From Auricularia sp. M13 (Eukaryota; Basidiomycota; Agaricomycetes; Auriculariales; Auriculariaceae): DNA of 64,000 bases. This document shows, piece by piece, positions 1-64,000 of the stretch; position 1 is the first letter of the stretch; each line of letters starts with the position of its first letter. Location: assembly GCA_037042915.1 (NCBI GenBank), contig CM073196.1, positions 3,472,001 to 3,536,000 on the forward strand. Reading direction: 5' to 3'. Under the pieces are notes generated by a model. The model had not been told where the DNA came from. It did no database searches and worked only from the letters and a program-made list of their open reading frames with translations. The position numbers and the translations under genes are program-made.

Positions 1-353
1 AGCCCTGCAGACACGCGGCGGTCGTCGTCGCAGGCAGCCGCCGAAGCCCGCAGGCAGCCGCGTGGGGGGGCCCTGGGCGGCGGCATACAGCCCCCGGCGC
101 GCGCGGCGACGATCCAGCAGGCGGGCGCGCACCCGGCCACCCGGCACGCACGAGGGCTGCAAGGTCGCCGGGCGTGCCAGGCTCGCAGCTGCGCGGCTTT
201 TAACGCACGAGTGGCCGTCCGTCCGCGGGCGTCGCTTGAATTCCTCCGGCCCAATTTTCTCCGGCCGACACCGCGTTCTGTTTTCTCGCTTTCGCTCCCT
301 CGTCCCCGTCCCCGCTCCCCGTGTCTGCCCGTCCCGTCGTCCGCGCGCCCGCC

Positions 354-796
354 ATGCAGAGGAAACCGGCTGGAGACGCGTATCGCCAGATGATGCTCAA
401 CGCCACGCCCGCCTCGCTCTTCCTCTCCAGCGTCCGCCTCCACTTCCTCGACGACCAGCAGGCCTACGATTATTTCCAGGACACCCAGATCCGTTACTCG
501 TACGCAGAAATCCTTATTTTTCTTATCAATTCTCACATTTTCCCGCAAAAAGCCGCAAGGAGCTCGACGTCGTCACCTTTGTCCATCGCAACGCCGTGCT
601 GCTGCAAAAGGACGTCGACCTGCTCAAACAGCTCTTCCCGTTCCTCGCGCCCTACGCCTGTCACGTCGCCCAGAACGCCGCGTACCTGACAGTGACCATT
701 TCGCACCCGCAAATGGGCAACCCAGCACAGCTCGTCGTCAGGCTCACCAACGAGCCCGCATCGACAGCGTACTACCGCACCTTCCTCTCGTCGTAG
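354..796 (+). CDS. Small conserved-looking protein of unknown function, two exons
   Basis: Exons 354-499 and 553-796 are joined by a 53-base GT-AG intron and give 129 residues. The ATG at 354 follows a pyrimidine-rich leader (about 240-350). Past the intron the frame is open to TAG at 794-796. The N-terminal half is rich in aromatic and acidic residues (FLDDQQAYDYF) and the second exon has an amphipathic helix pattern followed by a beta-like tail. I see no signal peptide or membrane segment. I do not recognise a family. Codon use resembles the neighbouring real genes, which is the main support beyond the clean splice. Confidence 0.55.
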
Positions 797-1660
797 CCTT
801 GGCGCACGCCGCAACTCAAATCTTCTATCCCGCTCCAAAATAATTTTCCGCCCGACGCCATGCCATCGAGTCATCCATACGCCTGTCTGTCGCCATCATC
901 GTCAAAACTTTTCCTTGGATTTCAACCCAGCCATACTATAATACTCTGCCGCAGCGAGTATTTATCCCTCCATGCAGTGCGTGTGTCATCCTTTCCCCTG
1001 CGCGTCTCGCAACGATTTTTGGTCTTGACGCGCGACCACCACACAGATCTGTATCTATTTCCATCCGACCCGCCAGCCCTAGATTACCGCTCTCGTCATC
1101 GTCGCTGCCCCATCGTCATCCGCACCGCGCGCGCTCGCTCACCTGCAATCCCGTCCGCTTGTCGCGTCCCCGGCTCACACAATTGCCGGCGCGCGCGCGC
1201 TCCATCAGCGTGCCCCGCCTTCCGCCTTCCGCCTAATACTGCCTTCGCCGTCGCCATCTATCCATCCATCCATCCGCTTATCTCTCTCTCTCTCTCCCTC
1301 CCCTTGCTGTCTACTATCTGTTGCTTCGCCGTTTTCCTGCATCCTCCCCTTTGGTCCGCCTCATCTATCTCTTGTCTCTTGTCTCTTGCATTGCTCTCTC
1401 ATCTTCACTCTCACGCACGCACGCACGCACGCACGCATGCCCCACGAACGAAACAGCCCGTCCGCCCTTCCCGTATCCCGTAGCAGTATGAGTATCGGCC
1501 ACCGGTTCCAGCTCCCCTAGCCTACCCTACTACGCTCGACGTGTCGCATCGCGCCTCCCACAACCGAAATCAAATAATGTCATTGCCACTCTCATTGTCG
1601 TTCTGCTGCCCTGCTCAGCGCTCAAATCCACCTACAAGTATTTAGCTCAAATCTGCGCCC
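797..1660. other. Gene-free pyrimidine-rich spacer
   Basis: Long C/T-rich runs fill roughly 1010-1480 on the + strand, with short simple repeats such as (atcc)n near 1256 and (ct)n near 1281. The open frame across it is low-complexity and shows no domain. It probably holds the 3' UTR of the preceding gene and promoter-type sequence. I see no gene. Confidence 0.5.
1413..1436. repeat. (acgc)n microsatellite
   Basis: Six tandem copies of a 4-base unit, ending in gcatgc. The same unit recurs inside a GID7 intron at about 12836-12851 and near 17822. Confidence 0.9.
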
Positions 1661-1844
1661 TATGCCCAGGCGGCATGCAACTTATCGATAACGCACGCGG
1701 GTGTGGCGCGTGGGCATGAGAATCCTCCCAGCCTGAAGTTGCAAGTGTGCACTTGGCGCCCGCGGGCCCACGTGCGCGCGCGGGTCTCGGCGATACTCGG
1801 GGACGCGCAGCACGCGGGGTGGCGGTGCCATCGCGAGGGGTGGC

Positions 1845-1870
1845 TAACAGTAACAGTAACAGTAACAGTA
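1845..1870. repeat. (taacag)n microsatellite
   Basis: Four full copies of the 6-base unit plus a partial copy, in non-coding sequence between the first gene and the decayed region. Confidence 0.9.
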
Positions 1871-2099
1871 GATCTCCGCGGCGACTCGGACGCGGCGTCG
1901 TTTCTGTCACTTTTGAGGTCGGTGGCTACGAAACGTGAAACCGCACCGGCGAGGGTTGGCTCACCGGCTTTACTGTTGGGATTGTTCATTGAGACGCATC
2001 CTCAAAGAATGAGAAATACTGTAATTCTCAATTCTAATGCATTGGTGCATAACCGATCTCTCAACAAACATAAGTCACGTGTCTGGGTCCGCGTATAAT

Positions 2100-3000
2100 G
2101 GGACCTGAAGACGACGATAGAAGGCCGATCCGACTCTACCAGGAGGGAAACTTGAAGCTCACGACCGTTCTGACGCTTCCCTGGCGGAATCGCTCTTACG
2201 CCGAAACAAATGCGATGGCGTTCACCCTCAGAGCTTGTGAAGTTGACCCTTTGATTACTATCAACGTGTTCGATTGAAGCCACCGTGAGTCGGCTTTCAT
2301 TGAAGATTGTAGAATCAGTCTTGTAACGTATGGCAATTCAACCAATGGACTCCCCGCCGCATCTGCATGCACACAGGACTTTACGGAACCTTCACATCTA
2401 CTGGGTAGATTACGGCTGCGGGGAGCTGTTTGCCTGTCTCGTGCAGATTCCCATGCGATGGTTGATGTGTTCGAAGAGGACATACTGTGATGACCAGCCC
2501 TCAGCAAGTCATTGAATTAAGATTTCTCCTCGAAATGTTCAACGCCTTCGGACATCTAGAACTCGGCCTCGCGACTTGTGAGGCGAACCTGCAGCATAGC
2601 TCCACCGGCCTACCAGTTCGACTGTCAATGCGCTTCTATGATGTCCTACAGGAGCCCAGCATGTACACCAACCTCACCTGACTAGCCATCCATGAGTTCT
2701 ACTGGCCGTGGGGGGCCGCTTTCCCGGAAGCGACTTTCCTCACGTCGTTGATGATTCTGCTCGCTTCATGCAGTGACTTCTGGTCGGCTTCGACTATGAG
2801 TTGTGGCATCTTCCAGGCGGCCGCACAGACCGCTTGGAACCTCCCAATTTGCAGGAGCTGCACCTAACACACTGGCTGACTCTGCTTCGTGCGCAACCCA
2901 TGACGGTGCATGTTGCTGTCGACGATGGTTCATCATAGCGTTGTGGATCTTCTTTCTGGTCTGCGCTTCACGGGTCCTCGGATTGGAAGGCTTACTTGAG
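2100..3000 (+). pseudogene. Possible decayed leucine-rich (F-box/LRR-like) gene
   Basis: Several + strand stretches read like protein but sit in different frames separated by stops and shifts: about 2119-2276, 2330-2510, 2487-2680 and 2815-2935. They carry leucine-rich spacing (LRNLHIYWVDYG; PNLQELHLTHWLTLL) like the C-terminal repeats of fungal F-box proteins. No F-box and no single open model can be made. The reading as a dead F-box relative is inference, helped by five intact F-box genes elsewhere in the window. Confidence 0.3.
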
Positions 3001-3189
3001 GGTGAGGAGGCTGGCAGACGACCTGTGCAACGCTGCGTCTCGAGCGAGCTTGAGACAACCGCACGGACGCCTCCTGGTTTGAGTAGCTGGAGGCCAAGGC
3101 GTTGTACGTGCAGCGCCCTTAATGATTATACCACGTTGACCATAGATTTTGGGCCGCGTCGTAGTGCATAAGTAGAGCTTGGAAGTTGT

Positions 3190-3267
3190 GTCCGCCGCCA
3201 AGGGCAGCGACTGCGCCGTCGTCGCCAGATACTGCTCCGCAGGCGCCAGATTGTTAGCGAGACCCAT
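3190..3267 (-). pseudogene. 5'-end fragment copied from the DUF1776 gene
   Basis: On the minus strand the reading begins MGLANN and continues AEQYLATTAQSLP, matching the first residues of the intact DUF1776 protein at 36608-38380. At DNA level 42 bases (3201-3242) are identical to 38302-38343, and the block around the start codon (gcgagacccatggt) also matches. Similarity fades on both sides within about 50 bases. The fragment has lost the rest of the gene, so it is a dead partial copy. Its source and its orientation relative to the intact gene are clear. The mechanism of copying is not. Confidence 0.75.
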
Positions 3268-3786
3268 GGTGAGCGCGTTGTGAGCGCGTGCTCTCTCTGT
3301 CTGCCGCAAGTTTCCGACGTGTCTGCCCGAGCCAATCAAGCTTAGTCTCCTTTGTAGACCTTACGATGGAAGATAATCGTTAATCGAAACGTCTATGTAG
3401 TGAACAGTGGACCTATAATCTCCCAAGCGCATATTTCATGTGACGAGAGCCTGCTCTAGATGCTTTGTCTGCAACTGATTTCCAAATTTTCATGTCCAAT
3501 GTTTCTGTCGCTGTGAACTTGAGTCTGGTTGAGTAGGCGTATGCCATCCACCGATAGCTGTCGCCCTGAGATCCCTCGCGCAGGAAGCACCTCAGATTGA
3601 TACGGCCAGGGACAAGAAATCGGTTGACAATTAGATTCGCTGACCGTGCCAAAAACTACAATAGGGTCTCGTACATGTAGATGGTGGAGTGTATCATTGA
3701 ATGATCGTCGTTGTTCGGGACAGAGCATAAGGAAAAAGCGAGAAGCTGGGGTGAAGTTCTGCCTAAATCTTCGGCCACAATGGGAC

Positions 3787-5367
3787 CTACCACTTGCGGT
3801 ACTCGAAAGCATATTCTGGGCCATAAGCAAAGTACGCACTGGCGTTGAAGACGCCGGTGTAGCCAGGGTACCCGTTCATCTTCCAATGCCACTCCTCGCG
3901 CGTCCACGGAAAGCCGAAAAGATAGCGGCACGTCGCGAACGTGCGGCACGGGCGCCGCCCTTCCAGAAAGAGTGCGTCGACCTTCTCAACGGGGTTGTTG
4001 CCGACCAGGCGCGCTTGGAGGAAGCGCAGGAAACATTCGCCCCCGTCGGGCATGTAGCAGATCCCGCGAAACTCGACGACGCGCACGCGCGGGATGTACC
4101 AGACGCCGTGGTTCTGCACCTCGCACACCTGGTCCCAGAACTGCTGCTTGGAGTCGACCAGGATGCCGTTGCGGTTGGCCATCCAGTCCTCCAGGCGCAC
4201 GTCCTCGTAGATGATGAGCTTCTCCAGCGTGTCCCCGTTGCGGCGCAGGAATGCGATGAGCCACTTCTGGCGGCATGGGTCCCAGATCATGCTGTGCGGG
4301 ACGTGTAGCTCGGTCAGGTGCGGCGTGCGGGTGTAGAGGCTCAGGCGGCGGAAGGTCTCGCTCAGCCGCCCCGACGTGACCGCCAGAAGCTTGAGGGAGT
4401 CCAGGACCATCGGGCGCAGCAGAAACGCCGCATGCTCCTCGGGCTCGTCGTTGGAGTCCGGATGCTGCTCCTCGCTGGACATGAGCGTGAGATGCTCGAC
4501 ATTGGGCGTGCAGAAGAGGATGTCCCAGAGGTTCAGGTTCATCATCGGCGAGTCAACAATGAGCTGCCGCAGCGACGGCACTGGCTGATCAAACGCGAAG
4601 TGTTCCAGGTGCAATTCAGCCTCTACCAAGCGCGGGCAGTCCGGCAGGAGATCGTTCACGACGCCCAGGTAGACGAGGGGCTCTTCCGGCGCCTCCTCAC
4701 AGCGCGTGCGACCGTGGGTCGATACGTGGATATCTTCGAGCAAGGGTGTCGAGTTTCCGAAGAGGGTGGTAAGAACGGCAGGGTGGAGGCCGCCTGCTGG
4801 CGCGCGATATTCGAACCGGCGCCAACGGCTAGCTTGCTCGGCGATGAGCTGGATGCACTCCACAACGACGTCGGGCGCATCCTCCGGCGTAAAGTTGTAT
4901 TCCACCTCTGGATTTTCCCACGCCAGGAGCACGGAGAGAGGGCAGTCGCGCGACCGCTCGATGAGCAGTTGCAGGATCTCGGGCGCACGGTACCCGAAGT
5001 CCCACGACGTTGGCTCCGGGATGGAGATAAAGCTCCATAGCGAGGGAACGCAGGCCAACATGACGTCCCTCCACATTTTACAGACGGCGGCTAGGCGGAA
5101 AGGGCGAGCGATCCTGGAGATGTCTTGAGTGCCGAGACCGATAACCCATTGCTCATCGTCGGCGACGAGATCGGTGCAGAGGAAAATTTCCACCAAAGTT
5201 TCTGCGGGCACCCTTTCCGCGGCGGGGATACGCCGGCGCGAGGCTGCCGATTTTTGCAGGCTTAGCAGTTCCAGCTGAACGACAGGTCATTACACAGTCA
5301 TCACTTGCGTCGCAGATAATTCGACACTTGCCTGCGTCGCCAAATCAACTTCAGCTGTAGGGCTCAT
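3787..5367 (-). CDS. F-box protein with C-terminal leucine-rich region
   Basis: Exon 1 is 5367-5332 (12 codons) and exon 2 is 5274-3787, giving 507 residues. Exon 1 ends CAG and the intron (5331-5275, 57 bases) begins gcaagt, the consensus of GC-AG introns. The F-box motif starts near residue 28 (VPAETLVEIFLCTDL) and is followed by FRLAAVCKMWRDVMLACVPSLW, the usual interface with Skp1. The rest is irregular leucine-rich sequence, the presumed substrate-binding part of an SCF ubiquitin ligase. It is paralogous to the genes at 43916-45526 and 46706-48320, which share the 12-13 codon first exon. Family assignment is firm. The substrate is unknown. Confidence 0.88.
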
Positions 5368-5455
5368 CGTGCGGTGGGTGCGAGAATAGGTCAGAGGGAG
5401 GATGATGACTGTGGTGGGGGAACTGCGAGCGGGGGTCGGACCTGGATCAGCGCCA

Positions 5456-5467
5456 CCTTTTTATCCC
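5456..5467 (-). promoter_or_regulatory. TATA-like box of the F-box gene at 3787-5367
   Basis: The minus strand reads ggataaaaaggt about 90 bases before the ATG at 5367. The same box precedes the paralogues at 45613-45622 and 48386-48396. The leaders of this gene and the 45.5-kb paralogue also share ccgacc-ccgctcgca. Confidence 0.6.
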
Positions 5468-5469
5468 GA

Positions 5470-7420
5470 CAACCGCCCACCACGTCGGGAAATTTTACCA
5501 CGGATTACTTTCGCCAACTGATTTGCTTCCAAGCGTGGTCCTCGTTAAATGAAACGCCCTGACGCCGTCGAGTCTGATGCTGACGTACATAAATGCAATA
5601 TCTTCCACCACGTAGGTTGGCACGGCGCGTTTGGTGAAGGCTAGCCGCTGCAGAACCAATGGTTTCGGAAAGAACGTAGTACGGATCACGGCTCTCTGCA
5701 GCCTTCCAGCTGGTTGCCGTTCTGTAGATGTAGTTCTTAGACGCAATGTACGGTACTGTCGACGCATTAGGACAATGTTGTGTTGGGACTAGGGCTGCTT
5801 CGAAGTACCTTTCGCAAGCAGACGATGACCAATCAAAGGAGGACCACGGCCGCCAACAACAAGGCTTGCAACTGGGTGCCCGTTGTCGTGTGATTGAAGC
5901 GACCGTGGAGCGATTGCAGTCGCCGTGAAAATCTGGTTCTTTTAGTCCTGCTCAAGTACACCAGAAAGCCGTGCAAGCAACCATAGCAGCGTATTCGAGG
6001 GGGTATTTATGTCGTTGTGGTATCACTAGCCAGGAGCGCATGCGCCTTCCACGTTTTGCGGCTCGTTTACCGTCCTCAGGCTGGAGGGGGGATGACGTCG
6101 ATACACTGAGGTGATACGGACCCAGGACAAAACCGCCCAGTGACCAGATGAAATGAATCTGTACTTGATAGCTGGCTGGGCGCGAGTTGAGCCGTTTTAT
6201 GATGCAAGACGATTGGTTTGGGATGGCCAAGTTGGCCAACTTGGTATCTCAGCAGGCGAAGCGCATATGAGACTTGACAAGGGGTCTGCGCGCACGAAAA
6301 GACAAGATCTCTGTCGTTTGAGGCAACGACATGCTCCCTGTACTCGGCGTTGGACACTCCGTGGTACGTCTGGACGGCTGGGCGAAGTAGACCAAGAAGT
6401 AGACGGTCCCATAGCGCTTCGTCGGTTGCCAGGTGCGCAAGCTCGTACGCTGCATCTAGTCCTCTCTTCAAGCTGCTCTTAGCACCCCGCTGGCGGCCGG
6501 ACGAAGCAATTGATGCGGCTTCGCATGAGAAAAACGACGAACGAAACGAAGGCAAGTGGCACGCGGTAATTTCCGCACCATCGTTCGACTTCGACCGTCG
6601 ATGGCTTCCAGTTTCTCACTGCTCAGCGGTGTGAGCCAAAAGCACCATATGCACGCTCAGTGGCGCGGCGGAAGTGCCTGCTTTTGTACACCGTTCTGAC
6701 CTTCAATCAGTCGGACTGGCTCGCCTCGCAGTTTTCCTCATCCGCCCACGGTACACAATCGTCACAAAACGCGATTCACCAGAGCCTATGCATCGAGACA
6801 TAAGACGTGGTACCTCATCATACTGGCAGAAGGTCATGGAGCGGGCTTTCTTGGTCCCAAGTATCAGTAAAAGGCTTTACGGACGTCAATTTTCTCTGCG
6901 CCGTCCCTTTCCCACGGCGCTTCCGGACTTCTGGGCAAACTCGCAACTACTCCAAATAGGGAACATCCATGTCAACCAATATGAGCTCCAAATGAATTTA
7001 TCGCACGTTCAGCTCGACGATCTTATCTGCTGGCTTTCATCGTCGTCGTGGCGGGTTCTCGCTCCTGGCCGACCAGGCTGCTGTCATCTCCGGCCTCGAG
7101 GTCTATCGCCTGCTTGTGAGGACATGTCGGACGTTAGGTCAATTCAGCTGCGCAAAGCCATCGCTCTGTCCTTGTGGCTACCTCGGCCTCCGTGAGATAC
7201 AGACTGTCCTCCAGCTGACAAGGCTTTTTCGTGACTCACGAGCAGACGGCGCGTGACCTGGCTGAAGCCAGTTCCGAATAACGTAGATGCAGTTCGAGGC
7301 TTATCGCTCCTTTACCCCGCGCCGTGCGTGGGTGCATGGACACTCTAAACCCGCGCTGACAGCGACAGGCCGGCCGGTCATTTCGCACGGTTTTCTATCA
7401 AGGCACGGTGAAGCAAACGG
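5470..7420. other. Long spacer without a supportable gene
   Basis: Two medium open frames lie here: minus 6076-6555, which lacks an ATG at its start, and plus 6674-7195. Neither shows a recognisable domain, and I could not extend either across introns. The second has weak leucine-rich spacing and might be another decayed fragment. I call no gene. Confidence 0.4.
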
Positions 7421-7425
7421 AAAGC

Positions 7426-7434
7426 TATAAAAAG
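7426..7434 (+). promoter_or_regulatory. TATA box of the secreted-protein gene
   Basis: tataaaaag lies 62 bases before the ATG at 7488, a distance that would give a short leader of about 30 bases. Confidence 0.65.
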
Positions 7435-7487
7435 CGCGTCGTGCTCACGCCCTCCTCTTGAGAGTTGATACTTACGCGAGATTCGCG

Positions 7488-8487
7488 ATGGCCTTCCTGG
7501 CGCTCCTGTTGGTTTGTGCCAGTGCCGTATTTGCGGCAGTGAATGCGACCCCGCGTACCCAAGGTGCGGATTCTTGCTGCAGATCTCCTTTTAGACCTGA
7601 GAAGCTAATGTCGGAAGACTGCAGTCGCAGAAGGCTGCAATGCTATTCTTGAGACTGGCATAGTCGAGGTTGTCAATGGAACAGTGCCATACGCCATCTC
7701 AGGATGCGTGGGCACTCCCGTTCGCTCCGAAGGCTTCGTCCCTTCTCGGACGCGTTGGGTTCAAGAGAAGCGTCAGGCGGGTCTCTGCACTGTCCCGAAC
7801 AGTGCTACAGAAGTCTGCGTCAGCGGTCATCCCTGTAAGCTTTAATGCTTTCTTTCCTATTCGGTACTGCAAGGACAGTGAAGTTTGACCCTTTCCGATG
7901 TCTGCAGGCCAAAATGTGGCGTGCATCCTCCCCATCCAGGAAGGCCAAGATCGCGCGTTTTGCTTCCAAGCGTATCAGCCCATGCAATCGCAGCGTATGT
8001 CGTTTTCGTCTCTTACTGTATATTTGCACCGCATCTGAACGAGTTTTAGCGTACGTACACCCGTCTTCCACTCGATGAAACACATGAATGCACAACACAC
8101 TCCTGTAGAGGCACATTTTTCGTCCCGCCCCACGGGCAAGCCACGTTCTTCCCCGGCGGGATATGCCAGGTGGTGTTTGTGAACATGAGCCCGAGCCAGA
8201 CGACCGAGTATTCCTTCGCCGAGATCGTGAGTCGCAGGCCAACGGACGATCCAAGTATGTTGCAACAGGACTGAAAGCTGCGGCAGGGCTCCAATGCATA
8301 CGCCGTCGTGGACCAGTGTCGCTTCTTCGGACCGTTTCAAAGCGGCGCTGGCGCCGGGGTTTGTGGCGATGGGCAATTTTACTCTCTGCAGTGAGTTTCC
8401 AGCTTTGGTTGCATCGTCCTGTGTGCTCACATGCACTTTAAGAGTATCAACGCCTGCGTAGAGGATCTGGCCAGGGTTCTGCGGTGA
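7488..8487 (+). CDS. Small secreted cysteine-rich protein, unknown family
   Basis: Exons: 7488-7563, 7625-7834, 7908-7994, 8111-8226, 8287-8390, 8445-8487, giving 211 residues. Phases fit at every junction, and the donors include gtgagt at 8227 and 8391. The start MAFLALLLVCASAVFA is a clear signal peptide with likely cleavage near residue 17. The mature chain has 11 cysteines, many in hydrophobic contexts (ISGCVGT, AGLCTV, GICQVVFVN, DQCRFFG), suggesting a disulfide-bonded fold. I see no membrane segment or GPI signal. If the last intron is not used, translation stops at 8392-8394 and the protein is 198 residues with 10 cysteines. The family is unknown to me. Effector-like or cell-wall roles are only guesses. 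Confidence 0.7.
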
Positions 8488-9101
8488 ATGTGTATGATGT
8501 TAAGGTAGCCATGAAAGAGAGTCGATTTGTGCATGGAAGATGACGTCTGTCACTGCGTCTTTGTCCCAGAGGAAGAACATATTTTCCCAGTCGATTATAC
8601 GCCTCAGACAAGAAAGACGCGCAGTAAGGGTAACTGCCGATATTGCCCCTTCAGGTCAGTCATGACCGGGGCGTTGATCACCTCCCGCCAGCACATACGT
8701 AGACGACCGAAATCGGAAGATAGAGCCCCTGTCGCGTGGCAGTGGGAGAGAGATAGCGATAAGCGAGGGTGAATGCTCGTCCGAAACGGCATTCGAAGCA
8801 GCCAGTTATCCAGAGCTAAGTCTCAGGGTGCTGGCAGCTTCCCACGCGTCACTGAAGCATTCGAAGGCCATTGCCAGCACTTTAACCTAGGTTGCGTACA
8901 CAGTGCAAAGCTATTATGCGTGGCAGGAAGCAAGGAGGGAGGAGGAGGAAGAATTCAAGCTCCGGACGGCGATCCGGGGTTTAGTCCGGCAATTCGGGCC
9001 GCGGTGCCCTGTCAATCCTGCAGCTGTCAAGGCAGCAGATTGGAGATTTTTCAGACTCGCGCACGTTCGTTGGCCGTTGTATTCTTATTCCCTCGTCGAC
9101 C

Positions 9102-11153
9102 AGTGCGTGCCACCGGCGCATACAGTCTGCAGGCTGACATCGAGCAATTTCGCAGTGTGCGGCATCCTGGGCCTGCTCCTGCACGACACGACGCTCGATG
9201 CGGCCACCGAGATTTGCGAGAGCCTGGCGCTGCTGCAGCACCGCGGCCAGGATGCGTGCGGCATCGTCACGTGCGGCGCCAAGGGGCGGTTCTACCAGTG
9301 CAAGAGCAATGGCATGGTCCGCGACGTCTTTGACGCCCAGGCGCTGTCGCGGTTGTACGGCTCGATGGGCGTCGGCCACGGTGCGCCACTTTCGCTGTAT
9401 ATGTGGCTCAGCGGCCAACTCTAATACCGCACCCTGCACTAGTCCGCTACCCGACGGCAGGCTCGTCTGCGGGCACCGAGGCCCAGCCGTTCTACGTCAA
9501 CTCGCCCTACGGCATCGTCTTCGCGCATGTATGTATGCTGACTGATCCTCCTGCGATTATCCTGGGCGCTCATCTGGCGTTTGTTGCAGAATGGCAACCT
9601 GCTCAACACGCTCGAGCTCAAGCGCCGCCTCGACACCGAGTCGCACAGACACATCAACACGGACAGCGACTCGGAGCTGCTGCTCAACATTTTCGCCGAC
9701 CACCTCCAGCGCACGGGCAAGTTCCGCATCAACGAGGACGACATCTTCACCGCGCTGCGCGGCATGATGGGCGAGGCCAAGGGCGCGTATGCGTGCGTCG
9801 CGATGCTCGCGGGCTTTGGCATCATCGCGTTCCGCGATCCCAATGGAATCCGGCCTGTTGGAATGGCGACGCGACACGCCGCCGGTGGCGGCAAAGATTA
9901 CTTGTTTGCGAGCGAGAGCGTCGTCGCAGATGCCTCTGGGTTTGCCGACTGGGAGGATGTCAAGCCTGGTCAGAACCTTGCATGATTATGGATTTCGCGA
10001 CAAGAAAGAACTCATGCTTCATTTCTTTGCAGGCGAAGCGATCATCATCACCCGCAACGGCGTAACGCGCAAGCAGTGTGCAGACCCGGTGCCGTTCGCG
10101 CCTTGCATCTTCGAATACGTGTATCTTGCGCGTCCCGACTCGGTGCTCGATGGTATCAGCGTATATCGCAGCCGCATGGCCATGGGCGACCTTCTCGCCG
10201 ACGAGGTCCAGCGCGTCCTTGCCCTGAAGAATGTCGCCGTAGACGTGGTCATCCCTGTGCGTGCAACGGGCTTCTACGTTGTGCTGCTGTCTGTTTCTCA
10301 TGCTGCGCATAGGTTCCTGACACCTCGCGGGTGGCCGCATTGAACCTTGCGCAAAGATTACATGTGCCGTATCGCGAGGGCTTTGTCAAGAATCGGTATG
10401 TTGGCCGGACATTCATCATGCCTGGTCAGCAAATGCGGTGAGCAAGTTCTTGTACCACTGTCGTCCTATACTAAGCGTTTGTCAGGAAAAAGAACGTCAG
10501 AAGAAAACTGAATGCCATGGCGCTCGAGTTTGCAGGAAAGAATGTGCTGATCGTGGATGGTCAGCACGTCGGTGTACTTTCTTGAGATGATGCTAACACT
10601 TGCGTAGACTCGATAGTGCGCGGCACGACATCGAAAGAGATCGTGCAGATGGCGCGCGACGTCGGTGCAAAACAGATCGTCTTTGCCTCTTGCGCTCCTG
10701 CAATAAGGTCTGCTGCAACGCGTTGATAGCGGACCCGTCGTTGACCGTCCTTATAGACATGCAAATGTATATGGAATCGACATGCCAGCGCGCAGCGAGC
10801 TCGTCGCGTACAACCGCACAGAGGACGACGTCGCGCGGGCCATCGGCGCGGACCTCGTCATATATCAAAAGCTCGACGACCTCGTGCTGTCTGTGAAGCA
10901 GTTCAACACGGCTATCGGGCAGTTCGACTGCAGCGTGTTCACCGGCGAGTATGTCACGGGCGGCGTGGACGAGGCGTACTTGAGCGGGCTCGAGCAGCTG
11001 CGCGCGGACAACGCGAAGGGCACGGCGCTGGGCGTCGTGCCGCCAAAACCCGGGGCGAATGGTCATGCGCAGAACGGCGAGGACATGGGGTGCTCGGGTC
11101 CGCTGAGTGGCGCGGACGATAATGTTGGGCTTTACAACTGGAGGAAACAGTGA
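9102..11153 (+). CDS. ADE4: Amidophosphoribosyltransferase, first step of purine synthesis
   Basis: Exons: 9102, 9156-9380, 9443-9528, 9590-9968, 10033-10256, 10313-10437, 10486-10559, 10608-10707, 10757-11153, giving 536 residues. The enzyme moves glutamine amide nitrogen onto PRPP in the cytosol. The N-terminal glutaminase domain begins Met-Cys-Gly-Ile, Cys2 being the nucleophile exposed after Met removal. [11 protein letters not shown] and the RYPTAGSS loop follow. The PRPP-binding signature [13 protein letters not shown] is intact. The initiator ATG is split: only its A is in the exon ending at 9102 (gaccA), and the TG comes after the 53-base intron 9103-9155. No in-frame ATG lies directly before the Cys in genomic sequence. 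Intron 4 (9969-10032) follows KPG. Confidence 0.96.
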
Positions 11154-11387
11154 GGCGCACATGATATATAGATGTCTTTCTGTGAACAGCGTAGGTTGGA
11201 ATGTATACATAATGCTTTGTTGAGTGACTGTGGACAGAAGGACAAGGACTGCCCCGGATGTATGCCTTGAATAAGTGGGCGCTCCGCGGACAACGAGAGG
11301 ACCTTTGGGGTTGCGATATACAAGGCATTGCAAGGTGTATATAATCCTGGTTGTTCTCTGTTGTGAGGACGGGTTTGTGCTCGCAAA

Positions 11388-14300
11388 ATGGCGCGGTCAG
11401 AAAGGTCTGGCGGAAGGTGCGTGTGCGCTGAATTCCGAGCCGTATTCTGAAGACGCTATCGCCTCCGGGCGACCGACCACGATTGCTAGCCACTCGCCGC
11501 GCGCACGCTCTGCAGCAACGGGCCACCCGCCCAGCGAGCAGACACCAGCCCTCAACCCAGCGACGAGGCGGGCGAGAGAGCCCGAGAGCGAGTCGGATCC
11601 AGAGTCCAGCCAACCAGCCAGGAAGCGGCAGCGCACCACCGACCCGACCATGAAGCTCACCGACCTCGACGGCCACCAGGCCCAGCAGAACGGGGACGCC
11701 GCGGCGAGCTCGGGCGGCGGGCTTGCCGCCACCGCCAACGCCAACGGCAGCAGCAGCACCAGCAACGGCCACACCCGCACCGCCCACCACCTGCAGGGCC
11801 GCCCGCTCTTCGCATCGTCGTCCATCGACCGGCACGAGTTCGTAAGGCTCATGATCCAGTCGCTCAGCGAAGTGGGCTACCAGTGCGTTTGCCGCCGCCG
11901 CCGCCCGCGCGCACAATGGCTGACGCGCGCACCCATTGTACTTCACAGCGGAGCCGCCGCTGCGCTCGAGGCCGAGTCGGGCTATGCTCTCGAGGCGCCT
12001 GAAGTCGCCACGTTTAGACGGGCCGTGCTCGACGGCGCCTGGGACGACGCCGAGGCCTCGCTGGGCCACCTCGGGCTCGCCAACACCGACGACCTCCGCG
12101 TGCGTGGTCTCAAAAGGGACCCGTGACTCCAAATGCTCAGACCTCACTCTGCGCAGGCAACCCGCTTTCTTCTTAGTCAGCAGAAGTATCTCGAGCTGCT
12201 CGAGCAGCAGGATGTTTCGGCTGCGCTGCAGGTGCTCCGCGAAGCGCTCGCTCCCATGAGCTCTGACCAGGAGAAGCTGCATTTGCTCTCGTCGTGCGTA
12301 CTTCAATAGACAATGCTTGTTCTCTCCCTGACAGTTTCACAGGCTCATGATGTGCACAGGCGCCGACGATCTTCGCGAACGCGCGGGCTGGGACGGCTCC
12401 GCGGGCACGTCGAGAAGACGGCTTTTACACCAGCTCCAAAGTATGTTCAACGGCCCTCCTTACTCGCGTGCGCGATTTAACGGCGACTCGCCTACAGCCT
12501 ACATACCGCCCTCGGTCATGTTGCAGCCGCGCCGTCTGACTGCGCTTCTCGAGCAGGCGCGCGCGCATCAGCGGGCGCAATGCCTCTACCACACGCGGAC
12601 CGTCCCCTTTACGCTGCTGGAGGACCACGCGTGCTCGCGCGCGGACTTCCCCGTGCTCACCACGCACATCCTCGCCGAGCACGACGACGAGGTGTGGGAC
12701 ATCCGCTGGAGCCACGACGGGCGCAGCCTCGCGAGCGGGAGCAAGGACAAGTGCGCGATCGTCTGGAGCATCGGGGTGCGTCCCTCTTTCGTTTTCTTTT
12801 CGCCCTTCGCCCGCATAAAACATACTGCGCGCATGCACGCACGCACGCACGCAGACTCCGTCGCGTCTTTATTGCGCTCCTATGTTTCTGTCGGCTGCAT
12901 GGGTGGCGGGTCGCCCGCGATCTGTTGCGACAAATGTGTTTGCCGTTCAGCTGGTCCTGCGAGATGTGGCTGCAATTTACCCCCTATCAATGTGTATCGG
13001 TCCCGTGCGCTGACGCCCTCGCCTCTTGTTCTAGCCGGAGACGGGCCCGGCACAACGAGAATGCGTTGCTGACAAGGTGCTGCGCGACCATGACCACCCG
13101 GTCACGGCCCTCGCGTGGTCGTTGGACGACTCCATATTGCTCACGAGCAGCGAGACCGTCATCAAGATGTGGAACGCGAAGGCACGTGGGCTTTATACAT
13201 TCTTCACTCGCATTTGAAGCTGACCTAGTCAATCGCCCTGTGTCTTATCACGCCGCTTCCGTCTGCCTGGACGATTCTTCATCTTCACCGCGCGATGTAT
13301 CTGTCGATGCGATTTCTGCCGCTTTTACCAATCCGGTTCTTTGCTCTCGGCGACCAACCCCTCGTGCCCATCTGTCGGTCCCGGATCGCAGACCGGTGCT
13401 TGCATACGGGATTTGAAGAAACACGACGAGACGGTAAGTTCACTGGTGTATCTGCCGGATGGTTCAGGCTTCGTATCGGGCGGGATGGATCGCAAGATAA
13501 TCGTTTGGGTGAGTGTGCCTGCACCCTTAATTGAAGTTCACTATTGACTGATCACCTTTCTTGTCAATCCTTGTCTTTTTGACGGATACGCTCCATTCTG
13601 GGACCTGATGCGGCTACTCCATGGCTCCTCCGGCTACCTCCCCATTGCGTTCATCCGCGATGTATCCCGGGTGCAATGCGGGATTCCGACCCAACACCCT
13701 GGTACTACTGCATCCCCCGATCTTGCTGCGGCCTACACTTCTTGTTCTGTGCATCATACGATCTGGTCCGCCCACGGAACTTCGAAATTCGCGCACGCAT
13801 TGCTCGCACACTTTCGTGACGTGCTGTGTGCTCCGCCGCCGCCGCTGTGTATGGCTTTATGTCATCCGTCCTGTGTCTGGCCCGGAACTCGTCGAACCTT
13901 CCTGTTACGTGACTATCTACAGGACAACGATGGATCAGTACGGGAATCATGGCCCCTCGCCCCGATCCGGATATGCGACCTCACAGTCTCGCCGGACGGG
14001 AGTCGTCTGATTGCGGTCGGCCTCCTGCGGTTGAACGAGTCGGCGACAGCATCGACTACCAGCCTATCGCAGCCGACCAACACCCCAGGCGCGAACGGGC
14101 TCGGGGCCGTCAATACGCTGCGCATGACCCCTGCAGGGGCCGCGCCGAGGAACAAGCTCGTCATCTATAACCTGCAGTCGAAGCAGGAACTGAAGTGAGT
14201 CTCTTTCTTTCTTTGCCTTTGAAGCGTGGACGGGGGAGGGCCAAGCCACGTGCAGGCTTAGGCTCTATTAGCCGCGCAGATCTCCAGTGGCTGACTAGGA

Positions 14301-15293
14301 TTGCTTTGACAAGCAGTGTAATTGAAGTCCTCGGAGAGGTGACAAGCGTTAGAGTGTCACGGGATTCTCGCTACGCCATTGTCAACCACGCGCCCGATGT
14401 GAGTAGGCTTTTCGTCGACGACTTTGACTCCAATTGCGCCCGGGTGGAAGCGAATGTATGCGGATGCGCGGCCGCTGTGCCTGTGCTGGTCTCGGTCCAC
14501 AGCACGCGCCGCGTGTCGCGGTGGATCTAGTTGGCCGCTGATATGGATCAGATCCCGCGGCCCTAGCCAAGTCCTTCGGGCACGCTGCTGCTGCCGCTGC
14601 GTATACGGCCAGCCCCTGAAGATGCGATCCACTGCAGTTTCCCCTCTGGGATCACCCGTCTTCGTGCTGTTCCGGTTCTGTTCTGCCGATTTGCTGACGC
14701 CCAGCGGCGTTTCGCAGGAGGTCCACTTATGGGACTTGGAGTCGGGACGCCTCGCCCGCAAGTTTACCGGTCAGCGACAAGGTCAACACGTCATTCGCAG
14801 TTGTTTCGGAGGCGACGAAGACAGCTTCGTGCTGACGGGAAGCGAAGGTGCGTTCGCGCGTGAGCTCGGCCCGCGGCTGGCCTCTGGAGCGTTTTTCCTT
14901 TTCCCTTCTTTTCTGACGGCTGGCTGACTGAACCCGTGTTGCGCCGTACTCCCGGTTGCCACTCGCCCCTTTGCAGACGGCAACGTCTATGTCTGGCATC
15001 GCGACACGGGCGTGCTGCTGGAGGTGCTGGCCGGGCACGGCGAGGGCTCGGTCAACTCGGTCGCGTGGAACCCGCGGGAGCCCGCGTTGTTTGCGTCGTG
15101 CTCGGACGACCAGACGATCCGCATCTGGGAGGCCCCGCCGCCCGGCATTCCGGACTTCGATCGTGAAAGAGAGCGAGAGCGGGAGCGGGAGCGGTCGCGG
15201 CAGCTGGCCCTGGCCGCCGCGGACGACGACGCGCAGCAGGAAGGCGGTCTGGGCCCCGGCGCGCGGGCCAAAGGCAAGGGCCGCGGGGTGTGA
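11388..15293 (+). CDS. GID7: GID7/WDR26-type LisH-CTLH-WD40 subunit of the GID/CTLH ubiquitin ligase
   Basis: Twelve exons: 11388-11416, 11490-11882, 11949-12099, 12157-12293, 12343-12440, 12498-12775, 13035-13181, 13392-13508, 13923-14194, 14317-14398, 14718-14847, 14977-15293, giving 716 residues. After a Ser/Pro-rich head comes a LisH-like helix ([13 protein letters not shown]), then a CTLH region ([26 protein letters not shown]), then [14 protein letters not shown], a hallmark of WDR26/Gid7. WD40 repeats follow ([47 protein letters not shown]). The tail is an Arg/Glu-repeat linker. GID7 links the catalytic module to higher-order GID assemblies that degrade metabolic enzymes. The intron after 13181 is GC-AG. 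The ATG at 11650 is an alternative start without the two 5' exon pieces. Confidence 0.9.
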
Positions 15294-16218
15294 ACGGCAC
15301 GCGCGAAGGGAAGGCCCCGCGCGCCCCTTCACGCGGAGCCCGGCACCCTCGTTTTTTTTTCTCGCCCCGTCCCGCCGGGGTGCCGGTAACTTTGAGCGTG
15401 GACGGGCAGACGTCGGACGCCGCGCCGTCGTGGCGGATGGGCGGACAGTGATAGGTGCACATACATGCGCAAGCGGGCGCGACGGCCCCGCTTGCGCGTG
15501 GGTGGTGTGCCAGTGCCAGATTCAGATTCAGAAGGCGATTTTCGGACATGTCATTGTCATTTTTCCTCGACGTCGTCCGTTCCGCGCCCCTTCGCCCCGT
15601 TCGATGTGTCGTCTGTCTGTGTTCTTCCTCTCCGGACACCCGTCCTTCCCTTGTTTTGCTTTCCATTTGGGGCTTCCGGCTGTTCACACCCCCCCCCGAA
15701 CTCTCTAACTACCTACCTGCCACCACTGTCTGATCCGCGTCGCCCTTGTCCGTGTGCATCATCTGTCCAGTGTCTCGTTGCTCTCGCGTTCTTCTCGAGT
15801 CCTGTCCTGTCCTGTCCTTCCATCCATCCGCGCGCATAGATAGCTCCCCATCCCCCCATCCCCTGTTTTCACATACTTACCTACCTACCTACTGTACAAT
15901 CAGGAAACGGCAATTACGATTTGACGATTGAATCGAAGTGAATTGAGTTGTATGGCATTGCGTAAGCCGCACCACACATAGTGTAATAGTCATACAACTG
16001 GACTCGGAGTGACAGGACCGGAAAATCTGGACGAATACAGAACTGGATACTGAATGGCGATTGGCGGCGAGTGGCGAGTGAAAGTCACAACACCACTGAA
16101 CACACAAACAAGGGCATGCCATGCGTGTAGGGCGTGATACTGTAGGTTTACAAAGCGACGCGACGCGGGGAGGTAACAGGTTGAGACTGGGGAGGTGGCC
16201 GCCGTGCAGTGTAAGTGT
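15294..16218. other. Spacer between converging genes
   Basis: Holds the 3' UTRs of GID7 and Elongin A. It contains C/T-rich sequence with (cctg)n, (atcc)n and (ctac)n short runs around 15800-15895. I see no gene. Confidence 0.5.
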
Positions 16219-17390
16219 TCATTTCGTGAGCTGCGAGTACGCGCGGTGCTTGGGCATGAAAAGCGACGCCATCGGGTTCTTCTTGGGCTTTGGCGGCGGT
16301 GGTGGTGGTGGTGGTGGTGATGCTGCTTGCGGCGAGAGTGAGGAGGAAGTGGGCCGGTGCGCGGCGTCCTGCGGCCTGCCAGTGAGAACTGTTCTTGCGC
16401 TTGCGCTGGAGCTGGAGCTGGAGGGTGCCGGCCGAGGTTCAAACGCAATTGTCGCGCTCCGAGGAGGCTGCGGCGCGGGCACGGCCTGCGCCTTGGCCAG
16501 GGACGCCTTCTGCGCGTCCTTGCGCGTCTTCTCGAAGAGCGTCTTCGGGCGTGCTGCGAAGCATGCGCAAGGAGGTGAGAGTGAGAGTGAGGGAGTGGGT
16601 GCGAGGGTCGGCGTACAGAAGGAGGCGCCGCCGCGGAAGGGCCGCTTGCGCGGGGGCGTCTTGTCCGTGAGGACGATCTGGCGCGCGCGTTTGTGCGCGC
16701 GCTCTTCGTCGCGGAGGGAGCGCATGCGCGAGGCGGCCTGCTCGATGCGGCTTTCCGCATCTTCTTGCAGCTCCTGCACGCCCTCGTCAGCACCCGCATG
16801 CAGGTGTGAGGCTGGACGACGGACGGACGGACCTGGTAGCAGTCGCGCCAGGACGCGGGCTCGCTGAAGTCGTCCGCGTCGAGCTCCTGCGCAAAGTCGC
16901 GCACGCAGAGCGCGTGCCAGACCTCTGGAAGCGGGCCGCGTCAGCAGTTGCGCGGATAGTCGGGGGGAATCAGCGCGCGCCTTCGTCTTCGAGCGCAATA
17001 TGCTTTAGCAGTGGGTCAGCCTGAGCGGAGGATTGCCAGCAAGCGTGTGTGTGCGGGCGTGCGCACCGGGGCCTTTCGCTCGAGCCGGAGCAGGCTCTGG
17101 GGCGTGCAGGCGTCGAGCACGGGCTTGAGGACGCGGTAGGGGACGTCGTCGACGCCGTCGAGGACTGCAGCGGCGACGGCGGCCGCGGGCGGGGCAGGGA
17201 AGATCAGATGGGTTGCGTTGCGAGGCATCAATTCGATTATCGACGCACAGTCGATGTTCTTGGCCACGACTGACGAGACCGTCTCAGCTCTCAGAAAAAA
17301 TTTTTTTTTTCCTGGCACACCTCTGTGACAGTACTGGGAGAGCGTAGGCAGCTGGCGGCTGCTACTAGTGGGCAGCAGGTCTGGCGCCAT
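16219..17390 (-). CDS. Elongin A (RNA polymerase II elongation factor SIII subunit A)
   Basis: Exons on the minus strand: 17390-17067, 17020-16981, 16924-16833, 16773-16219, giving 336 residues. A further 63-base intron, 16616-16554, probably splits the last exon and keeps the frame (315 residues). The Elongin A core is clear: VPYRVLKPVLDACTPQSLLR, then VWHALCVRDFAQEL and SWRDCY, followed by a charged coiled-coil (DEERAHKRARQIV) and TPPRKRPFRG. The first part matches the BC-box/F-box-like region that binds Elongin C. The tail is low-complexity with nine prolines. The intron after 16981 appears to be GC-AG (GAAG|gcgcgc). An A10T6 run lies in frame within exon 1. Family confidence is high. Exact splicing of the first and last exons is less sure. 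Confidence 0.85.
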
Positions 17391-17914
17391 GTGTCCGGCC
17401 GGGAGATGCGGAGCGGAGATGGGAGACGCGTATTTGCAGCAGATGTTTTCGCGTGAAACGTGGCCCGAGCTTCGATACATATGTCACTCCGCGCGCGCCC
17501 GCATGCATTGCCGCTTGCGCACGCTCGGCGGAGATATCCCAGCGCATACAGCCTATACCAACAGGGGCCCCATCTGCCGGCCCACGCAGGCAGGCAGGCC
17601 CGCATCCGCTCTCTGCATTTGCCTGGTCGGGACACGCGCTGAAGCGTATAGCTTAAATTATGCGCATTCGCACGGTTAGTTCGATTGCCGACCGACCGCG
17701 CGATCTCAGTCAGTCGAGATTCGGATTGGAAAGAATTTATTCCCTCGGCCAAATGCATCGCGGGCTCGCGTGGAGGGAGAAGCAGGAGGGGGGGCAATTG
17801 AATGCTCCCGCTCCTCCGGCCGCACGCACGCACGCATAAAAGGCGGGCGATGCGAGGGCCTGTTTCTCGAAGCCTCATCACCGCCGCGTCCTCCCTCGTC
17901 CCTCGCCTGCCGCG

Positions 17915-19043
17915 ATGTTTTACACGCCCGGCCTCGACCACCAGCGCCCGACGCACGCCCGCCTCCACCTGCGCGACGCCCGCGACGCCCAGGTGCTGCT
18001 GGAGGCCGTGCGGCTCGGCATACTGCAGATAGTCTCCCGCCGGCTCAACGACGTGCGTGTGCCCGTGTCTCTCGTCACTGCCGTCTCACCTACTGTATCT
18101 GTTTCACACAGGCCGAGCGCAGCGCATACATCCGGTCCGGGTCCGTGTTCGTGTGGGAAGAGTCGGACGACGAGCTGGGCCTGAAGCGGTGGACGGACGG
18201 CCGGTTCTGGAGCCAGTCGCGGATGCGGGAGCCGTTTCTGTTTTACGAGGAGCGCGTCGTGGAGCGCGTGCCCAACGAGCCGCGGTGGGCACATGCACCC
18301 TTGGTCGTCATTGCGTTGCTGATGGCCGCCACCGCAGTACGCGCGCCGGCGCGGGGTCGGACGCGTTCCGATTCGTCGAGGGCTCGGGGGCCTCCGGCGG
18401 ACGGTCGGGCAGCAGCGGGGGCGGGGCGACGACGGCGGGGACCGGTGCGGGGCTGGTGAAGCAGACGTACAGCGCGTTCGTGCACAACCAGGCGCCGGGC
18501 GGGAAGCCCCGGAAATGGCATCTGACGGCGTATTTGACGTACGCGGACGTGTCGCATCTCCCGACGATCGACCTCGACCCGACGCTGCGCTCGATCGTCA
18601 TCCCGCCCGGCATGTACCGCAGCGCCAAGGCCCGCTCGCGCCAGGTCGACCTCGAGAACACGTACGCGACCGCCGACCCCGGCCGCGCAGCGCTCGCCGC
18701 CACGCCCGTCCGCCTCGCCTCGCCCTACCCCCACATCCCCCAGCACGCCCAGCCGTTCTCGCCCGGCCCCGCGACGCCGCACCCGGTCTTCCCCGCCGAC
18801 TTCCAGCACCACCCAGGCCTCGCACAGCAGCAGCAGATGCTCGCACGCTACCCGTACGCCGCCGCCCAGACGCCCGCGCCCCAGCTCTCGCCGTACGGCC
18901 AGCAGCCGCCGCAGCCGCAGGCGCTGCCGGCCCAGTACGCGCAGAGCCAGCAGGCGCTGTCCGCCGCCGAGCGCGCGGCGCAGGACCGCCTTGCGGAGGA
19001 CCAGCGGCTGATATCGATGCTCAACGCGCGCAACATGATGTGA
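17915..19043 (+). CDS. WOPR (Gti1/Pac2 family) transcription regulator
   Basis: Exons 17915-18052, 18112-18284 and 18338-19043 give 338 residues. WOPR box part A: HARLHLRDARDAQVLLEAVR and GILQIVSRRLN. Part B: IRSGSVFVWEE, then LKRWTDGRFWSQSRM, the signature DNA-contacting segment. After a Gly/Ser-rich insert, VKQTYSAFVH and KWHLTAYLTY complete the fold. The C-terminal 130 residues are Gln/Pro/Ala-rich, as in the WOPR activators Wor1/Ryp1/Sge1. In other fungi these proteins control morphology, secondary metabolism or mating. The target here cannot be read from sequence. It is divergent from Elongin A across 524 bases. Confidence 0.92.
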
Positions 19044-19273
19044 CCGAAGCCCCATTGCTATGTTTTCCCTTTGCCCTTTTTTTCTCTTCAATTTCTCTTT
19101 CCGCGTCCGGGGTGCGTAGACTTGCATTGGGGGGTTTCGCTGCTCGCAGTTCTGCTTAGTGCTTTCGCTGCATCATTCATTGATCATTGTACATTACAAC
19201 ACATCTCATCGCATGCGGCCGTGTCGCCACACCTTGACGACAATAAAAAATAAACATCCGGTACGGACTTCTA

Positions 19274-19949
19274 TTAAGCGTCGTCGTCGTCGTCGTCGTC
19301 CGAGTCCTGCTGCTGCTGCTGCCGCCGCACCTGCGCGTCCATCGCGCCCAAGACGTCCGCGTCACCGGACCCCTGCTGCTGCGCCGCGAGCCGCTGGCCT
19401 GGCGGAAGCTGAGCGTAAGCACCCCGTGACACACGCACGCAGGCGAGGACGTCACGTACGTGTCAGCTGCAGGATGGCCTCCTGCGTCCTGCGCTCCAAT
19501 CTGGCCAGCTTGCGCTCCATCTCGCGCTTCAGGTCCCAATTGGGCCGCTTCGGCGCGATGCTAAAGATATCCTGAACAAAGAGATGATGAGCACGATACG
19601 ATACGAGGGCAAGTGAATAGAGTGTGGCACCAGCTCCTGGTTCCGCCGCGCCGCGTCCTCGGCGATGATCTGCTCCGCGAGCCCGTCCACCGCGCGCTCG
19701 ACCGTCTCCGTGTCCCCGCCGGCGCCCGTCGGCCGACGCAGCGTCCGCGTCTCCGGGTCGAAGTTGCGGTGCCGGATGGGAAGCTCGCGATCCCCGCTGC
19801 AATTGCAATAAAAGAAATGAGTTTCAGTTAGTAGCACGAACGAACGAACACGAGTAGGCAGCAACGCACTCTGCGCCGGCCTTGCGCTTGCGCAGCGCGA
19901 GCAGCCGCGCCTTGCGCGCCTCGGACTCCTCGACCAACGACGTGCTCAT
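19274..19949 (-). CDS. cwf18: Cwf18/CCDC12 spliceosome-associated protein
   Basis: Exons on the minus strand: 19949-19870, 19796-19631, 19571-19460, 19398-19274, giving 160 residues. The start KARLLALRKRKA, the middle HRNFDPETRTLRRP and ETVERAVDGLAEQIIAED, and IFSIAPKRPNWDLKREMERK form the cwf18 family signature. The tail is Gln-rich, ending in a run of seven Asp (GAC repeat, 19279-19300). Members belong to the Prp19/NineTeen complex and the activated spliceosome in the nucleus. The last intron uses acceptor cttccgccag at 19399. The nearer AG would break the frame. Confidence 0.92.
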
Positions 19950-20063
19950 GGTACAGTATGGTTGAGTTCAGACTTGTGCACGGCTCGGGTGCCGCCGACG
20001 TTCAGCTTATTTTCTTCAAGTTCGACGCCGGCTAGGTAGCCACTTCCAACACGCGCCACGGCC
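19950..20063. promoter_or_regulatory. Compact bidirectional promoter between cwf18 and GUF1
   Basis: Only 114 bases separate the two divergent ATGs (19949 minus, 20064 plus), so the promoters of a splicing factor and a mitochondrial translation factor must share this interval. Confidence 0.7.
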
Positions 20064-23000
20064 ATGTCGCTCGCAATGCGCTTGACGGCGCGTCTGAGCC
20101 GGCGCTGTCAACATGACCGTCTCGCGCTGCCGCTCTCTCCTCCGCGCACACGCACCATTTGCACCACCGCGCCCCGACGCATCAACATGCAAAACTACCC
20201 CTCTGAAAATATCAGGTCTGCGTTTCCTTCGCCCTGGGTTTCTCTTGGTGCGCGAGGTCTGGTGCTGACGCCGCCGCCGCTGCCGCCTTATTGCAGAAAT
20301 TTCGCCATCATCGCGCACATTGACCACGGGAAATCGACGCTGTCGGATAGGCGCGTGTCTTTCTTGTGGTCAGTACGGCGCAAAACTGACTGACGGACGG
20401 ATGGGCTGGCTGGTAACTGAACAGACTTCTTGAGGCGCGTCCCTTCGCATCCGCCCTCCGTTGACGCGCATTCTCACCCACCCACCCACCGCTCTCCAGT
20501 TGACCAACACGATCCGGCGCGGCGTCGCGGGCGAGAACCAGCAGGTGCTCGACAAGCTCAAGGTCGAGCGCGAGCGCGGGATCACCGGTGCGCGTTTCAG
20601 TTTGTGTGCGGCGGAACTGAACTGGAACTGGCTGGTGGTGCAGTCAAAGCGCAGACCGTCAGGCATGTGTCCCCTTCGTTCGCGTTGGAGTTGGGGTGAT
20701 GGATGCATCGCTGACTGGAACACGACACACAACAGTATGTTCTACCACGACAAGGACGCCGGGCGGGAGTACCTGCTCAACCTCATCGACACGCCTGTCA
20801 GTCTCCCTCTGCCCCCCTCCCCCCCTCTCTCTCTGTCAGCTGTTTCTGGTTTTTCTTTCTCAACCTGCTTCCGTTGTGTTGTAGGGCCATGTAGACTTTT
20901 CGTGGGAGGTCGCGCGCTCGCTGGGCGCGTGCGAGGGCGCGATCCTGCTCGTCGACGCGTCGCAGGGCGTCCAGGCGCAGTCCATCTCCGTCTTCCATGC
21001 CGCCAAGGAGAAGGGGCTCAAGATTATACCCGTGCTCAATAAGGTGCGTGCCACTTTCTCAGATTTCAGATCTCACAACTCGCATCTCACCTATCCTGAT
21101 CCTCCTCATTCGAACCTCGAAATTCCCATCCTGATACCCATTCAAACCTCGGACATCCTCATCCCAAACTCGGACATCCTCATACCAAACTCGTTCAAAC
21201 TCTCGCACCCACCAAAACAACAGATCGACCTACCCGCGGCAGAGCCCTCGCGCATCGCGTCGCAAATCCAGGCGATGTTCGACCTCGCGCCGGCGGACAT
21301 CATCGCGGTGTCCGCGAAGACGGGCCGCGGCGTGCAGGACGTGCTCGCCGCCATCGTGCACCGCATCCCGCCGCCCGATCGGAGCGCCGCCGCGGACGCG
21401 CCGCTCAAAATGCTGCTCTTTGATTCGTCGTGCGTCCGCCTCCTTGTCCTTGTCCGAATACACCGCTGACTCTGACGGCGTGATATTCCGACTCCGACTC
21501 TGACGGCGTGATATACCGACTCGCTGACGGCGTGATATACCGACTCGCTGACGGCGTGATATACCGACTGACACTGACACTGACACTGACTCAACTCGCT
21601 GGGACGACAGTTACGATCGCTACCGCGGCGTCATCTCGCTGATGAGCATCAAGAACGGCGAGCTGCGCAAAGGTGTGTACTTGTGAAAGTGAACGACCTC
21701 TTTTCACCCACCGGTACCGGACGTGGTGTCTTTCTTCCCTTCTCAGTCATGATTTTTTTTTCGTTGTTGGACAGTGGCGCGATGAACTGATTATTTTTCT
21801 CAATGCATAGGCGACAAGATCGCGTCGTGCCACTCGCGGAAGAAGTACGAGGTGATGGACCTAGGGATCATGCACCCCGAGGAGACTCCCACGGCGTGTC
21901 TGCGCCCGGGGCAGGTCGGCTGGGTAGGTCGGTGCGTCTCTGCTGCCCGGCCGCTCAGGAGTCTTACCGCCGGCTTGTTTTCGTTGTTTTGCTTTTCTTT
22001 TGGTCCGCGGCGGCACAGCATGCAATATGAAGGATACCGGCGAAGGTGTGTGTCTGACCATGTGTGTCACGCTCCGCGGCATCGTCACACCGGCGGCCCG
22101 GCAATTGAATCGGCATTCAGTTAACGCTGACTGACTGTTCGCCGTGTGTTTTTGTTGTTTTTTCTTTTCGCAGCAACGATCGGGGACACGTTCCACCGCG
22201 TGGGCCAGGACGTCGAGCCGCTTCCCGGCTTCCAGCTCGCTAAGGCGATGGTGAGTGTCGTCTCATTTGCGGTGACGAGCCCTCACCTGCTACTTGCAGG
22301 TCTTCGCTGGCATTTACCCTGTCGATTCCAACGACTTCCCGAAGCTGGAGGAGTCTATTAAGCGGGCGAGCTTATCTCCCTGACGCGTGTCTGCCCGGCT
22401 GACCGACTGACCAACCGCGCAGCTCACGCTGACGGATCGCAGCGTCTCGGTGCAGCGGGAATCGTCGACTGCATTGGGTGCGTGCTGGCGTGCGCGCCAT
22501 TGAGTCGCCAAACTGCCGTCTGAGTGAATGGCTGTGATGCAGGGCAAGGGTGCAGACTGGGCTTCCTCGGCACGCTGCACATGGACGTCTTCCGCCAGCG
22601 CCTGGAGGATGAATACGATGCGAACGTGATCATTACTGCGCCCACCGTGCCGTACAAATGTATGTGTGTCTGTGTGCCCCGCTCCGCTCCCCCCTTGGCC
22701 CTCTTCACTGTTCAGCGTCTCCGGCGCGCTGGTTCGGCTCAATGCTCATCGATGGTGCTCATGCGTGCAGTGGTCTTCCGCGATAGGGAGGTGTTTGTCA
22801 GCAACCCGACCGACTTTCCGGACGTGCACGACCCGCGCACGCGGCTCGAGGAGGTGCAAGAACCCATGGTGACCGCGTCGATCATTGTGCCCAGCGGTGC
22901 GTGCAGCCCGCAGTTCCTGGCGTTTTGTTGAGGCGCCCCCTCCCCCCTCCCCCACCTACCACGGGAATCTGCGCGTCTGCTTGCAGACTATCTCGGTGAC

Positions 23001-23669
23001 ATGATGGAGCTGTGCACGTCGCACAGGGCCCAGGACGTCGATTATCGCTACCTCGACTCGGAGTACCAGGCGGCCAGGATCATGCTGACCTGCAAACTCC
23101 CCCTCGGGGAGATCATGACCGACTTCTTCGACAAGCTGAAGAGTCGGAGCTCCGGCTTTGCGAGCTTCGAGTGAGCCCTCGTCTCACCCGGGTGCCTGAG
23201 TTGTGCTTATGTTTGGGCATCGCAGTTATGAACCCGCCGGATATCAGAAGAGCGACCTTGTCAAGGTGTGTGGGGAAAGGTTCCCCGGGACCCGCACTAA
23301 ACAGCCTATTCATAGATGACGTTCCTCCTCAACGGCAAGGCCGTCGACGCTCTCGCCCTCATCGTCCATCGCTCGGCGGCGGACCAGATTGGCCGGGAGT
23401 GGGCTCTGAAGCTGCGTAAAGTCATTCCGCGGCAACAGTTCGAGGTGCCCATTCAAGCTGTCGTCGGGAAGAAGGTCATCGCCCGCGAGACGATTTCTGC
23501 CGTGCGAAAGGACGTCACCGCGGGCATGTACGGCGGGCACCACGAGCGCAAGATGAAGAAGCTCGCCGAACAAAAGGAGGGCAAGAAGAGGCTCAAGCGC
23601 ATAGGCTCCGTCGACGTTCCACAGGAAGCCTTTTTCGAGATCCTCAGCTCGAAGAACAAGGCGAAGTGA
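20064..23669 (+). CDS. GUF1: Mitochondrial translation GTPase GUF1 (LepA/EF4 family)
   Basis: Nineteen exons: 20064-20215, 20297-20350, 20425-20434, 20500-20587, 20644-20662, 20736-20796, 20885-21043, 21224-21429, 21611-21672, 21811-21927, 22019-22045, 22174-22250, 22300-22365, 22423-22477, 22543-22659, 22771-22896, 22987-23170, 23226-23265, 23316-23669, giving 657 residues. The first 50 residues are an Arg-rich mitochondrial presequence. GTPase motifs are intact: [25 protein letters not shown]. LepA-specific parts follow: [35 protein letters not shown], and a basic C-terminal domain with [18 protein letters not shown]. It promotes accurate mitochondrial translation, probably by back-translocation. 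Four introns start with GC (after 20350, 20434, 20662 and 22365), and exon 3 is 10 bases. Confidence 0.95.
21149..21190 (+). repeat. 21-base tandem repeat inside a GUF1 intron
   Basis: Two copies of tcggacatcctcatcccaaac differing by one base, within related imperfect sequence filling the 180-base intron 21044-21223. Confidence 0.75.
21470..21568 (+). repeat. Minisatellite of about 24 bases inside a GUF1 intron
   Basis: Four near-identical units carrying ctgacggcgtgatataccga, followed by an (actgac)n run to about 21592. It lies wholly in the intron 21430-21610, which is unusually long for this gene. Confidence 0.9.
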
Positions 23670-24875
23670 TTGGGCGCCGACCGCGGGATCGCACGCTGTC
23701 CGCCGGCCCTTCAGCAGTATCCCAGCAGCTATTATTACGCGACGTGTATGCTTCGTTCGTGGTGGCGGAGAAACTCCCTGTTGCCACCTGCGAATACGCC
23801 GCCTCCGCCGCGACTCGCAATGCCCGCGGGAGAAGCGTGCTGTGCAGGGGTCAACGCGGAGGACGGGGACCCGTTGTGCCTAGCCCCTGCCTTCCTCTCT
23901 GGCAGCGTGTTCTGTGCGAGTTCTCATGCTGGATGCCGTTCGCTGCCGTCTGCACATAAATATTGATCGGGTTTCTGCACGACGATCCACCCGGTTAGCA
24001 ATTCCCGATGTCAACTGTCGTGGAAGTCGTCTGGCGCTTGACAGACATTACTGATGCCGCGAACTGTCCGCAGAGGAGTCAAACGCCTGCACCTTTCTAG
24101 ACTTGGTGTAGTGGCTATTCACGATACAAACGCGTCCATTCTAGGCGCACCGCTTCCGTTCTCTACCCCACGGCGCCTTCTTTTGTCGTGGAGGACGTTC
24201 TTGGCGAGCTATCGCGGCCCCCGCTCGGCGCCAGTAAGAACGGAGCCGTGCTCACCGCCAAAGAACGGAGTAGAAGCTTCTTAGATCCCAATCGCCTGGT
24301 GTGATGGTGCTTTTCTCAATCGAGATCTTTCCTGGCCACTGAGAAGGTCGATAATTTCATTCAGGCAAGTTGTCGACGAGTAGCAGCTGCTGGGCGGAGC
24401 GCCGAAGTCCGCAATGTCACCGCACTCGAGATGTCCCTCAACATGGACCGGATAGACCTATTTTCCTGACTATCGGGGGCTGGCCGAAGTTCATTTCGTG
24501 TGCCCCAACTCTCCCATGAAGCCGGAAGTGGGTATGCCTGCAAGCGCGCCATGTGCACCCAGCAGAATAGAGGCTACGGTCCTCCACCGATTCGCTCCTG
24601 ACCTTGTGAAGTCAATTGTATGGTTCTCATAGGCTGATCCCGTTTGAGTTGCAATAAATGGCATGTATGTAACTCTTCAGCCTTACACTCTATTTGAGGG
24701 GTGAGGTCTGTTGTTTACCTCAGACAGTGGTGCCTGCGGTATGTATTGTCTTACCACGAGGTGTTTGGAAGGTTAGATGCAGCAATCCACCCTGCTCTAA
24801 GCTTTTTCGTCTTCAAATCGAATCTGTGATCTGACGGAAAACGCCGCGACGCGCGACGCGTTCCTTCCAAGCACC
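23670..24875. other. 1.2-kb spacer with no gene seen
   Basis: Only short unsupported open frames on both strands. It holds the 3' end of GUF1 and the promoter of the metaxin-like gene. Confidence 0.5.
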
Positions 24876-25741
24876 ATGACGTCCAAAATCGCCGCGCCTG
24901 CCCCATTGGTAGCGTTTTACGCGCATTTTCCCCTCAAAACGCTGCCTGCTGTCGAGAGCTATACGACACCCGCTGCACAGCCGACGCTGTGGATACAGCC
25001 GTCCCAGTCATCCACGTTGAGTTCGGATGTGGACTGTCTGGCCGCGCAGGCACTGCTCGCGTTACTCGGACACCGTGTCGCCCTGCGTACAGACATCACC
25101 CACGAAGGCTCCGTGGACGGGCGCCTGCCCACGCTTCAGCTGCCCGACAGCCAACTGTTGCCCGCACACGCGATCGCCAACTGGGCCGGCGCGCCTGCCG
25201 AAAGCGACGAAAGTCAGGCATGGGCGGCTTTGCTCCGCTCGGCCGTGCGCCCCGCTTTGGTACGTTGCTGCATGAATCTTGATGCAGATGCCTGACGCGT
25301 ATGGCAAAGCTCCTACACGCGCCCCCGCCGACGTGGACCCAGTGGGCACGTTCCAAGCGCAACGAATGGCAAATCCTTCTCTCGCCGCCGCCCCCTCCCG
25401 CGACAGGGATAGGCAGCGCGTTGCCTGCGTTGGGCATTCGCATCGACCGCCAGCACGTGATTGACGCGTTTGGTGACGCGCTGAAGTCGCTCGCGGAACG
25501 GCTGGGTCGCGACCAGTGGTTCTTAGGCTCATCGTACGCGGTCAACACTTGCCCAGCAGTGTCACTAACACCTAGAAGGTCTCCGACAGCGCTTGACGCT
25601 AACATATTCGCCCACTTGTACTGCGCTTCGCAGATCCCTGAGCTCGATCGACGTCTACGAGCATATCCCGTGCTCAGTAAATGGATGCAGCACGTACACG
25701 GCCGGGTGATTGGTACGAGTTCTTCGGGTTATGCAGTTTAA
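24876..25741 (+). CDS. Metaxin-like mitochondrial outer-membrane protein (GST fold)
   Basis: Exons 24876-25259, 25310-25533 and 25579-25741 give 256 residues. The C-terminal part carries RDQWFLGSSSPTALDANIFA, the typical metaxin/Tom37-type GST C-domain signature. The N-terminal part has a thioredoxin-like half (FYAHFPLKTLP; PTLQLPDSQLLPAHAIANW). In the family these proteins act in the sorting and assembly machinery for beta-barrel proteins at the mitochondrial outer membrane. I see no C-terminal membrane anchor. The nearest equivalents are metaxin/Sam35/Sam37-type proteins, and I cannot decide which. Confidence 0.78.
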
Positions 25742-25950
25742 TAGAGGTCCATGAATAGATTGCTTTGCGCATAGAGTACATACAATGGTAGGTGAGTGGG
25801 CTCCGAAATTTCAAGCTACACCTCGGAACCCTCAGATGACATTTGACATGGGTGGCAGCATAGTGCGTATCTACAGTACATCATCCTACAAGAGCGGGGG
25901 GAATGGGTGAATCCACATATAAACACAGCAAGAACAGAACGAAAGAGGTC

Positions 25951-27426
25951 CTACTCGTCCACCTCGGACGTGGAGGCGCTGACGTCCTCGCTCAACACGG
26001 AAGGCGAGCGATCCGACAGTCGACGTTGCTCTAGGTTGCGGTACTCGATTTGCAAAACGAGGGGAGGTCCCAGCCTCATGTTATCGACCGCCCGATGTGC
26101 GAAGTTGTCGACGACAAGCTTTTTCAACCGCACGCCGAGATCGAGGCGGTCTTGCAGCGCACGGCGCAGAACAGCTAAAGGCTCCCAGTGCCGGCTGACG
26201 TGCGCCGTCCGCAGAGTGAGAGTCTCGAGTTTCGGTACGGGTATCGCCCCATGCGGTCCAGGAGAAAGGCAGTCGCAGGTCTCTTCGTGAGCTTCGTCTA
26301 GGACCATGTACAGCCCAGTAAGCGTCGGGAGGTTGACGAGCAGCGCCCGCAGCTCAGGGATGCCGCAGTCGACACCGGTGATGCTGAGATTCTGTAGTTG
26401 AAAGCGTCTAGTTGTGAGAAGGCGAACGACGGGATTGAAGGAGGTCCCTGTCGGATCCGGCGTCTCCATCGTAAGGTTCAGCTGTTGCAGTGCAGGAAAG
26501 TGGAAGATCTCGAGCATTTGGGCGAGAGTTTTCGGTGGAATGTCTCCCAGCACCAACACGGTCAGATAAGGGAGCACGATGACGTCCGAAGGGTCGTGGT
26601 CGGCAAACTCGTCGGCGGGGGAGTCAAACGAAACGAGGTGAAGAGTGCGAAGGTTGCGACATCTGTGGATCATGGATTGGAATTGTGCGAGGGAAGGCGC
26701 GTATCCCTCTGCGAACGTGATATTCACGTCCTCCAGATTGTGGAAGAACGATGCGACGGCGGAGGACCAGTCTAATGGGATGTTCTCGAGCATGGTTGTG
26801 CGCAACTTGGGCGTTTTGCACGCCAGGCGCCATGCTGGCGGTATGCGATCGGGCTCCTCCAGTACGAGATCGAAACGGACGAGGCGGGGAGCTTCGAACG
26901 AAGTGCCGAGGTAATGTATGACTTCGGCGAGCTGCCTCCCGTGCCCGAGTATGAAGCCGACGTCGTGCCAGTACTCGATGCGGCTGACGAGGGCCTGCAT
27001 AATGGGCTCGATGATCTGCATGAACAGGCGTTGTTGCGATGGATGGTTCAGGCGGAAGTCGACATCGATCTTGAGCTGCGTAGATTTGGCGCGGGTGAGA
27101 TAGAGCTCGAGATGGTCGACGGATGCCTCGCAGCCGACGAGCGAGACGGCGATGTGCGACCAGAGGGCAGGCGTGCCCGATGCGACCGTGCGCCAGTGCT
27201 GGCAGACGTGCGAGAGAGTGATCTCTGGCGCGAGCTCGCCCTGTGCATGGCACTGCGGCATGTCGCGCGAGGCAGCATATAGCAGGACCTCGGACAGCAG
27301 CTCGCTGGGGATGAGGTTGATGGGCGCGATCGACGGCGCATCGCGCTGGTCGGCGCCGTCGCTCGAGAGACGCAGGCGAGCGAAGTCGGACGCGACGCGA
27401 TTGACCCTCGTGCTGGGCGAAGACAT
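25951..27426 (-). CDS. F-box protein, single exon
   Basis: Uninterrupted 491-residue frame from the ATG at 27426 (MSSPST). An in-frame ATG at 27477 would add 17 residues. The F-box begins near residue 36 (LIPSELLSEVLLYAASRD), with ITLSHVCQHWRTVASGTPALW completing it. Leucine-rich repeats follow, and the tail is acidic/Ser-rich (SEDVSASTSEVDE). It is probably an SCF adaptor. It differs from the 5-, 45- and 48-kb group by lacking the short first exon and by its F-box sequence. The substrate is unknown. Confidence 0.87.
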   Translation of the reverse strand: MSSPSTRVNRVASDFARLRLSSDGADQRDAPSIAPINLIPSELLSEVLLYAASRDMPQCHAQGELAPEITLSHVCQHWRTVASGTPALWSHIAVSLVGCEASVDHLELYLTRAKSTQLKIDVDFRLNHPSQQRLFMQIIEPIMQALVSRIEYWHDVGFILGHGRQLAEVIHYLGTSFEAPRLVRFDLVLEEPDRIPPAWRLACKTPKLRTTMLENIPLDWSSAVASFFHNLEDVNITFAEGYAPSLAQFQSMIHRCRNLRTLHLVSFDSPADEFADHDPSDVIVLPYLTVLVLGDIPPKTLAQMLEIFHFPALQQLNLTMETPDPTGTSFNPVVRLLTTRRFQLQNLSITGVDCGIPELRALLVNLPTLTGLYMVLDEAHEETCDCLSPGPHGAIPVPKLETLTLRTAHVSRHWEPLAVLRRALQDRLDLGVRLKKLVVDNFAHRAVDNMRLGPPLVLQIEYRNLEQRRLSDRSPSVLSEDVSASTSEVDE

Positions 27427-27645
27427 CCGATGGTGCGACCAAACCCGACCAAACGCGTCGCACGCGGCGTTAAGCATTCATGCTCCGCCGGAGCAGACGA
27501 GATAGGGGCTTATCTCAGATCTATCCCTCAGTACTCAATATCTACGTATGCTGCAAGTATACAGTGTGCGCGATGTCGACAATCTAGGTGTGCCATGTAC
27601 TAGTGTCAGCAAAATGTTCCAAAGGTACAGCAACTGCCTGAATGT

Positions 27646-28792
27646 CTATTCGTCCTTGTCGGGCGTACTTCCCTTCGCGATGCGGGCCACCATCGATGAT
27701 ACCATCTTGCTGAACCTGGGCAGACAGTAAGTGACAAGAGATGGCAATGCTGCGTTAGGGAACACTCACCACACCCAGTTCAGCGCCATCAGGACGATGT
27801 TGGCTATTCCGTACACGTAGACATACGCCTGCGGAATGCGATCCCGCACTTCGTAGAGAGTGACGAAGAAACCATACGACTAGGATCTAGTGAGTATACC
27901 GGTGGTGCGTTCGCAGGGTACGCACAATATATGTTCCATATATGATGCGCGCAAGGAGAAACGAAGTCAACAGAAGGACTCCGTTGGCCATCGCTAGCTT
28001 CCCGCCTCCACGCCCAGTCTTCAGTAGATACCTACAGCAAGATCAGGGCATTTCCGGACTGAGCATTAGAGCCACACCAGTGAATGTTGAGGAACGGTGT
28101 GCTAGCCTCGAACATCAAGCATCGGACCCCATAGTACGCGAGAAATGGTGTCTACGTCGCAGACGTCAGCGGAGGAGCCCTTGAGGACGCCTGCACGCAC
28201 AAAACCTAGGATGTACACCAGGAAACATGCGACAGCTATCACATCATCAGTCAACCGGGCCCGCGATACAGAACAGCGAGCACACCATGCGCAACGAAAC
28301 CTGCGCCCGCGAAGTGCGTGGTAGAGTGTACGATGTCCCACAAAAAGCTGTCCGCAGCCGTCAAGCTAAGACAACCCACACGAGGTCAAACACGCACTAT
28401 CTGGTGCCCAACAAGGAAAGTGATTCATAAGTCGATCCTCGGGAGGAACGGTGACATGGGTGCGCACCCGCAAGCCACCGCGAACGTGATGCCTGCTCTC
28501 GGGTCCCAGGCGAACGCCTTGTCCGTGGCCAGCCGTTCGGATTGCATGGCGGCGTAGGTCAACGGCAGAATCAAGAGCGCTGTATGGTCGAGTTACAGCT
28601 GGGCCGCACGCGCGCGGACACGACTGCAGGCGTACCGTGCGCCATGCTGACTACGCGTCCCGCCACCGTCGGCCGCGCATTGAATGCCTGCGCAACGAGC
28701 TGTATGACCAGGAAAAAGCCGGACGACAGCAGCAGCGTCGGCAGATGTTCGTCAAGCTTCGTCAGGCCGAACGTCGTAGCGAGCACGGTCAT
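27646..28792 (-). CDS. TLC-domain multi-pass membrane protein (TMEM56/TRAM-LAG1-CLN8 type)
   Basis: Eight exons on the minus strand: 28792-28636, 28579-28468, 28347-28256, 28205-28201, 28151-28078, 28031-27926, 27879-27770, 27715-27646, giving 241 residues. The TLC hallmarks are FLWDIVHSTTHFAG, FVAHGVLAVLY, PFLAYYGVRCLMFEASTPFL and the final helices LLLTSFLLARIIYGTY and GIANIVLMALNWVW. About six membrane spans are visible. The 5-base exon GTTTT supplies part of GF in the conserved G-F-x-P-F-L stretch. Without it neither frame nor motif holds. TLC proteins act in lipid synthesis or sensing in ER-type membranes. The specific substrate is unknown. The tail ends KDE. Confidence 0.88.
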
Positions 28793-29047
28793 CGTAGAGG
28801 TGCAGGGAGAAGTTGCGCCGCGGCACCGCGTCTATGGGTTGTGATGATCAATGTACATGTGTCGCCGGCGGCGCGCGGCGGCTGCACTTTACGGCGCCTA
28901 GCTGCTGAGAATTCACGCAACACGGAGTACATAATACTCTTACAAGCCGGCTAGAATTCAACAACAATGTCCCAGGTAGATATCTACAGCCAATAGATAT
29001 GGCTAGATTGAGAGCGGAAGCGCAGGGACAATCTAAACGGCCGCTGC

Positions 29048-30117
29048 TCAGGCGAGCAGTGGAGTCAAAGCGAAGAGCGCGCTGACGCCGACCATCCAAC
29101 CAGTCAACGGGACGCGTGCCAGCACGCCGTTCCCACCAACGCCCATTGCAGCAGCCTGTCGCAAAAATAGGTGAACACAACGGTCATTACACTCGAGTCT
29201 GAACGGAATGCACCTTGAATGCATCGAACGACTTGTCTGCGGTGGGGTTTATCTGTTAAAGGTTCTTGATTAAACGGGTCACAGAGCGATAAGGTTGCTC
29301 GTACCGCGAAGACCATGCCGCTTTGGCAGTGTCTGCGACGGCGGCGGAAACAGTATGAGGAACATGACGACGTATAGGAGCCTTGGCCGACGCACCCTTC
29401 AGCCATACAGGCAACCCAGACTGGCTCGGTCTGCTCGGATGTTAGAACGTTGTGCGAGAAGTCACAGGGTCTGGAGAGCAGGGTGTGTCTGCTGCGTACA
29501 GCGTGCAGGGAAACGTACCGTCAGAACCCGTAATTGCCAGGCAGGGAGCATTCCGCTGGATGCGTCGAAGGGCATGAAGCCAGAGTCAAAGCCGCTGCCG
29601 CCGTTCGTCGCGTTGACGAAAGGAACGCATGGGTCCGTGAAGCTCGTCTGGGTGACCGTCTATGGATGATGCCAGAACGACGTGAGAGCGATGGGTATCA
29701 TGATGCACGACGAGAGGCGATGCGTTGTGTTCGCGAACAGGGTCAAATCAAGGTATCATCAGCAGCCGCGAGGAGGTCGGGGGCACCAAGGTCACTAACG
29801 TGATTCCCGCCGCGGCTGTCGAGACGATGTCAATGACAACGACACGAGCTTCTGACAGCCACGCACAATTCAAACATGATCACATCGCCAGGCTTTGCGT
29901 TCACAAAGGGCGGGTCGAACGTCTTGCCGCCGTTGCCGACCAGTACTGCAGTTGGAGTCGTAGCCGGGTTTATGTCCGACGTTCCTTGCTATCCCACGCC
30001 GGCGAGCCTCGGTCAGCACACACAAGGGCTAGGCGCGTAAGTGATACGTACCGGAGCGGCGACCACAGTAAGAGCAGATCCAGAGCAGATGAGAAAAAGC
30101 GCGATAGACGAGCGCAT
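29048..30117 (-). CDS. GPI-anchored cupredoxin (plastocyanin-like, type 1 copper site)
   Basis: Eight exons on the minus strand: 30117-30052, 29988-29867, 29815-29800, 29659-29519, 29430-29396, 29332-29305, 29252-29214, 29155-29048, giving 184 residues. Residues 1-21 are a signal peptide. The cupredoxin strands read VLVGNGGKTFDPPFVNAKPG and VIMFEFRGGNHTVT, where the His is the first copper ligand. The second half gives VACMAEGHCQSGM, a Cys-x4-His-x4-Met pattern completing a type 1 site. Other cysteines could form a disulfide. The last 25 residues are hydrophobic after a small-residue stretch, as in a GPI signal. It is probably attached to the outer membrane or cell wall. One exon is only 16 bases. 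Confidence 0.88.
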
Positions 30118-30368
30118 TATGGAGGCTGAGGAGCGCGGTGTAACGTTATGCGGCCTGCAAAACGACAAGGCGAGCGGGTGTGAGATCTTGCAGCCTTGAG
30201 CTCGCAAATGGCGGCGCACGTACAATCGAGTAATACGTTAAGCAGGACGACCAGTCGTGAGATAGGATAGAGCAAGTGCAAGTAGCCTTGCGCACGCGCA
30301 AGAGATGGGAAGACACAGAGATTGTTGCGGACTCTGAATCCGTCCCTAGCGCTCTCACTCTGGCCACC

Positions 30369-30947
30369 ATGTTCCGCACGGCCACTATTTCAATTACCCA
30401 CGCACGTCGAGTGGCGGCGCGCCACGCACATCGTTCATTCTCGTCGTCGCGCCCGGTCTCTGAAATATTCCACTCCGCGACGCCCGAGGTGGAGACACGT
30501 CCTCCCGATGACCTGCCGTTCCGTTAGCTAACACGGCCAATATTGAAGACACTGGACAAAGTCATTCAGGATAGCTCCAAGACGGACAGACGCGTCATTG
30601 TTGACTTCTATGCTGAGTGCGCAAAGTCGATAACCTTTGCCAGCCCGTGTCATTGTCGTTTTCAGTTGGTGTGGCCCGTGTAAGACGTTGTCTCCGGCAA
30701 TTGAACGCGTCGCAAAAGATGAATCATTGAACGTCGATCTCGTTACAATCGACATTGACCAGCATACGACCCTGGCACAACAATATCAGGTATGTCTTAT
30801 GAAGTTTACTGCAATGGTTCATTTTCATGGTAAATACAGGTCACCGCGGTCCCCACTGTCGTGGGCTTTCGCAATGGAGCCGCCAAGAGCAAATTCATCG
30901 GCGCTTTGCCCGAACCAGCTATTCGCAAGTTCTGCGAGGATTTGTAA
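30369..30947 (+). CDS. Thioredoxin with mitochondrial presequence
   Basis: Exons 30369-30488, 30549-30616, 30666-30789 and 30840-30947 give 139 residues. The first 35 residues are Arg/Ser-rich and lack acidic residues (HARRVAARHAHRSFSSSRP), a typical mitochondrial targeting signal. The fold is complete: VIVDFYADWCGPCKTLSP with the redox pair CGPC, DIDQHTTLAQQYQV, and the cis-proline loop AVPTVVGFRNG. The Asp-Trp junction arises across intron 2 (30617-30665). It is divergent from the cupredoxin gene by 251 bases and tail-to-tail with the thioredoxin-like/UBR gene by 94 bases. Confidence 0.93.
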
Positions 30948-31041
30948 TGTGCGGCCTCTATTGAAGCAACTGTTTCCATTTACACTGGCAGCGCGTTCAT
31001 ATCCTCTGATAGCTGCTATCGGCGTTACAGGCTGTCCGTTG

Positions 31042-32502
31042 CTAGTCTGAATCCGAATCACCCATGGCGCTCACAACCATGGCGGCGAACAAGTCGTTGA
31101 GGTCGCTCGGTGCCGCGCTTGTGTCTCCTTCCGCCTTGTGTTTCTGGCACTGGACTCCGAGACTCTTCCCATTTGCCATCGTACCGCAGTCGCAATATGC
31201 TCGACCATTGGAAGCCATACGTGTTACGATCCTGTGGCCTGGATGCTGGCTCCTGTAGAAGCAATGGCTGCAGTAATCGACGGGGCTGTCCTTATTGCAC
31301 GTCCTATATCTAATCGTCAAATTGAACATACGTGCGCGTTTTGGCTCACGTACATGCACGTGTGGATCGTCTCTCCCTCCAGGCTCCAGTGCCCGCACAC
31401 GCCTTTGACGCTGCCTTGCAACGCCCTGTGCGACTGGGGATCGCGCGACTGGACATACGGCAACGTGTGGAGGAGCAGCGGGCGCACTTCGCGCCGAATG
31501 CGCGCGGCAACTTGAACCCCCTCCACGGAACTAGGCAACGTGCGCCAGAACGTCAACGCCGTCGTCTCGTTCCAACCCGGCGGTGGCCTGGGATAGCGCG
31601 TATCTGTTGTGGTGCTCCTTGTCGGTTTTGGACGTCGCAGATCCGCCAGGGCGTTTTCGATATCATCCCTGATTTCGTCGATGTCCTCTCCCTTGGTCTG
31701 AGAGTCTGATCAGTAACATTGGTCGTACGGCGCTTGGGTTCGCACCCTTCTGTGCCCGTCCTTTACGAATGTCAAAGTCGTCGGGCATTTAATGTTCAAG
31801 CTTCGAGCAAGGAGCCCCAATTCGAACCGAGCTGTGTCGGTGAAGAAAATCTTGACGCTCGGCATTTGGACTCTGAGAACACGGAGCTTCTCTCGGAAGC
31901 TGGCTGACAGTGGTGACCTGCAGTAAACCAGTCACGTCCAATGTCATGGACGACCAGCAGAATATTTGACTTACGACTTCTCATTCGTGAAGATAATAAC
32001 AGAAACGCGATGGCCTTTCTCGACCTCCGAGATCTCTTTGCGCACGGCTGGGGCGGCGCCGTGAGTGCATTGAACCGAGCCCAGACTCTCACATACCATC
32101 AGGCGTGGCAAGCTCTACGAGGCCCAGGGACGCCAGCGGTGCGAGCTTTTGCTTCCCTCTGTTTGAGTCCGAGCTCGAGGAGCTGTCGTGGCCGCCAGCG
32201 GCCATGCAGCGGGCAGCCGGCACCAGCAAGCCGCGCAGGCTCTCGATCTGCAGGACGACGCTGCGGAACTCGGCGGCGAGCACCTGGTCCGCCCTGCGCT
32301 GCCGCAGCACCTGCAGGAGCTCACGCGACCACCGCGGCGAGGACTTGATGCGCGCGATCGTCTCCTCCTCGACGCATGTCTCGACAGCCCAGAGGATATC
32401 CTCGATGACCGGGTCGAGCGCGTCGAGGAGCTGCGACAGCGGGCGCGAGCCGAAGAGCTCTTTGACGACGTCGTTGGTCGGTGTGGGCGACGGAGCCGGC
32501 AT
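31042..32502 (-). CDS. Novel fusion: conserved helical N-domain, thioredoxin-like fold without CxxC, UBR-type zinc box
   Basis: Exons on the minus strand: 32502-32097, 32047-31975, 31917-31746, 31697-31360, 31303-31042, giving 416 residues. Residues 10-85 form a helical domain (DVVKELFG, LDALDPVIEDILW) shared with the protein at 55661-56901. Residues about 140-240 have a thioredoxin-like order: VSVIIFTNEKS in place of the CxxC turn, SLNIKCPTTLTFVKDGHRR like the cis-Pro strand, then an acidic helix. From about 317, VCGHWSLEGET, TCNKDSPVDYCSHCF, HPGH and YCDCG match a UBR box, the N-degron reader of N-recognins. The last intron could instead end at 31314 (acceptor gattag). One canonical Cys position is His or Tyr depending on this choice. 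No RING is present. The ligase partner and substrate are unknown. Confidence 0.72.
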
Positions 32503-32550
32503 GGTGAGCTGGAGGGTATGGCCGTTTGGGCTCTTTTGCCGCAGTCAAGT

Positions 32551-32568
32551 GCGTATATATATATACGC
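32551..32568. promoter_or_regulatory. Perfect AT-rich palindrome, probable TATA element
   Basis: gcgtatatatatatacgc is an 18-base perfect palindrome 49-66 bases before the minus-strand ATG at 32502, placed right for a TATA box. Confidence 0.6.
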
Positions 32569-33147
32569 GATCAGAGGCGTCTGCATTGCGCACCTGGCGC
32601 CGCAAAGACACGGCGCAGAGTCGCTTTAGGCGCATCGATGCCGTGTGTTCTGTCAGGGAGGTTCCCCGATAGGCCACAGTACTGTATGTCAGGACATAAC
32701 AGTGTGCGCTTCTTTTAGGGAATTCTCCCAAATTCAGACAAGATGCCTTCTCTCCAGCACATTCGTGCGAATCGCGACAATCCTGATTTCGCGGGCATCA
32801 GCGACCAGTGTCTGACTTTCCAAAGGTCTTGAGGATAGCCGATCAATGCTGGGCTACATCTCAGCCAGGAGAATGCCAGGATAACGAAGCGGCCAGGCAT
32901 CGGCGTTGAGCTGACCAGGTGTTCATAACCCTGGTGTTCATGCCCGTTCAAAGGTCCGTTGCCGTGCTTGACAATGAACATGGGTCCTCACGACTCACGA
33001 GTGTCACTGGCAATAAATACAGCAGATAAGTAACTCCATCTACACACATGACTCACAATCTCTATGCTCTATGCTCTACGATGCAGTCTAAAATCTAAGA
33101 TCTATGTCTTAAATCCGTGGTCTGTGTGGCCTGTGATAAGTTAGCAC
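32569..33147. other. Spacer with no gene seen
   Basis: Upstream sequence of the gene at 31042-32502 and 3' flank of the next F-box gene. Short direct repeats (tctatgctctatgctcta and taaaatctaagatctatg) occur at about 33060-33110. Confidence 0.45.
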
Positions 33148-34647
33148 TTAAGAGCGCCGCGCGTCGAACGCCTGTGCCGCCAGCTGCTCGAACCAGGAGG
33201 CATCCGTGCTGTTGTCGACAACCTCCCTTGCAAAAGCAACGTTGCAGGGGTCGTCTACCTCCTCTTCGGCCTCCTGCCAGTGCAGAGTGACCCAGCGCAA
33301 AATTAAAGTGGACTGGCGTTGATCGAAGTGGACGCTATTCCATAATCGACGTGCTGTCGAGCGAGACATCGCATATGTGGTCTTCAGCGCCCCGTAGTCG
33401 GCATATGCATCCATAATCCAGGTACGCAGGGACGGACAGCGAACGACGCCCCCAAGGCTGCCCGAGGTCCCGTTGAGCCATGCGCTCGTGTCCATAGCGC
33501 AGATGACAAGTCTGAGCACTGCGAGGGAGGGCAGGACGTCGATGCATTCGAGAAGCGTCCCCCATGCTCGGATATCGAGAGACAGGGCAAACAGCCGGGA
33601 ACTGATGAGGTATGCGCGCATGGTCCTTGTGCAGCTCCGGAGACTATGGCCGTCAGAGGCGTCCAGGACACGGCGTTGTGCCAGTGCCAGGCCGTCACCC
33701 GGGTCGAAATTCCACACCGACACCCTGCAGTTGCTGGAGCGGGCCGTCCCTTCGTAGGATACACAGAATTCGCCGTCAGGGATGAGGGCGGGGATGATGT
33801 CGGCCTCGTTGAAGACGTGGTTCGTCAGCTCGACCTTGGGGATGTCGCCGACGGGCAGATGGCGCAGGGTCGCCTTGCACGCCAGGGAGAAACACAGCCG
33901 CAGCTCCTGCAGGCCCGCCATGGTCCGGCTCGCGGCGTCGCTCAGCGGCGTGGCCGCGAAGCGCTCTGCGGGCCCGCCGGGGGTGTAGTTGAACAGCTCG
34001 ACCTTCAGCGTTTGCACGGCAGGGAACAGCGCGGCGACGCGGTCGAATATGTCGGCGGCCACGACGTCCGGCGGGGCGCTGTAGGATATGTCCACGGCGC
34101 GGACGGAGGGGAACGATACATGCGGCGCGAGCGAGAGCAGGAAGAGTGTGTTGGTCAGTTTGACCGTGTGTAGCCGCGGAGCGTATCCCGCGAAGATACT
34201 CCGGCGTTGTAAAGCAATAACGTCCTGAAAGGGGTTATGGTGGGCCTGCCAGGATTGCATCTCGAGGCGCTCGAGGCGGCCCGCGGGGGCGTCGAGAAAC
34301 TCGAGCGGCCATGCATGCAGGTTGCAGCCCATCCTGAGGGAGGTAATCCGGTGCAGGTTGGCGGCAACGGAGGCGAGCACGGGCGGCGGCACGTGCTCGT
34401 GGAAGTCAAACTCGGCCACAATGCCCGCATCTGGACAGCGCGCCATCCGCGCGAGGAAGCATTGCAGCCCCCCGCGGGCGAGCTGCCACTCCCGGATGGC
34501 CGCCTTCGTCCAGAATGTGGGATGGCTGAGCGTTATCGCGCGCCATTTCCGCGAGACTCGCGAGAGTCGACAGAGCTCTTCGATGCCGACGTCGTCGAAA
34601 AAGCGCAACAGGAGCTCGTCCGGCAAGCCACTGTTGCAGGGGTCCAT
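33148..34647 (-). CDS. F-box protein, single exon
   Basis: A 499-residue frame from the ATG at 34647. The F-box is at the extreme N-terminus: SGLPDELLLRFFDDVGIEEL, then LSRVSRKWRAITLSHPTFW, a close match to the consensus. The remaining 430 residues are irregular leucine-rich repeats. It is not closely similar to the other four F-box proteins here. The open frame runs 12 codons upstream of the ATG without another ATG. Confidence 0.87.
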   Translation of the reverse strand: MDPCNSGLPDELLLRFFDDVGIEELCRLSRVSRKWRAITLSHPTFWTKAAIREWQLARGGLQCFLARMARCPDAGIVAEFDFHEHVPPPVLASVAANLHRITSLRMGCNLHAWPLEFLDAPAGRLERLEMQSWQAHHNPFQDVIALQRRSIFAGYAPRLHTVKLTNTLFLLSLAPHVSFPSVRAVDISYSAPPDVVAADIFDRVAALFPAVQTLKVELFNYTPGGPAERFAATPLSDAASRTMAGLQELRLCFSLACKATLRHLPVGDIPKVELTNHVFNEADIIPALIPDGEFCVSYEGTARSSNCRVSVWNFDPGDGLALAQRRVLDASDGHSLRSCTRTMRAYLISSRLFALSLDIRAWGTLLECIDVLPSLAVLRLVICAMDTSAWLNGTSGSLGGVVRCPSLRTWIMDAYADYGALKTTYAMSRSTARRLWNSVHFDQRQSTLILRWVTLHWQEAEEEVDDPCNVAFAREVVDNSTDASWFEQLAAQAFDARRS

Positions 34648-34828
34648 ACGCCTTGCAATGTCGAAGTGGACGTTCAAACGCAAGAGTGAACACGAAAACT
34701 TTGCGCGCTTTACGTCTTGTTAGTGCGACATGGCCTGATCGCCGGCGTCTGTCACTGCACCACCGCGGTCAAGACGCACGACCCTGGTGTCGCTGCATAG
34801 CAGTTGGACGTTAAGTTCGAACAGTCGC

Positions 34829-34859
34829 CTCAATCGGGCTCAAACACGCCCGATTTGAG
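34829..34859. repeat. Inverted repeat with 11-bp stem
   Basis: ctcaatcgggc (34829-34839) pairs with gcccgatttgag (34848-34859) with one bulged base and an 8-base loop, in the 428-base interval between the divergent F-box and Csm1 genes. Confidence 0.6.
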
Positions 34860-35075
34860 CGAGCCGAGTATCGAACCTGGAACGATGATGAAAGCAATAA
34901 TATACCACTGCATTTAGAGCCAGAGTCATCACTCAGAGGCTAAAGTCTTGAGTTCAGCAGAAATTGCAGCCGTCACGTGTGACGAATTTTTTGGCTCGAA
35001 ACGCGCGCCGGCGGAAGAAGGCAGCGGACTCGGAAGCGCGTCCCCAAACTCCGACCGTTCTCCCGCTCAACCAGC

Positions 35076-36366
35076 ATGGCGGCGGCGAAGCGGAAGAAGC
35101 CGCACCCGCACGAGCACGATGACGAGCACGAGGTCGTCTCGATCACCGACGACGGCCAGCCCGCGGACGACCTCGACGCCGACTCGGATTCGTCGCATTC
35201 GCCCACGCCACATCCGCAGCCGGTCGCCTCGACATCGGGCGCGCACAAGGCGAAGAAGGCGGCGAGCAATGCGAACTCGGCGGCGGCGGCGGCGGTGAAC
35301 GGCAAGGGCAAGGGCAAGCAGCGCGCGGAGCCCGAGCTGGACGCGATGGAGGTCGACGCGCCGCCGCCGCCGCGGCCGACGGCGAGCGCGCGCGAGAACG
35401 AGCGGCTGCGCAAGCTGCTGCGCGAGCGCGACGCGAAGGTGCAGGACCTGCAGGCCGCGCGCGACGCGCTGCAGCGCCAGGCGGAGGAGCTCATAAAGCT
35501 GCGCACGACGGACGCGGAGAAGTCGCGCGACGAGCTGCGCAAAGAGTACGATGCGCGCGTGCAGAGTGCGTCCCACCGTTTCTATCTATCTTAGCATTTC
35601 AAGCTGACCGCCGTCCAAAGCACTCGAGAAGCTCGTGCAAGAACAAACGGCCCAGCTCGCACGCGTCGACAAGCTGGCCCGCGGCTCGCGCAGCGGCGCC
35701 GTGCACTTCATCACGCGCGACGCGGCGCAGGAGGAGCGGCGCGGCGTCGAGCGCGAGCTGGCGCGCGCGCGCAAGGAGCTGGACGAGCGCGACGCGCGTT
35801 TACGGGCACAAGACGCGGAGCTGGACGAGCTCCGCAAGACCGTGCGGCTCGTCCAGGAGGAGCTCAAGCTCGAGCGGCAGCAGTCGGCGAAGAAGTCCGG
35901 CGGCGGCGGCGGCGGCGGCGCGGGGAAGAAGGGCGACGACGCGCGGCACCAGCAGTGGCTCGTGCGCTTCTACGAGGACGGCACGAACCTGCTCGTCACC
36001 AACATCAAGCCCGTCGCCGCGTCCATGCCCGACCGGCCCCAGATCACGTACATGTGTCTCTTCTCGCCCGAGCCCAACAAAGGCGGCCCCTGTGCGCACG
36101 CTTCCTCCTATTGTGTATTTCTTGGTTCTGACCAGTCGGCAGGTCTGAACTTCTCGCTGCAGACTTACTTCCCCGACGGCTCGTCCGAGGAAAAGTTCAT
36201 CTACACCCCGCTCGGGCTGGAGAACGAGCCGCCCGAAGTCGTCGACCAGCTCGACTTCTTCCGCGAGTCGTTCCAGTTCAAGAAGGCCGAGCTCCCCAAG
36301 TTCCTCCGCCAGCTCAACGACGTGCTCACCAGTTCAAACGAGGAAGAAGAGGAAGAGGAAGAGTAG
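35076..36366 (+). CDS. Csm1/Pcs1-type kinetochore (monopolin) subunit
   Basis: Exons 35076-35565, 35621-36091 and 36143-36366 give 394 residues. An acidic low-complexity head is followed by a long coiled coil (about 105-275; RENERLRKLLRERDAKVQDL). Then comes the globular C-domain: QQWLVRFYEDGTNLLVTNIK, ITYMCLFSPEP, LNFSLQTYFPDGS, and FFRESFQFKKAELPKFLRQL, characteristic of the Csm1/Pcs1 family. These proteins crosslink kinetochore components to prevent merotelic attachment and, in yeast, act with Lrs4 in meiosis and rDNA silencing. The tail is nine Glu. The second intron length (51) keeps the frame, so read-through would also be open. Confidence 0.88.
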
Positions 36367-36607
36367 TAGGAGGCTGTATTAACATCTGAGCGTTGTTCTG
36401 CTAGTATCTCTGCTCGCGCTTTCTTGGGTTTCCAGTGCTCTGCTGTGATATATGTGGTAGGCGTTGTATATTCGTACATAGGTAGGCATACGATCCATGA
36501 GTGGTGATTCCGAGCTCGACACAGGATGAGCGGGAAACGTAAGCAAATTGACTGTTGTACACCATTGTACTATGTACTATCACAAACAACACCACCACCA
36601 TGCCCGT

Positions 36608-38380
36608 TCAAGGCCCAGTCACAGTCGCCCCCGTCGCCCGCCGATCGCGCAAGCTGACCCACGCGCCCGAGCCCGGGCCCCCATCCTCGCCGCTCTCAAA
36701 GTCCAGATCCGCATCGCTCACGGTGCCGCTGAAGCTGCTCGTCTCGCTGTCATGATCGTGTTCGTGCTCGTGGTCCTCATCCGGCAGCATCGCGTGCGTC
36801 GGGATGGGCATGACGGGGCGCGGCGCCTCGATCATCCGGGGCTTCTGCGGCGCCTGCTGCTGGGGCACCGCGCCCGCGGGCGGCGACGGCAGCGGTCTGC
36901 GCGCGGCGCGAGGCGGCGGCGGCGGCGGGAGCGGGATGACGGCGTTGCGCAGCCCGGCGAAGATGGCGGGGAGCGCGAGCAGGGCGTCGCGCAGGAAGGC
37001 GGGGAGGAAGTCGAAGCGCACGCCGCCCACGCTGAAGCTGTCGCGCCGCAGCACGCGGTCCGCCAGCACGCCGCGCAGGAGGCCCAGCGTCGACGTCGGC
37101 AGCGTGCTGTGCGGCGACGGGATGCCGCGCGAGACGGCCGTCACGATCGCCCGGCTCACCTCTGCGGGTGTGGCGTGGGTCGGCAGAGGGACGTACGCGT
37201 CGAGCGCGGGGCCGTAGGCCTGCTTCTGCGTCGGCGTGAGCGGCAGAGCTTGCGACTGCGAGGCGGAAAGCGACGGAGCGGTGGCTGGCGTAGTAAGGTC
37301 TGTGCGGACAGTCACGACGCGAACCCCGAGCGGCCGCAGCTCAGCGCGCAGGGTCTGGGCGAGCGCCGCATTGGCAGCGTGGACGGCAGCTGAATGGCCA
37401 TTGAAAGCGGTCGCTGATGTCGCGGGGAGACAGAGAATGACGCTCTTCTTACCCGTCGGCGGGTTGGAGCGGAAGACCGGGAGTAGCGCCTGGATGACAG
37501 CCAACGGTGTGAGGTGCGCGGCTTGCAAATGCGGGAAATACGTCTTCTGTATGCTGAGCGCCTCAAGCGGGGTCGGAGTAGCTGGCTGGGCCAGCGCGAG
37601 CAGCGAGACGAGCGCGTGCACATAGGGATGCGAAGCGCTGGGGGGCAGATAGGGGTCGCCAGGCGTGTTGGTCGGGAAACGGATCGACAGCGTGGCCTGG
37701 AGCGAGCGGATGAAGTTGGGTACGGTTTCTGGCTACAGATGAAGTACTGTCAGTGTATGTAGCCAGCCTACCGGTCCAAGACTTACTTCATGTGGGTCCA
37801 GAACGAGCACCCGGACGAAGCCGCGCGCGCGGCGCTCCAAGTCGTCGACAGCGGCGGGCATAGCGACGCTGGCGATGACGATGTAGCCCCGGCTTTCGAG
37901 GTCCAGCACGAGCGTGCGGCCCAGCGCAGAGTCGGCACCCAGGACGACTGCCAGCGCATTCAGCACGATTCTCGTCGTCACAAGTTCGCAATTATGCCAC
38001 GCACCAACTACTTCTCGTCGTCCCCGTGCAATCTGCGCAGCACGCGCCCGGGAGGCAGCCTGGCGAGCTCTGCGCACCCTGTAGGCGCCGTATCCGACAG
38101 CGATGACCGCAGCAGCGCCGAGGCCGGCGCTTGCGATGACTGCCGTGCGCGACCACTCGGGCTCTGGAGGCGGCGGGGGCGGCGGCGGAGGCGGCGGGTC
38201 GAGGTGAAACGAGCCGATGCCGGGGACGTGTACGCTGGGCGGGCCGTAGCGGGTGATGTCGTTCCACAGCTTGCTGGCGCGCTCTTGGACCTCGGACGCC
38301 GAGGGCAGCGACTGCGCCGTCGTCGCCAGATACTGCTCCGCAGACGCTAGATACTGGTCCAGCTTGTCGGCGAGACCCAT
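36608..38380 (-). CDS. DUF1776 family protein (fungal, SDR-like, membrane-anchored)
   Basis: Exons on the minus strand: 38380-38005, 37947-37787, 37732-36608, giving 553 residues. Near residues 75-100 a hydrophobic span (VIASAGLGAAAVIAVGYGAY) follows a run of 11 prolines. The Rossmann start VVLGADSALGRTLVLDLESR and the later GHSAAVHAANAALAQTLRAE resemble short-chain dehydrogenases. The usual Tyr-x3-Lys pair is not evident, so catalytic activity is doubtful. The tail is Pro-rich, then acidic/His (EDHEHEHDHD). The first 5' codons were copied to 3190-3267. It starts 62 bases from the divergent gene at 38443. Confidence 0.82.
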
Positions 38381-38442
38381 GGTGGTGAGCAGAGAGCAAG
38401 AGCCGGAGTCAGCCACCCGCAAAGCCGACTCGAGCTCCGACC
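38381..38442. promoter_or_regulatory. Very short divergent promoter
   Basis: Just 62 bases separate the ATG of the DUF1776 gene (38380, minus) and that of the Tim17-like gene (38443, plus), so transcription start sites probably overlap or lie inside each other's leaders. Confidence 0.6.
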
Positions 38443-39328
38443 ATGTCGCTCATCGACCCCGCCGCGCCGGCCACCGTTGCCAAGGGCGCCGCAGCCTCAT
38501 GCACGTCCGTTCATCTTTTACTCCTGCGTGCCATACTCACAGTGACGCGCTCGCAGTCGCCGGCGGCGCGCTCTTTGGTTGGGTGTACGCTTCCTTGCGA
38601 AAACAGCCCGTGCGCGCATTCGTCTGGTCCAGCGGCACCAATGCTACGATTATAGGGCTTGCATTCTTTGGTTTGTCTCTCTTTCCTCTTCATGAAACTT
38701 GAAACTGGTGATTGATCCCCAGAATCCAGCATCGCGTGAATATGCCGTCTCGCCAGCATTGCTCGCTTTCGTCCCGACCTCTCAGTACCTCAGACGACGA
38801 GAAGCCCTGTCTTCCTACAGCACTCCCCACGCACGCTTGACCTGGCGCCAAATGCGCGGCGAGAAGCTGCTCGACAGCGCAATCGCAGGTGCTGGCGCTG
38901 CAGCCCTCGCATCTGCGATACGCGGTACGTCACAATGATCTCTGCGCGCCACCCTGTTCGTTTTGTGCGTCTCACACCAGCTATGATATCGTATAGGTGG
39001 ACGGTCGGCAGCCCTTGGTCCCGCGGCACTCGTCGGCGCGCTCTTCAGCTCGTTCGTGCAGTACGGCGCGAACGAGGTGCACATCGCACGCATCAAGCTC
39101 GTCTCCGCACGTCAACAGCATGAGCGCGAAACGCAGGACCAGCCGGCAGTACCCTTGATGGAGCGCCTGAAAGATACGCTTGGCGTACTCGTGCCCGTCC
39201 AGCGTGGCCCTGAAGCGGACGCGCGCGAGCTGGACAGGTTGAGAAAGGAGAAGGAAGAAATTGACGCAAAGTTGGCAGCCGTGCGCGCTCGGTTACAGCA
39301 GGTGGAAAAGGAGGGCAAGGATGTATGA
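38443..39328 (+). CDS. Small multi-span membrane protein resembling the Tim17/Tim22 fold
   Basis: Exons 38443-38504, 38543-38670, 38730-38924 and 38997-39328 give 238 residues. The hydrophobic segments are Gly/Ala-rich (DALAVAGGALFGWVYASL; LLDSAIAGAGAAALASAIRG; AALGPAALVGALFSSFVQYG), the pattern seen in Tim17-type proteins. The last 70 residues are a basic/acidic coiled coil (ELDRLRKEKEEIDAKLAAVR). Acceptor choice at 38730 (ccag) is needed because the nearer AG gives a stop. Assignment to Tim17-like proteins is by pattern only. It could be another conserved fungal membrane family. Confidence 0.62.
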
Positions 39329-39452
39329 CATTGGTCGGTGATTCATGCGCCTGCATCTAGTCGTTGTAAGTATTAATTTCAGGGTTACTTTGTCTTTCGC
39401 AGATTGTAGCCAACCAATCTTTGATTGCTTTATTAGCAGAGCAAAATCAACT

Positions 39453-39908
39453 TCAAACCGAGCTGAAGTCACCACCTCTACTTTGCGACGCAGTACGACC
39501 AGTGCTGCTGTCAAACGGCGCGTGCTTCCCAGCGTCTGTCGCAAGTTTCCGACGTGCTTGAAACTCGGAAAACAGGGCGTAGGCCACTGCATCTTGAGTG
39601 TCCAATGTAATTGCCTCATGATGCACGAAATGCTCGAGACGCCCGCCGGACATCTTTTCGTGTTCCCAAAGCATTTCGTTGTCAAATTTCGTCGGGTACA
39701 CTTTGCCGTCGGCGACTCGAGGTCCTGCACTCACTGAGCGTACTCGCGATCTTTCTCGGGGCTCCATGGGGCCGGAGGGTCCTGCTCCTCGCGAATTTTG
39801 TTCAGGCAGCGGCGGCGGCCGTACTACGAGTTTTAGTATCACCTCCGCGTCGGGCGGGAGGTCGGCGCCAGCTCCTCGCGTGATGCGGACGCGGACGATG
39901 GGTGACAT
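39453..39908 (-). CDS. Hypothetical protein, start uncertain
   Basis: The frame is open from about 40085 to the stop at 39453. The first ATG is at 39908 (151 residues), but the upstream stretch also reads like protein (VGVDLAFDLTPGSATIIRVE), suggesting an upstream exon behind an acceptor near 40063. The C-terminal part has DGKVYPTKFDNEMLWEHEKM and a Ser-rich end. I do not recognise a family. It could be a decaying gene. It lies tail-to-tail with the Tim17-like gene (124 bases). Confidence 0.38.
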   Translation of the reverse strand: MSPIVRVRITRGAGADLPPDAEVILKLVVRPPPLPEQNSRGAGPSGPMEPRERSRVRSVSAGPRVADGKVYPTKFDNEMLWEHEKMSGGRLEHFVHHEAITLDTQDAVAYALFSEFQARRKLATDAGKHAPFDSSTGRTASQSRGGDFSSV

Positions 39909-41427
39909 GGTGAACGGACGGCAGACATGCACTATGGTGGCTTCGACTCGAATTATTGTCGCGGAGCCTGGCGTGAGGTCGAAGGCAAGGTCAACGCCGA
40001 CCTGCAGCTTTGCGAACGGCGTAGAGTTACTGTAAGACTCATGAGCTGGGAATCTGCTCGCTGCAAAATCGAGTTCAGCAGAAATCAACGAAAGTGTGTC
40101 ACGCACTGTTGTACTCCGTGGTCAAAGTCAGAGCTAAATGCGCGAGGCGACAATCACTCCCTGGGTGACTAGACACATCGGTTCCGAGGATTGAATAGGT
40201 TCTTCTGTACCCCCGGGGTTGGCTCACATTTTTACTGAAAACCTTTCGAAGGAATCCGCTGTTCCGAGGACATGGAAATACCTATGAGAACGCCCGATAT
40301 ACGTCCAGGGCCCCTGCGCCGCAGACAACGACGCGGACGAGAAAGAATACGTCCGCCTCTGAACTCCCGCTGCAAGCTCATGCAACGAGTTGATTTTGGA
40401 GGCGGCCCGCAAGGCCATCGAACCGCCCGCAAGGATGGCACAGACTAGACAGGTCTGGAAGCGCCATCCATGGAGCACGACAGGACGACTGCATCTGAGA
40501 CCGCTGGCTTCAATTGACTCTGCAGCTTCCCCGCGTTGCGGGGAACGGACGCAGAGGCGCGTGTTACCCATAGCTGCGGCCAGAGCTCGAGGCGAATACG
40601 ACACATCGGGGCGAGGGTCGAGACCAATACGGACGTCGCTGCTCGCGTCCATGCCGTTCTCCAAGGGCGTGGATAAGCATCTTGGGAAAAGCTCTTCATT
40701 TCGTGCAACTGCCACGGAGGTCGTTGCGGGCAACTCTCTGAATCCTGCGGTTCGACGAGCACTCTGCCGAGCGTCAAGGCACAAGGGAATTCAATGCGAG
40801 CAGCCTGAGCTCGTTGAAACCAAAGAATCCTGGGGGAGAGGGTGCTGTTGACGAGGTGGGAGAAGTGAAGCTGAGCTTCTGCGCGGTGACTGTCTCGATC
40901 CGTCTGGAAGTGGCCAGCGCTGCAAATGATGGACAAGTTAAAAGGACAGTTCCTTTCCAAGAAAAAACCGTTTAGTTTCACCTGAGTAAACCCCCAAAAG
41001 GCCTCGGTGCAGCCAGAACAGTCGGCGTCTGCTGTCGGACTGAGAGCCAGCAGCGCGTTGTTTGGGAGAATCTACAGGGTGCTGTTGTTCTTCTGCGGAT
41101 CAAATGCCGCGTGCAGTGGGACTTGCTGGGCTCTGACGGCCAGTCCGGGAGGACGATCCTGGACAAGGGAGCGGAGTCGAGCTGGTCGGAATTTTGGCGT
41201 CGGACTCGCATCTTGTCCTCAGACGGCCATCTCGCGAGCTCGCTCTTCAGGACGTCGCCGCCGTTGCTTCAGGCCAAGTGCGTGCTGGTAAGCGGTCGTG
41301 TGGCCAGCGCTACCGCCCATGTCATCCGTATCCCTTACCGCGTTGCCCGTCGCCCTAGCCAGACACCCCTCCTCGTCCCAAGCCCCGAGCCCCGTGACTG
41401 CCGCATTAGCCCTGCCTGCCCACCACC
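39909..41427. other. 1.5-kb spacer with no supportable gene
   Basis: Open frames on both strands at 40224-40851 have no domain, no ATG context and no splice support. The right end includes a C/T-rich leader of the KH gene (about 41320-41427). Confidence 0.4.
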
Positions 41428-42895
41428 ATGCCAAACGCCGACTCGAAGAAGCGCTCCCGCTCCCCGTCCGCTGAAGCTGACTCGTCCAGTGCAGACGCAG
41501 ATAAACACCACCACAAGAAGGCCAACGTCGGCGAGGATGCCGCACACCCCAAGGCCGCCCCCGTCGCAGCCCCAGCCTCGGACAGCGCGAAGGACGGCAA
41601 GGAGGACGGCGCGGTGCCAGAGACCAACGGCAAGCCGAGCAGCGTGCCCGCCAAGCCGGAGGGCGCGAGCACAAGCCCCGGAAAGCCCGCGACGCCCACG
41701 GGCGCCATGATCCACATGCGCTGCCTTATCGTCACCCAGGACGCCAGCATCATCATCGGCAAGGGCGGCGCGCACGTAAATGAAATCCGCGAAAAGAGCG
41801 GCGCGCGCGTCGTCGTCTCCGAGTCCATCCCTGGCAACCCAGAACGCATCCTCAATGTCTCTGGCCCGCTCGACGCCGTCTCGAAGGCACGTCTATACAC
41901 TCGCAGTCGCACGGCCATCACGCTAACGGAATGCGCCCATGCAGGCCTTCGGCCTCATCGTCCGGCGCATCAACGACGAGCCGTTCGATGTGCCGTCCGT
42001 GCCTGGGTCTCGTGCGGTAACCATAAAATTCATGATTCCCAATTCGAGAATGGGCTCGGTCATCGGCAAGGGCGGCGTCAAAATTAAAGAAATACAAGAA
42101 GCGTCCGGCGCGCGCCTCAACGCGTCCGAGGGCGTGCTTCCCGGCAGCACCGAGCGCGTGCTCTCGGTCGCGGGCGTCGCCGACGCCATCCACATTGCGA
42201 CGTACTACATTGGCAACATCCTCCTCGAGGCGCAGGCGCACGGCGGCGCGCACACGAACCATGCGAGCTACCGCCCAGCGCCGGCGTACCACCAGCCGCC
42301 GCCGCAACAACACCATGGCGGACCAGGCCCCTTCGCGCCGCACCCACACGGTCCGCCGCACGGGCCCCCAGGTCCCTACGGCGCACCAGGGCCATACGGT
42401 CCTCCGGGGCCGTATGGTGGGTACCCGCCGCCGCACGCGCAAGGGCGCCCGGGACCGGGGCCAGGACCTGTACCTGGACCTGGTATGTACCCCCCGCCGG
42501 GGCCGGGGCCTTACGGCGCGCCCGCGGCACCGCCTCCGCCGCCTGGCGGCGCGCAGCTGCAGACGCAGCAGATATTCATCCCCAACGACCTGGTGGGCTG
42601 CATCATCGGCAAGGGCGGGTCCAAGATCAACGAAATCCGGCAGCTCAGCGCGAGCACCATCAAGATTATGGAGCCCGGTGTAGCGGGCGACGCGGGCGGC
42701 GGACCGAACGAGAGGCTGGTCACGATTACCGGCGCGCCGCACAACATTCAGATGGCCGTTAGCTTGCTGTACCAGGTTAGTTCGATGTTGCTTGTTTTGG
42801 TTTATTGTTTTAGAGTGGTTTGTTGACGATTGACGTGCGTGCAGCGGTTGGAGCAGGAGAAACAGAAGCAGATCATGCAGGGCGGGCGCAAGTGA
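41428..42895 (+). CDS. RNA-binding protein with three KH domains (PCBP/Hek2/Rnc1 type)
   Basis: Exons 41428-41886, 41945-42775 and 42845-42895 give 446 residues. The KH GxxG loops are IIGKGGAHVNEI (near 110), VIGKGGVKIKEI (near 210) and IIGKGGSKINEI (near 390). Between KH2 and KH3 is a roughly 110-residue Pro/Gly/Tyr/His linker (GPPHGPPGPYGAPGPYGPPG). The N-terminus is acidic/Ser-rich with an RS-like start. It probably binds C-rich or pyrimidine RNA for mRNA stability or localisation, as its relatives do. Intron 1 is GC-AG (AAG|gcacgt, 41887-41944), and the frame and the KH1 end require it. Confidence 0.92.
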
Positions 42896-43489
42896 TTCGC
42901 CAACAACCTTGCCTACTCATCCATCCGACCCCTTCGCGAGTCCTACTGCTGTTGCTGCTCAAAATCCTGACGTCGACCGTCTCGGCCAGTCATGCCTGTG
43001 CTTAGTCGTGTACATGTACTGATCTTCGGTTCGTTCTGTCTCGTCGTTCTCACCGGCTTCGTAGGCGTGCCGTTGTACATAGCTGAATGAATAGTCCGTG
43101 TTTCATCTGCAGACATTTGAAATGTGTCGATCGCCTGAATGCGATACTCTTCATACCGTATCTCCCAACTGAACTCTGGTCAATCTGTTCCACTGAGGGA
43201 TACAGAATGTCCGAAGAAAATTCGACGAAAGTTGATGTTCCTCCCCTGCAAGCACGCAGGTGCTCTCGCAATTCGGCCAGGTTTGACACCGAAGCTGCTC
43301 AACGTGGAACAATGTGCACGCGGCGAGGCGCGGTCGGATTCGAGAGTATCTTCCGTCGAGATTTGCGTGCACGCACTAAAACAAAAGAGCTAAGATACTT
43401 GGATTATAAGGGGGTATGCTATGGAGCTATGGATACAACGTCGTGCGAGACGTGCACGATATTATGGAAGATGTATGGGGAGGGAGGGG

Positions 43490-43900
43490 AATGCGAGCTA
43501 CCGGAGCCGGAAGAGATCGTGAGTGTAAGGACTGGGGAACGAGAGCTGGAGATATGGATACATGTGCACGAACTTATGGGAGCTGTATGACTAGGGAAAG
43601 CGAGCTGCCGGAGCCGTGAGAGGTCGTGAGTGTAAGGACTGAGCAAGGGGTCATGGAATGAATGGCTAGTGAGATAGGCAATGGTAGGTGCGATGAAACG
43701 AGTGCGCAGAGCAGGATAGCGTCGAGAGCGTAAGGACAGAGGGTGTTGCGATGCAGTGGACTAGCGAGACAGCGGATGGTGGTGCAGGGAGCGTCGTGAC
43801 GCGGGCTGCCGGAGCCGCGGGTTGAGATCTAGAGTGTAGAGACAGATTGAGTGCGAGTGAGCGAGCGAGCGAGTTGGCTATCGAGACAAATGATGCTGGA
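43490..43900. repeat. Degenerate tandem repeat, about 90-108 base period, four units
   Basis: Units begin near 43491, 43597, 43702 and 43794. Shared blocks are gctgccggagccg, ggtcgtgagtgtaaggact and ggctagtgagata; unit 3 keeps only the middle and end. A run of gagc closes the array near 43860. It lies between the KH gene and the 3' end of an F-box gene. Part of it is open as short frames, but these change between units. Confidence 0.7.
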
Positions 43901-43915
43901 CCATGAGAAATGCGA

Positions 43916-45526
43916 TCAGGCCGCCAGTGTCGGGTAGGAAGCGGCGAATTCGTAGCATGGGTGGGAGATGCCTGCTGCGTAGGATACCTTCGGCTTCAGG
44001 TAGCTGCTGGCAGTGCGCTTCGTCCGGGGTTTCGCGGTGACCGCAATAGCAGAAGCGTTGGGGAAGAGACAGGCCCATTTGTTTTCAGATAACGTCAACG
44101 AGTAGACGCGGCGACATAGATAGTAGTTGCGCCGTTGGGCAGCTTCGTGGCTCGCTACCCAGTCGACCCGGAACGATGTGACAGCGCCGCGCCTGGCCAT
44201 GCGCGCCTGGTGGAATTTGAGGAACTCTGGAGTATCCCCCGGTATGTATACCAGGTCACGAAGCGAGAGAACCTCCAGCTTCGGAGCAAGCCACGGCTGC
44301 TCGGACATTATCTTCCAGAAGGCGTCCCAATCGTAGTCCTCGCCGAAAGGCTCGTCGGATGTAAACGGGCGGTCTTCCCAGAAGCAGAGGTGAGTGAGGG
44401 CGCTCCCATTCGCACGCAAGAAACTTGTGACGCCATCCAGCACTGCTTCCGGGTCCCAGATCAACTTGTGTGGTAGATGGAGCTCGGTGAGGTTGGGCAT
44501 GCGTGTGTAGGCGGCGGCGCATTGGAGCGTGTCGGTTAGGAGCTCCGACCTGATCTGCAGCAGGACGAGCGATGGTAGCACGATAGGATTCTGGGTCAAC
44601 TCCCTGCCGCCATGCTTAAGTTCACCGCCCAACATGCCGTAACTGCAGTCCAGCTTGAGGACCTTGAGATTGGGCGTACACCGAAGGATATCCCAGAGCC
44701 TGGCGTGCAACAACGGCGAATCAACCAAGAGATCGACGAGGGAAGAGACCGGCGTCGTGAACTTGAAATGTTCCAGTCCAAGCTGGGCAACTTCCAGGCG
44801 GGGGCTGTTGGGCAGCAGGCCCGCCACAGTCTTGGTATAAATGATCGGGCCGCCGCGTCGCAAGGATCGATTGAGGTTGGAAACGTGAAGCTCCGTGAGC
44901 AAAGGCGTGGGCCTGGAAAAAAGACGCAAGAGGGTGGGATAGGACAGGCCGCCGCCCGGCGCCTGGTACTCGACGCGCCGCCAGCGATCCGCGTGCTTGA
45001 TGAGGGCGTCGAAAATCAATTTTGCGCTGTCGGGTTCAGATCCAAATGCTTCTCCAGGCCATTGAAAGTTGGGAGCGTCCCAGGGCAACAACACGGAAAG
45101 GGGCGCCCGCTTCGAGCGCTCGAGGAGGATGCGCAAAAACGCCTCTGCGCGGTCGGCGAACTTCCACGTTGTGGGCTCTGGGAGACAGATGTAGCTCCAG
45201 ATGGCGGGCGTGTGCATCAGCGCGATGTCTCGCCAGTGCTTGCAGACTCTGGCCAGGCGGAAGGGCGCTGCGGCCCTCTCGATGTTGCGCTTCCCCTCGC
45301 CGAGTATCGCCCAGTGAGGATCGTTGTAGTCGGTTGGCACGCTGAATAAAATAACTTGCGCGATGAGCTCGACTGGGAGCCGGCCTATGCCCCGGATTGG
45401 CCATGGGACAGGGTTGCTTTGAATCGGCGCGAGCTGGGAATAATCGTCAGGAGGCCTGGCCTGCCAGGCGCCGTGTACGAAACAGCTTACCTGCATGGCC
45501 TGTGTGTTCGAACTACCAGAGTTCAT
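43916..45526 (-). CDS. F-box protein, paralogue of the 5-kb and 48-kb genes
   Basis: Exon 1 is 45526-45491 (12 codons, ends CAG|gtaagc) and exon 2 is 45433-43916, giving 517 residues. The 57-base intron matches in position and length that of the 5-kb gene. The F-box begins RLPVELIAQVILFSVPTDY, then APFRLARVCKHWRDIALMHT and PAIWSYICLPEPTTW, which closely resembles the paralogues. Leucine-rich repeats follow. It is likely an SCF adaptor of unknown target. Confidence 0.88.
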   Translation of the reverse strand: MNSGSSNTQAMQVSCFVHGAWQARPPDDYSQLAPIQSNPVPWPIRGIGRLPVELIAQVILFSVPTDYNDPHWAILGEGKRNIERAAAPFRLARVCKHWRDIALMHTPAIWSYICLPEPTTWKFADRAEAFLRILLERSKRAPLSVLLPWDAPNFQWPGEAFGSEPDSAKLIFDALIKHADRWRRVEYQAPGGGLSYPTLLRLFSRPTPLLTELHVSNLNRSLRRGGPIIYTKTVAGLLPNSPRLEVAQLGLEHFKFTTPVSSLVDLLVDSPLLHARLWDILRCTPNLKVLKLDCSYGMLGGELKHGGRELTQNPIVLPSLVLLQIRSELLTDTLQCAAAYTRMPNLTELHLPHKLIWDPEAVLDGVTSFLRANGSALTHLCFWEDRPFTSDEPFGEDYDWDAFWKIMSEQPWLAPKLEVLSLRDLVYIPGDTPEFLKFHQARMARRGAVTSFRVDWVASHEAAQRRNYYLCRRVYSLTLSENKWACLFPNASAIAVTAKPRTKRTASSYLKPKVSYAAGISHPCYEFAASYPTLAA

Positions 45527-45612
45527 CCTGCGGTGGAGGGGGGAAAGAATGAGAGAGTGAGGGTGGTCGTGGTGGGGAAAAAAGTTGCGAGCGGAGGTCG
45601 GAGCCAGATGCC

Positions 45613-45623
45613 ACGTTTTTATG
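45613..45623 (-). promoter_or_regulatory. TATA-like box of the F-box gene at 43916-45526
   Basis: Minus strand gcataaaaacg, about 90 bases before the ATG, in the same relative place as in the 5-kb paralogue, followed by the shared leader block ccgacctccgctcgcaact. Confidence 0.6.
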
Positions 45624-45629
45624 CCGCAA

Positions 45630-46705
45630 TCCGCCGTCAGACATTTGGTCCATGCGCTTCGCTTCGCGGCTCGCGACCTCATGGAAATAATGTTATTATA
45701 ATATCTGAGGTTCATTTGGTGAGTGTATGGCCACGGTAGCGATTGCGAGGTCAAACGACCCTGCTCACCTTCGAACTTTGAGCCCGGTCATATGAGTCGC
45801 TGGGATGCGTATCGGTATCCTTTCGTGAACACGTCTGGCCATGAAGAGGCCCAAACCACAACCACAGCGTGACCTGTCAAAACCTCAGCTTCGTCCTGCC
45901 GAACCACGCAACGTGGTAACATACGAAATGCGCTTTGCCGTCCGCCCTGGGATATAGATTGACCTCCACGTTTTGAGATGCGTCGAGTGTGGCGAGAGAC
46001 GGTCGATTGCGCTTTCTGGATCCCGAGTGTGATTTTACGCACTTCTGTAAGACAAGCTGATAACACAATGACTGTTCTCACGATCTTGCGGAGGAAACTC
46101 ACTGGGCAAACCAGGAGCAACCTGCCCAGATTATCAAGTTGTGCGTTTCAACCATAGTACGATGCTCAAGGCTTTGCAAGATGGATTCGAATTCACTGAG
46201 CGGACAAGATTGCATTAAGTACTTCGCGCTAAACGTACACGACTCTAGAAAGTAATAATTCTATGCGGGTGGGAGCATGCCGCATGCTCTATCGTGCTGG
46301 CTGAGGTCTGGGCCGCGCGACTTGAATGACTCGGCAATGTAAAGTGGCAGCGGTTTCTTGGAAGCTCTTGGAAGCCAGGGTAGCCGCTTCATTCCGCGTG
46401 GATAACCGTCTTCCTGGGACCCATGTATGGCAGCTGTCGACAGGACCAGCATTTGGTGCGAGCGAGAAAAAGTTTACCGTAAGGCGCCGAACGGCAACTC
46501 CCGCCAAATGGCCTGCAGACTGCCAGAAGCCAACTCGCGCTGGCTGACTCTCTTGATCGTAAAGCAGAGCTGCATTCCATAAACGCCTACATACAAATAA
46601 ACTCGGAGCTGAAAGGTGTTGAGTTGAACGATGTGGTCCATACATGCAAATAGCAAGTGCATTGTCCATGGCAGTCCGAATCCGAGACGAGCCTGAGGAT
46701 CTACT
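45630..46705. other. Spacer with no gene seen
   Basis: Upstream region of one F-box gene and 3' flank of the next. Short frames on both strands lack support. Confidence 0.45.
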
Positions 46706-48320
46706 CTAGAAAGCATGCTCCGGCCCGAGCGTCACGTACCTAGACGAGGCAAAGTAGCGATAGTCCTTGTGGTGCTTCGACGCTCCTTCGTCCAGCAGAC
46801 GGTCCCATTCCGCCTCTGACCAAGGCAGATTAAAGAGTGAGGTGCATATGTGGTACGTGTGGCAGCGTTCGGGCCCAGTCTGGGGAAACCACAGGACTTC
46901 GATCCGGATGGGGTCATCTGGACCTTGAGGGACACACCGTTTCGCGTGGAATTCACGGAACGCTGCCCCTTCGCGAGGAAAGAATACGAGGCCTTCAAAG
47001 CGGACAGTGTGCAGCGCAGGGGCAACCAACTCCCCGCTGACTGGGTCCGGCTGGGAGAGAAGGGTCCAGAACTGTTCGTGTGCGAGCTCGAGGACCATCT
47101 TCCGCTGGGTCTTCGGCATACGGCGCCACCACTTGAGGTTCCTGTCCTCCCTGAAGGTAAGAGTCATGAGACAACTGCCGTGCGCCTTGAGGAATATGGT
47201 GAGGTCGTCCATGTGGCTCTCGTCGAGCCAGGTCATCCCGAACGGCAGGTCGAGTTCCCTCAAATTGGGGAGCCAGACGTAACGCGCGAGCACACCGAGG
47301 CAAAGGCTTTTGCGGCTGAGGCTGTCTTCGATGAAGATTCGCTCCAAGTGCTCCAGGACGACGGGTCCGCTCAAGCCGCCGAGGTCTATATGAGCCTCCG
47401 GCCGGGCGTCAAGGGTACCGGGATTGTGCCCCAGGCTGAGAAGTAGGAGGTTTGGCGTCAGGGCCAATAGGTTGCATAGCCGGAGCGGAAACCTGGGCAC
47501 GTCGACCTCGAGATGCACGAGCTTCTCCATAGGGCGTGTCGTGGAGGCCCAGTGCTCGAGGATGAGATCGGCGCGATACAATTTCGGGGCGTGCGGTAGC
47601 AGCCTGGTCAAAGGCCGATATATCGAGTTGGGCTGCCACTGTACGGGAGGACGCGGGCCAAACGAGACGTGGAGCTTCTCGAGCGACGCCGTAGGCTGTA
47701 TGAGCAGCTTGCGAATGATCTCCTCACCGAGGGGACCCATGTGCGCGCGGAACTCGAGCCACGCCCACCGGTTGGAGTGCGCGCAGAGCGCTTCGATGCA
47801 CCGACGCAGAATTTCGCGCGAGATATCGTCGTCTGCCCAGTTGATTTGCCGCGTCGTGTGCCAGGGCAACAGCACCCAGAGCGGCGCGACGCCCGATCGC
47901 TTGAGCATGAGACCGAGGAGGTCTGGGGCCTGCAGGCCGTAGTCCCAGTGCGCGGGGTCAGGTATGCAGATATAGCTCCACAGAGCGCCGTAGCCGAGCA
48001 TGATTTTGCGCCAGGTTCTGCAGACGGCGGCGAGGCGGAAGGGCGCGACGAGTCGCTCGAGGTTGCGCTCGCCTTGGCCGAAGTCCTCCCACTTGTCGTC
48101 GTCGGCTGGGTACATGACCACATGGCGAAAGATGTTTTCAAGTATTTCAGCAGGGAAATCGAGGATATGTTTGCTGCGAGCCACAGCAGCCATCGGGAGC
48201 TTTTGAGCCACCGCGCTCTGGCAGAAAAAAATCAGTCAATATGACTCGAGCTTGCGCATCGGTACAGTGCTGACGACTCACCTCGAGCGCTGTAGCGAGT
48301 TCTGTAGTGTCCGGCATCAT
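46706..48320 (-). CDS. F-box protein, paralogue of the 5-kb and 45-kb genes
   Basis: Exon 1 is 48320-48282 (13 codons, or 12 from the second ATG at 48317) and exon 2 is 48217-46706, giving 516 residues. The intron is 64 bases. The F-box begins DFPAEILENIFRHVVMYP, followed by LVAPFRLAAVCRTWRKIMLG and ALWSYICIPDP. Leucine-rich repeats follow. It shares architecture and about the same length with its two paralogues, head-to-tail with the one at 43916-45526, so local tandem duplication is likely. Confidence 0.88.
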
Positions 48321-48385
48321 AGAGTCCGTTGAGGAGCGATATTCGATGATGGAGGACGAAAGATGCAGACGCGCGGCCGGACCCG

Positions 48386-48396
48386 GCTTTTTATCC
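48386..48396 (-). promoter_or_regulatory. TATA-like box of the F-box gene at 46706-48320
   Basis: Minus strand ggataaaaagc, about 70 bases before the ATG at 48320. Confidence 0.55.
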
Positions 48397-48540
48397 TGTC
48401 CACCACGAACCACGCTTCGGGCCAATCGAAGCATGGACCGTGCGAACTTCCTCGCCATGCATTACATACACCTGCGGCCCGCGGCTGCAGCAATATGTAC
48501 ATGAACGCTCTGCTCGACGCCAGCACGGACCCGCTCACCC

Positions 48541-49996
48541 TCAAGCTGTACTTGCTGTCTCCTGCTCCGAGGTGGCGGGGAATTCCCAGATCTCGATGGC
48601 GCCTTTGCCGGCTGGAGAGACGCCGGCTACCGCCAGCAGCGCTTGGACCGTGTCCGTGTTGGTGGTGGTCCAGGCGAGCGCGTTGACCTTCGCGATCTTG
48701 AGTGTTTTGGCCTCCCAGACCACTGCGGCGTGCGCGCCTTCGGGCGATGAGACATCGTACAGCTTGAGCGCGCCCGAGAGAGTCGACGTGAAGACATGCG
48801 CGTCGTCTTTCCAAACGCTGGACGACGGTATCAATTAGCCACTGGCAAAGCAAGCATTTTCGGCAGAAGCTTACACTCCTACGATTGGGCCCGTGGCGAT
48901 GTCGTAGAAGCGACCGTGCTCAGGGTCCAAGCCTTCCCATTTCTTGCTTTTCTTTTTGGCCGTAGACAATGTCTTCGCACCGCCCGAGCCGACCCATAAC
49001 CTACCGTCCGCAAGACCGCAGGCAATGTGGCCTGCGCTTGAGAGGCTCATGGTGTGGACGAAGGGCGGCGAGAGTGAAGTCTGTTGCTGCTGAGCATCAT
49101 CGGGGAGTGCGCTGCCTGAGCGAATTTAGAGGCCTGAAAATGACAAGAGGACTCACGCACCAAAGTCGATAGATGACAGATATGTGCCGAGGAGGTAATC
49201 AGAGTGTAGGAGGGCGCAGTCGTAGCCACCGGAAACAACTGCGGGACTGATCAGCTTCCTTTAAGCTTCCTGGCACATGCAGCTGACATACCTTCCCGAG
49301 GACGGTTCGGGATGAATGCAATAGGACTGGAAACCTGCAATAGGTGAGTTCGAGAAACACGTGAATATTGTTTGCTCACATTCTTGTGTTTTGACTTCAG
49401 CAAGCGGACGTCTTGCGAAGTCAGGTCGTAGACGCCCACAAGACCAGAATCACAGGTGAATCCAATGTGGGATTTGTTAACATCAATCTGTTGATAGGTG
49501 AGAGAATGTTTGGGGGTGTTCACTTTGGGATGACCTCATTCAGAACGTTATCTTCGTCGTTGTCGTCTTCCAATATCCGCTTCGCGATCGTAGCATCCTC
49601 TTTCGTGAGCACAAGTTTTGTTTCGTTTAGTTCGAAGCAGAAGAGCTATAAAGGCTCAATTCAAGTGCTTGATGGGAAGTAACGCGTTCCTCACATGCTG
49701 TCCTGCTGCTATCCAAATGCGCGCAAGCGTTCCTTGCGGCAGACTTCCAAGACCAAAGGCGAGCGAGGAAACCTCGTTCTCTAAGCCACGAATGGCCCTG
49801 AAGACCCTGTTCTCATTGACACGATATACACGGACAGTGCCATCCTCTGAGGCAGAAAACTGCAGTTAGAACAAAAAACGGGTTGCGTCGCGCTTTAGAG
49901 CTTGCCTGAGCCAGCAGCGATGAATTCCTTGGACACTGCGAGTGCCGTGAACGGCGACGGGGCTGCTAAAGGTGGCCTGCGCCTCGAATTGAGCAT
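48541..49996 (-). CDS. WD40-repeat protein, WDR53-like
   Basis: Eight exons on the minus strand: 49996-49906, 49846-49695, 49645-49535, 49487-49380, 49334-49292, 49238-49161, 49115-48875, 48817-48541, giving 366 residues. WD repeats are visible as FIAAGSEDGTVRVYR, GFTCDSGLVGVYDL, PREVVSGGYDCALLHSDY, GHIACGLADGRLWVGSG and HVFTSTLSGALKLYDVSS. The overall order and short variable insert (EDDNDEDN) recall WDR53, but other WD40 families cannot be excluded. Intron 1 (49905-49847) is GC-AG with consensus TCAG|gcaagc. It restores the GSEDG repeat end. It starts 74 bases from the divergent phosphatase gene. Confidence 0.78.
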
Positions 49997-50070
49997 GGAG
50001 TGCAATGCAGAAGCAGAGTTAGGTGGTGAGCGGAGTTGCGTCACGGTCCTTGGCTCTTCCTCCTGCGCCT
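49997..50070. promoter_or_regulatory. Short divergent promoter between WD40 and Sac phosphatase genes
   Basis: 74 bases between opposite ATGs (49996 minus, 50071 plus). It contains ttcctcctgcgcct just before the + strand ATG. No TATA is seen. Confidence 0.55.
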
Positions 50071-53000
50071 ATGTTTCAAGCCCGAGTCCGGCGTCTGTTC
50101 TCTGGCGGCAGCGGCGGCAAGAAGAAGGCTGCCGAGGCGCCAGCGCTGCCCGCGCAGGTCGATGTGGCAGCCATTGCGGTCAACGGGCCATTAGCGCCCA
50201 CCATTCCACCAGCGCTCGCCGTGCCCGCCGCGCCCCATCCGCTGCCCTACGAGCGCATTGCCGTACTCTCCAGCCCGGACGGCCTCCTGCTGCGCCCTGA
50301 CGTGCCCAAGGCCGAGTCTCACGTGCGCATAGCCTGGGGAAAGGCTGCATCCATTGAATCGGTCGACGGAGACGTTACCCTGGCCGATGACGACCGTGCC
50401 AAAGCTGCCATCGTCTACGGCATCGTCGGCATTCTTCGTCTGTTTCATGGTGAGCATTGTTCTTATAGCGTCAAGAATGATAACCGAGATCATGACCAGC
50501 GTCGTATCTGCTCGTTGTGGACCAGCGTCACGCCGTCGGTAACCGTACGTGCCGCATCTTACGTTGCTGCATAAAATCTCAAACGCTGCACAGTGCTGGA
50601 CGAGAACCACCCCATCTATGGCGTCAAGCATGTTTCAGCAATACCGTTGGAAATCGACAGAGCCAACACGGTGCTGAACGTCATCAGAAGTACCAATGCT
50701 ACGGAGCGCGCAACGGCCGCCGCTCTGTCCGCCGAGCCGTCCGATGCTCTCCCTGATGATGCTGTCGACGCAGCAGATGCCTCAGACGCCATTAACGGTG
50801 ACGCCGAGCGCAATGAAGACGACGACGAAGCCCAGGAACGGCGGTCGGCACATGTGCGCTTCGTTTCGGAAGTGGAGGCACGCGAGCGCGAGTCGCAACG
50901 CACCCAACCGCCGCGACCGCCGTCGCCCATCCCCTCGCTCACGTCGTCGGGCGCGTCGTCGACCACCGTTAGCGGCCGTTCGTCGCCGACGTCTCCTGTT
51001 TCATCCGCCCTTGCCGAGCGCATGTCGTTCTGGGACCGCGTGTACAAGCGCGGGCCGCTCTCTGCTGCAGCCGCGGCGCAAATCAAGCAGACGCTGGAGA
51101 GCAACGTCCCCATCACCGACTCGCTGGACAAGCTTCTCGCGGCCGAGTACGAGAAGGCCGAACAACCGGCCCCGGCAGAAGTTGTCGAAACGCTGGCCGC
51201 CGCTGCGCCCGCCGCCCCTGCCACGGTGGACGAGCAGAACCGGGAGCTCGAGACCAAGATTGTGCGCGAGACTGTGCGGCTGTTTGGGAAAGGCGGCATG
51301 TACTTTGCCTACTCGTTTGGTAAATTTATGTTCGTATCTACGACCCGACCACTTGACCCAGACTTTTCTATCCAGACATCACGACACCCCTGCAGCGCAA
51401 ACGTCAACAAGTCGCTAAGCACCGGCAGCAGGCTTCACTCCTCCACGACCTGGCTGCGAGCGAAAGCGACACGAGTGTAGCGAGCGCGTCAGAAGAGATC
51501 GACGTTCTGGCCGAGCCGCAGGCCAATCTTCCGCTTTGGCGTCGCGTCGACAAGCGATTCTGGTGGAACAACTCCATGTCGCGGCCCTTCGTAGATGCTG
51601 GTGTTCGTCACTCGTCTCCTCTATCCACATCGCATCTAACTAATGCGCACACAGCTGCACCCCTACGTCCTGCCCATCATGCAAGGCTACATCCAAGTAG
51701 CCTCGTTCCCCATCCCCGCGCCAGAGTCCGGGCCCGTCCTCGGCGCCCGCGTCGCAGATTCTCCAGAGCCCACGGAGGAGGTCGCTGCAGAGGTTGCACA
51801 GGCAGTGACGGAGCCCAAGGTGCCCGAGGCGACCGAGGAAGTGGCCGAGAATGTCGTGCCCGTCGACTACATCATCATCTCGCGCCGGTCGCGCGACAGG
51901 GCGGGGCTGCGCTACCAGCGCCGCGGTATCGATGAGGACGCCAATGTAGCCAACTTTGTCGAGACCGAGGCGATTTTGCGCATCCAAGTTAGTCGTCGTG
52001 TTCTCCTATTTCGGCTTTGCTGACCCTTCGGGTTCAGCGCGACGGGACGGACAATGTGTTCAGCTACATCCAGATTCGCGGATCGAGTGCGTATTTTCTT
52101 GCTTTTTGCGGTGTTGCTGGTGTGATATATTCATGACGGGCCGCAGTACCGCTGTTTTGGACGCAACCTGGGTACAGTCTGAAGCCTGCGCCGCAACTGT
52201 CTTCGGACAGGACGCACGACCAGAATCTGGATGCGATACGGCGTCACCTGGAACAGACCATCAAGACGTACGGACCACATGTATGTCATTCCATGTTTAT
52301 GCTTGGCTATTGCTGACCGAAAATACCTCGATAGACCATCGTGAACCTGGCTGAGCAACACGGCAAGGAGGGCGCAATCACGACTGCCTATCGCGAGTAT
52401 GTGAGCGAGATGGCCAGCGAAGACGCCAGGTGTGTTTGTTTCGTCTCTTCCGCATTCAGGTTCTAATATCCGTACCCATTGAAAGATATGTCGAGTAAGC
52501 TTGCTTCCCGTTTGTGCTTGACGCACGAGATTGATCATGGTGTGGTGTCTGCAGGTACGATTTCCACGCGGAGACAAAGGGCATGAAGTACGAGAATATC
52601 TCGAAGCTCATCACGCAGCTGGACCGGTCGTTCGAGTCCCAAGGGTTCGTTCATACCTCCTCCTCCGCCTAATACATGTCCTCATGACCTCCCGTCCTGG
52701 TGTACAGATTCTTTTGGGTGTCGAATAAGACCGCGCTCTCCGAGCAGCGGGGTGTGTTCCGCGTGAACTGCATCGACTGTCTGGACCGGACGAACGTTGT
52801 TCAGGTCCGCTTTAAATGCTGGATACCTGATCGTGCGGGTTTGCTGACGCGCGTTGTGATTGTTGCAGTCCGCTTTTGCGAGATTTGTGCTGCATAAGCA
52901 GCTTGGGACGCTCGCCCTGTTGAATATTGGCGATGCTGGCAAGACGGACGCCGATGTTATTTTCAACGATGGTATGTGGACATTCCGATCTTCGGGTAAG

Positions 53001-54613
53001 CTAGTCGACTGACTGTCTTCAGTTTGGGCCAATAATGGAGACGCGATTAGTCGCGCATAGTGAATGATTCGTTTTTTGCATTCGGGCTTGCGCTGACGCC
53101 GTTCGTAGTGCTGGCACGTCCGCTCTGAAGGTGCGTGCTGTATTATTTGCTATATTAAACGCCTACTTACATCGCGCCAGGGTGACTTCACTCGGTACTA
53201 TCCACCGGCACTCCAAGCATTCTGCCACTAACGATTTCAATACCAGGACGGGAAAGCGCGATATAACTGGCATGCTTCACGACGGCGTCAACTCGCTTGC
53301 ACGGTCTGATGCTTTCCCAAGCATTATTGGACCGCCGCTGACTTGTCCTCGTGCAGCGTCTACTCGTCCACGTTCTCGGACTGGTTCTCGCAGGCAGTCA
53401 TCGACTATGCGCTCGGCAACCGCGCACTCGCCGTCTTCTCGGAGTTCCTGCACAACCTCGCATCTACGGACCCACGCGAGTTGCTGCGCATCAGCAAAGT
53501 GCGCGAGGCGGCCGTCGAGACGTGCACTGCGCGTGTGCTGAGCCAGGGCGAACGCTTACTATCCGGATGGACGTTGTTCTCGCCTGTGAATCTGAACACG
53601 CGGATCAGCGACCGGTTTGAGGAGAAGGTCGTGCTGCTGGTATGTTTGCTGTATGGGTTGCGCCTTGTACCGCTGACATGGCTTTTAGACGGCCAAGGCA
53701 CTCTATATAGTTGTGCGTCGCTGTGCATGGCGTTGAATGTCGCTGAGCCGCTGCAGAGCTATGACTACAACCTGGAAAAGGTCAACATGTTTACGCGGGT
53801 TCCTTTGGGTGATATAGTGGGCATAAGGAAAGGTTCGCACACTTTTATGTTTCGACACGCTTTCTCTGGGCCTGACAATGGCGTAGGGGCCTATATCCTC
53901 TCGCCACTGGAGGAGGCGAGTCGAGATCCAACACAGAATTACGGGTTTATGGTGGCGTACCTGCCAACTCGAGAAGATACGCGCGTGTCAAGCTACACCG
54001 TGCGCAATAGCATCGACACGGCGGCGCGGACGCCGACGACATCGCCTGTTGCAACACCAGCGTCGTCCCCTCTGGCGCAGCGATTCCCGACGAGACGGTC
54101 GACCAAGTCGCCGCCAAAATCGCAAGGCGGGCATGCCTTATCGCGCATCTTGACCAACGTCGCTCTCGGCACCACCGACGACGTAGTGTCGGCCGCGTTC
54201 AAAGCTCTGCCTGTTGACGCCGCTAAAGAACGGCGGGGCTCTGCCTTGGCCGGTGCACCCGTCAAGGAACCTGTGAACTGCATGGAGGTTGTGAACAGTA
54301 TCGTGGACGCCATACGGGACGCGTGTGCGGACGTTGGAGCCGTGCATTCGCCGGACTTCGTCGTTGAGAAGGATATCGTGAGGTCAGTTTATCCCCTGTC
54401 GGTTGTGATTTGGGGCATTACTGATATGCTGCCTAGTCTTGCAGAGGCTCAGAGTACAACGAGCATGTACGCCAAGCTGGAGTACGGGATCAAGCGCTTA
54501 TTATGGTTGGGACGGTAACGACACTGAACAATTTTTTGCTCGGACAAAGGCATCGCATACATATTTTATGCCTATGCCATCATGCTCTAAGTTATGCTGG
54601 GGCTGTTGTCTAA
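50071..54613 (+). CDS. Sac-domain phosphoinositide phosphatase (INPP5F/Sac2-like)
   Basis: Twenty-one exons: 50071-50449, 50500-50538, 50594-51319, 51376-51602, 51655-51987, 52038-52086, 52147-52280, 52335-52429, 52485-52493, 52555-52644, 52708-52804, 52869-52971, 53024-53059 (acceptor near 53022), 53109-53130, 53181-53194, 53247-53303, 53357-53639, 53689-53712, 53757-53832, 53887-54382, 54445-54613, giving about 1152 residues. The Sac core reads [34 protein letters not shown] and the catalytic [12 protein letters not shown] (C-x5-R) near residue 715. After it, [20 protein letters not shown] and [10 protein letters not shown] match an hSac2-type region. A Ser-rich insert (about 165-290) interrupts the N-part. 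It removes phosphate from membrane phosphoinositides. Read-through of the last intron would give a different C-terminus. Confidence 0.88.
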
Positions 54614-54854
54614 TCATAATCTCACGACTTTCACGACTATCAGACCAGTGCATGAATTGCGTCCGTTCGTGCATGCCGAGCCGCTCACACGCTACGGTGC
54701 CAGGCTGACATGGGCAACTCCTCTCTCATTGCACCCGCTTAGGCACGGGACGCGGGCTGCATGAGCTCCGCATCCCGGCGTCCGGCTTCCTCTCACGCGG
54801 CACTCATTCCTTGACTCTCAAGTCAGCCGGTTGCTGCGAAGTTGTCCAGCAATT

Positions 54855-55540
54855 ATGTCGCAAGAGGCTACCGTTGCAAGCTCGTCTGCGCCCCTGGGCG
54901 ACCTTCCGCCATTCTGCGCTCGGCTTCAGGAAGCGAAGGCTCGCAAGGGTGTGTATCGTAACGCTCGGGGAGGTTGGAAGACTGACTTGCACACAGGTCT
55001 GACCTTCGAGCAGATTGCCAAGGCACTCGACCGCAACGAAATCTGGGTCGCTTCTGTTTTTTTCGGCCAAGCTAAGCCTACGCCCAAGGATATTGAAGGC
55101 CTGGAGAAGGTTCTTGGGCTTGAGGCAAGCGCGCTCTCGACTTCTGCGGGATCGCATTGGTGGCCGACGCGTGGAATTGGCCCATCCATTCCGACCGATC
55201 CTGTCCTTTACCGTCTCTACGAGGTTCGCTGCGCCTGCCCAATGTATACTGTGCCTGACGCAATCAAAGGGTGTGCTCGTGTACGGGCATCCGATCAAGG
55301 CCGTCATCCACGAGAAATTTGGTTCGTTTATCACCCACGCAGATCTCTCCCTCTTGACCGAGAGTGCCTAATAAGGGGACGGCATTATGTCCATGATCGA
55401 CTGCAAGGTCGATGTGCAGCGCAAGGCGGACCCCAAAGGCGATCGCGTTGTTCTGTCCTTCGAGTCAGTCCGGCACATTGGTGTATCATGAAGCTGACGT
55501 TCTCCTTAGCGGGAAGTTCTTGCCTTACGTCCCTTGGTAA
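54855..55540 (+). CDS. cyn1: Cyanate hydratase (cyanase)
   Basis: Exons 54855-54948, 54997-55223, 55270-55322, 55377-55463 and 55510-55540 give 163 residues. It converts cyanate and bicarbonate to ammonia and carbon dioxide. The N-terminal helix-turn-helix-like part (GLTFEQIAKALDRNEIWVAS) and the catalytic domain PTDPVLYRLYE with Arg and Glu of the active site, then IMSMIDCKVDVQRK with the catalytic Ser, are intact. The chain ends KFLPYVPW, as in fungal cyanases. Length is normal for the family. Confidence 0.95.
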
Positions 55541-55660
55541 ACACAGTTTCAATGGCTGCAAAGTTACCGCAACTGTGTACTATATCCTGATAGCAGCGCG
55601 AAGAGCAACACGAGAAACATGAACAGAATACAACGCGGACGAGAGGCCGATATACGTCTG

Positions 55661-56901
55661 TCAATGGATGGGTGAGACCCATTGCATGATTAGCCCGGGA
55701 TCAAGAAAGACATCCTCTTGATGAAGCGGGACTATGAACTGCGGTAAAATGGACTCCTGCTCCGGGACTGGAGGTGCGTCCACATTAGGCTGCACTGGAA
55801 GCTGTGGCTTGCCACCGCCATCAACAAGTTCAGTGATCTGCTCCGGCTCTGCCGTCAATGCAGCACATGAAATTGGAATGGGCGGACTAATGGGTGGAGA
55901 CTCCTTTGGGCCCGATGCTGTGGAGTCGCCAGCGGCGGAAAGGGTGGTCTTGCGCCCGAAGAGGTACTTGCGAACGCGACGAACATTTGGTCCGTCGACC
56001 TGCGAAGCATGTGAGAATCTTGCGCGCATCGTCAACAAATACGCTCACCCGACGAAACCCGTTTGCCAGTATAATCAGGACAGTAGGGAAATCAACTATG
56101 GGATCTCCAATTATGCTCTCTGCGCGAGCGCGTACAGCGGCAATGGTGATGGTCATGAACCTTGCTTTTCGAAGGGAATCCGCGTCTCCGCGGCACTCTT
56201 TCGCTAACTGAGACATCTCCGCGACGAAGTCTTCGGGCAGCAATACTCTACGCGCTTTAAGATTGGTAGCCACGCGAAGAAGGCACGACGACGCACGCGG
56301 GGTCGAAGAATGTTACGACAAGCGGTTTGGCACCATCCTTCAATACTGCTAGGGCCTCGCGCTCCCACTCTGTTGCGGATATCAGACTACTATCACGAAG
56401 ATTGTCTGTGAACTCACGGGAAGGGTGCTTGATTTCGGGGAATGAGAGCGTGCGAGTCTTACTGCGCTCTATTGAAGGCCGCAATAACTCCCTTGACTGC
56501 AAGAGGACTTCGCTGGTCGGAGCCTGTGGCAAAGTCGACTGCCGCTTCGCTGATGGACGTGCGACCTTCTCGGTCGAAGACTCCGTTGAGAGCACGAGTT
56601 TCTTCAAGTCACCATGCTCAGATACTGCGTCGCGAAATGCCTGGCTGAGATCCAGATTCTCGACGTGCGAACGAAGGTATAGCACGAGCTCGCGTGCTGG
56701 GCGCTTCGCCGTCTTTATCTGGCGAAAATCGTCGACACCGATGTGGTCGATAACCTTCCAGAGAATCGCTTCGACGTGTGGATCGAGCGCAGCAAGGAGC
56801 TCAGAGAACGGTTTCTGTGTGCCGAATAGCTCCTTGACGACATCCTGAATTTGGGATGCAGCAGCGGTCGAAGAGCTTCGCCTGTGAAGTGGGAGAGTCA
56901 T
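55661..56901 (-). CDS. Paralogue of the helical/thioredoxin-like protein, without UBR box
   Basis: Exons on the minus strand: 56901-56297, 56247-56049, 55999-55661, giving 380 residues. The N-terminal domain (QDVVKELFG, ELLAALDPHVEAILWKV, REL) aligns with the protein at 31042-32502. After a basic/Ser insert, LKDGAKPLVVTFFDPAVLLP and VDFPTVLIILANGFRR give the thioredoxin-like start and cis-Pro strand, again with no CxxC. Two introns match the other gene in position and phase: one after the first beta strand (phase 2) and one after the RR following the last strand (phase 0). The C-terminal 110 residues are Pro-rich and unlike the UBR tail. An ATG at 56943 would add 14 residues. The function is unknown. 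Confidence 0.72.
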
Positions 56902-57103
56902 GACGGTCACGTAGAGAGAGCAGAGAGCACTGTCTGAATGCACGCTGCGAGTGGGCTAGTATAACGTTGGACACGCGCTTGCAACGTGTTGGATGCGACC
57001 GAAGCTGTTGTCGGCGTCCGGGCCGCGTCACACGCCCCAATCGCGCCTGGGTGTATCAACACAGAAAGTGATGCTACAGTTAGATTCTGAGAATACAATG
57101 AGA

Positions 57104-60100
57104 TTACAACGCACTGTGCTCTAGGAGCAAACCCTGTAATCTATCCCCGATACTATCGTCACCATGAGATCTCAACCACTCCAGGCGCCTTCCACACGTC
57201 TCGCCCTTCGCGACTGTCGGTCCAGACGGGGTACAACCACCGTACAAGACGATTTCGCGCACGACATCCACCGATCCCTGAGCCACTACTACGTGGAGAA
57301 GCCTGAGGCGCGTGTTGTCCGCTCCCTCGGGGTGAAGGTCCGGCCAGATAGTGCACGCGACGTGGTGCACGCACATCGCGCGCAGGAAGTCCCGCACCTC
57401 GCCCTTGAGTAGCGCACCCAGCATGGCGCCTAGAACCTCCGGATTGCTTTCGATGGGCTGCATGAACTCCATCGGGCCGTCCGCGAGTAGATTCGGCACA
57501 TGGACGCTGATGTTCTTCAGCGTCACGCGGAACTCCGAGAACAACAGATTGCGATAGTCGTGCGCGTAGCGCATTGCCAATGGCGGTATAAGCAATGTCG
57601 TGAATACCGGATGCGAGAACGAAATCGCGTCGTAGAGTGTGACGAAATCTGTGTAAAATTGAAAGAACGGTGTGCCTGGCCCCAAGTATCGAGCAGCAAC
57701 CTCCTCGATGTTCCCGACGGGGGACGAGCTCTGCCCACGGTTTGCGACGGTAAATGGGCGGAGGAGATCACGCATCCGTGCTTCCACGACATCATCTCTG
57801 AAGACTTCTTGAGATGAGACCGATGAGTCCTGGCCATGCTCCAGCATAAAGATACGCATGCAACCGAACACCGCCTCCTCGCGGCTGAGGCGCAACTGTG
57901 CCACCTCAGAGAAACCAGACCTGGCAATCGACCGTTGTATGATCTGCACGAACAATAGTGAGGCGCGGACGACGTCGGTTTCCGTAGCATCCCAGCCGGG
58001 AGGGAGATTATGGAAGACAGGAGAGGTCCCGGACTGCAACAACTCAGTCAACGGCCAGAAAGGCCAATCATTGGAGGGAGGCATGCTCGCCACACCGAGC
58101 AGCGGCGGAAGTGTCTGCGAATCCGCATTCTTTATAGAATCCGGAGATGGTGTCCATGGAGGAAGATAAGGGGCAGATTTCCGACGAAGCGAGTATAGTA
58201 GGAAAGGCTCGAGATCTAGCAAAGCATCGTCCCTCCAAGAGACTGGAACGGGCATGTCTAGGGATGTGAATAGTCCAGGTCCAATTATGCGCAGTGTCGA
58301 GCGTATGATGGATGCAGCAAGGTCTTCGTCGCCTGGCAGAAGCACACGGAATATGGATGCTGAAGTAGCGACCAGATTAAGGGCGTCGAACCTGCTGGTG
58401 ACCGAAACCAATGCATGCAGCGAGTATAAAAAGGAAGTCAGGGGACGTAGCAGAGTATAAAGCCGCGGGAGTCCAGCCAAACCCTTTTGAAGACGAACGA
58501 GATATGCAGGCGCCGTCGTCAGCAAAGAAGTCAACGCCGCGTCTGCGCTCAGCAAAGAGGCCAGAGGACCTGGAGCCCCGGGCTTTGCGGTAGCAACGGC
58601 AAGTCGTACGGCCTGATGTAAGACCGAGGCATGCTCGTGAATCAGCTTGAACCGTTGCTGCGTGTGGTCGGTTGCGTCCACGTCGTTGGAAGTCAGAGCA
58701 TCCGACAAGCCTCGAACGGCCCCTTCCACGATTGCGCGCTCGTGTCCTGCCCGGAAGCCTTCTAAAAACGCAGCTGTCGCACGGTCCTTCTCGTCCGAGC
58801 CCGCGCGTAGGCTGTTCAGCTTGCACCCATCCAGCCACGCCGCGGTCGCGGCCCACAGGTCAGCATGCACGGCGGGCGTGCATTCCGCGGCGGCAAGCAT
58901 CCCACGCACGGCAAGTAGCTCACCGCCCCAGTCCCAGCCCGCGACCTGCGACCACAACAGGTCGTGCTCGGGCGTCGTCTTGTGCGGGTCGGTCGCGCAC
59001 ACCGTCCACGCTTCCGTCAGGCGCAGGAACGCGCGCAGCACCTCGATCTGCGGGGCCGACAGGTCCGTTTTGAGTGCCTGCTGGAGGTTGGAGAAGTGCT
59101 CCGACGCAATGCTGACGACATTCGAGTATAGGCCGTATCGCGCGAGACACTCGTAGAAGCGCAAAGTCTCTGCGACGAGCGCGAGCTCGAGCGGTGTTCC
59201 TTGCGCGTTGAAAGTGACGACATAGCGCAGGAGCGAGTCGGCCACCTCGATGAGTGATAATGCGTGCTCGCGACTCGATGCTGCGAGCGCGCGGAAGATC
59301 GTAATGGCGAGCGGGTTGGGCTGAACTGGAAGACCGTCGTGACTGCCTTGGCCGTGCTGGGTCGGTAAAAATAGGCGAGAGAGAGCCTGCAGCAGGCCAT
59401 CGAAAGAGATAACTGTCTTGCACGTTTCGAGCGAGTGGCGTACCAACCGGTAGAGGATGGCGAGCAGCTGCTCGAGCGTCTCGGCGGGCAGGGCGGCATG
59501 CGCGAACTGGGCCTTCATGTGCGCCAATAGTTGCGGGAGAGGAAGGGAAGAAAGTGCGGACGATGTGGACGTGTTCTCGACGGGAACGTCCAGCCAGACG
59601 TCTGGGATAGAGAGTAAGCCCTGGTCCCATCCCACTATGCCCTCCCAAACAACGTCAACGGCGCGAACGCCAAGGCTGCCAGGCTCGCCGAGAGCATCGA
59701 TGGCCGCGTCCAATATTCGTCCGCGCACAACGTCCCGCCCGCCGTCTATACCCAGATTAAGCTCGTCCAATGTGCCGGCACGAAGCTGGCGGACGATGCT
59801 TGCCAGCACGCCCAGCATCGTCGCACGTTGAGCTGGAACGGTGGAATGAGAGAGCAGGAGTACGTCTTCAAGCGTGTAGCCGGCGCGCGAGCCCTGTGCA
59901 TGGTGATGGAGGCCGAGATGCGAAGGAAGCGTATCGACGAGCTCGGCAGGTATCGCCTGGCCCTTCAAGTCGAATCGAGCGCGCGCGTCGTCTGAAGCAC
60001 CCTCCGGCTGCTTCATCCATTCGAGAGAAGGATTGTCCATCGGTTCATTGGGGAAGAAGCGAGCGCGGATGGCGGCAGGTTCGTCCTCCGAGGCAGCTGG

Positions 60101-60995
60101 CCCTGAGTCTGTGCCTGCGAAATCCATGTCCGTGGGCTCATCGACCTGAGCGGGATGCGATGCCATGGGAACGTAGCTGAGCTTCTGTACTGGAACGCCC
60201 GCGTCTTCTTCGGATGGCGGGGCAAGCAGTCCAAGGACTCTGCGTGGTGACGAAGGCTGCGACTCGTAGACATGAACGTCCTGCGGCTGCAGCTCCTGAA
60301 AGCTGACTTTGCGAGGCGTTGTTCGCGGCACGGAAGATCGCAAAGCGGATCTCGAAGGCGTAGCGGGTCGTGAGGATAGTGGTGTTTCAACTACAAAATT
60401 ATAAGCGTGTGAACAGTGCAGTGTCGCTCGAGCGTACCAGGTGTGCTCAATGCTTTTGGCAAAGGTTCCCCCTCGGTAGCGATCGATAACAAGCGATTCT
60501 GAGCTGGCTGTCGATCTGGAATGTGTCAGCAAGCACCTATATTTCCGGTGAGTCAAACTACGCACCTTGCGCACGCTTTCGCTCTCTCGCAGCGCGCGCT
60601 CGTTGCAGCAGGTCGCCCACGCCGTCGCCAAGAGTATCAAATATCTCAGAAATTGCTTGTTGACGTTGCTCGGCAGTCATATTTTCGATGGCAGTCGTGT
60701 TCTGCTGGTCTATCTGCTGTCGCCAATCCTCCGCAACTCTTCCGTCATGCTCAGCATCGGATGAGGAAGAGGTCTGGACGGCTCCTGGAGCCGTGGAAAG
60801 TACTGCTGGCGCAGCGGACGGCCTGGCGCCCATGCCTGGCTTTTGTTGCATCTGACGCGCCCGGGCGAATGCACTTTGCGATCTGTGTTTCGCAACCGGA
60901 AACCCCTTGGCAGAGGTTGAAGACGATGGTGAGGGCGCGTTGGGCAATACATTACTGCGTGGCCTCTCGACGATGCCGCCAATCAAACTGGACAT
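57104..60995 (-). CDS. RNA polymerase II-associated protein 1 (RPAP1)
   Basis: Exons on the minus strand: 60995-60566, 60515-60438, 60390-57104, giving 1264 residues. The RPAP1 N-terminal motif is seen as NMTAEQRQQAISEIFDTLGD. The central signature ARFDLKGQAIPAELVDTLPS followed by LGLHHHAQGSRAGYTLEDVL is diagnostic. A long helical-repeat body follows, ending with the RPAP1 C-domain-like RNLLFSEFRVTL and HVPNLLADGPMEFMQP. The protein links RNA polymerase II to chaperone/GPN-type assembly and import factors. The last exon of 3.3 kb is uninterrupted, unlike most genes here. Confidence 0.9.
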
Positions 60996-61590
60996 TGCAG
61001 TCTGGTTGGTGGTTAGTTGGATGAGCGGAGCAAAGGGCACCGCGGCAACTCCGACATTCTCACAATCCATCTCGCGCTGGGTCTCCTCCAGCTTTCATGA
61101 CGAACAGGGCTCTGCGCCGATTTTCTTGTGGAAGTATTGGGTTGGCCGTTTGCTGACTACAATGTTTTGTCAGCGCTACACTGCCAGTCTGCCGCTGCCC
61201 AGCAAATCCAACTTGCGAGTGCTCGATCGTCTGGCACCTAATATGCAACTACGTTGTACGCGACGTTAATACCCCGACACGACCATGGGGTCATGATAGA
61301 CTGGCTGCCGCCATTGCTGTACGAGCTCGGATTGGAAGACAATTCCCGTCGTTTATTGAGACGAAGCGCTTTCGCTGGCTGCGTGAGAGGCCTGACACTC
61401 CAGAAGTCGATCGGAGACTACGTCGTGTCTCACAGGCTTGAGGCTGAACGCGGGATGGTCTATCCTTGCAACGCTTCCGAGACCGATCGAATCCTCCCAC
61501 TTCCGCATCGGCATTTGCGCTTGCCACATTCGCAACCTTCGAGAACCTGGCCTTAGATACCGCCTCTTTTGAACTGACAGAATTGACCGA

Positions 61591-62340
61591 ATGTCTCATC
61601 TCCTCACGTTGGTCATTGCTCATACGATGGTGGCAGGCGAACTTATTATCTTCACGCTCCCGCTATCTCTGGATCCACATGTGCCAGCATTGACGATCCC
61701 CATTCCTTTGGAGGACATCCGGCTGCTGACACTTCGTCCGGCCAAACTTCTACGCCTGATCGCGTGGGAGGTTCTCGGATGCGCAGGTCGGGTCGTCCAC
61801 GAAGCCGACTCGTGCGAGCTCGACTGGGATGCCTCGTGCGATGACCTGCGACCTGGAACATATAACTTCATGATCGCTCCAGGACATAACCGTGCGCAAT
61901 ATTCAGTCCCACTTGTCTAGCTTTTATGCTGAATCACAAGCAGCCGGGCATGTGCTCAACTTGGCCGACGTTTATACCCAACCCATAGTCTCTGTCAGCC
62001 TCCGCCGACACTCTACTGAGCCAAGCGTATGCGACACTTCCGACGGCTTGCCTGCAGTCGACAGTCGGGAGGTCATCGCACGCCGCGATGGCGGCAGCTG
62101 CATCTTTTCGGCTTATGGGAACGTGACAGAGGCACACATCATCTCGAAGCAAACTGGCATGAACGTGAGCATATCCGCAACCTTATACATGCCGCAGGTG
62201 AGAGTCTATTTGAAGCAACGAAGGAAAAGAAGTCTGTCGATGGGTGGTCAGCTCAAGGTACGGCGGCCAGCGAGCAGGCACAACCTAGTCTGCCTCGCGA
62301 GGATTCTTCCAGGCCGGGCATCTTTCCTGCATAATCGCCA
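61591..62340 (+). pseudogene. Fungal HNH-endonuclease-domain gene with frameshifts
   Basis: From the ATG at 61591 one frame reads LEDIRLLTLRPAKLLRLIAW and then a conserved DLRPGTYNFMI segment. The HNH core is in the next frame: SREVIARRDGGSCIF followed by EAHIISKQ. The following WHEREHIRNLIHAAG is back in the first frame. No plausible GT-AG or GC-AG intron repairs either shift near 61874 and 62153. The domain is the fungal HNH type found in many basidiomycete hypothetical proteins. I read it as a decayed copy. Sequencing error at two places is the alternative. Confidence 0.6.
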
Positions 62341-62773
62341 CTCGCGCTGATGAGCGCATCCGCCACGAAGTGGTCGTCGCGGAAGAGCAGACGGTTGAAC
62401 GATCAAAGAAAGCACGTTAGTCAACGGGTTGGGCAATTCAGTCTACTCAAATTGCTCTTTCAACGTATTCGAATACTCTCTCGTCAATGTCTTTTTTCGT
62501 AATTAGTCAATTTCCTCCTATCAAGTGCAAGCCTTGCAAATCTCACATAATACAGACATCATTTATCTCTTTCCGTAATCCAAGGAAAGTGGGAAGGTCA
62601 TTGTGGTACAAGAAATTAGGGCTCATTCTTTTACTCTATGCGTTAAGTAATGGAACACCAAGACTAAGCGTTTGCGACCAATGGTTCCTGGAATGAGCGG
62701 AGAACGGAACAGACGCGAAAACTCCGACTCCTCTCTCGCAAACGATCTCGTAGTCTCGTAACCAGCCGGTCGG

Positions 62774-62809
62774 GCGAGCGGACTTTGAAACCCGGACACG
62801 TCCGCTCGC
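62774..62809. repeat. Perfect 10-bp inverted repeat
   Basis: gcgagcggac (62774-62783) and gtccgctcgc (62800-62809) flank a 16-base loop. No gene is seen between 62340 and 63270. Confidence 0.65.
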
Positions 62810-63270
62810 GGACCGTCTGGGACGAATGGTCGCGGTTTAGATATGTCACAAACTCAGATACTGAGCGTGACACGACACTTAGCCGATTTTCACTCCTCCA
62901 CCACCCAAAATCGGTTCCCTACAGACCACAATAAAAATGCGTTTTAGTGAAAATGGGAGCGTTTTAGATGTAAGATATTTCAACTTCATAAAAATTACTC
63001 GACCTCGAAATAAGCCCAGGAAGGCCGGTGCTGCCTGGTTTCGGCTTTCTTCTAGCATAGGGCGACTTCTAATATTTCTTAAGGGCTTAGTGGCTTGTGA
63101 CCGCTCACCATAACCACATTGACCGGGTGTTGCAGGCAACGGTCTGCACCGTCAACTGCCTCTGCTGCTTTCTCCATTGCTGTTGCCCGCCGTCGCGTAC
63201 ACTGGGCCTTCAGATGCCGTTTATATACAGCAAGACGCGCCGCCGTGGTACGAGGCGTCTAAACGCGGCG

Positions 63271-64000
63271 TCAATCAGCTTCGCCGTCACTGTCTACAGG
63301 CTCCGGCAACCCGTCTGTTTCCTGCTCGTCGTCTGACTCGTCGCTCGCCTCGTCATCCCGCCACACGCTATCGGGGTCCAGATCGACGTCGTTCTCGTCG
63401 ACGAGGCGCAAATATAGCTCGTCGTATCCGCTGTAATCTTCAAACTCGGAGCTGGTGCTGCTGGCTGCATCGGACACCTCGCTCTCGTTTCCACCGTCCT
63501 GCGCAATATCTGCGCCATTCTGTACTGTCAAAATGCGCTCGCTCTGCTGTATTCGTGACGGAGACCGATCTGCCTGAACGTCAGTTGGTGTCGTGGCCCG
63601 ATCGACGCGCATCGCACCGATGCTCTGCTCGCCCTGACGGTCTCTGCTCTCAGGCTCCATCCCAACTGTTCCCACCGCTTGTGAAACGCTTGCACTGTAT
63701 GCCTGTAGCGGTTTCACTCTGCAGCGGGCCTGCAAGGTGCGGAATTCATCATTATACTCACTCAGCGCCGTATTTGCGCCGAGGAGCATTTGCTGAAACC
63801 CCACCGTCAGTAGATCTGTTACGGGATCGACTTCGTCGCCGGAGTCCCCCCTAGGAGATCCCTTCGTGTATATTTTTCGTTGGGCCAGGCTCTTCATCAG
63901 CTCGTTGATGTCGCGCGTCAGATCCGGTGTTGTGTGCGTGCTACCTTGGTATGACCCCAGAGCTGAATGCATCTGATTTGCAACAGTGCGGAGAATGTCG
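63271..64000 (-). CDS. C-terminal part of a gene resembling DUF6589 mobile-element-associated proteins, cut by the window edge
   Basis: The minus-strand frame is open from the window edge (64000) to the stop at 63271, giving about 243 residues. There is no start inside: the ATG at 63972 is preceded in frame by DILRTVANQ. The first 60 residues (LGSYQGSTHTTPDLTRDINE, LMKSLAQRKIY) look like the end of DUF6589 proteins, which are numerous in Agaricomycetes and often linked to mobile elements. The last 90 residues are strongly acidic (EDYSGYDELYL, DESDDEQETDG). Assignment is by recollection of the family style and is tentative. The upstream part lies outside the window. Confidence 0.5.
   Translation of the reverse strand, partial: DILRTVANQMHSALGSYQGSTHTTPDLTRDINELMKSLAQRKIYTKGSPRGDSGDEVDPVTDLLTVGFQQMLLGANTALSEYNDEFRTLQARCRVKPLQAYSASVSQAVGTVGMEPESRDRQGEQSIGAMRVDRATTPTDVQADRSPSRIQQSERILTVQNGADIAQDGGNESEVSDAASSTSSEFEDYSGYDELYLRLVDENDVDLDPDSVWRDDEASDESDDEQETDGLPEPVDSDGEAD

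Follow-up and report, generated by a model that had tools for sequence, protein, structure and literature searches.

Very large ligases are the main known carriers of UBR boxes, and the small UBR-box proteins UBR7 and Mlo2 carry a PHD finger. Redox-inactive thioredoxin folds, for their part, serve as binding platforms, as in the UAS domain of UBX proteins, in Dim1 and in the phosducin-like proteins. In the majority of UBR-box proteins, automated searches recognise no further domain, according to the available text of Kaur and Subramanian (PMC4506424). The available text of another study (PMC10687169) describes the zinc sites of the box as Zn1, held by two Cys and two His, and Zn2/Zn3, held by six Cys and one His (His166), and assigns two pocket residues in UBR2, with Asp150 holding the N-terminal amine and Asp153 selecting arginine; the substitution D153A, as cited there, abolishes binding in both UBR1 and UBR2. 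In the same text UBR7 belongs to a subfamily with Cys in place of that His among its zinc ligands, while in UBR4 Cys1724 replaces His166 and Phe1671 and Phe1713 take aromatics, Phe1671, the second aromatic of the pocket, being described as unique to UBR4.

We analysed a window of 64,000 nucleotides from the fungus Auricularia sp. M13 (contig CM073196.1; the window is this whole stretch), which contains a gene, here gene A, whose 418-residue product consists, in order, of a helical domain, a thioredoxin-like domain without CxxC, a linker and a UBR box. Like UBR1 and UBR2, which belong to the His166 subfamily, the gene A box retains 11 of 11 zinc-ligand positions including His166 together with Asp150, and the boxes of these two proteins are its best solved relatives (E 1.2e-7); unlike them, gene A is small, has no ClpS or RING match (Pfam), has Asp153 replaced and is fused to a thioredoxin-like domain. 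With UBR4 it has in common a changed arginine site, found in both gene A and its paralogue C, which makes an altered choice of ligand conceivable, but A and C keep the His, the position of Phe1713 holds Tyr in A and Met in C, and by eye neither has an aromatic at Phe1671. The likeness to UBR7 and Mlo2 lies in being a small UBR-box protein, whereas no PHD match was obtained in A, B or C (Pfam) and the zinc ligands of A and C are of the His subfamily. With the UAS, Dim1 and phosducin-like proteins gene A shares a thioredoxin-like fold without CxxC, but Pfam gave no UBX, UBA or phosducin match in A, B or C, and the profile of the domain lies nearest to ordinary thioredoxins. Among the titles and abstract openings listed, no description of a UBR-thioredoxin fusion architecture was found; the family may already sit in fungal protein databases as unannotated entries.

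Gene structure of gene A

The initial annotation placed a five-exon gene on the minus strand at 31042-32502, and our gene model agrees with this span and exon number. Exon 1 (32097..32502, minus strand, as are all exons given here) opens with the start codon at 32502 and encodes the helical N-terminal domain and a linker, and is conserved in the paralogues B and C. Exon 2 (31975..32047) encodes the first strand of the thioredoxin-like domain, its 3' end lying at the degenerate active site, and exon 3 (31746..31917) the body of that domain, with SSPL replacing CxxC and KCPTT at the cis-Pro loop. Exon 4 (31354..31697) supplies the last thioredoxin-like helix, a conserved linker (LLHTLPY) and the start of the UBR box, and exon 5 (31042..31303) the remainder of the box, an acidic tail and the stop. 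The four introns measure 49, 57, 48 and 50 nt; all splice sites of genes A, B and C were modelled from sequence.

The join of exon 3 (31917-31746) to the exon beginning at 31697 had been regarded as doubtful, the intervening 48-nt intron (GTGCGA...CTCAG) containing an in-frame TGA. It withstood the comparison with the paralogues: a phase-0 intron lies at the same aligned place in all three models (GHRR|T in A, GFRR|V in B and GFFR|T in C), and the intron after exon 2 likewise falls in each, in phase 2, within the codon of the degenerate active site; these common intron places support the disputed join, which the thioredoxin match also crosses. The end of exon 4, in contrast, had to be moved from 31360, which was rejected because a zinc ligand is lost there and kept with the donor at 31353. 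The corrected exon ends at 31354 (donor GTACGT, acceptor ATATAG, HTC|MTC), giving a product of 418 rather than 416 residues. When the in-frame GT/GC..AG choices for the exon 4-to-5 join were enumerated (86 in total), a single one, with the donor at 31353 and the acceptor before 31303, kept both CGHWSLEGE and a C-x2-C ahead of the second knuckle; another, with the donor at 31392, also made a C-x2-C but dropped most of the CGHWSLEGE stretch.

The three parts proposed earlier for the protein were recovered. The helical N-terminal domain (32218..32475, minus strand) covers approximately residues 10-95, the thioredoxin-like domain (31635..32039, minus strand) residues 139-238 across exons 2-4, as defined by sequence and profile matches, and the UBR box (31138..31397, minus strand) residues 318-387 across exons 4 and 5. 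In a Pfam scan of gene A, zf-UBR was the one family above the cut-off; sub-threshold matches to VSP (E 0.046) and Npun_R1517 (E 0.19) were disregarded. In line with the RING-less protein of the initial annotation, no ligase domain was recognised in gene A: no RING, HECT or U-box profile was matched at E<=10 in Pfam, and with the same models and threshold no ligase domain, including the RING, HECT or similar module of type-1 N-recognins, was recognised in B or C either. A membrane segment is indicated in none of the three proteins, no 19-residue stretch exceeding a mean Kyte-Doolittle value of 1.5. A and C have in common a conserved linker ahead of the box, and in a single-sequence structure model the region between the thioredoxin-like domain and the UBR box has a pLDDT of 44.

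Paralogues in the same genome

The genome comprises 52 Mb in 14 contigs; its short introns and one hydrophobin domain match fit a fungus, most probably a basidiomycete. Our comparison is one of three paralogues within it. Searching it with the A protein returned nine matches at E<=10, comprising gene A itself (four), gene C (three), gene B (one) and a Ubr1-like gene (one, E 0.08). Searches with C (nine matches) and B (five matches) added no further gene among the best candidates scored, a survey that distant members could escape. Gene B (55661..56901, minus strand; exons 56901-56297, 56247-56049 and 55999-55661; 380 aa) lies about 23 kb from A on the same strand and combines the helical domain with a thioredoxin-like domain that has diverged; it lacks a UBR box and has a different tail. 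Gene C (contig C1, L013 1651-3201) has four exons and 465 residues and contains all four parts of A in the same order. By these models, gene A is intact and belongs to a small family of paralogues in the genome of this fungus, and the fusion of a thioredoxin-like domain with a UBR box is real, with corrected edges, since a second gene of the same build (C) stands in the same genome.

The Ubr1-like gene (contig C5, L001 1106-2046) gave zf-UBR and ClpS matches. Its modelled intron at L001 1462-1514 interrupts the same codon of the UBR box, in the same phase 2, as the intron at 31304-31353 of the window in gene A and its counterpart in C, in each of which it falls in the codon after the second zinc Cys. 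This common intron suggests, but does not prove, that the boxes of A, C and the Ubr1-like gene share ancestry. An ATE1 domain was also matched in the genome, and this match together with the Ubr1-like gene and its zf-UBR and ClpS matches indicates that the Arg/N-degron pathway is probably present. A genome search for a UBR4-type ligase (PF13764) gave no match, and its control was equally empty, so that this absence carries no weight.

A thioredoxin-like domain without CxxC

Residues 139-238 of gene A matched the solved designed protein E_1r26 (2nbs, E 1.4e-7), which we take to have been designed on a thioredoxin backbone, and the same single-sequence query also matched 6iev (E 1.7e-4). The reversed query gave one match, to a designed helix bundle (E 0.0015); single-sequence matches to designed proteins at about 1e-3 were therefore not trusted, and the weight given to 6iev was lowered, that of 2nbs less so. 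Because designed proteins can attract chance matches, a profile was built from the three paralogues. At E<=10 it matched 29 solved sequences; of these, 23 bear the name thioredoxin, thioredoxin-like or glutaredoxin-3, three are designed proteins and three are others. The best natural match was 2vim (E 1.5e-4), while the reversed profile, used as a control, gave none.

Taken singly, the domain of C gave 15 matches at E<=10 (12 with thioredoxin or glutaredoxin-3-type names, the best of these at E 0.21), and that of B gave two among solved structures, both coactosin-like (E 1.1) and neither a thioredoxin. A profile made from A and C only nevertheless found B at E 1.5e-5 (full protein) whereas 200 shuffled versions of its domain reached 0.24 at best, and by this comparison the diverged thioredoxin-like domain of B belongs to the A/C family. 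None of the Pfam thioredoxin models exceeded its cut-off on A, B or C, Thioredoxin_8 reaching E 0.068 for C. The place of CxxC is occupied by SSPL in A, AVLL in B and SSPA in C, with no Cys pair in any of them, and the Pro-Thr of the cis-Pro loop is invariant across the three sequences. As gene A illustrates, the partner of a UBR box that is missed by Pfam's models can be a thioredoxin fold.

Zinc ligands and pocket of the UBR box

The profile check suggested for the box (PF02207) returned a clear zf-UBR match in gene A (43.9 bits, E 2.6e-11) and another in C (35.8 bits, E 8.9e-9), against a curated cut-off of 25.2 bits. The altered position that had been read in the box, Cys to His or Tyr, proved to be a splice artefact: with the corrected join, the zinc-ligand positions of A hold Cys or His as in UBR2 in 11 of 11 cases, and the same count was obtained for C and for the Ubr1-like gene. 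The eight Cys and three His expected of a UBR box for three zinc ions are thus present in A and C, and their tally at each zinc site matches that of PMC10687169; apart from His166, the UBR2 numbering of the ligands is presumed. Cys121, the twelfth Cys/His of the UBR2 box, is missing from all three fungal boxes. Over the aligned boxes, A and C have 25 of 81 residues in common, and retention of all 11 ligands by chance would have a probability of ~4e-7 (hypergeometric).

In the pocket, the Asp150 position is Asp in both A and C, the Asp153 position is Thr in A and Arg in C, and the Phe148 position is Tyr in A and Met in C. The Ubr1-like box shows the reverse at the two acidic positions, with His at 150 (CCHCGD) and Asp at 153. 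With the Asp153-type residue gone, the box of A would not be selective for N-terminal arginine, and, Asp150 being kept and Asp153 lost, gene A appears less likely to be a classical Arg/Lys/His reader than the initial annotation implied.

The helical N-terminal domain

The N-terminal domain of A is 35% identical to that of B and 41% identical to that of C. Its predicted structure (model pLDDT 72.6) has six main helices and looks similar to death-fold (CARD) domains. This resemblance to CARD domains is confined to the predicted arrangement, since no CARD was matched by Pfam and the profile-profile score did not rise above controls: hhalign of the domain against CARD scored 11.4, a value reached by 57 of 200 column-permuted targets and surpassed by both reversed controls (12.8 and 12.1), whereas the positive control for the CARD profile recovered 56 of 56 CARD splits. 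Membership of the CARD family by sequence was accordingly rejected. CARD and PYD are listed as animal NLR modules in the available text of PMC10197012.

Possible function of gene A

From sequence we establish the gene structure and domain content, the loss of CxxC, a full set of zinc ligands, the change at Asp153 and the existence of paralogues; the binding of a ligand, the adaptor role and the roles of the thioredoxin-like and helical domains we infer. The reading that we favour, tentatively, is that gene A encodes a UBR-box adaptor with no intrinsic ligase activity, which would read non-arginine N-termini or another ligand and use a redox-dead thioredoxin as scaffold. The UBR box would fold around three zinc ions and hold a partner, probably a free protein N-terminus gripped via the Asp150-type residue; the thioredoxin-like domain, incapable of dithiol chemistry, would provide a rigid scaffold for protein binding; docking or self-association may fall to the N-terminal helical domain; and the ligand would be passed on to another factor or protected from Ubr1. 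A protein this small, in which a complete box with an altered arginine site is paired with a redox-dead scaffold and no ligase domain is recognised, would be naturally suited to act as adaptor or decoy in N-terminus recognition.

The main rival to the adaptor reading is that the box does not read N-termini and is instead a zinc module for structure or protein-protein contacts, the whole protein acting as a scaffold in an unrelated process, which we regard as doubtful yet well worth considering. Not all UBR boxes bind N-degrons, as stated in the available text of Kaur and Subramanian (PMC4506424), Asp153 is lost in both A and C, a loss that, given the effect of D153A in UBR1 and UBR2, could mean that no N-terminus is bound, and paralogue B has no box at all; yet Asp150 and all 11 zinc ligands persist in A and C although the two boxes have diverged to 25 of 81 common residues, and the pocket side of the box therefore appears to be under selection. 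The pocket also bears on the idea that gene A is a decoy or regulator of Ubr1, competing for the same N-degrons and tuning the Arg/N-degron pathway. Here the ATE1 match, the zf-UBR and ClpS matches of the Ubr1-like gene, and the box fold and phase-2 intron placement that this gene and A have in common in their models would fit, but A departs from the UBR1/UBR2 pocket at the residue that selects arginine, and the Ubr1-like box has a change of its own at 150 (Asp to His), meaning that the ligands of the two may differ, and we consider such competition unlikely.

That gene A is instead an atypical ubiquitin ligase, with direct E2 recruitment by the UBR box or the conserved linker in the manner of the UBR4 hemiRING, seems improbable to us: UBR4 does set a precedent for unrecognised E3 modules in UBR-box proteins (available text of PMC10873205), and A and C have both retained the LLHTLPY linker, for which the structure model is of low confidence (pLDDT 44), but A, B and C match no RING, HECT or U-box profile at E<=10 (Pfam) and the UBR box is the only zinc-ligand cluster recognised. 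Least credible by far is the proposal that the model merges two neighbouring genes, the first having a transcript that stops at the TGA at 31710-31712 and the second being a UBR gene in its own right. The intron between exons 3 and 4 does have a weaker donor (GTGCGA) and a length divisible by three, but gene C carries the same parts in the same order, the modelled phase-0 introns of B and C align with this one, and the thioredoxin match continues past the join into exon 4; we rejected the two-gene reading on the introns held in common with the paralogues.

A bolder extension, which we consider distinctly unlikely, would make A and C signalling proteins that assemble through a CARD-like death-fold domain and also contain a redox-dead thioredoxin scaffold and a UBR box reading N-termini. 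If so, the box would read the exposure of a new N-terminus, such as one left by proteolytic cleavage, and death-fold assembly would relay it, giving an N-degron sensor that triggers assembly rather than a ligase, with the box-less B as partner or brake. The binding preference of gene A and any effect on N-degron turnover are directly testable, the protein being small and the genome holding two such genes and a box-less relative.

Genomic surroundings

At 30634-30948 (plus strand) the window contains part of an ordinary thioredoxin gene (CGPC; PF00085, E 7.4e-11), which converges with gene A at a distance of about 95 bases. Derivation of A's thioredoxin-like domain from this neighbour found no support, as comparison of the two gave three local matches of 7, 18 and 3 residues, at E of at least 8.2, none of them to A's domain. 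Of 13 Pfam thioredoxin matches, the one nearest to gene C lies approximately 0.5 Mb from it. A tblastn search for relatives found none among 55 pattern stretches in viral contigs and 139 in prokaryote genomes, neither set being expected to hold fungi. Upstream of gene B, a long open frame at 57107-60676 (minus strand) matches RPAP1, the RNA polymerase II-associated protein 1, and the frames on either side of gene C (L013 429-1145 and 3453-4031) belong to an SBF-family transporter and a tyrosinase.
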